Position numbers and translations under genes: made by a program. The notes beneath the pieces were generated by a model. The model saw nothing but the letters and a program-made list of their open reading frames with translations, was not told the origin of the DNA and did no database searches. Of a DNA stretch of 40,644 bases, positions 1-40,644 are shown piece by piece (positions within the stretch are counted from its first letter, which is position 1; the number at the start of each line of letters is the position of its first letter). This DNA is from a virus, in the IMG/VR virus record IMGVR_UViG_3300021959_000113, positions 1 to 40,644 of that record, one strand, 5' to 3'.

Positions 1-1175
1 TTCGTATCGTCATGCTCTGCTTCTTCCTTCTTGCGGTTCTCAAGCCTTACTTGAAGCTCGTTCACTTTCTTGCTAAGTTCATTCATTTTTGGATCATGAG
101 CGCCAAGTAGTTTATCGAGCTTTTCTTTCCCCCTGCCAATATTAATATCGCCCAACTCAATACCTTCTTGAGCCAAGTAGCTTTTAATTTGTTCGGCTTT
201 CAAGCTTAAATCTTGAGGAGTCGCCTTTTCTATATCGCCAATGTCACTGAAGACTGACTGCAACTCAGAAGTAACTTTTTGAGTCTGCTGTTCTCTGTAT
301 GGGTTTCTTCCAGTAGGATTCACCTTGAAAAGACTTCGCGCATTATCGGCTAGTGCTTTTTTGTTTGCATCAAGCTCAATTCTTTGTTCACCAGTCAAAT
401 CGCCACCAAGCTGCTCTAACTCATTTATGCGATTACTGGTAGCACCTTGTCTCGCCAAGAGAGTGCCACTGCCACCTACCTGTAGAGCTTTTTGGATATC
501 TCCGCCATTGGTATTGAACTCTGTCTGTACCGAATCACGATATTCTCTAGCTTCCTGTGTAGGCTCACCATCCTCATCAAAGAACCTCGAAGTGTCAATA
601 CCGTTCTTTTTGGCTTCTCTATATATCCAGTTTTCTTTGAAAGTCTTTTCGAAATCAATCTTTGCCGGAGCATTTAATTTTCTACGAGCTGCTTCATTTC
701 CAAGGTTAACTCGATCTAAGTTTGCCTGATTGACAGTGCGCTTGAATCTTGAATCTTCTGCTGCTCTCTTGTCATCGATCTGATCACGACCACGATTATA
801 CCTGTCTATCCCTTCGATACGATTTTGCAGACGATTGAAGCGACTATCTTGAGCCGCATCTCTAGATCTATTATATAAAGTGTTTTCTCTATCCCTTTTA
901 TCTTGTGCAGCGTCCCTAGATCTATTATACAAAGTGTTTTGCTGCCTTTGCTCAAAATCTCTATTTGCTTGGCGAAAAGAAGCATCTCTTACTTGCGCAC
1001 GTTGAACAAGACCAGAAGATCTTCGAGACTGAGTTAGGCGATTATATGCCGGAGTTATCGAAGTGGTGGTCCGTTGAAGCCTGTTCTGCTGAGTAGCATC
1101 TCCGGCTATATTATTCAATTGTCGTCTTCTAGCCAAGCCAAGCAGCTTTTGATTTCCTTCCATTGCAGTCACCAT
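1..1175 (-). CDS. Large virion protein, partial (C-terminus beyond left edge)
   Basis: An open frame runs leftwards without a stop from an ATG at 1175 to the window edge, giving at least 391 residues. It is rich in Arg, Gln, Asn and Asp and mostly helical in character. A 13-residue unit (NTLYNRSRDAAQD) occurs twice in tandem near residues 75-110, followed by related RFNR/RFKR segments. The far end looks like coiled coil (LSKKVNELQVRLENRKKEE). No enzymatic motif is visible. It is the last late gene before the edge, downstream of tail genes, which in podovirus-like phages is the usual place for internal/ejection proteins. That role is inferred from position and composition only. Starts at 1175 and 1163 are both possible; neither has a strong ribosome binding site. 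Confidence 0.8.
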   Translation of the reverse strand, partial: MVTAMEGNQKLLGLARRRQLNNIAGDATQQNRLQRTTTSITPAYNRLTQSRRSSGLVQRAQVRDASFRQANRDFEQRQQNTLYNRSRDAAQDKRDRENTLYNRSRDAAQDSRFNRLQNRIEGIDRYNRGRDQIDDKRAAEDSRFKRTVNQANLDRVNLGNEAARRKLNAPAKIDFEKTFKENWIYREAKKNGIDTSRFFDEDGEPTQEAREYRDSVQTEFNTNGGDIQKALQVGGSGTLLARQGATSNRINELEQLGGDLTGEQRIELDANKKALADNARSLFKVNPTGRNPYREQQTQKVTSELQSVFSDIGDIEKATPQDLSLKAEQIKSYLAQEGIELGDINIGRGKEKLDKLLGAHDPKMNELSKKVNELQVRLENRKKEEAEHDDT

Positions 1176-1251
1176 GAGTTAAGTATTGATTATATTAATA
1201 TATAACACTAATTGTATTATTTTAAACAATATTCGACTAACAAAGCAAGTA

Positions 1252-3084
1252 TTAAGGAATTGGTATGAATGTATTAGTGTAGTATGGCCAATTTTCCTCA
1301 AAGTCTATAAAAGGATAAAGCTCAAGGTCGTATTCTTGATTGATTCCATTCGCTCCATCAGATCCCACGACAGAAGTATTTGCTAGGTATGTTGGGTCCG
1401 ATCTAGGACTAGATACTTCATCGACAAATGTATAACCTGACAAACTCTCATCTGTCTGTGGTGCTTGACCTGTTGCTCCAATACCTCCACCACCGGAAGA
1501 ACCCTTACCAGAAACATACTTACCAGAAGAGCCACCATCACCACCGTCACCACCGTTTGAGGTGTTTTGAATGTAAAGTATATTATTATTTAACTCATAC
1601 TCGGTTGTTGGAGTGCTGTATTCAATAGCTCCGTCTTGTGTGGCAGACTCAAGTAATCTCAATGACGGAGAACCTTTTCCCCCACTTCCTCCTGCTCCTG
1701 ACTGTCCATACTGTGAATCACCTCCTGCTCCACCTACTCCACCAATAGCTCCAGTGAATGTTCTAATTGCATCATCTGGGCCGGAAACCCAAAAGGGACT
1801 CTGAAATTCATCTGCCGATACGCTGTCAGGATATGCGTCATCAAAGTAATCTACTCCATCTCCACCATTACAAGAATAGGCATTGTGGACTAGTGATACA
1901 TTCGTGAATGTGCATGTAATTATTGAGTCTGCTTGAATCACGGGCTCTATATCAAAATATGTTGCATCTCTACCAGAGTCTCCTGCGCTAACACCATCAT
2001 CGCCAGAAATTCCCGTAAGATCTAAAGTGAAATCCCGAAACTCACATGTTCTAAATGTAGTTTGAGAAGCATTGATCATATTTTTTACCGTATATGTTCC
2101 ACCATCAAGAGCATTAGGATTTGTAAAGTCTCTTGTAGTCTCCCAGTCTAAAATATATCCAATGAATTCTGAATTTTTGATGGTATGGCTTGATTGTAAA
2201 TTGATCATCTCAAAATCAATAACATTTGTCACTGATTGGCTGTCTCGGTTCTTGCTGATAGTCTGAGATTGCCCATAATCAAAAATACAATTACTTATAA
2301 TCCCCTTTTCAGAACCATATTTATCTTCTATAAAGCTGAGAGTGTCACCAGAAGAATCGAAAACATCATAGTCAAAGCTAAATCCATCAACAACAATCGG
2401 ATTTTTTGACCAGTCTGAAAGCTCATCATAGTCACCCCAAACAGCTCGGCTCTCGTCATAACCACCACCAAACATGATGTCGCTTATATCTGTAAACCCT
2501 GACTCCATGATATTTCTGATCTGAAACATTCTTCTCGATGCAGTCTTACCAGTTCTTTGAGCGATCGATGTTTCATTCCCGTCAAAGCCTCCATAAACTT
2601 TCATGCCCGGGAAAAATAACTCATGACGAGCTGTGCCTTCGTTGTATGGTCCTATAATAGTAGACACTCCAGTTATGACTGTTGTGGAGCTCGCCACCCA
2701 TATTTGTCTTGGTTTTTTATCTAATAAGAAAAGATCTCTGTATCGAGAAAGTCCCCTAGAAAAAGTATTTAAGGCCTTATCCCAAGTAGAACCATCAAAT
2801 TCAGAATCGTAACTCGTTTCAAGGTCTACATAAATAACTTCATTTGGAATCTCTTCATCTAGCTCTGGTGGACGCAAGCTTAATAGATATTCAACCTCTA
2901 ACTTCAAGTAACCAAAAAGAAGATCTAAGTTTGTATCGTCATACTCATACGATGTTGACTCAGGAACATCTATGGAAAGCCTTTCTTGAAGTTCTCTAAA
3001 AAGATTTTTCTTGACTTCGCTGTCGGCCTCAAATGGATTAGAAAATCCAACTGCATTGTTTCTGGCTCTCTTCAATCTTGTCAT
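1252..3084 (-). CDS. Glycine-rich tail fibre/spike-like protein
   Basis: The protein has 610 residues. Residues 1-45 (VGFSNPF then LFRELQERL) closely resemble the N-terminus of the next upstream gene, suggesting a common virion-anchoring segment. The middle has parallel beta-helix character: YVDLETSYDSEFDGSTWDK, then recurrent short strands with Asn/Asp/Gly turns, as in pectate-lyase-fold phage spikes. Two glycine-rich tracts follow, near residues 445-470 and 510-535. No catalytic residues can be assigned. The start overlaps the previous stop by four bases (ATGA), so translation is probably coupled. Likely an adhesin or spike at the tail tip. The fold is an inference from composition. Confidence 0.8.
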   Translation of the reverse strand: MTRLKRARNNAVGFSNPFEADSEVKKNLFRELQERLSIDVPESTSYEYDDTNLDLLFGYLKLEVEYLLSLRPPELDEEIPNEVIYVDLETSYDSEFDGSTWDKALNTFSRGLSRYRDLFLLDKKPRQIWVASSTTVITGVSTIIGPYNEGTARHELFFPGMKVYGGFDGNETSIAQRTGKTASRRMFQIRNIMESGFTDISDIMFGGGYDESRAVWGDYDELSDWSKNPIVVDGFSFDYDVFDSSGDTLSFIEDKYGSEKGIISNCIFDYGQSQTISKNRDSQSVTNVIDFEMINLQSSHTIKNSEFIGYILDWETTRDFTNPNALDGGTYTVKNMINASQTTFRTCEFRDFTLDLTGISGDDGVSAGDSGRDATYFDIEPVIQADSIITCTFTNVSLVHNAYSCNGGDGVDYFDDAYPDSVSADEFQSPFWVSGPDDAIRTFTGAIGGVGGAGGDSQYGQSGAGGSGGKGSPSLRLLESATQDGAIEYSTPTTEYELNNNILYIQNTSNGGDGGDGGSSGKYVSGKGSSGGGGIGATGQAPQTDESLSGYTFVDEVSSPRSDPTYLANTSVVGSDGANGINQEYDLELYPFIDFEENWPYYTNTFIPIP

Positions 3085-3338
3085 GGTCTAAAGCCAAGCC
3101 TTTCGTAATTTTGAGTATAACGCAATACGGATCTCCTAAGATCTCCAATAGCCTGTAAGATCTCTGAATCATCATACTCTTCAATATCAATGTCAATTGC
3201 TTCTATGGCTGTATCCATGCGAGTAGACTCTTCTTGAAGCTCTCTGAATAACTGAGACTCTTGTTGAGTTAAGTCTGGATGAAAGGGGCTGGAGAAACCT
3301 ACCTTATGCGCAGTCTTCTCTCTCTTGAAATTGGCCAT
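3081..3338 (-). CDS. Small virion adaptor-like protein sharing an N-terminal module
   Basis: The protein has 85 residues. Its first 40 residues (KR, VGFSSPF, LFRELQEES) match the start of the 610-residue fibre-like protein immediately downstream. The rest is acidic then helical (IDIDIEEYDDSEILQAIGDLRRSVLRY). It lies between the large tail-hub-like gene and the fibre gene. A reasonable guess is a short tail component that docks to the same site as the fibre. No family is recognised. Confidence 0.75.
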   Translation of the reverse strand: MANFKREKTAHKVGFSSPFHPDLTQQESQLFRELQEESTRMDTAIEAIDIDIEEYDDSEILQAIGDLRRSVLRYTQNYERLGFRP

Positions 3339-3346
3339 GATCTCAC

Positions 3347-5833
3347 CTATTTAAGTTTTGCCATACTTGTTGCAACGGCAAATTCACGAACAACGGATCC
3401 ATTCTCGTCTACTTCAAAAGTAAATTTTTTATTTAATGAAGAAAAAGGCAATCGTCTTGGCTTTTCGTTTACAAAAGAAATCTCATAAAGCTCTTCATTA
3501 TCGGCAAAAAATTTAACCTTTATTGGATAACCTGTCGCAATGACCTGAGCTGCGGAAAAAGAAATTGGCTTTAAAGTATCGTAAACTTTTATATCCCAAG
3601 GACCAACTGACGGATCTTGCCTATACTCATGAATTTTATCTCTAAAAATCTGTCTGGACCTAGAGAATAGCGTTAGACTTTGTATTGCACTTGATATGTC
3701 GTTATCTATTGAAACTCGCCATAAAGTACCATCTGGCACATGCTCTGGCAGCTTAAATACTCTTCCTGAGTTAATAATGGCATTGTGGACTAAACCCTGA
3801 GTTTCGTGGTAAAATTTTACTGAAACAGGCTTTCCGTCTTCAGTCGTGACTATTCCACCAGAAAAAGCACCAACATCAGCAAACTTTAACCAAGAAATTT
3901 TCCAAACAGGATTGTTGGACTCAGTTAAATTTACCGATTGTCCCATTGGAATAATGTTTCTTTCAAAAGCTTGGAAGGATCTAACTTCAGAATTCCCTTC
4001 AATTTGGAACTCCCAGTCGATACCATGAGATAAACCCTCAAAAACAACTGGATTGTAATCTGTGGCTGTATATGTTCCGGCCAAGACACCATCGACATAA
4101 GCTTTTACTGTTATATCTCCATCAGCATCTACTTTGAAGTAATCAAATATTTCTGGCTGAGTAAAGTGATACCTCTTTGACTTCCAAGTAAAACCGCTTG
4201 TTGAGTCCGTAGCTGTGAAAGTCGTGATTGCTTGAATAGTTTCATCAAGATCAAATCGAAGATTAACTACATTGCCTTCAAGAAAAATACTATTATCTGC
4301 CACTTTTGCCGAAAAAGTTTCTGGAGACAAGTCAAGCCATTCTGAACGAGTATAAAATTCTTTCGTTAAGCTTTGGATACTGGATCCCGAAGTAGCAAAA
4401 AGACCATCATGAGAGGTATAGAAAATAGTATTGCCAATTCGTGATAGAGATTTTGGGTCAAGGAGTGGATTGACACTTGATATAAGATATTTAGTCATGG
4501 TAGCAGGATTACCCCCACTCACTATATACACGTCCTCTAAAGTAAATACTACGACACTTCCACCCGATAACATAATGGCTTGAATATCGTCTTGAAAAGT
4601 AATTGTATACTCATCTGGCCACATATGGTATTTATAATAGTCGGAAAAATAAAGAACCTTATCTTTAAATGCAATCCCAAATTGAGCCGGATGAACAATG
4701 CTTCCCTCAAGAAAAACTTGAAGCTCGGCATCACTGGTCGCAGGAGGATTACCAAAAGGAGGTAACTCTTCTCGGAGTGGCAAGAATTCAGTGTCTCTAA
4801 ACTCGTCTGCATCGGCTTGGCTCACTAGTCTAAAACTATTACCGGAGCCTGACCTATAAATATTATTAAATCTGTAGCCTGCACTAGTCCTATAAGTCTG
4901 CATAGTGGCAATTTGTCCAGGCAATAGCTCAACGGCTTCTGAAATTTCAGAAGGAACACTCTCGATCAATTCAGTCCTATTCTTGAGGTACGTTTGCATG
5001 TAGTAATAGGTGCGTCTTTTGGGAACTGAGTAATTGAGATTAATTGTGAAAGTAACTTCAAAGGGAATGAGAACTTCAACTAAATCACCATTACCGTCTG
5101 GATTCGTAATTGTTTTATCAATTGGGAAAGCATCAACATCTTCAATCTCAAAGTATCCATAAATGACACCTTGCGTGAAGTCATCACTATCATTAACTCG
5201 AATAATCAATTGGTCTGGCTTCGGCTTTCTGTAAACTAATGGAATACGCCCACGAGGAATGATAGAATTGTAACCTCTTCCAAGCTCTGTTGGTAGACAA
5301 AATGTCTGGTCTGGACTTCCGTTATATGGCGAATTCAAAAGCTTGAATTGAAAAACTGGAGAAATAACTTGATAAGTAAAGCCTTCTTCAAGCCTAAGAG
5401 TTATAGAAGGCAGTGAATATGTCAACCTCATGCCAGTCTCAGTATAAACTACTTTAGTGGGAGTTGAATAATTATTATCATGGAAATGTCTGATGTCATC
5501 AAACGTATTACCATCCAAATCCGTAGCTACCTGTGCAACATAAATCGAACGTCTAACTCCCACCCACTGATCAATGTTTCTGGCAAAGTACTCAATCTCC
5601 TTAATGTAAGGAGTCGAAGGCGTGGGAGTCGTAAAAACATCGCTCTCATCAATACCACTATTCAGCCGACCATCATCACCTTTTAGATCAAAGAATGGAT
5701 TATCGACATTAATAGGTCTTAGCGACTGACTAACTAGGTCACAATTCTGAGCAACCTGTGCTCCCATAGGCGGAAGTTCATTTGGGCTAAGCTTTGGGAT
5801 AATCCCCCCAAATCTAGTTAAGTCTACTGGCAT
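3347..5833 (-). CDS. Large tail tube/hub protein (podovirus tail tubular protein B-like)
   Basis: The protein has 828 residues. The N-terminus (FGGIIPKLSPNELPPMGAQ, then AQNCDL, then LRPI) is the hallmark start of large podovirus tail proteins that form the distal tail tube or nozzle. Further in are SAGYRFNNIYRSGSG and PAQFGIAFKDKVLYFSDYYK, a beta-propeller-like pattern also typical of that group. Length is in the usual range (about 700-850). It overlaps the upstream gene by one base (TAATG). The tail-tube role is family knowledge applied to a recognisable N-terminus. The C-terminal half looks less conserved. Confidence 0.8.
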   Translation of the reverse strand: MPVDLTRFGGIIPKLSPNELPPMGAQVAQNCDLVSQSLRPINVDNPFFDLKGDDGRLNSGIDESDVFTTPTPSTPYIKEIEYFARNIDQWVGVRRSIYVAQVATDLDGNTFDDIRHFHDNNYSTPTKVVYTETGMRLTYSLPSITLRLEEGFTYQVISPVFQFKLLNSPYNGSPDQTFCLPTELGRGYNSIIPRGRIPLVYRKPKPDQLIIRVNDSDDFTQGVIYGYFEIEDVDAFPIDKTITNPDGNGDLVEVLIPFEVTFTINLNYSVPKRRTYYYMQTYLKNRTELIESVPSEISEAVELLPGQIATMQTYRTSAGYRFNNIYRSGSGNSFRLVSQADADEFRDTEFLPLREELPPFGNPPATSDAELQVFLEGSIVHPAQFGIAFKDKVLYFSDYYKYHMWPDEYTITFQDDIQAIMLSGGSVVVFTLEDVYIVSGGNPATMTKYLISSVNPLLDPKSLSRIGNTIFYTSHDGLFATSGSSIQSLTKEFYTRSEWLDLSPETFSAKVADNSIFLEGNVVNLRFDLDETIQAITTFTATDSTSGFTWKSKRYHFTQPEIFDYFKVDADGDITVKAYVDGVLAGTYTATDYNPVVFEGLSHGIDWEFQIEGNSEVRSFQAFERNIIPMGQSVNLTESNNPVWKISWLKFADVGAFSGGIVTTEDGKPVSVKFYHETQGLVHNAIINSGRVFKLPEHVPDGTLWRVSIDNDISSAIQSLTLFSRSRQIFRDKIHEYRQDPSVGPWDIKVYDTLKPISFSAAQVIATGYPIKVKFFADNEELYEISFVNEKPRRLPFSSLNKKFTFEVDENGSVVREFAVATSMAKLK

Positions 5834-6189
5834 TATGAAATCCCTTTAAGGTTTTCCAGAAAAAATTTATATTCACTCACCACCTTCAAGCCAGATCCAA
5901 GAGCAGAATCATATAAAGCAGAAACTCTCAAGAATCTTGGCGCAGAAGCAAGCTTTCGTTCATGTTTTTGAATTGTCATACTTGATCCCGATATAACAAT
6001 ATCAATAGACTCTGCTGAAGTTGGCGCAGAAGGAGCTGATGCCAGAACCTCACCATCTTTATCATAGAGTCCCCAGTCAATGCTTCCTGAGTTAGGCGTG
6101 AATGCATTACCATGCTCATCTATAAAATCAACAGTCATGGCGAAAGTGTTTTCCTCTTTCGCTATTTCATCAAGAAGCATTACTGGCAT
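5833..6189 (-). CDS. Small beta-rich structural protein, unknown
   Basis: The protein has 118 residues. It starts with LLDEIAKEENTFAMTVDFID and continues with alternating strands (DWGLYDKDGEVLASAP, IDIVISGSSMTIQKHER, RFLRVSALYDS). The pattern fits a single immunoglobulin-like or jelly-roll domain of the kind found as small tail or decoration proteins. It is followed directly by the tail-hub-like gene with stop and start overlapping (TAATG). No family name can be given. Confidence 0.75.
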   Translation of the reverse strand: MPVMLLDEIAKEENTFAMTVDFIDEHGNAFTPNSGSIDWGLYDKDGEVLASAPSAPTSAESIDIVISGSSMTIQKHERKLASAPRFLRVSALYDSALGSGLKVVSEYKFFLENLKGIS

Positions 6190-6199
6190 AATCTACTCC

Positions 6200-6595
6200 T
6201 TAAGCCGGATCACGACTTGTGTAGTCCCAAGCAGGAACTGTCAAGTCTTCTGCGATCGCGACTGTGATAGGCGAACTTGTATCCGTAACAAGGACGTGTG
6301 AATCTGAGTCGTTTGAGTCGACTAGAACAATTTGTTCTACATCTCCGGCAGCATCGATAGCAACTACTGTATCTGGAGTAATGGTGATCTTACGACCATC
6401 TGTATCTCCATTGGCTTTTGCGGAAAGTGTTACGTTCACGCCAACTGAGCTCAATACAGACGCATCTGCTATTGCTGTTGTGCCTGGAACGAAAGCACTA
6501 GTCGCTACATAAAGCTTAAGTCCGTTAGATCCATTAAGCGTAATGAGGTGGTCTAGTAATGCATCTAATGCATCGTCAAGTAAAAATTTAGCCAT
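6200..6595 (-). CDS. Structural protein of unknown family
   Basis: The protein has 131 residues and starts with an amphipathic helix (FLLDDALDALLDHLITL). A beta-rich domain full of Thr, Val and Asp follows (DGRKITITPDTVVAIDAAG, VEQIVLVDSNDSDSHVLV). It lies in the tail gene block, 12 bases after the repeat-built gene. Similar short proteins often sit beside tail proteins in marine phages, but no named family is claimed. Confidence 0.75.
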   Translation of the reverse strand: MAKFLLDDALDALLDHLITLNGSNGLKLYVATSAFVPGTTAIADASVLSSVGVNVTLSAKANGDTDGRKITITPDTVVAIDAAGDVEQIVLVDSNDSDSHVLVTDTSSPITVAIAEDLTVPAWDYTSRDPA

Positions 6596-6607
6596 TCTAT
6601 TCTCCTA

Positions 6608-7759
6608 TTATTTATAGATTGTTGATTTATCAATACTTGGATAAATTCTTGTAAAGTTAATTTTACCATAATGGAAGGTAGTTACTTTTACATTGGTATT
6701 TTCGATATTATTTGAATTATATATTGATTCTACTAATAAAGATTCTTTAATGCTAGCATCTGTGGTATCCATAAAATTAAAATTCTGCATATTCAGATTT
6801 AATTCAAAAGGGTCTGGTTGCAGGAACTTTCGAGGTAATACGCTTTCAATCTCGTTCGTATTCTCAACATTATTTAATTCAAGAGAAAATACTAATTCTT
6901 CTATTTCGTTTGAGCTTTCAACAGAGTCAACTTGGCAAAAAGATAGGGTACCTATCTCATTTTGATTCTGAGAGTCTTCACTAAGCTTTGTATATACAGA
7001 TGTATTTTCTGTTTCGTTCGAGTTTTCAATGTCATCTACTTGGCAGAGAACTAAGGTATTTACTTCATTGTTGTTTTCAGAGTTTTCTGGAACAACTGCT
7101 GCAACCTTTATACCGCCTAAACCTTCAGGGTTAGTCCCTATAGAAGATGCACCACCAGAGCTAATATCCAAAAGTGTATCTAAATCAAGCTCAAAGATCT
7201 TGTCAACAGTGAAATCAAGCGCATAAAGCCTGTCATTTGTACCACCTATGCCATGTGGTCTTGTAGATGGGCTAACTACGCTATTTATCTCAAGTAGTGT
7301 ATCAGGATCAAGCTCATTATGCCTACCTTGAGAAAGACTGAAAAGACGTGTGGAGAATACCCTATCTTCAGTGCCGCCTATTGCGTCAGTATACCCAGTC
7401 CCAGAACCTACACCACCAGAACTTAAGTCGAGTAGTGTGTCGGGGTCAAGCTCATAATACTTATCATCAGTGGAGTCGGAACTGTAAAGCCTTGTATTTG
7501 TGCCGCCAATGCCTTCTGGATTAGCTGCTATAGCAGCAACACCACCAGCTGTGATATCAAGAAAAGTATCTAAATCAAGCTCATAATACTTGTCTGTAGC
7601 AGCATCGCAATGATATAAGCGTTGTTCAATTCCGCCAACACCATAAGGATTAGTTCCAGGACTAGAAACACCCCCTGATGAAATATCTAAGCGTGTGTCA
7701 AGGTCAAGCTCATAGATTTTATCTGTAGTAGCATCGCAATGATAAAGTCTATTAACCAT
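6608..7759 (-). CDS. Repeat protein: five 43-residue blades plus 18-residue repeats
   Basis: The protein has 383 residues with two kinds of internal repeat. Residues about 3-217 are five tandem copies of a ~43-residue unit with consensus RLYxxDxxTDKxYELDLDT then LLDISSGGV then NPxGIGGT, the look of beta-propeller blades. Residues about 220-310 are tandem 18-residue units built on ENxNEIxxLxF, which suggest a beta-solenoid stalk. It sits among tail genes, so a receptor- or glycan-binding appendage is likely. Binding function is inferred and the fold is not proven. The blades are similar enough to suggest recent duplication. Confidence 0.8.
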   Translation of the reverse strand: MVNRLYHCDATTDKIYELDLDTRLDISSGGVSSPGTNPYGVGGIEQRLYHCDAATDKYYELDLDTFLDITAGGVAAIAANPEGIGGTNTRLYSSDSTDDKYYELDPDTLLDLSSGGVGSGTGYTDAIGGTEDRVFSTRLFSLSQGRHNELDPDTLLEINSVVSPSTRPHGIGGTNDRLYALDFTVDKIFELDLDTLLDISSGGASSIGTNPEGLGGIKVAAVVPENSENNNEVNTLVLCQVDDIENSNETENTSVYTKLSEDSQNQNEIGTLSFCQVDSVESSNEIEELVFSLELNNVENTNEIESVLPRKFLQPDPFELNLNMQNFNFMDTTDASIKESLLVESIYNSNNIENTNVKVTTFHYGKINFTRIYPSIDKSTIYK

Positions 7760-7761
7760 TA

Positions 7762-8127
7762 TTAAGCTTGTACTTCAGCAGCAGCTTTCTGTGCGGCTCT
7801 AGCAGCAGTTTGTGCAGTTTTCCAAGTAACTGAATCATCTTCGACAATTTCGTAGATATATCCTTTGTCGGGGAAAGCGACTTCAAGATCGGACATATCT
7901 TCAGCAATCAAAGGAAGAATAGCATTCACTTTAACTTCATCAGAGATCGGCAGATAAGCGATAGAATCCTCGCCTTCAACATACTGAACAGCAGCAGCTC
8001 CAATAACGGCTACGGAAAAACCCATATTTATCCAAGGAATTGGTCCACCACGAAGTCGCTTTCCATAACGATTTTTTTGCTTTCCGAAAATATTCAGAGG
8101 AACATTTACTAATTTTAGGAATTTCAT
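7762..8127 (-). CDS. Hypothetical structural-region protein
   Basis: The protein has 121 residues. A basic N-terminus (NIFGKQKNRYGKRLRGGP) is followed by a hydrophobic stretch, near residues 36-48, that could insert in a membrane or pack in a capsid. An acidic middle follows, and the C-terminal helix is Ala-rich (TAARAAQKAAAEVQA). The stop precedes the next gene's start by two bases. No family is recognised. Its place between connector-like and appendage genes suggests a head-tail joining or tail component. Confidence 0.7.
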   Translation of the reverse strand: MKFLKLVNVPLNIFGKQKNRYGKRLRGGPIPWINMGFSVAVIGAAAVQYVEGEDSIAYLPISDEVKVNAILPLIAEDMSDLEVAFPDKGYIYEIVEDDSVTWKTAQTAARAAQKAAAEVQA

Positions 8128-8131
8128 TTGA

Positions 8132-8470
8132 TCACCTCGTCAATTCATCATATTGGGATTTGTGGATATTCGCTCTATTCAAGTTTTCCGTATCGGCATC
8201 ATCTTCAGACAATGCTTTAAATACTATGAAAGATGCGAGTTTGTCAGAGATCCTATCTTCTAGGAGAGTTTCTGTACTAAGGCTTACCACGACAACAAGA
8301 TCTTGAAGGGATCCTGCTGAGTCTAGCCAGAACTCAGGACGTTTATGCCTAAGATCATATTGAGCTTCATTCAAATACTTGATTAGCTGAGCGTCAGACC
8401 ATCTATAGCCTGTGCTCTCCGTATCGTGAAGTATTCTTCGAGCTTCTTTAATTGGTACTGAAGAGATCAT
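8132..8470 (-). CDS. Head-tail connector/adaptor-like protein
   Basis: The protein has 112 residues. The N-terminal pattern (ARRILHDTESTGYRWSDAQLIKYLNEAQYDLRH) is the typical opening of small phage adaptor proteins found after capsid genes: a helix, then Trp-Ser-Asp, then a helix ending LNEAQ. The C-terminus is helical (DKLASFIVFKALSEDDAD). It overlaps the preceding connector-like gene by four bases (ATGA). Probably part of the ring below the portal. DUF6682-like membership is a guess from pattern. Confidence 0.75.
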   Translation of the reverse strand: MISSVPIKEARRILHDTESTGYRWSDAQLIKYLNEAQYDLRHKRPEFWLDSAGSLQDLVVVVSLSTETLLEDRISDKLASFIVFKALSEDDADTENLNRANIHKSQYDELTR

Positions 8471-9024
8471 GCTTGAACACCTCCAACGTTTCCAACTCCA
8501 CCATTGGCTTGTCGATTAAGCTCCAAGCCGACTCCTTTGAAATAATCCTTTTCGAAAAGCTTGGACGCATTGTAGTCAGTCCATGGTCTTTTCGGCATCA
8601 TCATCAAAGATGAAACACATCCACTTATTAAATGCTTCTTGTATTTACTGACAAAAAAGTCTGGAACTTGGTTCGTATTGGGAATGAGAGAAAAAGTAGC
8701 AACGACAGCTGCTCCTTCATTTGGTACGTAATAGTCAGGAAAACAAAGATTTCCGTCTTTTAGTTCGTAATTCCCCAAGGCGACTTCATTATCGTCGATA
8801 GTGACTTTCATTATCTTGATTATTTCGCCTTCAGTACTTTTTACCAAAGTGTATTCTCTCTGAGCATCTACACCAGTATGACTACTTTCTTCTTGCCAAG
8901 CATTAGTTCGCTCACAAAAGTCTGTGGTTGTCTTGATCATACGAAGATTGATAAGAGGTGCCGGTACGTCAGGCAACTCCATCAAGACCTCATTCGTCAT
9001 ACTGGTTATGGCTACAAGCAGCAT
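8467..9024 (-). CDS. Head-tail connector/tail-adaptor protein
   Basis: The protein has 185 residues. It begins ITSMTNEVLMELPDVPAPLIN, then RMIKTTTDFCERTNAWQE. This layout (LPxVPxPLI, then helix with FCxxTxxW) is characteristic of podovirus connector proteins located after the major capsid gene. The end is Gly/Asn-rich and flexible (ANGGVGNVGGVQA). Start and stop overlap its neighbours by one and four bases. The role is inferred from motif and synteny. Confidence 0.78.
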   Translation of the reverse strand: MLLVAITSMTNEVLMELPDVPAPLINLRMIKTTTDFCERTNAWQEESSHTGVDAQREYTLVKSTEGEIIKIMKVTIDDNEVALGNYELKDGNLCFPDYYVPNEGAAVVATFSLIPNTNQVPDFFVSKYKKHLISGCVSSLMMMPKRPWTDYNASKLFEKDYFKGVGLELNRQANGGVGNVGGVQA

Positions 9025-9599
9025 TAGTTACTTGTCTTCGCGTTGGATTCTTTGCTAGCCTGTGTGCCCTTCTTCTTCATAGCAAGATATTCCTTTTTAG
9101 TGGCGGGCTTAATTTTCGTGTAAGGAAAAGTTTTAATTTCGCCAACAACTCTTCTTTCTTCTCCAGGTAACTGGCGATACTGTTTTGCAACAGCATGATC
9201 AGCAACTTGAAGATAGTTTGAAGGGACGATAACTGGAACATTTCTTTTCATGACAAGAATATTGCCATTGATACCAAGCATAACTTGATCAGCTGCATTG
9301 GGATTATCTTTGGCAGCAAAAGTTACCCACCAGAAGTCATGATCGCCATGTTCAATTTCTTTTGATTCTTGTTTCGCTGCAATTTCGTTAGCTTCAGCTA
9401 ATTTCTGAGCTTCTTCAGCAGCAGCGATTTTTTCTTCAGATTCTTTCTGCTGAGCTTGGAGTTCTTCGATTTTAGCATTTGCCTGAGCAAGAGCATTATC
9501 TTCAGCAGCTTGATTCACTTCTGCGTTTTCACTTTCGATATTTAAGCCGAGATCTTCATTTTTATTCTCCGACTTTCCTTTATTCTTATTTGATGGCAT
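9024..9599 (-). CDS. Coiled-coil capsid-associated protein
   Basis: The protein has 191 residues. Residues about 1-90 are charged and Ala/Glu/Gln-rich and predicted coiled coil (ALAQANAKIEELQAQQKES). Residues about 95-175 form a compact domain (DFWWVTFAAKDNP, NVPVIVPSNYLQVADHAV, TFPYTKIKP), and the Lys/Ser-rich tail is probably disordered. It lies directly after the major capsid gene, separated by a terminator-like hairpin, so it may be a minor capsid or decoration protein. No family is named. Confidence 0.72.
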   Translation of the reverse strand: MPSNKNKGKSENKNEDLGLNIESENAEVNQAAEDNALAQANAKIEELQAQQKESEEKIAAAEEAQKLAEANEIAAKQESKEIEHGDHDFWWVTFAAKDNPNAADQVMLGINGNILVMKRNVPVIVPSNYLQVADHAVAKQYRQLPGEERRVVGEIKTFPYTKIKPATKKEYLAMKKKGTQASKESNAKTSN

Positions 9600-9641
9600 G
9601 ACTATGAACCTTTTTTAATTTAGTGGTTATTCACCTCAAAA

Positions 9642-9667
9642 GCCGTCATCCTCGAAAGAATGACGGC
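9642..9667 (-). terminator. Rho-independent terminator after the major capsid gene
   Basis: A perfect 8-bp stem (GCCGTCAT paired with ATGACGGC) with a 10-base loop lies 24 bases past the capsid stop. On the leftward transcript it is followed by TTTT. It probably gives partial termination, so capsid mRNA exceeds downstream mRNA. Confidence 0.7.
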
Positions 9668-9690
9668 AAGTGAATCAGTTATGGATAGAA

Positions 9691-10707
9691 TCAGCTAGGA
9701 GATGCAGTTGCACCACACTCGATTCTTGCAATCCAAGACTGGTTAAGGATCGCAGTAGCTTGGTAAGTCTTCCAAGAAACGAATCCAGTTTGACCGAGTG
9801 GGTCAGACTTAGATACTTTGCCCGGATTCATTACAGAAGGCTTAACTGCATTGTGGCCCTGTAGAGGAACAATACCGTAAGCGTTTCTAGCAACTACGAT
9901 TAGAGGGTAAACATCAGCCGCAGCATCAGAACTGACTTCCACACCACCAGACAATAGAGCTTGTCCATCCGCACCGGCTTCTTCCCAAGGGTTGAAGAGG
10001 TTTGTTAGGATAATTCTAGTGTTTTCAATCTTGCCGATTTCCCCTGGTAAACACTTGTCAGAGTTCGCATACTTCTCACAAGGGATAAATCCTGTAAGAC
10101 CGCGAATATCTGCGTCAAGGTCAGTGTGGCCCATTGCGAAATAGGCTTTATTTACCGGTTCAGTGGCAATCATTGCAGTCGCTTTGACTATTTTGCTAAT
10201 TTCCATAGCTTTATTGCGCTTAAAAGCACGATAGACAAGGCGGAAGTCACCACGCGAAGGTGGGTTAATTACAGCAGCTCTGTTAGCTACGCCAGAAGCA
10301 TAGAAAACATTTGTACCTGCTTGGAGTACGGCAATACGAAGAAGCTCGATAGTTTCGGCAGCTTGCTCACCGCAAACTTCCATCATTTCCATCAAGACAG
10401 GATCTTCATGTGTGTCTTCAATAACGTCAGAGATCTGAACCCAGTCACCATACTGAGAAAGTGTGGCTGTGATGTCAGTGAAGTTAATTGAACTACCAGT
10501 AGGAGTAACACCTTCTGTTAGTGGGGTAGTGGCAGGAACTAAAGACTCGTAACGTCTCCACTTCCTAACTTTGGACTTCTTCTTTCCTTGCGGATCGAAA
10601 TGTCCAAACCTTTCAGTAACAAGCATGTCTTGTCCACGTGAAAGGAGTTTTTTAGCAGCAAAAGCAGCAGTACGTGGTGAAATATCACCATAAGTTTGTA
10701 CAGCCAT
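9691..10707 (-). CDS. Major capsid protein, N4-gp56 family
   Basis: The protein has 338 residues, forming the HK97-fold shell of the head. Features of the N4-gp56 capsid family are visible. The N-terminal segment has SPRTAAFAAKKLLSRGQDM and RFG; KWRRYESL follows, then TPLTEGVTPTGSSINFTDI with YGDWVQISD; after that come E/D-rich helices, and NAYGIVPLQG lies in the C-terminal third. A strong ribosome binding site (AAAGGAGG) sits seven bases before the ATG. Hairpins lie just upstream and downstream of the gene, so capsid expression may be set separately from the rest of the late operon. The family call is confident. Confidence 0.92.
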   Translation of the reverse strand: MAVQTYGDISPRTAAFAAKKLLSRGQDMLVTERFGHFDPQGKKKSKVRKWRRYESLVPATTPLTEGVTPTGSSINFTDITATLSQYGDWVQISDVIEDTHEDPVLMEMMEVCGEQAAETIELLRIAVLQAGTNVFYASGVANRAAVINPPSRGDFRLVYRAFKRNKAMEISKIVKATAMIATEPVNKAYFAMGHTDLDADIRGLTGFIPCEKYANSDKCLPGEIGKIENTRIILTNLFNPWEEAGADGQALLSGGVEVSSDAAADVYPLIVVARNAYGIVPLQGHNAVKPSVMNPGKVSKSDPLGQTGFVSWKTYQATAILNQSWIARIECGATASPS

Positions 10708-10713
10708 GATCGC

Positions 10714-10740
10714 CTCCTTTGATAAACCCGAAACAACGGG
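10714..10740 (-). promoter_or_regulatory. Capsid gene leader: strong RBS and adjoining hairpin
   Basis: Reading leftwards, the inverted repeat AATCCCG / CGGGTTT (one mismatch, loop TTGTTT) stands just before the AAAGGAGG ribosome binding site of the capsid gene. The hairpin does not cover the site itself. It could keep the site open or bind a regulator. Function is unproven. Confidence 0.4.
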
Positions 10741-10785
10741 ATTAGCATTTCTGCTCCGGCCTTCAAAGGGGCTCTGGCTATATAA

Positions 10786-10808
10786 TCTCTAACCTACTCA
10801 GTTAGAGA
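10786..10808 (-). terminator. Hairpin overlapping the stop of the Com-like gene
   Basis: A perfect 8-bp inverted repeat (TCTCTAAC / GTTAGAGA, 7-base loop) contains the stop codon of the upstream small gene. The leftward transcript continues TTATATAG, a poor U-tract. It may therefore be a weak terminator, an RNA-processing site, or part of the capsid leader structure. Confidence 0.45.
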
Positions 10809-10969
10809 AATTCTATTCTGGAATCTTTCTGGCACTTTCTGCAATAAAGCTTGATAACAGCGCCTTTTTCAATTCCACTTGCTTTAGCTAAAAGCTTTCC
10901 ACAAGGTCTTTTAAACTTCTCGTATTTATTTGAGCACCTAAGCTCAATTAAGTTTTCATCAAGCTTCAT
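10802..10969 (-). CDS. Com-like zinc-finger protein (putative translational/RNA-binding regulator)
   Basis: The protein has 55 residues, from the ATG at 10969, which overlaps the end of the scaffold-like gene by 11 bases. The sequence pattern is IELRC, then RPCGKLLAKASG, then AVIKLYCRKCQ. Four Cys (C-x10-C and C-x2-C) flank a GKLLAK motif. That is the arrangement of the Com family (phage Mu Com, an RNA-binding zinc-finger translational activator), with extra residues between the first two Cys. The longer open frame reaching 11242 is a shadow of the scaffold gene; only this 3' part has sensible composition. The next gene is the major capsid gene with a structured leader, so control of capsid translation is possible, as inference. 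Confidence 0.65.
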   Translation of the reverse strand: MKLDENLIELRCSNKYEKFKRPCGKLLAKASGIEKGAVIKLYCRKCQKDSRIEFL

Positions 10970-11864
10970 TAAATGCGTCTTCAAAATCAGAGTCGCCACT
11001 CTTTTTTGAATCACCGGCTTTCTTGTCGCCACTAATGAGGTCTTTCTTGATTTCCTTCTTTTGCTCTTTTTTCTGCTTGATAGCGTCTTTCTTCTCTTCA
11101 GCTCTCTGACGACTAGCGTCGTAGGCTTCCAATAATGAAATAGCATCATCTTTATTAAGATTTCCGGCCATTGCTTGAACTCCGGCTGACTGAGCATCGA
11201 GCCACTTACCAAATTCTTTAGAAGATGATATATCGCTCGCATCAGGTCTTTCTTTTAATAAAGATGTCCAAAAACGACCTTCTTCTAACTGTTCAGTAGA
11301 TGGAGCTTCTTTTCCCGATTCATTCTTTTTAGGAGCTTCGGGAACTTTTGCTTGAGCGTTTTCATTGATCTTATCGAGAACGAGCTTTAATTCTGGAAAG
11401 TCTGTAAAGATCTCCTTGAGTCCGGCTTGAGTTGATTCGTCGAATTCACTAACCATGTCATCCACAGAAGCAATCTTTACCTCTGGCTGCTCTTCGTCTT
11501 TCTCTTCTGGAGAATCTTCTTTCTCTTCAGCTTTGCTCTTACTGGCTTCTACTTCAGCCTCAAGCTCTTTAACTCGCTTTTCAAGTGCTTTTTCTGCTTC
11601 CGAAGGTTCCGGTGAACTATCTTTTTCTTCGGGTTCCCCTTCTTCTTCTCCTTCATCAGCTTCACCTTTGTCTTCATCAGTATCGTCGCCTTCGTCAGAA
11701 TCTTTTGTATCGTCAGGCTTATCTTCGGGCTCTTCCGTATCTTCAGCTTTTTCTGAATCTACATCAGTCTCCGTACCTTCATCCTCGACAACTTCATCGG
11801 TTTCAAATGCACCAATAAACTCATCCGATACTTCTTCTCCAACTTCATCTGCGACAGTACTCAT
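10959..11864 (-). CDS. Acidic scaffold-like protein
   Basis: The protein has 301 residues. Residues about 1-110 are extremely acidic and low-complexity (Asp/Glu/Ser/Pro), followed by a coiled coil near residues 90-115 (LEKRVKELEAEVEASKSKA). A central helical region then occurs (DDMVSEFDESTQAGLKEIF), and the C-terminus is highly basic (Lys-rich around residues 255-290). This polarity, length and position between portal and major capsid genes are those of phage head scaffolding proteins. The ATG overlaps the preceding stop (ATGA). Function is inferred from context. Confidence 0.8.
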   Translation of the reverse strand: MSTVADEVGEEVSDEFIGAFETDEVVEDEGTETDVDSEKAEDTEEPEDKPDDTKDSDEGDDTDEDKGEADEGEEEGEPEEKDSSPEPSEAEKALEKRVKELEAEVEASKSKAEEKEDSPEEKDEEQPEVKIASVDDMVSEFDESTQAGLKEIFTDFPELKLVLDKINENAQAKVPEAPKKNESGKEAPSTEQLEEGRFWTSLLKERPDASDISSSKEFGKWLDAQSAGVQAMAGNLNKDDAISLLEAYDASRQRAEEKKDAIKQKKEQKKEIKKDLISGDKKAGDSKKSGDSDFEDAFNEA

Positions 11865-12115
11865 TCATCGACCTCTTGTATTTTTTTAGTAGCTTCATTA
11901 ATAAATTTGAGAATATCATTACAGGAGTTGGCAACGGTCAGCAATCTTAACGCTTTAAGGTTTTGACCCTTGCTTGCACTCATCATTGAATCTTTCAATG
12001 CTTGCTCCTTTTTGCTCTGAATAACATCTAATAAGATCTTGCCTCCCTCGCTATAAGTGAGGTCAGCAACATGTCTTATTGACTCAGAACTGTTTAGATA
12101 TTCAATTGCCTTCAT
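11861..12115 (-). CDS. Small helical protein of the head module
   Basis: The protein has 84 residues, almost entirely helical (SEGGKILLDVIQSKKEQALKD, NLKALRLLTVANSCNDILKF). It lies between portal and scaffold genes and its stop overlaps the scaffold start. No family is recognised. The start is odd: no ribosome binding site precedes the ATG, and a good -10 box lies only six bases upstream, so the message may be leaderless. Confidence 0.72.
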   Translation of the reverse strand: MKAIEYLNSSESIRHVADLTYSEGGKILLDVIQSKKEQALKDSMMSASKGQNLKALRLLTVANSCNDILKFINEATKKIQEVDE

Positions 12116-12121
12116 ATTTTA

Positions 12122-12149
12122 ATTATACACTTGGTTATTGATATTTCAT
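12122..12149 (-). promoter_or_regulatory. Candidate promoter for the scaffold/capsid genes
   Basis: Reading leftwards, ATGAAA (12149-12144) and a perfect TATAAT (12127-12122) are separated by 16 bases in the AT-rich 62-base gap after the portal gene. Transcription would start at about 12115, the A of the next gene's ATG. Confidence 0.45.
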
Positions 12150-12177
12150 ATTATTTTATAATAAATCATTGATTTTA

Positions 12178-14133
12178 TCAATAGTTCTGCGCACTACCTG
12201 CATTTCCTTCTTTTAACTTGTTGGCTTCTTCAAGCATTTTCAGCTTAAGCTCTTCAGCCTTCATCTTGGTTTCTGCTATGAGTGATTCCTTCTTAGCTTT
12301 TTCTAGATCAATCTCAGCCTGTAACTTATCCATACTGAGCTGCTGAGCCTGACGCTCTACTTCTGCTTGTTCTTGCTCGGCTTGGATTCTAGCTTCTTCG
12401 TCTTCTTTATTCATGAACCAACGATCTGTATCAATATCAAGCAATTCAGTGAACTCCTTGTACATCTCTTCACGTTTGACGCTCTTACTTAGCTCTTCAT
12501 CTCCATTGATCATTTCAATAGCTTGACGAATTCCGGCTAAACGAGTAACGCGACTCTGGAAACTACTGAATCCATTGGCGACCACTTTGTAATTGCCTTT
12601 TCCTTCAGCTTCTTCATCGTCCATATTGTGGTCGAGAAATGCTGCAACAACTGGCTGAATGATCCCAGTATCAAAGTTCTTGATAATTTTTGCGAGATAT
12701 TTTCCCGACTTCTCGAGTCTCTGTGATAACTCGAATGCAGTTTCACGGCCAGAACCTCCGGCACCTTGTTGGACTCTTGGAACGGAACTCTCATCATCTG
12801 CAAATTGCTGAGCAAGATTAATCATACTGACTGCCGACTCGCCAACGTCCGCAAAGTTTAATTGTTGAATAGCTTGGCGCGCATCATCACATTCTTCAGA
12901 CAGGTCAATCATTTTGCCTGGAACAAATGTGTCCGGTTGATCTAGCAGGAATCTACGCTTAACGGCAAACATAGCATTCGCTGTCAGCTTCTTGTTATCT
13001 TCAAAGCTCCGAACAGATCCATTAAGAAGCTTCTGGATCTCAATAAGGTTATCAGCAATACCATTTCCGCCAATAGCATCGATGGGCTCTTCCCAAACAG
13101 AACGATAAAAAGGTCTTTCGCCTTCATCAGTCTTGACGTAGCTGATAATTTGATGATTTGCCATTTTTATCATGACTTCAACTTCTCGACCATCCTCCTC
13201 ATTGACTTCCACAGTATCATTGAGCTTGACTGAGAAATCTTTTTTCTTCTGAGTCTTAGTCAATTCATCTTCAAATTGCTGTGCGAGCTCTGAAGGAACT
13301 CTTCCCCAATACTCGATTAAGGTAATTTTTTTCTTGCGATTCTTGATCTCTCTTTCAGCAGGTCTTAATGAAGCTGTGTTTTCTTCATCATAATCGCCTT
13401 GGTGCTCCGAGATAACCGAGTTGATCTTATCCTTCAATACAAATTCACCTTTCATCTTGCGAAGATCAAAAGGAGAAACCATTTGTCTATGAATAACAGC
13501 TCTACCTGACTGAAGGTCATCTGCCTCAATGTCTCTGAATACATCCCATATAGAAAGATCTTCGTAATTAGGATAGTCATATTCTTCAACAAGCTTGGTC
13601 CAGACTTCGCTACCATCTTCTTGAGGCTCATATCCATAACCAGACTTCTTGATAGTTTTAACGGTCTGTTTTCCGTAAGTCTCGCCATAGATCGCAGCAG
13701 ATAATACATTTTTAGAGAATTTTTCACTAACTCTGCATTCTTTCATCTGCTCGTTTATCGTGGCCGTCATCAACTCCTTCTGCTGTGTCTGAGCCTCCAT
13801 CTCTTCTTTGGGTATCTGCTCTATCTGCTGTGAAGCAACGTCAGATTCATCAAGGAAATAAGGAAGCTTGTCACCTTGCATGATTGTATCCATTATGATC
13901 GCATGAGCAGAGATACATTTTTGCTTGGTAATTCCGATAAAAGTCTTACTTCTCCAGTCATCCTTCTTAGACTTACCTTTCTCATCTTTCTTGAACTTCT
14001 GATCAAGAGTCTTGTTGAAAGCATTGATATTGTCTTCCCACTTTAACTCAAGACATTTTCTATCAGTCTCGAATTCCTTAAATACTTTTGAGACATACAT
14101 CTCTAAGCCGGTTTTATTTTCGTTTGTATTCAT
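12178..14133 (-). CDS. Portal protein
   Basis: The protein has 651 residues from ATG 14133, which has GAGG five bases upstream; a GTG at 14139 is the alternative. The portal is the twelve-subunit ring through which DNA enters and leaves. The portal pattern is visible: an N-terminal helix and basic linker, DDWRSKTFIGITKQKCISAH, a long stem region, then SAAIYGETYGKQTV, DLSIWDVFRDIEADDL, YWGRVPSEL, PIDAIGGNGIADNL and QQGAGGSGRETAFELSQ. The C-terminal 70 residues are Gln/Glu/Lys coiled coil. Position just after the large terminase is the usual order. Confidence rests on pattern, length and synteny. Confidence 0.85.
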   Translation of the reverse strand: MNTNENKTGLEMYVSKVFKEFETDRKCLELKWEDNINAFNKTLDQKFKKDEKGKSKKDDWRSKTFIGITKQKCISAHAIIMDTIMQGDKLPYFLDESDVASQQIEQIPKEEMEAQTQQKELMTATINEQMKECRVSEKFSKNVLSAAIYGETYGKQTVKTIKKSGYGYEPQEDGSEVWTKLVEEYDYPNYEDLSIWDVFRDIEADDLQSGRAVIHRQMVSPFDLRKMKGEFVLKDKINSVISEHQGDYDEENTASLRPAEREIKNRKKKITLIEYWGRVPSELAQQFEDELTKTQKKKDFSVKLNDTVEVNEEDGREVEVMIKMANHQIISYVKTDEGERPFYRSVWEEPIDAIGGNGIADNLIEIQKLLNGSVRSFEDNKKLTANAMFAVKRRFLLDQPDTFVPGKMIDLSEECDDARQAIQQLNFADVGESAVSMINLAQQFADDESSVPRVQQGAGGSGRETAFELSQRLEKSGKYLAKIIKNFDTGIIQPVVAAFLDHNMDDEEAEGKGNYKVVANGFSSFQSRVTRLAGIRQAIEMINGDEELSKSVKREEMYKEFTELLDIDTDRWFMNKEDEEARIQAEQEQAEVERQAQQLSMDKLQAEIDLEKAKKESLIAETKMKAEELKLKMLEEANKLKEGNAGSAQNY

Positions 14134-14141
14134 ACTCACCT

Positions 14142-14759
14142 CTATTTTATATCGTAATCAATTCTATATCTGTCCATGCCATTCAAAGCACAGCTTAAAG
14201 CGTGGAGTGCAGGTAATTCTTTACTGTCATCACCTGCCGTAAACATTTTCATTTCTAAGTGGACTCTTCCGTCTTCAGCATAAAGAAGCTCATTCAAAAG
14301 ATCCTTCTCGAAAATTGTGTGCATTGCTTGATCGTCATCCTTCCATTCAACTTGCATAATTGCCGGTTTGGGTTGGATCATATCGGAGCGATAAATTCTA
14401 GTCCGGTATTTTTTTGCCGTAGTGTAGTTCTGCCGATAAAAAAAGTGATTGGCAAAGTAGATGCGCCATAACTCCGGAAACCAAGTAGATAATCCTTCGA
14501 GCTCCAGTACTCCATTTGTAATTACATGATCGATAACCTTGAAAGACTTCTCTTCAAAAACGTAAGTCTTTTTGCTTTCTAAATTCATTCCACACATAAC
14601 CGCGAAACCTTGAAGTCCATCTGCTTCAGTCATCATGGGAAAGCATATACCCCCACGCATCAGATAACGTCCGGTTGGAGCAATAGCATTTTCACCGAAT
14701 ACCAGTATGGATAAACGGTTGTCCACGTCCCATTTGACAGCCTTTGGTCTAACTTCCAT
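14142..14759 (-). CDS. Unknown protein between terminase and portal
   Basis: The protein has 205 residues, soluble, mixed alpha/beta: WDVDNRLSILVFGENAIAP, GGICFPMMTEADGLQGFAVM, then FPELWRIYFANHFFYRQNY. Such proteins occasionally sit between terminase and portal genes in podovirus-like phages, with unknown role. It overlaps the terminase end by 11 bases and precedes the portal by only eight, so it is part of the packaging operon. No enzymatic motif is recognised. Confidence 0.75.
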   Translation of the reverse strand: MEVRPKAVKWDVDNRLSILVFGENAIAPTGRYLMRGGICFPMMTEADGLQGFAVMCGMNLESKKTYVFEEKSFKVIDHVITNGVLELEGLSTWFPELWRIYFANHFFYRQNYTTAKKYRTRIYRSDMIQPKPAIMQVEWKDDDQAMHTIFEKDLLNELLYAEDGRVHLEMKMFTAGDDSKELPALHALSCALNGMDRYRIDYDIK

Positions 14760-16233
14760 TATTCTTCCATCCTTTTTGAGCGCCTTTGCCTAAGCTTCCG
14801 GCTAACTTCTTCGACTCTTCGTATCTTTTCTTTCCAAGTTCATAACCTCCCGAGCAACCATCTACCCAGTCATCATGAACACATGCAGGAAATTGCTCTA
14901 ACTGCTCGTAAACGACATCATTCCAAGATCCTTTGACCATGAATACCATTCCTGCCTCGAATAATGGCTCAAGTACAGAAGCTCTGACTATCTTGTCTTT
15001 CGAGACTAGGCACTTGTGGACGATCGACTTTCCGCTCAGTATTGATTTGACTGTGGTGAAAGTATCTTTATATCCGGCTACAGATTCGACTCCTTGCCAA
15101 ACTGTTGGACCATCCGACTCTGCGACTCTCTTTATCATGGCGTTTCTTTTAGGAGCTTCCTCCTGGCATCCGGATCCTGCACTTATGAAAAACTGGGGAA
15201 AGCCCTTGTATTCGCGATATGCACAACGAACTCCTGTAGTCCAGTCTGGATCGTCTTTATCTCGTTCCTTCTCAGTACTGGCCAAGTCCCAAAAGCGAAC
15301 CCAAAGCAAATCAAGTGGAAGTTGTCCTTCTGTGATGTATCGAAGACCTTCCATAGCAAACATGTTTCCGCCTTTCAGCGTTGGCTCTCCTTGAAGAAGT
15401 GCAGCTGCTCCATACTTACCTTGAATAGCAAACTGCTTCCGGTACCATGATTCTGGAAATCTTTCTGGAAATAAATAAGTACCGTCATCCTGTCGAGCTT
15501 TATAATGAAGATTCTCGAATACTGGAAACTCCTCATCATAATCCTTGTGGTCTGGATTGTTCTTATTAAGTATGTTTCCGGAAATATCGCCAACATGCCA
15601 ACGAGTGTTCAGAACGAGAGCTATGTGAACTGGAGCTAATCTGGATACAAAGTCCTGAGTGAATGAATCCCATCTCTTTGCTCTAACTGTTTCTGAGTCA
15701 GCTTCGCCTCTGTTCTTGAAGAAGTCATCCACAATTAAGAGATTTGCACCTTTACCAGTAGCTCCACCGTCAGCTCCGACGGCATAGTATTTACCAACGT
15801 GGTCTTGAATGTGTCTTTCAGAGCTACTATTCGACTTTGTATCGAGCTTCGTATCAAAAGTCTTGCCGTAACTCTCCGACTCCATGATCTTTTTTACATC
15901 CTTGGAGAAACCTTCCGACAAACTGGCTCCATAACTACCTTGAATCACTTCATCGTCTGGAAACATACCGAGAAAGAATGGCGGAAGATAACGAGAGCTC
16001 ATATCACTCTTACCATGTCGAAATGGAACAACGATATGAATGTATGAACTAATCCCGTTCTTGTAATCATTAACAGCCTTGTCAATCCGAGCACAGATCT
16101 CGCGAGTATGTTTACCCACGATAAGAGGAGTGTTTGGCTTGAGCCAATTGTACTCCATGAACTGCTGCAAATGATCTTTCGCTAAAGATGCCTTGCAGAG
16201 GTCGTCATAATCTATGTCCGGATTGGCTGTCAT
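14749..16233 (-). CDS. terL: Terminase large subunit
   Basis: The protein has 494 residues. It is the DNA-packaging motor that cuts concatemers and pumps DNA into the head. The ATPase half shows a Walker A-like PFRHGKSD (residues 70-77), Walker B LLIVDDFF (165-172) and coupling motif LNTRWHVGD (208-216). The RNase H-like nuclease half shows FWDLAST (D316), GVES (E383) and HDDWVDG (D454/D455/D458), the expected acidic triad. All key residues appear present. The start overlaps the previous stop (ATGA). The small subunit lies about 3.2 kb upstream instead of adjacent, with unrelated genes between. Confidence 0.93.
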   Translation of the reverse strand: MTANPDIDYDDLCKASLAKDHLQQFMEYNWLKPNTPLIVGKHTREICARIDKAVNDYKNGISSYIHIVVPFRHGKSDMSSRYLPPFFLGMFPDDEVIQGSYGASLSEGFSKDVKKIMESESYGKTFDTKLDTKSNSSSERHIQDHVGKYYAVGADGGATGKGANLLIVDDFFKNRGEADSETVRAKRWDSFTQDFVSRLAPVHIALVLNTRWHVGDISGNILNKNNPDHKDYDEEFPVFENLHYKARQDDGTYLFPERFPESWYRKQFAIQGKYGAAALLQGEPTLKGGNMFAMEGLRYITEGQLPLDLLWVRFWDLASTEKERDKDDPDWTTGVRCAYREYKGFPQFFISAGSGCQEEAPKRNAMIKRVAESDGPTVWQGVESVAGYKDTFTTVKSILSGKSIVHKCLVSKDKIVRASVLEPLFEAGMVFMVKGSWNDVVYEQLEQFPACVHDDWVDGCSGGYELGKKRYEESKKLAGSLGKGAQKGWKNNGS

Positions 16234-16682
16234 TTAGCCAATGTCTCCTTTAACTGTTCTCTGACTTGAGTTTTTAAGGTTTCTAAATCACTGTAAGCCA
16301 AAGCGACACCAAATACTTTGAAGTAAGCAGCTTGAAGCTCTTCAATAATTTCATACTTGCAACACCAAAGCCGCCAAGTATCAGAAGCGTGTAATTCATT
16401 CAGCTGTGAAAGAAACATTTGAATTGGTCGGCTCCGGTCTTCGGCAAGCATTAGTTTTGCGACCACACTTAGAAGTTGACCCTCTTCAATTTCCATTTCA
16501 TGAACTTTGATAGGATTGACCGCTTGAGGATCATGTTCAGCAAAAATATCATTGCCTTCTTCAATTCCTTCACGCCTGTCATGATTTGCAACATGAGGAA
16601 AACGCTTGATTTGCCTTTCATATCCTGATCCTTCAACGATTGTATCAGGCCGTTTGTGTATTTCGATTATGCGGGGTTTCAT
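16230..16682 (-). CDS. Unknown protein upstream of terL
   Basis: The protein has 150 residues. The N-terminal third is basic and extended (KPRIIEIHKRPDTIVEGSG). The rest is helical (EEGQLLSVVAKLMLAEDRS, QMFLSQLNELHASDTWRLW, DLETLKTQVREQLKETL). It overlaps both neighbours by four bases, indicating translational coupling to the terminase. No family is recognised; a packaging accessory role is a guess from position. Confidence 0.72.
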   Translation of the reverse strand: MKPRIIEIHKRPDTIVEGSGYERQIKRFPHVANHDRREGIEEGNDIFAEHDPQAVNPIKVHEMEIEEGQLLSVVAKLMLAEDRSRPIQMFLSQLNELHASDTWRLWCCKYEIIEELQAAYFKVFGVALAYSDLETLKTQVREQLKETLAK

Positions 16683-18022
16683 GCGTTCTCCAAGAATTCT
16701 TTACAGGAAACGTTATCAAGGTTGAATATATTAGTTGATCCAGAATCATTCCTTCGCACCCTATGCAGAGTGGTTGCTGAGGATCCAGTGACTGTGTGCT
16801 CACCGTTACTAGATAATACATTATCTGGAAAAGCTGCTCCAAATGCCGTGAGATTTAAGGCTCCATTAACATAATTTGACATGGTGAGTCTGTTTCTATA
16901 TACCAACCCTGCTTCCAGCAAGTTAGACCTTGATATATAATTCTCTGAAGAACCCGCCAAGGCTGTATCGTCAAACTCAGCTCTGCCATTCTGTATAGTT
17001 GTGTAGGCTCCAGTAGTCCACCAAGAATCATCATCGAAATTGGCGTTTTCAATCAACTCTTCACCTTCCCACCCATCAGCAACTTGTTTGAATTTCTTGC
17101 TTTCTGGTGAATTGATAGCCATGCCGTAGCCCGGGGCATTCTTAGCAGAAGGTAAATCATATTCCACCCAATCACCTATAGAAGTACCATTACATCTTAA
17201 TGTCAATGATCCTGTATTAGTCAGCGCAGTTGTGACCATTAAACTATCTTCGCTTACTCCTTGATATGGATTAGAAACCCATGCTTCACCATTTGGGCCT
17301 GAATGTGTCTTGTTGAATACTCCAGTTAAAATAGTGTCCCCTATACTTTGATTTAGTGCAAAAGTAACTGAACCTTGAGAATTCGCTGTATTCGTTATGC
17401 GTATCCTTCCAGACGGAAATGTCACATCTGCATTTGTTGGAGTCCAATTTGCAGGGGTGTCATTTATTATTTCAGCCCCCAAAGTAGCCGCGCGATTGCG
17501 AATAACTGCGGAGTCAATAAGGGATTCATCAAGGGGCATGTCGAGAACAAGAGTGCCATTATCATATATTTTAGCATTTGCAATTATTCCATCAGCATAA
17601 AAACCAGAGATATTATTAATTGTGTCAATAACTAGAGATCCGGTTGAACCTGTAGAAGTCGCCAATAAAGAGCCATTTATCTTATAAGTAATATCTGTCC
17701 CTACTCGCTCGATCTCCCATAAGGAATATTTATCCTCTTGTATATTAAATGTCCCCGATACTGAGGATGTTGTACCTGACGTATCAGTAGTTAATAAATT
17801 AGCAGTCAGCTCAATATTATTAGAAAAATTTCCAGCAGCGCCAAGAGGTCTAATTGCGCTACCGGTAGGTTCAGCATTAAAAGTTACTTTAAAATCACCA
17901 TCCAGACTGATCTCTGGGATTGCATAATACATCCCTGCGCCAGAAGAAAGCCGGTGAAAGTAGCGGGCTAGATTCCTTAGCCAAAAGACCATTGGTCTAG
18001 TGTGTGGTCCAATTGAGAGCAT
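16679..18022 (-). CDS. Lectin/LamG-like surface protein
   Basis: The protein has 447 residues. After an unusual N-terminus (FWLRNLARYFHRLSSGAGM) it consists of beta-sandwich modules. The first is LamG/concanavalin A-like (GDFKVTFNAEPTG, YSLWEIERVGTDITYKING, IANAKIYDNGTLVLDMPL). The second half recalls a carbohydrate-binding module (LIENANFDDDSWWTTGAYT, NGRAEFDD). This suggests sugar binding on the virion surface. A GGAG site lies eight bases before the ATG. It is placed between the two terminase genes, away from the other fibre genes. Function is inferred. Confidence 0.75.
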   Translation of the reverse strand: MLSIGPHTRPMVFWLRNLARYFHRLSSGAGMYYAIPEISLDGDFKVTFNAEPTGSAIRPLGAAGNFSNNIELTANLLTTDTSGTTSSVSGTFNIQEDKYSLWEIERVGTDITYKINGSLLATSTGSTGSLVIDTINNISGFYADGIIANAKIYDNGTLVLDMPLDESLIDSAVIRNRAATLGAEIINDTPANWTPTNADVTFPSGRIRITNTANSQGSVTFALNQSIGDTILTGVFNKTHSGPNGEAWVSNPYQGVSEDSLMVTTALTNTGSLTLRCNGTSIGDWVEYDLPSAKNAPGYGMAINSPESKKFKQVADGWEGEELIENANFDDDSWWTTGAYTTIQNGRAEFDDTALAGSSENYISRSNLLEAGLVYRNRLTMSNYVNGALNLTAFGAAFPDNVLSSNGEHTVTGSSATTLHRVRRNDSGSTNIFNLDNVSCKEFLENA

Positions 18023-18023
18023 C

Positions 18024-18308
18024 TTAGTACTCCAGAATTACATCAACATCTGTGCCAACTGCATATATCTTCTTAGGTCTACATGCGATCGGCTGACCTT
18101 TGGATACATTTCTAGTGATGTTGTTTGGTGGAGTTGCCCAGTCATCCATAGTGATAGTTCCATCACCTTGGCTTGTGATAAATCTAGGACAGTCGCTCTC
18201 AATGAATGTCTTATCACCATCAGAGACTTGCCATAGAGGGAATACTGTTGACGGTTCTACTAGTTCATCACCGCTTGCGATTGCAAAATTATCTTTTCCG
18301 TATTTCAT
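18024..18308 (-). CDS. Small protein next to the lectin-like gene
   Basis: The protein has 94 residues, beta-rich (TVFPLWQVSDGDKTFIESD, CPRFITSQGDGTITMDDW, KKIYAVGTDVDVILEY). An AAGGAAG site precedes the ATG. It ends one base before the lectin-like gene's start codon. Likely a structural partner, such as an attachment domain, of that protein. No family is recognised. Confidence 0.72.
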   Translation of the reverse strand: MKYGKDNFAIASGDELVEPSTVFPLWQVSDGDKTFIESDCPRFITSQGDGTITMDDWATPPNNITRNVSKGQPIACRPKKIYAVGTDVDVILEY

Positions 18309-18392
18309 GATATTCTTCCTTTTTTTTGTTTATTAAAAGCATTCTCGAATTCCGATTCCTGCTTATTGATTAGTTCTTTTCTTCCTGTTTAT

Positions 18393-18554
18393 TCATGAGT
18401 GCAGAATCCTTGAGCAGCTAGCTATATACACATTCCATTTGTCGAGCTCTTCCTTGTTATCTCTTCGATACTTCTCTTCCTTCCTCTTTGCTTGATCTGG
18501 CTCTAACTTCTCGCGTTGAGCAAAGTGCTGTCGATGATCATCTATCATTTTCAT
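18393..18554 (-). CDS. Small charged helical protein
   Basis: The protein has 53 residues starting at the ATG 18554, with a strong GGAGAAGG site three bases upstream of the start. It overlaps the preceding gene by 17 bases. It is nearly all charged helix (FAQREKLEPDQAKRKEEKY, RRDNKEELDKW). The role is unknown. The strong start and coupled overlap make it a credible gene despite its size. Confidence 0.6.
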   Translation of the reverse strand: MKMIDDHRQHFAQREKLEPDQAKRKEEKYRRDNKEELDKWNVYIASCSRILHS

Positions 18555-18864
18555 GACCTTCTCCTATCATTCCAAGTACTTCGTTAAGTTCGTCATGGCA
18601 GTCTCTATATGTGTTTGGGTATCTTGGATCGTAGCTTGGTTGTTTTTTATACCACTCCATTCTATCCTTGATCTTCCGCTCTAAAGTGGCCATTACCTCC
18701 TTGATCTTCTCTTCATGGATTCTATTCGCTTCCTTCGCAGCTCTATTGATCATTCTTTGCTGATACTTAACCGGTACAGACTGAATGCCGAACATGCTTC
18801 TAGCGACTGCTTCCATGACTGGACATGTTTTTACTGTGGGCATACTCACGCGACCACCTGCCAT
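18538..18864 (-). CDS. Small helical protein
   Basis: The protein has up to 108 residues. An internal ATG (protein beginning MPTVKTCPVM, at 18843) has AGGTGG ten bases upstream and may be the true start. It is helical and basic (RMINRAAKEANRIHEEKIKEV, with a break) with two Cys near the N-terminus. It overlaps genes on both sides. No family is recognised. Confidence 0.68.
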   Translation of the reverse strand: MAGGRVSMPTVKTCPVMEAVARSMFGIQSVPVKYQQRMINRAAKEANRIHEEKIKEVMATLERKIKDRMEWYKKQPSYDPRYPNTYRDCHDELNEVLGMIGEGHENDR

Positions 18865-19076
18865 GAATCTATCTCGACTCCTTCTGACTCTGAGTAACAG
18901 TCATTGAGTGATAGGATATTTGGATTGTCAGTCTCTTTAACACCAGGGTAAGCAAGTAGATGTAGACGAGTAGATTCAAAGTCCCCGAACATGTCGTGGA
19001 ACTCATTTACTCGAATCATGCTGAGTCCTTCTAGTAGGTGGAGCTGAACGAGTGATGCTGTGTTGCTTATGAACAT
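18846..19076 (-). CDS. Hypothetical protein
   Basis: The protein has 76 residues with no recognisable domain (VNEFHDMFGDFESTRLHLL, YSESEGVEIDSWQVVA). It overlaps both neighbouring frames by 10-19 bases, which supports translation as part of the compact late operon. Confidence 0.65.
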   Translation of the reverse strand: MFISNTASLVQLHLLEGLSMIRVNEFHDMFGDFESTRLHLLAYPGVKETDNPNILSLNDCYSESEGVEIDSWQVVA

Positions 19077-19465
19077 GATTTCACCTCCGGCCAGTCTATG
19101 TCCAGCTTCTCGCCTATCCAGTCGAAGTCAGATTCTTTGAATTTCCTAAAAGTTGCGGGAATATAAAAGAATCCATCGAGATAATGAACACATGTCCTCT
19201 CCCCTTTGAATATTGCCTCATACATAGTTGTATAACCTTCTTCAAAGACTCGCTCTGGCTTGTATGGCTTGCCGTCGCGATGGGTAATGACAAGGGTGTC
19301 AATAATAGGTGCGTTAGTCTCCCAGTATGGTGTACCTTGATATGAGATCTTATCACCTAATCGCTTGAAAGAAGCCAACAGTAGAGAACTTCCATTAACT
19401 TTGAAAACCTCATATTCGCAACCGTAATCATTAAGTACATCCCCGACTTGTGGCTTGATATCCAT
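19067..19465 (-). CDS. Hypothetical protein after terS
   Basis: The protein has 132 residues. The ATG at 19465 is chosen: it overlaps the terS stop (TAATG) and has GGAGGG seven bases upstream. An in-frame ATG eight codons earlier is less likely. The composition is beta-rich with many aromatic residues (NDYGCEYEVFKVNGSSLLL, HYLDGFFYIPATF). No family is recognised. Short proteins of this type follow the small terminase gene in several phages. Confidence 0.72.
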   Translation of the reverse strand: MDIKPQVGDVLNDYGCEYEVFKVNGSSLLLASFKRLGDKISYQGTPYWETNAPIIDTLVITHRDGKPYKPERVFEEGYTTMYEAIFKGERTCVHYLDGFFYIPATFRKFKESDFDWIGEKLDIDWPEVKSCS

Positions 19466-19908
19466 TACGCGTCCCTCCGGCTGAGCCATTGCATCTTCTC
19501 TTCAGTGGACATAGAGTCGAACATGGCCTTAACCTCTGCTTTCTTGGTGCCATCCACTATAGAAGCTTCAATCTTTTGCGTGAACATACCGATATGCTTG
19601 CCCAGGAGCTCGTTTGCCTTAAGAGCTCCAGACGAGTCGATCTTACCCCGATCATCTTCTTCTTGGCATTTCTCTCTTATCTGGATGAGTGAGTTGAGGA
19701 TATTCTCTGCATTAATCTCGGTTTTTTCTGCAATAACCTGCCTTTTTTTAGCAATTATGTGCATCACCTTAGCATTTCTTAGCAGTCTTGATGAAGTTAC
19801 ATGTGCAGCTTTCACCGAGTATCCGGCTCTAATAGCTGCGTTAGTGGCATTTAGATCAATAATATATTCTTGACAGAACTTCTCTTGTTTTGCAGTGAGC
19901 TTGTCCAT
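19465..19908 (-). CDS. terS: Terminase small subunit (Terminase_2 family)
   Basis: The protein has 147 residues and recognises phage DNA for packaging. The N-terminus LTAKQEKFCQEYIIDLNATN, then AAIRAGYSVKAAHVTSSRLL, is the diagnostic helix-turn-helix of the Terminase_2 family. The middle is coiled coil for ring assembly and the C-terminus would contact the large subunit. It is the first gene of the leftward late block. A weak AAGGA site lies upstream, and candidate promoters lie in the divergent region to its right. Confidence 0.9.
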   Translation of the reverse strand: MDKLTAKQEKFCQEYIIDLNATNAAIRAGYSVKAAHVTSSRLLRNAKVMHIIAKKRQVIAEKTEINAENILNSLIQIREKCQEEDDRGKIDSSGALKANELLGKHIGMFTQKIEASIVDGTKKAEVKAMFDSMSTEEKMQWLSRRDA

Positions 19909-19939
19909 TTCAGTGTATTCCTTATAGTTAGATAATTTA

Positions 19940-19967
19940 ATGATATATCAATTTTTTTATAAATCAA
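19940..19967 (-). promoter_or_regulatory. Candidate late promoter upstream of terS
   Basis: Reading leftwards, TTGATT (19967-19962), 16 bases, then TATCAT (19945-19940). A second candidate -10-like box, AACTATA, overlaps 19929-19923. No other leftward promoter candidate is better placed for the late genes. A phage activator may be needed. Confidence 0.4.
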
Positions 19968-19980
19968 CAACTAGATTAAC

Positions 19981-20008
19981 TGGACAAACAATACAGGTGT
20001 AATACAGT
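19981..20008 (+). promoter_or_regulatory. Candidate rightward early promoter
   Basis: TGGACA (19981-19986), 16 bases, then TACAGT (20003-20008), about 45 bases before the first rightward gene. The TGGACAA heptamer recurs in the other regulatory regions of the window and may be an operator. Confidence 0.4.
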
Positions 20009-20050
20009 AGGGGTACAGAGATAACAAAAAAAACAAAAGGTAATAAAAAA

Positions 20051-20266
20051 ATGTCTTATTATATCGGATACTTAAGCGAAAATTGTCACCATAACCATGG
20101 CAGCGACTCTGCAAGCTATTCAATCAATGAGGGAAGTGTACCGAATTTACCAAATTACAAAACAGCTTTAGAGGAATTTAACAAGCTTGTTTTTACTGGC
20201 GAATATTTTGAAATCCACATTTTCGACTCAAGTGACAAGCTTTTAAAAAGTTATAGCAATTATTAA
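20051..20266 (+). CDS. Small hypothetical early protein
   Basis: The protein has 71 residues. It begins YYIGYLSENCHHNHGSDSAS and ends FEIHIFDSSDKLLKSYSNY. A purine-rich leader with AAAGGTAATAAAAAA precedes the ATG. First gene of the rightward small-gene block; no family is recognised. The clustered His and Cys near the N-terminus could bind metal. Confidence 0.65.
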   Translation: MSYYIGYLSENCHHNHGSDSASYSINEGSVPNLPNYKTALEEFNKLVFTGEYFEIHIFDSSDKLLKSYSNY

Positions 20267-20296
20267 AACAAAAACAAAACAATAAGGAATAACACG

Positions 20297-20473
20297 ATGA
20301 CACTAGAAGAAATGATAGAAAGCATTCAGAAGCGAATGGAGCATGAGGACAATTTCACAGAAGAGAAGAATATGCTCGGAATGGCAGAAGCTGCTTTGGC
20401 TGACTTAATCAATTATTATAGCGATGGTCCTTGTTCAAGAAACATCGAAATTTGTATTAAGGAGTGGAAGTAA
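20297..20473 (+). CDS. Small hypothetical protein
   Basis: The protein has 58 residues (TLEEMIESIQKRMEHEDNF, GMAEAALADLINYY), helical and acidic. The AAGGAATAACACG leader precedes the ATG; a near-identical leader element precedes the RadC-like gene. The stop overlaps the next start (TAATG). Confidence 0.62.
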   Translation: MTLEEMIESIQKRMEHEDNFTEEKNMLGMAEAALADLINYYSDGPCSRNIEICIKEWK

Positions 20474-20664
20474 TGACGTTTACACTTAATCAGACGGCCT
20501 TTCACGCGGGAGACAGCATTTACTACAACGGTCAGCCGGTAACGATTTTAGAGGTGCTGAAAGACTATAATCCCCACTTTGGTGACGCGGTGCGACTTTC
20601 TAACAATGTGATAACTTGCGGCTCCTGTTTGAGCACACTAAGAACTATTGAGGAGAACAAGTAA
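20473..20664 (+). CDS. Small hypothetical protein
   Basis: The protein has 63 residues from ATG 20473, supported by GGAG eight bases upstream and overlap with the preceding stop. It looks like a small beta-barrel (FHAGDSIYYNGQPVTILEVL, NVITCGSCLSTLRTIEE). A C-x2-C pair is present. No family is recognised. Confidence 0.65.
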   Translation: MTFTLNQTAFHAGDSIYYNGQPVTILEVLKDYNPHFGDAVRLSNNVITCGSCLSTLRTIEENK

Positions 20665-20846
20665 TGAGAAACCAAAAAGATATAGATCTTATTTACAAAC
20701 ACACTCACAAAGACGCCAAGGGAATCTCTCAAGGTAAGAAATGTTGCATGTGGCTTGGAAAGTTTGGCACTACTCATGGTCCCATTGAAGTTATGCCTGA
20801 GGAGACATACCAAGAAAGGCTCAAGTCTGCGAGGAGCAAGGCATGA
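20664..20846 (+). CDS. Small hypothetical protein
   Basis: The protein has 60 residues, basic (KDAKGISQGKKCCMWLGKFG, then EETYQERLKSARSKA). Its start overlaps the preceding stop with GAGGAG upstream, and its own stop overlaps the next start (ATGA). No family is recognised. Confidence 0.62.
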   Translation: MRNQKDIDLIYKHTHKDAKGISQGKKCCMWLGKFGTTHGPIEVMPEETYQERLKSARSKA

Positions 20847-20959
20847 TATATATATTTCTAATGAACAGCTGCCTTTTTATCGTGGCAATACTTTTAATAA
20901 ACTGGCTGCTTGGCAGTCGTGATGATGACAAACCAGATTTTAGAGGAAAAAAATTATGA
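20843..20959 (+). CDS. 38-residue single-span membrane peptide
   Basis: The protein begins MIYIFLMNSCLFIVAILL, continues INWLLG, and ends with a charged tail (SRDDDKPDFRGKK). It is one clear transmembrane helix with a short hydrophilic C-terminus. GAGGAG precedes the start and both ends overlap neighbours by four bases. Such phage membrane micro-proteins can act in lysis control or exclusion; no specific function is claimed. Confidence 0.6.
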   Translation: MIYIFLMNSCLFIVAILLINWLLGSRDDDKPDFRGKKL

Positions 20960-21087
20960 ACACCCCGATTACATCAATCAGATTACAGAACAAAGAGAAG
21001 TTAGCAGAACTGGCGAAGAAAGATAACCGGAGCTTGGCCAACCTAATCAACCACATTATAGCGGAGTACTTAAAGAATGAGCGATAA
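20956..21087 (+). CDS. Ribbon-helix-helix DNA-binding protein (Arc/CopG-like)
   Basis: The protein has 43 residues. ITSIRL forms the strand, then NKEKLAELAKKDNRSLANLI and NHIIAEYLK form the two helices. This is the minimal RHH repressor fold, a dimer binding operator DNA through the strand. It is coupled to neighbours by overlaps at both ends. It probably regulates this rightward block; candidate operators are the GKGACAGG repeats near 22.2 kb. Confidence 0.7.
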   Translation: MNTPITSIRLQNKEKLAELAKKDNRSLANLINHIIAEYLKNER

Positions 21088-21574
21088 ACGAACAAGACAG
21101 GCAGGTACCAGAGTCACAGAGCGAGATAAGAAGGTTTTGGAAAGGAGAGCTGCAAAGTGCAATCTAAAGCTCTCAGAGTGGATCTATCGTGTTTTAATGA
21201 ATCATAAAGGAGGTGATCCAAGTCTACCACGTCCACGTAAAGCTAAAAGGAAGTTGACGATAGAGCAAGAGAAGGTAAGAGAATTCAAAGATAATATTAT
21301 AGAAAATCTAAAGAATAGATCACCTTATGAGTATTATACGAAGGAGGCATTCATAAAGATTAAAGGTAGCAAGAAACTTCCTTTCCCCGTCCACATTACG
21401 GATTTTGACTTTATTGAAATTAAGCACAATCCAGAGGATAGAATGAGTGTTATTTTTAATCGAATAAAGATGATTAAACACTCCCACTTGACTTATATAT
21501 TTACCAGTGTACATGAGCTAGATGGGTCGAAAGAATCAGGACCTTTAAACCAAGTTTGGCATTATCGAGACTAA
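21077..21574 (+). CDS. RHH/MobC-like DNA-binding protein
   Basis: The protein has 165 residues. Residues about 8-45 (AGTRVTERDKKVLERRAAKC, then NLKLSEWIYRVLM) match the ribbon-helix-helix segment of plasmid mobilisation accessory proteins (MobC/NikA type). The rest is unlike relaxosome proteins and has an aromatic beta-rich end (SHLTYIFTSVHELDG). It overlaps the small RHH gene by 11 bases. No relaxase is present in the window, so a transcriptional role is more likely than mobilisation. Confidence 0.6.
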   Translation: MSDKRTRQAGTRVTERDKKVLERRAAKCNLKLSEWIYRVLMNHKGGDPSLPRPRKAKRKLTIEQEKVREFKDNIIENLKNRSPYEYYTKEAFIKIKGSKKLPFPVHITDFDFIEIKHNPEDRMSVIFNRIKMIKHSHLTYIFTSVHELDGSKESGPLNQVWHYRD

Positions 21575-21586
21575 GGAGTAGTAATT

Positions 21587-21940
21587 ATGAGTGAAGTAGA
21601 AGTAGAAGTATTTTTAAATATTGAATCAGTCGACAATGACATATATTTTAAAAATTCCAAAGACATTGACTTGTTACTTGCAAAGCACAGTTGGCATGAA
21701 GTGTCTGATATTTTCCCGCTTAAAGAGTGTCCACAAATTGGCTCAAGCATATCAGTTGCCCGCCACTGCTCAATCTTTCTTGAGTCTAGTCTGTGTGGTG
21801 CTTTTTTAACAACACTATCTGAGACTGAGGCATCTTTTCTTGATGATTGCAGTCCTATTGTATTTAACATAAAAGATGCAAGAGTCGAATATTGTGAGGG
21901 GTCTATTTGCACAATATCAATAGGAGTTGAGCTCCAGTAA
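21587..21940 (+). CDS. Hypothetical acidic protein
   Basis: The protein has 117 residues with five Cys (LKECPQIG, ARHCSIF, SLCGAF, DDCSPIV, EYCEGSIC). The start VEVEVFLNIESVDNDIYFKN and end ISIGVEL suggest a compact beta-sandwich. A strong terminator follows 25 bases later, so it ends the first rightward unit. No family is recognised. Confidence 0.65.
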   Translation: MSEVEVEVFLNIESVDNDIYFKNSKDIDLLLAKHSWHEVSDIFPLKECPQIGSSISVARHCSIFLESSLCGAFLTTLSETEASFLDDCSPIVFNIKDARVEYCEGSICTISIGVELQ

Positions 21941-21964
21941 CTCGAACCAAATAACAGTATTTTT

Positions 21965-22000
21965 AAAGCTCCAAGTCAACCACGATTTGGAGCTTTTTTA
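21965..22000 (+). terminator. Rho-independent terminator
   Basis: A perfect 10-bp stem (AAAGCTCCAA / TTGGAGCTTT) with a 12-base loop is followed by a U-tract (TTTTTTA including the stem end). It closes the 20.0-21.9 kb unit. Confidence 0.8.
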
Positions 22001-22149
22001 TTTGGGACAAGTACCATTTAGCTACCTCATTCATAAATACTTAATTATCAACAATTAGACAATGGACAAGATACCCTTATATATCTAAAGATATATTAAG
22101 TAATTTGTCTGTCTTTGAAAGATAAATACTCTTGCGTGTATAAAGATAC

Positions 22150-22246
22150 GTGACAGGATGGTTCAACGTGACAGGTATTGCGGTTCATCCTTCACCGCTT
22201 ATTACTGCGCTGAGGCTCGTTAACCTGTCCCTACCACCTGTCCCTA
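22150..22246 (+). repeat. Two direct plus two inverted GKGACAGG repeats (operator or origin candidate)
   Basis: The 454-base gap 21941-22394 has no gene. After the terminator it contains GTGACAGG at 22150 and 22168 (18 bases apart, each followed by GGTTCA) and ACCTGTCCCTA at 22223 and 22236 (13 bases apart), the same GACAGG core on the other strand. A GCGGT/ACCGC hairpin lies between them. Such iteron-like symmetry fits a repressor operator or replication origin. Which one cannot be decided from sequence. Confidence 0.5.
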
Positions 22247-22315
22247 TCCCTATCTTTGGAGCTGCTGTCTGGAGGTGTGGAAAAAAATAAAAAAAAGAAT
22301 TGTCCAGTTCTTGTA

Positions 22316-22343
22316 TTGTTTTATGTACATAGTGATATATAAT
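22316..22343 (+). promoter_or_regulatory. Promoter candidate for the RadC-like operon
   Basis: TTGTTT (22316-22321), 16 bases, then a perfect TATAAT (22338-22343). The predicted start near 22350 puts the hairpin at 22351-22366 at the extreme 5' end of the message. A TTGTCCA heptamer overlaps the upstream edge (22300-22306). Confidence 0.55.
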
Positions 22344-22350
22344 TAGAATT

Positions 22351-22366
22351 AGCCACTGCAATGGCT
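22351..22366 (+). promoter_or_regulatory. 5'-leader hairpin with CTGCAA loop
   Basis: AGCCA / TGGCT stem enclosing the loop CTGCAA. Two other intergenic hairpins (24577-24605, 26649-26664) carry the same loop with different stem bases. Being at the predicted 5' end it may stabilise the message or bind a protein. Confidence 0.45.
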
Positions 22367-22394
22367 CTAACTAAAACAAAACAGGAATGACACT

Positions 22395-22886
22395 ATGAGC
22401 GACATATCACTACCACGCAGACTCTACAAATTTTCAGTTAAGAGAGAGTTCGACCAAACAGTTAATGAAGACACCACCACCGACTATCAGGTTAACTCTC
22501 CATGCTCCATGCAAAAAGCTCTTGAGAGTTTGGACCTACACATGGCAGAGCAGGAGAACTTTGTTGTCTTCTTTCTGGACACACGTTTGAAGATCAAAGG
22601 ATTCGATATGTTGACGAAAGGTCTTTTGGATCGTTCGCCCTGTCATCCACGCGAAGTCTTCAGAGCAGCTATCATTAACGGCTGTTCAAAAATCGCGATC
22701 GCACATAACCATCCTTCTGGAGATTCTTCACCTTCACCTGCTGACATGAGAATTACTCAGATACTTGTCGATGCAGGAGAGCTGCTAGGTATAAAAGTTC
22801 TGGACCATTGCATTATCGGTTCGACTCACAAGGGCGTTGACTTTCACAGTATGAAAGCGCATGGCACAATGCCGGAGGCTCAGTAG
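22395..22886 (+). CDS. RadC-like JAMM/MPN-domain protein
   Basis: The protein has 163 residues. It carries the RadC/JAB domain: PCHPREVFRAAIINGCSKIA, then the metal-binding signature HNHPSGDSSPSPAD (residues 104-117: His104, His106, Asp117), then ITQILVDAGELLGIKVLDHC. The N-terminal helix-hairpin-helix of chromosomal RadC is missing, as in most phage and plasmid forms. Biochemical function of this family is not settled; hydrolase activity is possible, and roles in recombination or anti-defence have been suggested. First gene after a promoter; SD AGGA is eight bases before ATG. Confidence 0.88.
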   Translation: MSDISLPRRLYKFSVKREFDQTVNEDTTTDYQVNSPCSMQKALESLDLHMAEQENFVVFFLDTRLKIKGFDMLTKGLLDRSPCHPREVFRAAIINGCSKIAIAHNHPSGDSSPSPADMRITQILVDAGELLGIKVLDHCIIGSTHKGVDFHSMKAHGTMPEAQ

Positions 22887-22890
22887 TAGC

Positions 22891-23091
22891 ATGACTGAAT
22901 TTCAAAAACAAACTGCGATGGATATAAAGCATCACCAGAATCGCGCAGCTTGGCTCAATAGCATTGAGAGCCTTACATCCACAGAGAGAGCTCACCTAGA
23001 ACAATCTCTCGACATTCTGGCTGATCCGCATAAGGGGCACAATAGCTCGAATCCTAATTGCCAATGTGGATGTCGTGAGGTGTTCGCATGA
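22891..23091 (+). CDS. Small hypothetical protein with Cys-rich tail
   Basis: The protein has 66 residues from ATG 22891, after the RadC-like stop. It is helical (QNRAAWLNSIESLTSTERAH) and ends NCQCGCREVFA, a possible metal-binding tail. GGAGG lies 12 bases before the start. The stop overlaps the next ATG. Confidence 0.6.
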   Translation: MTEFQKQTAMDIKHHQNRAAWLNSIESLTSTERAHLEQSLDILADPHKGHNSSNPNCQCGCREVFA

Positions 23092-23315
23092 CGGACTCAT
23101 TTGAATACATGACCAATAAGGCCTTTGTTGGCTTCAAGTTGAATAATCTAAGCTACAAGAATGAAGCTTACTTTGATAACCATAAAAAAATTAACCACTT
23201 GACGGTCCTTGACTCTGTGTCTTTAGAAGAGCATCTCCTTTATGGCGGGAGAAAGTGCGGATGGTTTAAGAAGAATTGTGAAGCCATTGACAGACGTTAT
23301 AGGAGATTCGCATGA
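23088..23315 (+). CDS. Small hypothetical protein
   Basis: The protein has 75 residues (YMTNKAFVGFKLNNLSYKN, GGRKCGWFKKNCEAIDRRY), with a basic C-terminus. Start and stop both overlap neighbours (ATGA). No family is recognised. Confidence 0.6.
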   Translation: MTDSFEYMTNKAFVGFKLNNLSYKNEAYFDNHKKINHLTVLDSVSLEEHLLYGGRKCGWFKKNCEAIDRRYRRFA

Positions 23316-23428
23316 TCGACGTGGCGATTTATCTCACTGGCTGCTCTGGCTGCGCTCTACTCGGCTTCTTGGCTGCTCCTGCATCTGAGAAAGTGGAATT
23401 CATCAATCTAATCATGAGGAGGAAGTAA
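23312..23428 (+). CDS. 38-residue membrane peptide
   Basis: MIDVAIYLTGCSGCALLGF then LAAPASEKVEFINLIMRRK: one short hydrophobic helix followed by an amphipathic basic end. AGGAGATTCGC precedes the start; the stop overlaps the next ATG. It is similar in layout to the peptide at 20843-20959 but not in sequence. Confidence 0.55.
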   Translation: MIDVAIYLTGCSGCALLGFLAAPASEKVEFINLIMRRK

Positions 23429-23724
23429 TGAAAGCATTTACCATTACATCAATAATTTTAGCAGCAGCGTGTGAAAGAACAGCAGATACTAATGATTCAT
23501 GGGCCTTGCTGCTGATTCTGAGCAACATGGCTTCGATGTTCAAAAAAGTGGGCGATGATCGCGATAAGTACGATAGGGCAATCATCCAACTTGACTCCAT
23601 TAACGGCATAGAGCTCATTCAAGAAGCTTTAGACGAGATTACCGACAATGTGACGTTTGATCCCAAAGATAGCGAGGAGGCTGCGTTTATGGCCATTCAG
23701 CAGCATTTTGAAAGGAGCGCATAG
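23428..23724 (+). CDS. Hypothetical helical protein
   Basis: The protein has 98 residues (DSWALLLILSNMASMFKKVG, DRDKYDRAIIQLDSINGIEL, EEAAFMAIQQHFERSA). AGGAGG lies directly before AAGTAATG. The early residues are mildly hydrophobic but not a convincing signal peptide. No family is recognised. Confidence 0.62.
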   Translation: MKAFTITSIILAAACERTADTNDSWALLLILSNMASMFKKVGDDRDKYDRAIIQLDSINGIELIQEALDEITDNVTFDPKDSEEAAFMAIQQHFERSA

Positions 23725-23725
23725 A

Positions 23726-24007
23726 ATGGGAGATCTAATAAATCTGAGAAGTGAAGTTACCTTTGTCTTTGATCACTGCGTTGGCGAAGGAAGCTCTTTT
23801 CTAATCTCGACAGGAGCTGATTCAATTCGCTATTATAGCAGTGACCTAGGCGGATTCTCCATCTACTCAAGTCCAGATGATCGTTTAAAGGCATTTTGTG
23901 ATTATCACGGTATGCAAGAATATACAGTAGTCAAAAAAGAAAATGTTTCTACCTTTGGTGAAAACTGGACTGTAGTGGCATACATCAATATCGAACTGGG
24001 GGCATAA
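23726..24007 (+). CDS. Hypothetical protein
   Basis: The protein has 93 residues from ATG 23726, supported by AAAGGAG ten bases upstream. The N-terminus MGDLINLRSEVTFVFDHC is followed by FLISTGADSIRYYSSDLGGF, and the C-terminus is WTVVAYINIELGA. The first 14 bases of the gene are identical to those of the next gene. Confidence 0.62.
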   Translation: MGDLINLRSEVTFVFDHCVGEGSSFLISTGADSIRYYSSDLGGFSIYSSPDDRLKAFCDYHGMQEYTVVKKENVSTFGENWTVVAYINIELGA

Positions 24008-24008
24008 C

Positions 24009-24185
24009 ATGGGAGATCTAATCGACATCGAAAAATCAGCAGTTGAGTATGATTCTTTATCCTTTCCCGATTCCATGGCAGTCATACTGGAGTTCAAGAA
24101 AACTTTTCCAAGCTCTAAAGCGACTCGCGAATCCCTTGCAACATTCATGGCCATAAAAGAACTAGACAACCACAGGAGTGCATAA
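24009..24185 (+). CDS. Small hypothetical protein
   Basis: The protein has 58 residues (MGDLIDIEKSAVEYDSLSF, DSMAVILEFKKTFPSSKAT). It starts with the same ATGGGAGATCTAAT as the previous gene, suggesting duplication of the start region. The GGGGGCATAAC leader serves as ribosome binding site. The stop overlaps the next start (TAATG). Confidence 0.6.
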   Translation: MGDLIDIEKSAVEYDSLSFPDSMAVILEFKKTFPSSKATRESLATFMAIKELDNHRSA

Positions 24186-24556
24186 TGTACGAGCCAGTAA
24201 AAAGAGAAATGGGCCAAGACGCTCTCACCTATAGCGGGCTTATTCGTGAAAGGCGGTGCGGAATGAGTGAACACAAGAAAAAAATTAAAGAATGGCTCGA
24301 CGCGAATGTAAATGACGGTGATGACAGGAGTGGTTCAAGTGATCGGCTATATTTCAATCCAGATGAGCTTCAAGAATTAGTCTGTGAATTATATGAGGAT
24401 GTGTTTGCTGAGGAGAACGCAGAGCTTAAGGAATGGAAAAGTTTTGCTGAAGATGAAATGAACGAGTATCAAGGCAGAGAGATTCCTAATAGTTGCGGAC
24501 CTCGTGAGTATATACATTTTCAATCACTTGTTATACAACGGGATTTTAGCCAATGA
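24185..24556 (+). CDS. Hypothetical acidic protein
   Basis: The protein has 123 residues. An in-frame ATG at 24263 (MSEHKKKIKEWLDANVNDG) is an alternative start without the basic N-terminal 26 residues. The rest is acidic (ELQELVCELYEDVFAEENAE). AGGAG lies before GCATAATG. Last of this run of overlapping genes; a hairpin follows. Confidence 0.62.
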   Translation: MYEPVKREMGQDALTYSGLIRERRCGMSEHKKKIKEWLDANVNDGDDRSGSSDRLYFNPDELQELVCELYEDVFAEENAELKEWKSFAEDEMNEYQGREIPNSCGPREYIHFQSLVIQRDFSQ

Positions 24557-24576
24557 AGGCCTAGAACGATAAAAAT

Positions 24577-24605
24577 GGCCCGCACCTCTGCAAAGGATAC
24601 GGGCC
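24577..24605 (+). promoter_or_regulatory. Leader hairpin with CTGCAA loop
   Basis: GGCCCG / CGGGCC outer stem and CCT / AGG inner stem enclose the loop CTGCAA. There is no U-tract, so it is not a normal terminator. It lies 39 bases before the small RHH gene and is followed by GGAATAACAC, also seen at other starts in this block. Confidence 0.45.
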
Positions 24606-24643
24606 GGAATAACACTTCAACCACACTACTACAGGAATAAGGA

Positions 24644-24811
24644 ATGGCAAAGAAAGTAGGCGCACCAGTCAAAAATAAGAATGCAAGTAAGCTTACAGGC
24701 AAGAAGACCGCTCGAATAGTTGTCCAGGCAACACCCGAAAATAAAGCTAAGTGGCAAAATCAAGCCGACGGCAACTTAAGTAAATGGATTACCGACAAAC
24801 TAAATTCATGA
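24644..24811 (+). CDS. Small basic RHH-like protein
   Basis: The protein has 55 residues. A Lys-rich start (AKKVGAPVKNKNASKLTGKK) is followed by TARIVVQATPENKAKWQNQA and DGNLSKWITDKLN: one strand plus two helices, the ribbon-helix-helix layout. AATAAGGA precedes the ATG. The stop overlaps a possible start of the next gene. Probably a third DNA-binding regulator of the block. Confidence 0.6.
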   Translation: MAKKVGAPVKNKNASKLTGKKTARIVVQATPENKAKWQNQADGNLSKWITDKLNS

Positions 24812-24879
24812 ATAAGTTTGACAAAGAGAAAGAATCTAGAGATGGTATGATGGAATTTCTACAATTAAAGGAAAGCAGT

Positions 24880-25521
24880 ATGAAAGAAAATGTCACCATT
24901 ATTATTATAATAATTGCTTTAACTCTAGGTACCTTATTTGGATCCTTCTATATAGCTAAATCACAGCCAGAGTACAAGGATAGAGCAGCCAAGGCAAAGA
25001 TTGAAGTAGCCAAATCTAAGAAAGACTCCAAAGAGTATATTAAATACAAAGAAATGTGGGATGACAAGGATTACTTTAACTATGATTACTTTGACCTTGA
25101 GGGCGTTCAGCCAAGATCACCTCTATCTATAAAGCGTCTTAAAGAGCAGCATCCAGACAAAGAATACTTTTACGAAGAGCCAGAAAATAGCAGTGATAGA
25201 ATAAAAAGGTGGGAGAGATTATCAAAAGATCACCCAATCTACATTCATCTACTCGCACAGGCACATATATACGGGGATGGTGTACTCAAAGACAAAAAGA
25301 AAGCCTTTAGTTTATTTATCGATGGGGTAAAGAAAAGCTTGGTTGCATCAAATTACCGCCTAGGTGAAATACTGTGTGAAGAAAGAGAATACAAAGCAGC
25401 CAAGAAATTTGTGAAGTTTGCATTCGATAATACAAAAGACTCAAATGGGAAAATCATGCTAGGGATTAGTCGAGAACAAGTTAAGCATTTATGGAATCAA
25501 TACGAGCTATGGAAATATTAA
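24880..25521 (+). CDS. Membrane-anchored Sel1/TPR-repeat protein
   Basis: The protein has 213 residues from ATG 24880, chosen for AAAGGA seven bases upstream and for putting a membrane helix at the N-terminus (NVTIIIIIIALTLGTLFGSF). In-frame ATGs at 24784 and 24808 (the latter overlapping the previous stop) would add 24-32 charged residues. The soluble part ends with Sel1-like helical pairs (AQAHIYGDGVLKDKKKAFSL, FIDGVKKSLVASNYRLGEIL). Sel1 repeats mediate protein contacts. A cargo of this type in a phage early region could alter the host envelope or exclude other phages; that is speculation. Confidence 0.72.
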   Translation: MKENVTIIIIIIALTLGTLFGSFYIAKSQPEYKDRAAKAKIEVAKSKKDSKEYIKYKEMWDDKDYFNYDYFDLEGVQPRSPLSIKRLKEQHPDKEYFYEEPENSSDRIKRWERLSKDHPIYIHLLAQAHIYGDGVLKDKKKAFSLFIDGVKKSLVASNYRLGEILCEEREYKAAKKFVKFAFDNTKDSNGKIMLGISREQVKHLWNQYELWKY

Positions 25522-25550
25522 AATAAAAAAAATAAAAACAAAAAATCAAT

Positions 25551-25577
25551 TTGACAAAATTTAGTTTTCGCTATACT
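25551..25577 (+). promoter_or_regulatory. Promoter candidate for the Rha gene
   Basis: Consensus TTGACA (25551-25556) with TATACT (25572-25577) 15 bases on. The spacing is short, but both boxes are good. It predicts a leader of about 230 bases before the Rha start. Confidence 0.5.
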
Positions 25578-25748
25578 TGGTAATGCAAGAGGCTTAAGAA
25601 CCTCAAAGTAAGAAGCGAAGGCCATATCGTCAAATTGGTATCCTTCCACAAACGCAGCATACTAGAACTTCATTCTGGTCTGCTCAGGTGGCACACTATC
25701 GCAAGACGTGTGGCTCTGACTTCTTACAGAGTTCTTAACCTCCTGAGT

Positions 25749-25779
25749 GGATCTTCTTTCCTTAAGAAGAAAGAGATCC
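25749..25779 (+). promoter_or_regulatory. Long hairpin in the Rha leader
   Basis: GGATC-T-TCTTTC pairs with GAAAGA-GATCC (11 bp, one bulge, 8-base loop). It ends about 30 bases before the Rha ATG. No U-tract follows, so a translational or processing role is more likely than termination. The rest of the 290-base leader has no gene and only weak local pairing. Confidence 0.45.
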
Positions 25780-25811
25780 TTAAACTAAATAAGAAGATTA
25801 AGGATTCAACT

Positions 25812-26636
25812 ATGAATGCTATTGCACACATGCCAACCACCACAGAAATGTCCAGTCTCGAAATTGCAGAACGCACAGGCAAAGAACATAAAAATGTAAC
25901 AAGAGATATTGAAACAATGTTTCTTGAGCTTGAAATAGATAGGCTCAAATTTGAGCGCATCTACAAGGACAGCCTAAATCGTGACCAAAAATGCTACAAC
26001 CTGGACAAAGACCTGACGCTCTGCCTCATCTCCAAGTACGACACTAAAACGCGCATGGCGATAATTAAGAGATGGAGGGAGGTAGAAGAAGCCGGGCAAG
26101 AGCTAGCCAGAGCGATCGAGCAAGCTGACCCAGTTATCCTAAGAAAAATGGCGGATATGTCCGAAGAGCTGAATAACCTAAAGAATCCAACTCGACAAGT
26201 CGTAGACCAAGCAATCCTCACAGAAGATCACTTCTTGTACTTCAAATCAATAAGTATGCTCAGTAAATTTTTCAAGAGAACAAGGAATGTCATCGAGTCA
26301 GTAGTCAAGACAAACCAGATTGACTACATCAAGAGAATCAATAACGGCTATGAGTACCTTGCCTATGACGAGCGACAAATACAGCCTCTTATTCCTGCGA
26401 AAGCAAAGAAGTACACTTACAGCCCTGATATTGTAAAAGTTCCCTCCGTTAGAGAAACTATCATTGCAGAGCTTGAAGAAGACTGGAGCTTTATTCTGGA
26501 GAAAGATTCTAGGCTATGCGCTCTTGCTGATTATTTTAATTGTAGTGGGAAGACTATTCGTAGAGCTGTAAAGGAGATGCCCGACTTTTACATAGAAAAT
26601 TCTAATGTTTGTAGACGGGCCGGAATAACTAAGTAA
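25812..26636 (+). CDS. Rha-family phage regulatory protein
   Basis: The protein has 274 residues from ATG 25812, with AAGGAT upstream. The open frame extends 59 codons further but into a structured leader with no good start. Residues about 10-95 are the Rha domain (MSSLEIAERTGKEHKNVTRD, then YNLDKDLTLCLISKYDTKTR, MAIIKRWREVE), known from phages as a regulator that interferes with growth in some hosts. The C-terminal part holds helix-turn-helix-like segments (CALADYFNCSGKTIRRAVKE). Confident family call; the target is unknown. Confidence 0.85.
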   Translation: MNAIAHMPTTTEMSSLEIAERTGKEHKNVTRDIETMFLELEIDRLKFERIYKDSLNRDQKCYNLDKDLTLCLISKYDTKTRMAIIKRWREVEEAGQELARAIEQADPVILRKMADMSEELNNLKNPTRQVVDQAILTEDHFLYFKSISMLSKFFKRTRNVIESVVKTNQIDYIKRINNGYEYLAYDERQIQPLIPAKAKKYTYSPDIVKVPSVRETIIAELEEDWSFILEKDSRLCALADYFNCSGKTIRRAVKEMPDFYIENSNVCRRAGITK

Positions 26637-26648
26637 AAATTATCATGG

Positions 26649-26664
26649 GGCTACTGCAATAGCC
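26649..26664 (+). promoter_or_regulatory. Hairpin with CTGCAA loop after the Rha gene
   Basis: GGCTA / TAGCC, extendable to seven pairs with one G-U on the rightward RNA, encloses the loop CTGCAA. It is the third hairpin in the window with this loop. It lies 13 bases after the Rha stop. Confidence 0.4.
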
Positions 26665-26674
26665 TCAATAAAAA

Positions 26675-26700
26675 AGCCCTTGATTTCAGAATCAAGGGCT
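26675..26700 (-). terminator. Rho-independent terminator for the leftward 101-residue gene
   Basis: A perfect 11-bp stem (AGCCCTTGATT / AATCAAGGGCT) with a 4-base loop. On the leftward RNA it is followed by TTTTTTA. On the rightward RNA there is no U-tract, so it primarily serves the leftward gene. Confidence 0.8.
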
Positions 26701-26714
26701 AGGAATACATTGAA

Positions 26715-27020
26715 TTAACTATGCAATAGCTTTAGCTCGATTATTTCAAACTGAGCTTCAATCAGCTGATCAAGATACACGTTTTTGTCGTGAGTTGCAG
26801 CATTTAAGGATTTTTTAAGCTTTGAGATATCTTTTCCAATTTCGTCATATTTTGCTGATGTTTCATTTTGAGTTTCAATTGAAAGCTCTCCGAGATCAGT
26901 GATACTCTTGCAGATAGCGGCAGCATCTTCTTCTGTGAGCGTTCTTCCCTTATGTCCTTTAATGGCTTCTGATATTTCTCTGACTTGGGTTTTGACAAGT
27001 TCTTCATAACTATCTCCCAT
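26715..27020 (-). CDS. Small coiled-coil protein, isolated leftward gene
   Basis: The protein has 101 residues and is all helical (VKTQVREISEAIKGHKG, DEIGKDISKLKKSLNAATHD, LDQLIEAQFEIIELKLL). It is the only leftward gene between 19.9 and 27.6 kb, with its own terminator 15 bases downstream and a candidate promoter upstream. Such single opposed genes in phages are often expressed in the lysogen. No family is recognised. Confidence 0.65.
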   Translation of the reverse strand: MGDSYEELVKTQVREISEAIKGHKGRTLTEEDAAAICKSITDLGELSIETQNETSAKYDEIGKDISKLKKSLNAATHDKNVYLDQLIEAQFEIIELKLLHS

Positions 27021-27076
27021 TTTTCCAATTTCCTATTTATATTCTCATTATCCATGCCACATCTTCGGCAAAAATA

Positions 27077-27106
27077 AGAGTATGTCTTTATGTTAAAATA
27101 CTTCAA
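27077..27106 (-). promoter_or_regulatory. Candidate promoter of the isolated leftward gene
   Basis: Reading leftwards, TTGAAG (27106-27101), 18 bases, then TACTCT (27082-27077), about 60 bases before the start codon. The remaining 27107-27281 is AT-rich and otherwise holds only the first GCGTACA site. Confidence 0.35.
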
Positions 27107-27281
27107 AAAATTTACACATGCAAACTTTACAAGTTTAAACATGTTGTAATCGAATGTACCGCGTACACACGTTTTTGCAAACCATCAAGTGAAACTATAA
27201 ATTCAAAAAAACATCATTATTGAATTGGATAAACAAAAAAAATACCATCTAATAAATAATAGTTAGTCGGAGGTAACATAA

Positions 27282-27329
27282 ATGTCCCCTACCCCCTGTT
27301 ATACTAGGGTGAGTAAAAAAAGTAAATAA
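27282..27329 (+). CDS. Possible 15-residue peptide with strong RBS
   Basis: GGAGG lies eight bases before an ATG encoding MSPTPCYTRVSKKSK. The stop is 12 bases before the next small frame. It could be a leader peptide or chance. Included because the ribosome binding site is among the best in the region. Confidence 0.3.
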   Translation: MSPTPCYTRVSKKSK

Positions 27330-27341
27330 AGGGAAGATCAC

Positions 27342-27491
27342 ATGGAAGTATTAAAGTTAGAGGATTTCAGATCACTAGAAAAGCTAATGCTCACTGAGAG
27401 CGTACAGAATGCGTACAGTTTAAGCACAAAGTGTACGCAAGAAGGCGTACAAAGACGCGTACAGTCAAAAGATGAATATAGTCATAAATAA
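27342..27491 (+). CDS. Possible 49-residue protein overlapping the repeat field
   Basis: ATG 27342 is preceded by AAGGGA. The product starts MEVLKLEDFRSLEKLMLTES, and the rest is encoded by the GCGTACA repeats (VQNAYS, EGVQRRVQS). It could be a small recombination directionality factor, the usual partner of an integrase, or a frame that is open by chance. No family is recognised. Confidence 0.35.
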   Translation: MEVLKLEDFRSLEKLMLTESVQNAYSLSTKCTQEGVQRRVQSKDEYSHK

Positions 27492-27625
27492 TTAATCTAT
27501 AATGTATTATGATTATATTTTAATGGTGGGACGACAGTTAGAAAGGCTTTGTGACATCGTTAATAGAGAAACACTTACGAATATAGTGTATGATTATGCG
27601 TACAGAATGCGTACAAAAAGAGTGA

Positions 27626-29098
27626 CTACTGGCGTACAATTACCGCTTCATCGATATACTTCACTTTTGCTTCATCACCTGACAGAGTAACATGCAGCTC
27701 CTTCGCTGTTAGGTGGCCGTAATGCTCCATAAAGACTTCTCGCTTATTTCTTGTCAGAGCGCAAGCCTCATCAATGCTATAACCATTCCGAATCAGTAGA
27801 GATCCAAAAGTATGGCGAAGATCACGAGCCTTTATTTTATTAGCCAGTATAGGCTTTGTGAAAGTATCTTCTTTTCCTTCATGGCTATACCTTCTGCCAT
27901 TCAGCTTTCGTGAAAGAGCATCATTGGTCCACAGCTCTTTTTTGGAGTTGGGTTTCGCGAAAAAATATTTTTCTCCAACATGACCATCTTCAATAAACTT
28001 GAGCAAATGTGGAAGTAAATACTTAGCATCCACTGGCACAGAATCGCTTCTATTTTTCGTTTTAAGTCCTCGTTCATCATGCCATTCGATTTTCAGAAAA
28101 TAAACTTCCGCTTTTTGGTCGTTGATCTGCTTAGTTGCTTTTGTGAAGTCATCCACACGAATACCAGATAATTCTTTTAGACCGATCCCGGCATAGGCCA
28201 TTGTCGCAACGATCGCGCTCCAGTAAGAGTCAAGACCCAATAACATGTCCTCGATGACATTTAGATCATGCCAGATTATTTTTTTCTTCTTGGTAATTTT
28301 TTTCTTAAGGAGAACTAGGCCTGTAATGGGATTCTGGAACTCGTACCGATCAGCAGCCCATGTAAAAAATACTGAGAGCATTGAACGAACTCTTTTTTTT
28401 CGGTATTCTGGATCCGGAGATTTTTTTGCAAGCTCCATGATAAAGTCTTTGATCTGTGCCTTGCTGACTTCTGCCGGAGAAATGTCGTCTGGAATTTTTT
28501 TTGCGAATCTTCTATTCATTGATAATATATCAACGCAAGTGCTATAAGAAACTGTATCTCGATACTCTAACTCGAACTTATCAATACACTCGGAAAGAGT
28601 GCCTGTGTCATTGGCTGCATTGATCTGCTTGGCTATTACTGAGCGCTTAAGGTCTTCATACCCCTTAACCTCTTCAATGAGCTTCTGAATTGTCTTTCCG
28701 CGTTCATCGTGGCTGACCAGGAGTTTAGGGATCTTCACCATGATTCTAGTAAAAGTTTCTGCCAGACTTTCGTCTATGCCTTCAACGACATCGAGAATTT
28801 TATCTAATGCAATAATTTCTTTTTTCGTGAAAATTTCTTCAGTAAGATTTGTCTTAAGAGTAATCTTTGATTTTTCTTTATTGAAATAAGCCTTGTATAT
28901 TCGCTCATCAACAGCCAAGGCAATATCATCATCTTGGCTCAAACCTACTATTCGCGTATACTCATCAATCAAAGACTGAGCAATGTCCCTATCTGACTCG
29001 CCAGTCATAACTTGCTTTCGTTTTCCATCCACGTTATAGATGTGGAAGGAGTACTTGCTTCGCCCTTTTTCTAAATTAAGCCTTGGTTTCTTTCTCAC
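27626..29098 (-). CDS. int: Tyrosine recombinase/integrase, divergent active site
   Basis: The protein has 490 residues, with a likely GTG start at 29098 overlapping the upstream stop. Expected role: recombination between attP and the host site. N-terminal arm-binding-like part (KSKYSFHIYNVDGKRKQVMTG is phage-integrase style; first residues vary), core-binding SAM-like part near 165-255, catalytic part 275-490. The second box is RDLRHTFGSLL (R425, R428) and the likely nucleophile is Tyr460 in MEHYGHL. Lys346/348 fits the beta-hairpin lysine. The first catalytic Arg is expected in AYAGIGLKELSGIR (302-314) where Gly306 stands, and box II starts with Arg instead of His. So the enzyme is divergent or impaired. 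Confidence 0.85.
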   Translation of the reverse strand: MRKKPRLNLEKGRSKYSFHIYNVDGKRKQVMTGESDRDIAQSLIDEYTRIVGLSQDDDIALAVDERIYKAYFNKEKSKITLKTNLTEEIFTKKEIIALDKILDVVEGIDESLAETFTRIMVKIPKLLVSHDERGKTIQKLIEEVKGYEDLKRSVIAKQINAANDTGTLSECIDKFELEYRDTVSYSTCVDILSMNRRFAKKIPDDISPAEVSKAQIKDFIMELAKKSPDPEYRKKRVRSMLSVFFTWAADRYEFQNPITGLVLLKKKITKKKKIIWHDLNVIEDMLLGLDSYWSAIVATMAYAGIGLKELSGIRVDDFTKATKQINDQKAEVYFLKIEWHDERGLKTKNRSDSVPVDAKYLLPHLLKFIEDGHVGEKYFFAKPNSKKELWTNDALSRKLNGRRYSHEGKEDTFTKPILANKIKARDLRHTFGSLLIRNGYSIDEACALTRNKREVFMEHYGHLTAKELHVTLSGDEAKVKYIDEAVIVRQ

Positions 29099-29580
29099 AC
29101 AAACTGTTCACTCAGCACTTGAGAAACAAATGCAGCGAATATAGGAAAGTCATTTGCGCTTAGTGTAAAAAAATCTTCTTCCGAGTAGTCGGCCTCCATC
29201 CACTCAGCGAGCTTTATAATAGGTATGTTGAATTTATTCCTCATGTCTTCATAAGATAATTTATTGTCATCTTTATATTTTTGAATGTTGCTTATGATAT
29301 TCACATCCATTCGACAGTGCGCAGCAGTCTGGTCAGTAAATGTAGATGTTTTTCTTTTCATTGATTTTTGAAGCTCTTCTGGATCTCTGTATTTATTAAT
29401 ATAAGGCTCAAGAGCCATCATCAACTTAGGCCTTATTGTTTTAGTCATGCCCGTCAAAACATTCCCAATACTTCCATGACTTGTCCCTATTAATTTCCCT
29501 GCTTCGCGAAGAGTCAGTTGCTCTTCAGTTAGCCATTGCTGTATGGCGGCTTTAAAATCTTCTGTAACCCTAGTCAACAT
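29095..29580 (-). CDS. Helix-turn-helix protein, candidate repressor
   Basis: The protein has 161 residues. Residues about 20-60 (LTLREAGKLIGTSHGSIGNV, then LTGMTKTIRPKLMMAL) look like an XRE-type helix-turn-helix, and a second helical domain follows (YEDMRNKFNIPIIKLAEWME). It is the first gene of a leftward unit with the integrase, driven by a near-consensus promoter opposite a Cro-like gene. It is therefore the likely lysogeny regulator. No protease-type CI C-terminus is present. Confidence 0.72.
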   Translation of the reverse strand: MLTRVTEDFKAAIQQWLTEEQLTLREAGKLIGTSHGSIGNVLTGMTKTIRPKLMMALEPYINKYRDPEELQKSMKRKTSTFTDQTAAHCRMDVNIISNIQKYKDDNKLSYEDMRNKFNIPIIKLAEWMEADYSEEDFFTLSANDFPIFAAFVSQVLSEQFV

Positions 29581-29644
29581 AATATTTCCTCCAACATTTC
29601 GCTTATTTTAAAAATTGATAAAAAAACACACATAGCTACATCAA

Positions 29645-29673
29645 ACTATATATTCTCTGTAACCTCATGTCAA
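29645..29673 (-). promoter_or_regulatory. Strong leftward promoter for the HTH-integrase unit
   Basis: Reading leftwards, consensus TTGACA (29673-29668), 17 bases, then TATAGT (29650-29645). One of the best promoter matches found in the window, 65 bases before the HTH start. Confidence 0.7.
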
Positions 29674-29704
29674 TACAACAGTAACAAAAACTAGACGAGT
29701 TTCC

Positions 29705-29770
29705 TTGTCCAACTTTTGTTTTTTTTGTCCATAAAAAACAGAAACTATACATTGATTTACATAAACTATA
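29705..29770. promoter_or_regulatory. Candidate operators between divergent regulators
   Basis: Two copies of TTGTCCA (29705, 29725; 20 bases apart) are followed by two copies of AACTATA (29743, 29764; 21 bases apart). A third AACTATA overlaps the leftward -10 box at 29644. Spacing of about two helical turns and placement over both promoters fit repressor/Cro operators. Confidence 0.5.
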
Positions 29771-29780
29771 GACATACTAT
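29752..29780 (+). promoter_or_regulatory. Rightward promoter for the Cro-like gene
   Basis: TTGATT (29752-29757), 17 bases, then TACTAT (29775-29780), 27 bases before the ATG. An AACTATA copy lies within the spacer. Confidence 0.45.
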
Positions 29781-29806
29781 CATATCTCAACAATCAACCA
29801 AACGAG

Positions 29807-30004
29807 ATGCAAATGAACAAACCACTAAAAAAAGCGATAAAGGATCGCGGCCTAGCCAAGACAGATGTTGCTATTTTGGCAAAGATCTCCGATCAACACC
29901 TTAGAAAATTACTGAAAGGTGAAGCTGACAATCCCAGAGTAAAAACAATCAAGGAATTATCACGAGTTCTTCAGGTTCCTGTTACTGAGTTAGGCTTTTT
30001 TTGA
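29807..30004 (+). CDS. XRE-family Cro-like repressor
   Basis: The protein has 65 residues, a single helix-turn-helix domain of the Xre/Cro type: LKKAIKDRGLAKTDVAILAK, then ISDQHLRKLLKGEADNPRVK, then TIKELSRVLQVPVTELG. ATGs at 29807 and 29813 are both possible. It faces the HTH-integrase unit across candidate operators, the standard phage switch layout, and heads the rightward replication region. Confidence 0.82.
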   Translation: MQMNKPLKKAIKDRGLAKTDVAILAKISDQHLRKLLKGEADNPRVKTIKELSRVLQVPVTELGFF

Positions 30005-30162
30005 AAAACCTGTCTAGTTTCCATCCAGTTAATCCAACTGTTAGAACTATCGAGGACGCTATAAGTCTCTGTAAAAAAGGTATAACTCATAATTTTATAC
30101 CGATATCTACTACAAAAATAAAACAAGAAAAGGAATTTTCCGGAAATAAAAAAAAGCTGTAA
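30001..30162 (+). CDS. Possible 53-residue protein after the Cro-like gene
   Basis: A TTG at 30001 overlaps the Cro-like stop (TTGA) and opens 53 codons: NLSSFHPVNPTVRTIEDAIS, then LCKKGITHNFIPIST, Lys-rich end. Other junctions in this genome overlap in the same way, but TTG is a weak start and no ribosome binding site is evident. Confidence 0.35.
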   Translation: MKNLSSFHPVNPTVRTIEDAISLCKKGITHNFIPISTTKIKQEKEFSGNKKKL

Positions 30163-30179
30163 CGGGAATTACAGCTTTT
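30152..30179 (-). terminator. Hairpin with U-tract on the leftward RNA
   Basis: An 11-bp stem (AAAAGCTGTAA / TTACAGCTTTT) with a 6-base loop. The leftward RNA ends in a long U-run, so termination of leftward transcription is favoured. Rightward it has only TTTT and may terminate weakly before the replication genes. Confidence 0.65.
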
Positions 30180-30210
30180 GGATAACATCAAACCTAATTG
30201 AGAAACATAA

Positions 30211-31536
30211 ATGTCGAATAAAAATAATCCAGTTAAAATTCATTCTTTAGAAGTTGAGAACGTCAAGCGTGTGCAGTCTGTATGCTTTACTCTCTCTCCT
30301 GATGGACTGACACTTATAGGCGGAAATAATGGCGAAGGAAAGACCTCTATCCTAGATAGTATCGCTTTCGCTCTTGGCGGTAATGCCAAGAAACCATCGA
30401 ACGTTCAGCGCGAAGGCTCAATGGCTCCACCTAAGATAAAAGTAACTTTATCGAACGGCCTAATAGTCGAGAGAAAAGGAAAAAATTCAACTCTCACTGT
30501 TACGGATCCTACAGGCAAGACAGCCGGACAAGCTTTACTAAACTCCTTTATTAGTGAGCTTGCTCTGGATTTGCCAAAATTCATGACAGCCAATGATAAG
30601 AAAAAAGCTGAAACTCTCCTAAGTATCTTGGGTGTTGGTGACAAATTGGCAGAGATCGACCACAAGGAAGCTGAACTTGCAAACGAGCGTACTGTAGTTG
30701 GTAGAGAGCTGAAGAGCAAGAGTGGCCATGCTGAGCAAATGCCATTCTATCCTGATCTACCACTTACACCAATTTCCGCAAGTGAATTAATCAAGCATCA
30801 AAGCTCAGTACTGTTAAAAAATGCTGAGAATGAGAAGCTTAGGCAACAAACTAAGAGCCTAGAAGACCAAGGCTTGAATATTGCAGCAGTCATCACTCAT
30901 AAAAAAGATCAACTAGACTCACTCGCAAAAGAGATCTCGGACTTAGAAAAAGATCGTGATGAAATCAGGACCAAATATTCTGAGTCTAAAAAGAGTGCCG
31001 ACCAAGTACAGGATGAAGGCACTGAAGAAGTCGAAAAGCAGTTAAATCAAATCGAAAGCACTAATACTCATATTCGCTGCAATCTCGAAAAACAATCAGC
31101 CACAGAGGAAGCCAAAGAGAAGAAGAAAGAATACGACTCTTTGACTGAGAATATTGAAAAGGTTCGCCAAGAAAGACTGGACCTCCTCAATGGCGCCAGA
31201 CTTCCGCTACCGGAGCTCGGCATATCTGACGGCAAGCTGACGTACAAGAATCAGAACTGGGACTGCATGTCTGGAGCTGAACAGCTAATCGTTTCCACTG
31301 CCATTATTCGACAGCTTAAGCCTGAGTGTGGATTCGTCCTCACTGACAAGCTTGAGCAGATGGATTCAAACACTATTGCCACATTCAACGACTGGCTCAT
31401 CGAGCAAGGTCTTCAGAATATCGGCACAACAGTCGGTGATCGCGAAGAATGCACCATCATCATTGAAGATGGGCTCGTGGCAGAGAACCGCACAATCACC
31501 AAAACAAAAACCAAACCAAAATGGGAATTCTCATAA
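30211..31536 (+). CDS. SMC/RecF-like ATPase
   Basis: The protein has 441 residues. It shows an ABC-type ATPase head split by a coiled coil: Walker A GGNNGEGKTS (37-46), coiled coil about 145-345 (KKDQLDSLAKEISDLEKDRD), ABC signature-like MSGAEQL, and a Walker B region GFVLTDKLEQMD. This is the short RecF/SbcC/RecN-like form found in phage recombination modules. It overlaps the next ATPase gene (TAATG) and is followed by a RecA-fold ATPase and DUF669-like gene, a set linked to strand annealing or repair. The exact role is inferred. Confidence 0.85.
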   Translation: MSNKNNPVKIHSLEVENVKRVQSVCFTLSPDGLTLIGGNNGEGKTSILDSIAFALGGNAKKPSNVQREGSMAPPKIKVTLSNGLIVERKGKNSTLTVTDPTGKTAGQALLNSFISELALDLPKFMTANDKKKAETLLSILGVGDKLAEIDHKEAELANERTVVGRELKSKSGHAEQMPFYPDLPLTPISASELIKHQSSVLLKNAENEKLRQQTKSLEDQGLNIAAVITHKKDQLDSLAKEISDLEKDRDEIRTKYSESKKSADQVQDEGTEEVEKQLNQIESTNTHIRCNLEKQSATEEAKEKKKEYDSLTENIEKVRQERLDLLNGARLPLPELGISDGKLTYKNQNWDCMSGAEQLIVSTAIIRQLKPECGFVLTDKLEQMDSNTIATFNDWLIEQGLQNIGTTVGDREECTIIIEDGLVAENRTITKTKTKPKWEFS

Positions 31537-32669
31537 TGAATATCACCACAGGTAAAAAAATAAAGGCTCAAAGAATCGTCATTTATGGCGTGGAAGGAAT
31601 CGGTAAGTCAGAAATGGCATCACGATTTCCGGATCCAGTTTTCTTAGATACTGAAGGTAGTACGAACCACCTTGATGTCAGTCGCCTCGATGCTCCCACT
31701 AGTTGGGCACAGCTCATGGAGCAGATCAGATGGATAAGCAATCCAAACAATCACTCATTCAAGACTTTTGTTCTTGATACCATTGACTGGGCAGAGAGAT
31801 TGTGTGCTCAGCACATTTGTCAACACGGCAATGTGGCAGGACTTGCAGACTTCGGTTGGCATAAAGGATTCGTTTATCTTGCTGAAGAGATGGGCAGAAT
31901 GCTCGATTTACTCACTCATGTGACTGATAATGGCATCAACGTTGTCATCCTTGGCCACAGCCACATTCGAAAAGTAGATCTTCCAGAAGAGTCTGGTTCA
32001 TTCGACAAATACGAATTAAGGCTTGAGAAGAAAGTGGCGCCACTTCCAAAGGAGTGGGCTGATGCCGTTATCTTTTGTAATTTCAAAACCTTCCTCGTTG
32101 GAGAAACTAAGAAAAAAGCTAAAGGTGGCAGAAGAGTTATCTGCACTAAGCACCATGCTTCTTACGACGCAAAAAACAGATATGGAATGCCTGACGAGAT
32201 CGACTTTGAAGGAAGCCCACAAGCTCTGTATGATGCCATTGCAGGACACATCCCCGTTAGAGCTACAGGACAAGCCAGTCCACAAGCTCAACAACAGCCT
32301 GTCCAACAAACTCAACAACAAACTCAACCTCAGCAACAAGCGGTCGTTAATCCGGCAGCACAGCAGCAGGTTTCACAAAGTCCGGTGCAAGAATCAGCTG
32401 AAGCTTGTCGGCAGCGATCACGGCCAACGACTCAAGCCCCAGTAGAAACTCAACCACAAACTAAAGGAGAACCGACTTTCTATACTCCTCTTTTTGACCT
32501 GATGGATACTTGCGAAGTATGGCAGTCAGAAATTGAAGCTATGGCAGTCAGAAGTGGCCATTTTCCAGAAGGAATGAAAATGGGCGAATACCCTCAAGAC
32601 TACCTCGAACACCTCGTGGGATCTTGGAACGAAATATTTGAATTAATTAAACAACACAGAGGTCAGTAA
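31536..32669 (+). CDS. AAA_24/Sak4-like RecA-fold ATPase with Gln-rich tail region
   Basis: The protein has 377 residues from ATG 31536, overlapping the previous stop. Walker A GVEGIGKS (18-25), then DPVFLDTEGSTNHLDVSRL, a Walker B strand TFVLDTIDWAE, and NVVILGHSHIRKV. This is the phage nucleotide-binding AAA_24 pattern, related to Sak4 single-strand annealing ATPases. Residues about 245-310 are a Gln/Pro-rich disordered tract, followed by a small C-terminal domain (FYTPLFDLMDTCEVWQSEIE). Likely acts with the adjacent DUF669-like protein in homologous recombination. Confidence 0.85.
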   Translation: MNITTGKKIKAQRIVIYGVEGIGKSEMASRFPDPVFLDTEGSTNHLDVSRLDAPTSWAQLMEQIRWISNPNNHSFKTFVLDTIDWAERLCAQHICQHGNVAGLADFGWHKGFVYLAEEMGRMLDLLTHVTDNGINVVILGHSHIRKVDLPEESGSFDKYELRLEKKVAPLPKEWADAVIFCNFKTFLVGETKKKAKGGRRVICTKHHASYDAKNRYGMPDEIDFEGSPQALYDAIAGHIPVRATGQASPQAQQQPVQQTQQQTQPQQQAVVNPAAQQQVSQSPVQESAEACRQRSRPTTQAPVETQPQTKGEPTFYTPLFDLMDTCEVWQSEIEAMAVRSGHFPEGMKMGEYPQDYLEHLVGSWNEIFELIKQHRGQ

Positions 32670-32671
32670 TA

Positions 32672-33427
32672 ATGAATAACGATTACACACAATTCGAAAA
32701 TCAGCAGTACCAAGCTCCTACTCAAACTCAGCAGCAGCAGGTAACACCACCACAGCAGTATAACCAAAATCAGCCGTATGGCGGAGCTCCACAGCAGCAG
32801 CAAGGTTATCAGCAGCAATCTCAAGGCGTTCAAGCTGACGATGACGATCTTGATATGAACGGGACCATTGAAGATGATGGTCAAGATTTTGTCTTACTTC
32901 CTGCCGGAACTTACTCGTTTGCCGTGGTTGACTTTGAGCAAACAACCTACCAAGAGAAACCAAAAGCACAGGGGATGCCCGGTAAAGTTCGCAAGAGAAT
33001 GATCGTTAGCATTCAAGTTGAGCATGAAGGCCAAAAGCACACTCTTAAGGACTCTTTAGCTCTTAAGAAGAATATGGAGTGGAAGTTCTGCCAGTTGTTT
33101 AAGGGAATTGGAGATCGCAAGAAAGGCGAAAGACTCGTAATGGACTGGAATAACATTCGAGGCAAAGGTGGAAAGGTTAAAATTAAAGTTGATTCGTTTA
33201 GAGGAAACGACGGATCTACCAAGCAGTCAAACAAGGTTGACCGTTATTTAGATCCTGCTGAATCGGCTCCACAACAAGCTGCTCCACAGCAGACTCAAGT
33301 TCAGCAGCCTACTTTTCAGCAACCGCAACAACAAGCTGCTCCACAACAGCAAGCTACTCTTGTGAATGGCAACGTGCCAAACCCAACTGGACAAGCCGGT
33401 AATTGGGGCAATGGCGGATTCCAGTAA
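32672..33427 (+). CDS. DUF669-like, probable single-strand DNA-binding protein
   Basis: The protein has 251 residues. A Gln-rich N-terminus (1-55) leads to the acidic motif DDDLDMNG (about 57-64), then the DUF669-like domain (LPAGTYSFAVVDFEQTTYQE, RMIVSIQVEHEGQKHTLKDS, VMDWNNIRGKGGKVKIKV). The tail is Gln/Pro/Ala-rich and ends GNWGNGGFQ. DUF669 genes typically accompany Sak4/AAA_24 genes, and the proteins are believed to bind DNA much as SSB does. The acidic motif recurs in the primase downstream. Confidence 0.78.
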   Translation: MNNDYTQFENQQYQAPTQTQQQQVTPPQQYNQNQPYGGAPQQQQGYQQQSQGVQADDDDLDMNGTIEDDGQDFVLLPAGTYSFAVVDFEQTTYQEKPKAQGMPGKVRKRMIVSIQVEHEGQKHTLKDSLALKKNMEWKFCQLFKGIGDRKKGERLVMDWNNIRGKGGKVKIKVDSFRGNDGSTKQSNKVDRYLDPAESAPQQAAPQQTQVQQPTFQQPQQQAAPQQQATLVNGNVPNPTGQAGNWGNGGFQ

Positions 33428-33650
33428 CCAACTATATGCGCTCATGGACTGGGCGCTAACCTTGAAGCCGGAGGACTTACCTTCGGCTCCTTGGAAACTT
33501 CGCAGCTGTGTAACAACCACAGATAATAAAAAATTCCTTACATCACTTCAACGAGACATCCGGAAAGGGCCAACTAGCCCACGAGCTAAGTACGGAGCAC
33601 TCCAAGAAGATGTAATAAAAATTTGGAACGTAATAAATGAAAATGAATAA
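33411..33650 (+). CDS. Hypothetical protein
   Basis: The protein has 79 residues from ATG 33411, overlapping the DUF669-like gene by 17 bases. SNQLYALMDWALTLKPEDLP is followed by FLTSLQRDIRKGPTSPRAKY and DVIKIWNVINENE. Small and basic; similar short proteins follow DUF669 genes in some phages. No family is recognised. Confidence 0.65.
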   Translation: MADSSNQLYALMDWALTLKPEDLPSAPWKLRSCVTTTDNKKFLTSLQRDIRKGPTSPRAKYGALQEDVIKIWNVINENE

Positions 33651-34485
33651 GAAAGAATACACGCTCTTTGATGGAGCACTCATGACTGAGCTTGTCAGTA
33701 AAATCGGTGAAATTAAATCAAAAATCAAAAAGAAGACTCAAGCAGACATAACTGATTTCATCAACCTTAAAGCAACGACAGGCTCAATACACACAAATGC
33801 AGTCAGTAAAATATTGAGAGGATTTGCCCCAGTATCGAATGAAAGAATTTTGGTAAAAATGATCGAGGCTATCAGAGAAGCATATGACAAGCTCGATGAA
33901 CTAGACCTCGACTTCAAGTCGGAGCCAGAGCTAGAGCCAGAAGTCAAAAAGTCATCAATGACTAGACACATAATGATCGACATTGAAACTCTCGGCTTAA
34001 AAGACAACGCAGTTATCGCGTCAATTGGAGCAGTTTGTTTTGATAACAAAGAGAACATAGATGAATTCTATACTGAGCTTGGTCTTCAAGAGCAAATCAA
34101 TGCAGGTCGCTCAATTGATATAGAAACACTTCGGTGGTGGGGTATGCAAAAGACTCCGGCTCCTTTTGGCGGAGATGACGTTAAAGGTCCACTTGCTGAC
34201 CTGCATTGCTTCATTGAAAAACAAATACCCGAAGATGTTGAATGCATGATCTACATTTGGGCAAATGGCGTAACCTTCGACATCACAAAGCTTCAGTCAA
34301 TATTTACCCAGTTTTACGATTATGTGCCATGGGGATATTGGCAGATAATGGATTGCAGAACTCTTTCTGAATTCTGGCCAGAGTCTCGTGAAGCTTGTGG
34401 AAAAAATAATCACAACGCTCTTGAAGATGCCAAGAATCAAGTTGAATGGCTTCGTGGTATCAACGAGAAACTGGACTTCCTCTAA
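33637..34485 (+). CDS. HTH-like domain fused to DnaQ-type 3'-5' exonuclease
   Basis: The protein has 282 residues; ATG 33637 or 33643. The exonuclease domain starts near residue 108: IMIDIETLGLKDNAVIASIG (D115, E117), then WANGVTFDITKLQ, then NHNALEDAKNQVEWL with the final His/Asp. This is the DEDDh set of phage RNase T/Rv2179c-like exonucleases. Residues 1-90 form an added helical domain (QADITDFINLKATTGSIHTN, AVSKILRGFAPVSNERIL) resembling an XRE helix-turn-helix, joined by an acidic linker. Probably trims DNA ends or degrades nucleic acid during replication. The fusion is unusual. Confidence 0.82.
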   Translation: MKMNKKEYTLFDGALMTELVSKIGEIKSKIKKKTQADITDFINLKATTGSIHTNAVSKILRGFAPVSNERILVKMIEAIREAYDKLDELDLDFKSEPELEPEVKKSSMTRHIMIDIETLGLKDNAVIASIGAVCFDNKENIDEFYTELGLQEQINAGRSIDIETLRWWGMQKTPAPFGGDDVKGPLADLHCFIEKQIPEDVECMIYIWANGVTFDITKLQSIFTQFYDYVPWGYWQIMDCRTLSEFWPESREACGKNNHNALEDAKNQVEWLRGINEKLDFL

Positions 34486-34605
34486 ATGAAGACATGCATA
34501 AAGTGCTCTGGAATTAGCTTCAGAGCAGGGTCCACAAAATTCACAAAGATCTGCAATCATTGCGGAACCGAACAAGCAAAAAGAATCAAGAAGGTGAAAC
34601 CATGA
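34486..34605 (+). CDS. 39-residue zinc-ribbon peptide
   Basis: MKTCIKCSGISFRAGSTKF, then TKICNHCGTEQAKRIKKV: two C-x2-C knuckles and a basic tail, a minimal zinc ribbon. The start follows the exonuclease stop directly; the stop overlaps the next ATG (ATGA). Likely a nucleic-acid or protein-binding accessory of the replication set. Confidence 0.68.
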   Translation: MKTCIKCSGISFRAGSTKFTKICNHCGTEQAKRIKKVKP

Positions 34606-35030
34606 GATATAGAGAAGAGCCAGACGGAGAGCTATTTGATATGCAGAAAGGTAGATTCGTCCACCCTGATGACTTCATTCAAGAAATTCAAGACTTGAGC
34701 AATGAGGTAATTTCTCTTGAAGGCGAAATTCAGAAGTATCAAGATCATTCAGTTGACTCCGCTAAAGAAATTGATGACCTCCAGAAAGAAATTGATGCTG
34801 TAGAGGAACTGAAATCACCTCAATGGACGAAGACCTCAGATAGCCTTCCAGAAGGCGAAGCTGCTCATGTTGACTGTTGGGTTATTCGTAATGGATGCGT
34901 AGAAAATCTTCCATTCAACACACATTTCAAATGTTGGGACGATAGAGATTACGATGATTATTGGTGTGATGCTTTAGAAGTTAGTCATTGGATGAAGCAA
35001 GAAATTCCAAGTCCACCCAAGGAGGACTAA
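34602..35030 (+). CDS. DUF551-like protein
   Basis: The protein has 142 residues from ATG 34602, with AAGGTG upstream and overlap with the previous stop. Residues about 25-70 are coiled coil (LSNEVISLEGEIQKYQDHS). The C-terminal part (SPQWTKTSDSLPEGEAAHVD, then VSHWMKQEIPSPP) has the DUF551 pattern: WxxxxDxLPxxG at the start and HWMxxxxPxPP at the end. DUF551 proteins are common in phages and their function is unknown. Confidence 0.7.
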   Translation: MRYREEPDGELFDMQKGRFVHPDDFIQEIQDLSNEVISLEGEIQKYQDHSVDSAKEIDDLQKEIDAVEELKSPQWTKTSDSLPEGEAAHVDCWVIRNGCVENLPFNTHFKCWDDRDYDDYWCDALEVSHWMKQEIPSPPKED

Positions 35031-36670
35031 TGGAACTTCGACCGTATCAGAAGCAATCAATCGATTGCATACTAAAAGAGTGGAGGAAAGTTCGCTCAAC
35101 TCTGCTCGTTCTTCCTACAGGATGCGGTAAGACTATTGTATTCTGCAAACTTTCTGAGCTTAAGGTTCGGGAAGGGAGCAGGATACTAATTCTCGCTCAC
35201 AGAGAAGAACTGCTGATTCAAGCAGCTGACAAAATGCAGAAAGCTACAGGCTTGAAATGTGCTGTAGAAAAAGCCGAGAAAACAGCATTCGGCTCATGGT
35301 TTCGTATTACCGTTGGCTCAGTTCAGACTTTGAAGAATCCAACAAGGCAGGAAAAGTTTTCGCCAGACTATTATGACTACATAATTATTGACGAGGCTCA
35401 TCATGCTTTAAGCCCGACTTATCAGAGTGTCATTGATTATTTTTCCGGAGCTCAGATACTTGGCGTAACAGCCACACCTGATCGTGGAGATAAAAAAAAT
35501 ATAGGAAAGGTTTTTCAGTCAGTCGCTTTTGAGTACAGTTTGCCAGAAGCTATTCGCTCAGGATTCCTTTCGCCAATAAAGGCATTGACACTTCCACTAA
35601 ATATAGAGTTGGGGAAATTAAAGATCAAAGCCGGAGATTTTTCTGAACGAGATCTCGATGACGCACTCGCTCCTTACCTGGAGTCAATCGCTGAAGAGAT
35701 GGTCACACACTGCATGGATAGAAAGACTATGGTTTTCCTGCCATTGATCGCCACAAGTAAAAGAATGCAGATGCTTTTAAATGATCGTGGATTTAGATGT
35801 GCAGAAGTCAACGGAAAAAGCAAGGACCGTAAAGAAATTATAGCAGACTTTGGAACAGACAAATATAATGCCATTTGCAACTCGATGTTGCTTACCGAAG
35901 GTTTTGACGAGCCAAGTGTAGATTGCATTGTCTGTCTTCGTCCCACGAAAGTTCGAGCCCTCTATTCTCAGATAGTTGGACGTGGTACCAGACTCTCTCC
36001 AGAAACTGGGAAAAAAGATTTACTCGTTCTCGATTTCCTTTGGCATACAGAAAAGCATGAACTCTGTAGACCTGCGCATTTGATCTCCCACGATAAGTTT
36101 GAAGCCGATGCCATGGTAAAAATTATGGAAGAAAATTCCAAGAGTGGAAACCCTACTGCTCTCGATCTTGAAGATGTCGAAGACGAAGCTAAAAAAGATG
36201 CCGTCCAAGAAAGAGAAAACGCACTCGCTAAACAGCTCAAAGAAAAAGAAGGACGCAAAAAGAAACTTGTGGATCCAGTCGCCTTTGGATTGAGTATCGA
36301 TGGTGATGACCTCAAAAACTACATACCAACAGAAGTTTATGAGATGGGCATAGCAAGTAAAGCTCAACTTGCCTTACTAGAGAGGCATGGAATAAACCCT
36401 GATGACGTGAGTTGTGCAGGGTATGCTTCAAAGCTCATAGAGAAACTTAAAGCCAGAACTGCGGCCGGAATGACTACTGCAAAGCAAATAAGATTCCTCA
36501 ATCGCTATGGCTTCAAAAATGTACAAAACTGGACTCAGGACCAAGCATCTTCGATGTTTACTCGCATAAAAAAGAATCACTGGAATGTGCCGCCAAAAAT
36601 CGACGCAAAAACTTTTGTTCCAGAAACAAAAGACATTAACCCTAACGACAAATGGATAACATCATTTTGA
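35030..36670 (+). CDS. SF2 DEAH-box helicase
   Basis: The protein has 546 residues from ATG 35030, with AAGGAGG six bases upstream and stop/start overlap. Motifs: Q-like LRPYQKQSID, motif I LPTGCGKT (28-35), motif II DEAH (121-124), motif III VTATPDR, motif V LTEGFDEP, motif VI QIVGRGTRLS. This is the phage/RadD-like SF2 helicase group that unwinds DNA in replication or repair. A Lys/Glu-rich linker leads to a C-terminal region with two copies of a helical unit (KAQLALLERHGI and AKQIRFLNRYGF). Confidence 0.9.
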   Translation: MELRPYQKQSIDCILKEWRKVRSTLLVLPTGCGKTIVFCKLSELKVREGSRILILAHREELLIQAADKMQKATGLKCAVEKAEKTAFGSWFRITVGSVQTLKNPTRQEKFSPDYYDYIIIDEAHHALSPTYQSVIDYFSGAQILGVTATPDRGDKKNIGKVFQSVAFEYSLPEAIRSGFLSPIKALTLPLNIELGKLKIKAGDFSERDLDDALAPYLESIAEEMVTHCMDRKTMVFLPLIATSKRMQMLLNDRGFRCAEVNGKSKDRKEIIADFGTDKYNAICNSMLLTEGFDEPSVDCIVCLRPTKVRALYSQIVGRGTRLSPETGKKDLLVLDFLWHTEKHELCRPAHLISHDKFEADAMVKIMEENSKSGNPTALDLEDVEDEAKKDAVQERENALAKQLKEKEGRKKKLVDPVAFGLSIDGDDLKNYIPTEVYEMGIASKAQLALLERHGINPDDVSCAGYASKLIEKLKARTAAGMTTAKQIRFLNRYGFKNVQNWTQDQASSMFTRIKKNHWNVPPKIDAKTFVPETKDINPNDKWITSF

Positions 36671-38937
36671 CTAAAAAAGAAGAAGCATTAAAACTACTTG
36701 ACCTTATCGACCCATCATCACTCGACTATGAAAACTGGCTGAATGTAGGAATGGCACTTGAGTCAGTCGGCTTACAAGCAAGTGACTGGGATACTTGGAG
36801 CCAATCAGACAACAGGTATGAAAAAGGCGAATGTAACCGCAAGTGGAAAAGTTTTCGCGGTAGTGGCAAAGGTGTATCAATCTCAACTCTCGCTATGATT
36901 GCCAAGGAACAAGGACATAACGTTAACTTTGGCACTGGTGAATATTTCGATAAGGTCAACGATGACGAAGACCTAGACATGAATGGTGAAATAGGTGGAG
37001 GTTCAAGTAAAGGTGAACACCAGATCATTGACCAAAACTGGATTCGTGAAACTCCGGTACCACCATGTTCAGAAAATTGGAAACCTAACTCAGATCTAAT
37101 AAATTTCTTGTTGACCTTATTTAGGCAAGGTGAATATGTCGCTTACACAATGGAGTCGTTTTCTCCAGAAGATTCGCCAGATAAGTTCTTGCCCAAAACA
37201 GGTATCTTCGGCCACACAAGAGAGGATATGATTGATATACTCCGCAGCAGCAATGATCCCCTTTCACCATACAATCCAGAAGCCGGAGCATGGATAAGAG
37301 TAAACCCTTTTGATGGATGTGGAGTTAATGACAGTAACGTTAAGGACTTTCGCTATGCTCTGATCGAGTCTGATGAAATTTCTATTGAAAAACAGTACAC
37401 GATCCTCAAAGAACTTGAACTTCCGATAGCAACACTTGTTCACAGTGGAGGTAAGTCGCTTCATGCTTTGGTCAAGATTGACGCACCCACATATGAAGAG
37501 TACCGCAAGAGAGTTGATTTCCTCTATTCGATTTGCCGTAAAAATTCTTTTTCAATAGACAAGCAAAACAGAAACCCTTCCAGACTTTCAAGAATGCCAG
37601 GTATTACGCGAAAAGGAAAACCCCAGTATCTAATTGATACAAACATGGGTAAAGAAAACTGGGAAGAATGGAAAGAGTGGATTGAAGATATTAATGATGA
37701 CCTTCCAGAAATGGAAAGCCTTGCTGACACTTGGGACAATCCACCCGAACTCGCTCCAGAATTAATTTATGGTCTTCTGAGAGTTGGGCATAAGATGCTT
37801 GTTGCCGGACCATCAAAAGCGGGTAAGTCTTGGAGCTTGATTCAACTCTGCATAGCAATTGCTGAAGGTGGAGTATGGAATGGGTTTAAGTGCGCACAAG
37901 GTAAAGTCCTCTATGTCAACTTAGAGCTTGATAGACCTTCATGTCTTAATCGCTTTAAAGTAGTCTACGATAAATTTCAAATCACGAACCCCAACATAAG
38001 CAATATCGACATTTGGAACTTACGTGGTAAGTCGGCTCCCATGGACAAGCTTGCCCCTAAGCTTATTCGCAGAGCACTTAAGAAAAGATATAGCGCCATT
38101 ATCATTGACCCAATTTACAAAGTAATTACTGGCGATGAAAACTCTGCTGACCAAATGGCGCATTTTTGTAATCAATTCGATAAAGTCTGCACAGAGCTGA
38201 AAGCCTCAGTGATTTGTTGCCACCACCACTCTAAAGGAACTCAAGGCGATAAGAAGTCTGCTGATCGATCTTCTGGCTCCGGTGTTTTTTCCAGAGATCC
38301 TGACGCACTTATTGATTTACTCCCACTGACAATAAACGAACCAACAAAGGAGATGATTGAGAACGAAGTTATTTGCAGCTCGATAAAAGAGTATATGAGA
38401 ACAGTTGATCCAAACTGGGAAAATACTCTCACTGGGGATGAACAATTGGTCGCCAACTTTATGAGAATGAATGCTGAGACTGCACTGGGCGGAGACTCGG
38501 CAAAATTACCAACGATAATAAATCAAGCGATTCAACGAGCTGAATGTATTTCGGCATGGAGGATCGAAGGAACTCTTCGAGAATTCCCAAGCTTCAAACC
38601 TCGTAACATGTTCTTTAATTATCCAGTTCACAGACCAGACACAAAAGGCATGCTTGATGATGCACTTGCAGAAGGATCTCAACCTGCATGGAAAAAGCAA
38701 ACTGAGGAAGAAAAGGAAGCCAAAGAGAAGGATAAAAAAGAAAAAAAAGATAAAGAAACAGATGATAGAAACAAGCTCATAAGCAATGAGTTTCGAGCTT
38801 GTCAAGAGTCTGGTGAGGTTATCACTTCAGCCACTTTAGCCGAACTCATAGGAGTATCAGATAAAACTCTGAGAAGGTACATAAAAAATCACCCAACATT
38901 AACCATAGAAAAATCAATCGTAAAGGAGAAAGCATGA
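36652..38937 (+). CDS. Primase-helicase (PriCT_2, AEP-like, RepA-like ATPase)
   Basis: The protein has 761 residues and is the likely replication initiator and primase. Order: PriCT_2-like N-terminus (WLNVGMALES, then KWKSF; 29-68), acidic motif DDEDLDMNG (104-112), primase-like region with ESDE (239-242), SGGKSLH (265-271) and NRNPSRLSR, RepA-like RecA-fold ATPase with Walker A GPSKAGKS (386-393), SAIIIDPIYKV and VICCHHHSKG. A Lys/Glu coiled linker leads to a C-terminal helix-turn-helix (TLAELIGVSDKTLRRYIKN). It overlaps the helicase by 19 bases. The primase assignment is moderately sure, the ATPase very sure. Confidence 0.88.
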   Translation: MDNIILTKKEEALKLLDLIDPSSLDYENWLNVGMALESVGLQASDWDTWSQSDNRYEKGECNRKWKSFRGSGKGVSISTLAMIAKEQGHNVNFGTGEYFDKVNDDEDLDMNGEIGGGSSKGEHQIIDQNWIRETPVPPCSENWKPNSDLINFLLTLFRQGEYVAYTMESFSPEDSPDKFLPKTGIFGHTREDMIDILRSSNDPLSPYNPEAGAWIRVNPFDGCGVNDSNVKDFRYALIESDEISIEKQYTILKELELPIATLVHSGGKSLHALVKIDAPTYEEYRKRVDFLYSICRKNSFSIDKQNRNPSRLSRMPGITRKGKPQYLIDTNMGKENWEEWKEWIEDINDDLPEMESLADTWDNPPELAPELIYGLLRVGHKMLVAGPSKAGKSWSLIQLCIAIAEGGVWNGFKCAQGKVLYVNLELDRPSCLNRFKVVYDKFQITNPNISNIDIWNLRGKSAPMDKLAPKLIRRALKKRYSAIIIDPIYKVITGDENSADQMAHFCNQFDKVCTELKASVICCHHHSKGTQGDKKSADRSSGSGVFSRDPDALIDLLPLTINEPTKEMIENEVICSSIKEYMRTVDPNWENTLTGDEQLVANFMRMNAETALGGDSAKLPTIINQAIQRAECISAWRIEGTLREFPSFKPRNMFFNYPVHRPDTKGMLDDALAEGSQPAWKKQTEEEKEAKEKDKKEKKDKETDDRNKLISNEFRACQESGEVITSATLAELIGVSDKTLRRYIKNHPTLTIEKSIVKEKA

Positions 38938-39377
38938 ATATACTGGCATTAGATGTAGCAACAAAAACAGGTTGGAGAAATAACCTCGCAGGAGGAACTT
39001 GGGACTTTTCAATTAAACGCGATGAGTCTGGAGGACTAAGGCTCATGAGATTCAAGTCCAAGGTTAAAGAGATCATTGCTCTTGATCGTCCTGACGTTGT
39101 GGTCTTTGAAAGAACGGCAGGTCATCATAAGGCAGCGTTGATAGTTCAAGCCGAATTGCATGGTGTTTTAAAGTCTCTTTTAGATGACGAGAACATTGAG
39201 TATAAAGCCTATTCCGCGTCCGAGATAAAAAAACATGCAACTGGCAAAGGAAACTCAAATAAGGATGCAATGATTAGTTCTTGTATTGAGAAGCTTAATA
39301 TTCAGCCTGTGGATGACAACCACGCTGACGCATGTTGGATTTATGACCTTGCTCAAAAAGACTTTAAATTCAATTAA
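38934..39377 (+). CDS. RuvC-like Holliday junction resolvase
   Basis: The protein has 147 residues with an RNase H fold. ALDVATKTGW (D7), VVVFER (E59), KHATGKGNSNKDAM and DDNHADACWIYDLA (D128, D132) give the RuvC-type catalytic acidic residues in the right order. It resolves branched DNA before packaging. ATGA overlap with the primase gene places it in the same operon. Confidence 0.88.
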   Translation: MNILALDVATKTGWRNNLAGGTWDFSIKRDESGGLRLMRFKSKVKEIIALDRPDVVVFERTAGHHKAALIVQAELHGVLKSLLDDENIEYKAYSASEIKKHATGKGNSNKDAMISSCIEKLNIQPVDDNHADACWIYDLAQKDFKFN

Positions 39378-39460
39378 TGTCGCCAGAAGAACAACTAGTA
39401 ATTCTCGTCATCGTGTACGCTCTTGCAAGCGGTCTGCTCGATGACGTGCATTTAGGATAA
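39377..39460 (+). CDS. Possible 27-residue hydrophobic peptide
   Basis: The ATG overlaps the resolvase stop (TAATG); product MSPEEQLVILVIVYALASG then LLDDVHLG. A single hydrophobic helix. No ribosome binding site is seen, so it depends on coupling and may not be a gene. Confidence 0.35.
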   Translation: MSPEEQLVILVIVYALASGLLDDVHLG

Positions 39461-39476
39461 CAATAAGGAAAACAAC

Positions 39477-39788
39477 ATGAAAGAATCATGGCGAAAAAAA
39501 GATTACATAATTGGCGTTTATGTATGCAATGCCAGACCGAAAGCTCACCTCTTCACAGCAGTTGCAATTGATGAAGGCCATATGCCGAAAACTATGATTT
39601 GCTTCGGTAAAGGCTGTAGGTGTAACGCAACATTGAAATTACCAAAAGACAGGCCAGTACCGCCATTTATTCCAAAGCCTTCAATTGAGTGGAGAAGAGC
39701 TGACGGTAATAAAAATCTAATACCTTGGCCATTGACCACAAAGCAGGATAAATGGAGGAAGTTTAAGGTAGAAAAAAAGCAGCACTAA
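39477..39788 (+). CDS. Hypothetical basic protein
   Basis: The protein has 103 residues, with AATAAGGA ten bases before ATG. IIGVYVCNARPKAHLFTAVA, CFGKGCRCNATLKLPK and IEWRRADGNKNLIPW are visible, and three Cys sit in CxxxxxCxC spacing. Last gene of the rightward replication region, followed by a strong terminator. No family is recognised. Confidence 0.65.
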   Translation: MKESWRKKDYIIGVYVCNARPKAHLFTAVAIDEGHMPKTMICFGKGCRCNATLKLPKDRPVPPFIPKPSIEWRRADGNKNLIPWPLTTKQDKWRKFKVEKKQH

Positions 39789-39810
39789 CGCTATATTAAA
39801 GTATTAGCTT

Positions 39811-39852
39811 AAAGAAGACCATTTTTGAACTTCCCGTTTAATGGTCTTCTTT
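39811..39852. terminator. Bidirectional terminator between convergent regions
   Basis: A perfect 13-bp stem (AAAGAAGACCATT / AATGGTCTTCTTT) with a 16-base loop. U-runs follow rightwards (TTTTTTATTTT including the stem end), and the A-rich 5' arm gives a short U-run leftwards. It ends both the replication operon and the leftward late unit. Confidence 0.85.
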
Positions 39853-39853
39853 T

Positions 39854-40057
39854 TTATTTTACGGGAATAGTAGCTTCACCTTCCTGCTTCAAATCAAAGT
39901 CCTCTAAACTTCCACCTTTCATTATTGCCCCGGACTTACCCTTGATCAACTGAGGCTTGACTACATAGACATTATTGACCGGAGCTCCTAGATTCACTTG
40001 GAGACTCGCGCAGCCACATATAAGAAATATTATCATCAACATAAATATTTTTATCAT
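39854..40057 (-). CDS. Small lipoprotein
   Basis: The protein has 67 residues. MIKIFMLMIIFLICGC is a signal peptide ending in a lipobox-like ICGC, with Cys16 as the lipidation site. The mature part is 52 residues (ASLQVNLGAPVNNVYVVKPQ, GGSLEDFDLKQEGEATIPV). A small phage lipoprotein beside tail genes could be an outer spanin or an exclusion factor; no partner inner spanin is seen, so neither is assigned. The four-base overlap with the upstream gene suggests coupling. Confidence 0.7.
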   Translation of the reverse strand: MIKIFMLMIIFLICGCASLQVNLGAPVNNVYVVKPQLIKGKSGAIMKGGSLEDFDLKQEGEATIPVK

Positions 40058-40245
40058 TCTTCAACTTCCACTGTTACTGTTATTTGTTCATCGCTCACTT
40101 GAGAGCTGACTTCAATACCATCAAGAACTTCAACCTTAGCCTCTAAATAAGCCGGTCGAGAATTCGCACTAGCAAGGTGCTCTCTGATAGTGGCCGTCCC
40201 ATTTATATTTGATAAGGCGAAAATCTTCTCTCTGATCGTCGGCAT
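40054..40245 (-). CDS. Small beta-rich structural-region protein
   Basis: The protein has 63 residues (REKIFALSNINGTATIREHL, PAYLEAKVEVLDGIEVSSQV, EQITVTVEVEE). The start overlaps the previous stop (TAATG). Probably a tail-fibre accessory from position. No family is recognised. Confidence 0.65.
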   Translation of the reverse strand: MPTIREKIFALSNINGTATIREHLASANSRPAYLEAKVEVLDGIEVSSQVSDEQITVTVEVEE

Positions 40246-40644
40246 TATGGAGCCTCTTGATTATCGAGTATTTCTAGTGCAATTTGTTCCGCAGTTGGCA
40301 TATCAGAAGCAATTGAATCAATTTTAACTTCATTGGCATCCACTTGCGCAATTACCGCACTTTGAGAATTTGATATATCCGCAGGAGTTGAGAAGCCTGT
40401 TGCTGTGGCGAAGTTCCCTTGATTGCTTTGTAGATCATCCGTATCTGCAAGTATGGCTGCTATACTCGCATTATCTGGCGACACTGTATTAGCTCCATCT
40501 GTCCCACGCTGATCTGTGTTTGTTGTAACAGTATCAACCAGGGCAACATTTGCTACTGTATCAGTGGCAGGATTGAAGTCATTTAAGTTATCAACTGCTG
40601 ATTCAATGGCCGCTATCCCTGAGTTATCAGGCGTGACCGTATTG
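40245..40644 (-). CDS. Tail-fibre-like repeat protein, partial (N-terminus beyond right edge)
   Basis: The frame is open to the window edge, giving at least 132 residues; the internal GTG at 40484 is not the real start. The unit NTVxPDNxxIAAI occurs twice (NTVTPDNSGIAAIESAVDNL and NTVSPDNASIAAILADTDDL), and GNFATATGFSTPADI follows. These are typical of the stalk of phage tail fibres. The C-terminus is IALEILDNQEAP. It continues to the right as part of the late block. Confidence 0.78.
   Translation of the reverse strand, partial: NTVTPDNSGIAAIESAVDNLNDFNPATDTVANVALVDTVTTNTDQRGTDGANTVSPDNASIAAILADTDDLQSNQGNFATATGFSTPADISNSQSAVIAQVDANEVKIDSIASDMPTAEQIALEILDNQEAP

Follow-up and report, generated by a model that had tools for sequence, protein, structure and literature searches.

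The heptamer GCGTACA, present in nine exact copies next to the 3' end of a tyrosine recombinase gene (int), very probably forms the arm-type binding sites of a lambda-like phage attachment site (attP). This reading is drawn from sequence comparison. The stretch of DNA that was analysed, here called the window, is a single IMG/VR virus record of 40,644 bases that encodes a terminase, a portal/head-tail adaptor, a major head protein, an internal virion protein, a Sak4-like annealing protein, a primase and a helicase, with a RadC gene nearby. A preliminary description had suggested a putative attP at this place, and the suggestion is supported by a related phage, L004, in which an array of the same geometry surrounds the 3' half of a tRNA-Arg gene. 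It is this conserved geometry, together with the tRNA half, that makes attP arm sites the best reading of the window array.

The repeat array and its neighbouring genes

A motif scan of the window located nine GCGTACA copies at 27161-27638, as the preliminary description had reported. They start at 27161, 27400, 27411, 27432, 27445, 27457, 27598, 27609 and 27632; the copy at 27432 is inverted (minus strand) and the other eight are direct. A tenth copy, at 39414 on the minus strand, is distant from the array. Exact repetition of the paired unit is confirmed by the 18-mer GCGTACAGAATGCGTACA, of which the window has exactly two occurrences (27400 and 27598). The features discussed below are as follows.

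27161..27167 (+): outlying GCGTACA copy, an exact match; possible distal arm site, role uncertain
27342..27491 (+): ORF of 49 aa converging on int; its 3' part contains the int-distal arm cluster, and its coding status is uncertain
27400..27463 (no strand): putative int-distal arm cluster of five copies (27400, 27411, 27432 inverted, 27445, 27457), with the paired unit GCGTACAGAATGCGTACA at 27400-27417
27464..27597 (no strand): spacer of 134 bp between the arm clusters, where the attP core is expected; the equivalent L004 spacer carries the tRNA-Arg 3' half
27505..27546 (no strand): predicted attP core, mapped from the L004 core (8324-8365) by superposing the distal pairs
27598..27638 (+): putative int-proximal arm cluster of three copies (27598, 27609, 27632)
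27626..29098 (-): int, 490-aa tyrosine recombinase/integrase (phrog_1, E 1.5e-27)
29095..29580 (-): gene for an HTH-like protein of 161 aa, with weak HTH/regulator matches; 63.5% identical to an L004 protein encoded in the same place

The density of copies is far above chance, as had been claimed: about 1.4 would be expected in the whole 40.6-kb window, in dinucleotide shuffles of which GCGTACA averaged 1.42 occurrences, never exceeded 5 and thus never reached 10. No one-mismatch copies were found in 26900-28000, and the motif is therefore held exactly. That the repeats are a functionless accumulation, arising by chance or from low complexity, is scarcely credible. Heptamers can cluster in AT-rich DNA, and simulations reached nine copies once in 100 when all 7-mers, poly-A types included, were counted; however, the mixed-composition GCGTACA was never enriched in shuffles, every copy of it is exact, and L004 has the same layout built from a differently spelled motif.

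Successive copies are separated, start to start, by 239, 11, 21, 13, 12, 141, 11 and 23 bases, so that the array consists of two clusters (27400-27463 and 27598-27638) and one outlier 239 bp away. The spacing of 11-13 bases given in the preliminary description thus holds for some steps (11, 13, 12 and 11) and fails for those of 239, 21, 141 and 23. As to the placing of the copies next to and into the end of int, the int stop codon is at 27626-27628, and only the last copy (27632) lies within the gene, in its final codons, the remainder being outside. In phage lambda too, the array begins in the last int codons and continues downstream. The copies within the ORF at 27342-27491 lie in differing codon phases, and the repeated signal is therefore in the DNA rather than in a protein. 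Two elements of a lambda-type attP are in place: a tyrosine recombinase gene adjoins the array, and short repeated sites in two putative arms flank a 134-bp spacer.

The assignment of int rests on a match to the phrog_1 integrase covering residues 133-469 (E 1.5e-27); matches to Pfam PF00589 and to the NCBIfam XerA-type model (2e-07) are both below cut-off. A 165-residue N-terminal region precedes the core-binding domain, and no Pfam match of the arm-binding type was found in the int N-terminus. An AlphaFold model of the integrase with two sequences was unusable (mean pLDDT 34). The HTH-like gene overlaps the start of int by four bases and has a promoter-like site ahead of it at 29673-29645; the two genes likely form one operon. 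A gene for a Rha-family regulatory protein (Pfam PF09669, E 5e-16) lies near the attP region at 25812-26636 (+).

A second assembly (G001, 47 kb) is collinear with the window across this region and contains the array unaltered, flanked left and right by phage genes; an attP that is not integrated would look like this. No further GCGTACA cluster was found in the remaining 33 kb examined of this assembly. Over 13.5 kb, the differences between the two sequences are concentrated in two short stretches, 28136-28180 (inside int) and 23292-23394.

A related phage with the same layout

A search of viral contigs with the integrase retrieved only one other phage, L004 (IMGVR_UViG_3300038701_003149, a 56.5 kb contig), whose integrase, at 5995-7464, is about 56-59% identical to that of the window. 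The two phages also share their major head protein (79% identity), internal virion protein (76%), primase (71%) and HTH protein (63.5%). No integrase relatives besides L004 were found among viral contigs, GTDB contigs and phage or plasmid records; 299 genomes yielded a single weak partial match, and among 25 loci carrying relatives of the nearby ATPase gene none had another integrase of this family.

Downstream of its integrase, L004 has six direct copies of TGTGCCC, one with its first base changed, three on each side of CTCCGAAGCCGTAGGTCGCGCGTTCGAATCGCGCCGGGTGCA. The sequence CTCCGAAGCCGTAGGTCGCGCGTTCGAATCGCGCCGGGTGCA is the 3' half of a tRNA-Arg(CCG) gene, and complete genes containing almost the same half are found in marine Alphaproteobacteria, among others. 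ARAGORN found no complete tRNA in L004, which therefore has the 3' half alone, just as an attP core would. A tRNA 3' half bracketed by arm sites is the textbook hallmark of such a core. A perfect match to the IHF consensus lies just beside the half, at 8373; within one mismatch, the window has none in 27150-27660.

The two arrays, a comparison that rests on this one relative, agree in geometry and differ in spelling. In the orientation of int, the window arms carry TGTACGC and the L004 arms TGTGCCC; the paired units, TGTACGCATTCTGTACGC and TGTGCCCATTTTGTGCCC respectively, both have an 11-bp step, and the distance from pair to pair is 198 versus 199 bp. Superposing the distal pairs brings five of the six L004 sites to within 1 bp of a site in the window, a correspondence matched by 2 of 20,000 random placements. 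The sites in register are the 27400/27411 pair and the 27445 copy of the window, together with its 27598/27609 pair, which meets the L004 pair 8254/8265; L004 has nothing to match the window copies at 27161 (the outlier), 27432 (inverted) and 27457. Homology of the small attP-side ORFs of the two phages was considered and set aside as too weak (no BLASTP match; shuffle p about 0.04).

This comparison bears on two other readings of the array. The first is that the repeats are operators or accessory-protein sites, bound by the HTH protein encoded before int or by an excisionase, rather than integrase arm sites. The HTH-like gene is indeed conserved together with int, and the copies at 27432 and 27445, which face each other, can fold into a hairpin that counts among the terminator-like sites of the int strand. 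However, the repeats are placed where two reading frames converge at their 3' ends, and not at promoters; most of them are direct, not palindromic; and the L004 sites bracket the tRNA half symmetrically, three per side. We consider this reading unlikely. The hairpin itself, at 27432-27451 on the int strand downstream of the gene, pairs 7 bp of the inverted copy with its neighbour (TGTACGC CTTCTT GCGTACA) and is terminator-like; it could affect the int transcript.

The second holds that the array is an iteron-type replication origin with no relation to integration. Direct repeats in phase with the helix, next to AT-rich DNA (27474-27512, about 10% G+C), do resemble such an origin, but an origin would have no use for the tRNA half enclosed by the L004 array, and the window array abuts int whereas the replication genes begin about 2.5 kb away, at 30.2 kb. 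An origin is therefore very improbable.

For the attP reading, the following mechanism may be envisaged. In both arms, the N-terminal region of the integrase would grip TGTACGC (GCGTACA in complement), and the catalytic portion of the enzyme would act on the core that lies between the two arm clusters, near 27505-27546. With spacings of one or a few turns of the helix, the direct repeats would allow several integrase monomers to stack along the same side of the double helix and to bridge to the core. Integrase binding, cooperativity and recombination at the array are inferred here from lambda-type integrases.

The predicted core and the bacterial target

The position of the window core is a prediction from the L004 alignment; the mapped segment, 27505-27546, falls inside the spacer and overlaps a local rise in G+C. 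No tRNA was found in the window, and 26600-29200 gave no Rfam match. Since its core lacks a tRNA half, the target of the window phage is probably unlike the tRNA-Arg of L004.

The preliminary description had proposed that attB be sought in host genomes, and here the outcome was negative. The window core was compared with sets of 6, 398, 48, 78 and 248 genomes, some of them recurring, and with plasmids; the matches were at chance level or AT-rich, and no attB was found among them. An exact 18-mer search of the core in all viral contigs likewise returned only chance-level or AT-rich matches. One genomic match (E 0.0185, in genome G093) was considered as attB and rejected: it falls within a gene for a TPR/OGT-like glycosyltransferase, at the FNGGTT motif, did not recur when the order to which G093 belongs was searched, and is expected by chance over 398 genomes. 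In one frame, the predicted core (27519-27551, plus strand) reads FNGGTTVRKAL, which is similar to the NGGTT motif found in OGT-like glycosyltransferases. That attB lies in a gene of this kind is possible, but the searches lent it no support.

A search for the host of L004 with its tRNA-Arg half gave one match, with two mismatches, in 398 genomes. In eleven genome contigs, unrelated DNA takes the place of the 5' half next to the 3' half of tRNA-Arg(CCG); these joins look like att junctions of other elements at the same tRNA site.

Atypical catalytic residues and comparison with known attachment sites

The canonical catalytic set of tyrosine recombinases (R, K, H, R, H/W, Y) is incomplete in this integrase. 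An ungapped HMMER alignment to XerA places Gly306 at the Arg-I position of int and Arg425 at the His-II position, while Arg428 (Arg-II) is kept, as is Tyr460, 32 residues further. The H/W position, placed by spacing, is occupied by Asn451. The L004 integrase has the same residues at these positions, and so Arg-I, His-II and, by spacing, His/Trp-III are missing from both. These losses, the failed search for attB and the window sites unmatched in L004 weigh against the attP reading. That this integrase family is still capable of recombination is suggested by the tRNA half which L004 has picked up. We propose tentatively, as a possibility short of an even chance, an undescribed clade of integrases that is active despite lacking Arg-I, His-II and His/Trp-III, with an arm array expanded to 8-9 sites and a distance of 198 bp between its paired units, recognition that has diverged along with the integrase (TGTACGC versus TGTGCCC) and, in the window phage, a target other than a tRNA gene.

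The attP of lambda has five arm-type sites in its P and P' arms (PMC4880445). As in lambda, the window integrase gene reads towards the array, and direct short sites at near-helical-turn spacing flank the predicted core. The window differs in having nine sites (seven or eight clustered, plus the outlier) of another spelling, and in having no IHF-consensus match in its array.

Mycobacteriophage Pixie, with a 47-bp core at tRNA-Lys and an integrase related to other mycobacteriophage integrases, has six putative arm sites, one of them inverted (PMC3203893). It resembles the window in bearing a pair on one side, a larger set on the other and one inverted copy. Among Cluster K phages, arm sequences change while the layout stays (PMC3203893); arm spelling varies among phages with related integrases, as it does here.

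In ICEMlSym-R7A, attP contains five P/arm motifs in 283 bp, all of them reported to be needed for efficient integration (PMC11963761). Its length is similar and its arm motifs are likewise several and repeated, but the motif is TGKTGGTATC, the sites are fewer, and the element is integrative and conjugative rather than a phage.

The attP of L004 is alike in its five sites in register out of six, its pair-unit step, its nearly equal pair distance and its homologous HTH-int gene pair; it is unlike the window in its TGTGCCC spelling, its six copies, its tRNA-Arg core and an additional ORF of 180 aa that separates int from attP.

Set against five sites in lambda, five in ICEMlSym-R7A and six in Pixie, the eight or nine of the window bear out the earlier remark that this array is larger than most; it is ordinary in kind, with a site count on the high side. 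What is noteworthy is this high count, a paired-unit geometry conserved despite different arm spellings, and an integrase without several canonical catalytic residues, whose atypical active-site positions make it worth testing. The array provides a well-delimited predicted attP from an uncultured group of temperate phages. Furthermore, the window phage and L004, with the same layout and homologous integrases but different spelling and probably different targets, constitute a natural experiment on arm-site recognition and target choice.
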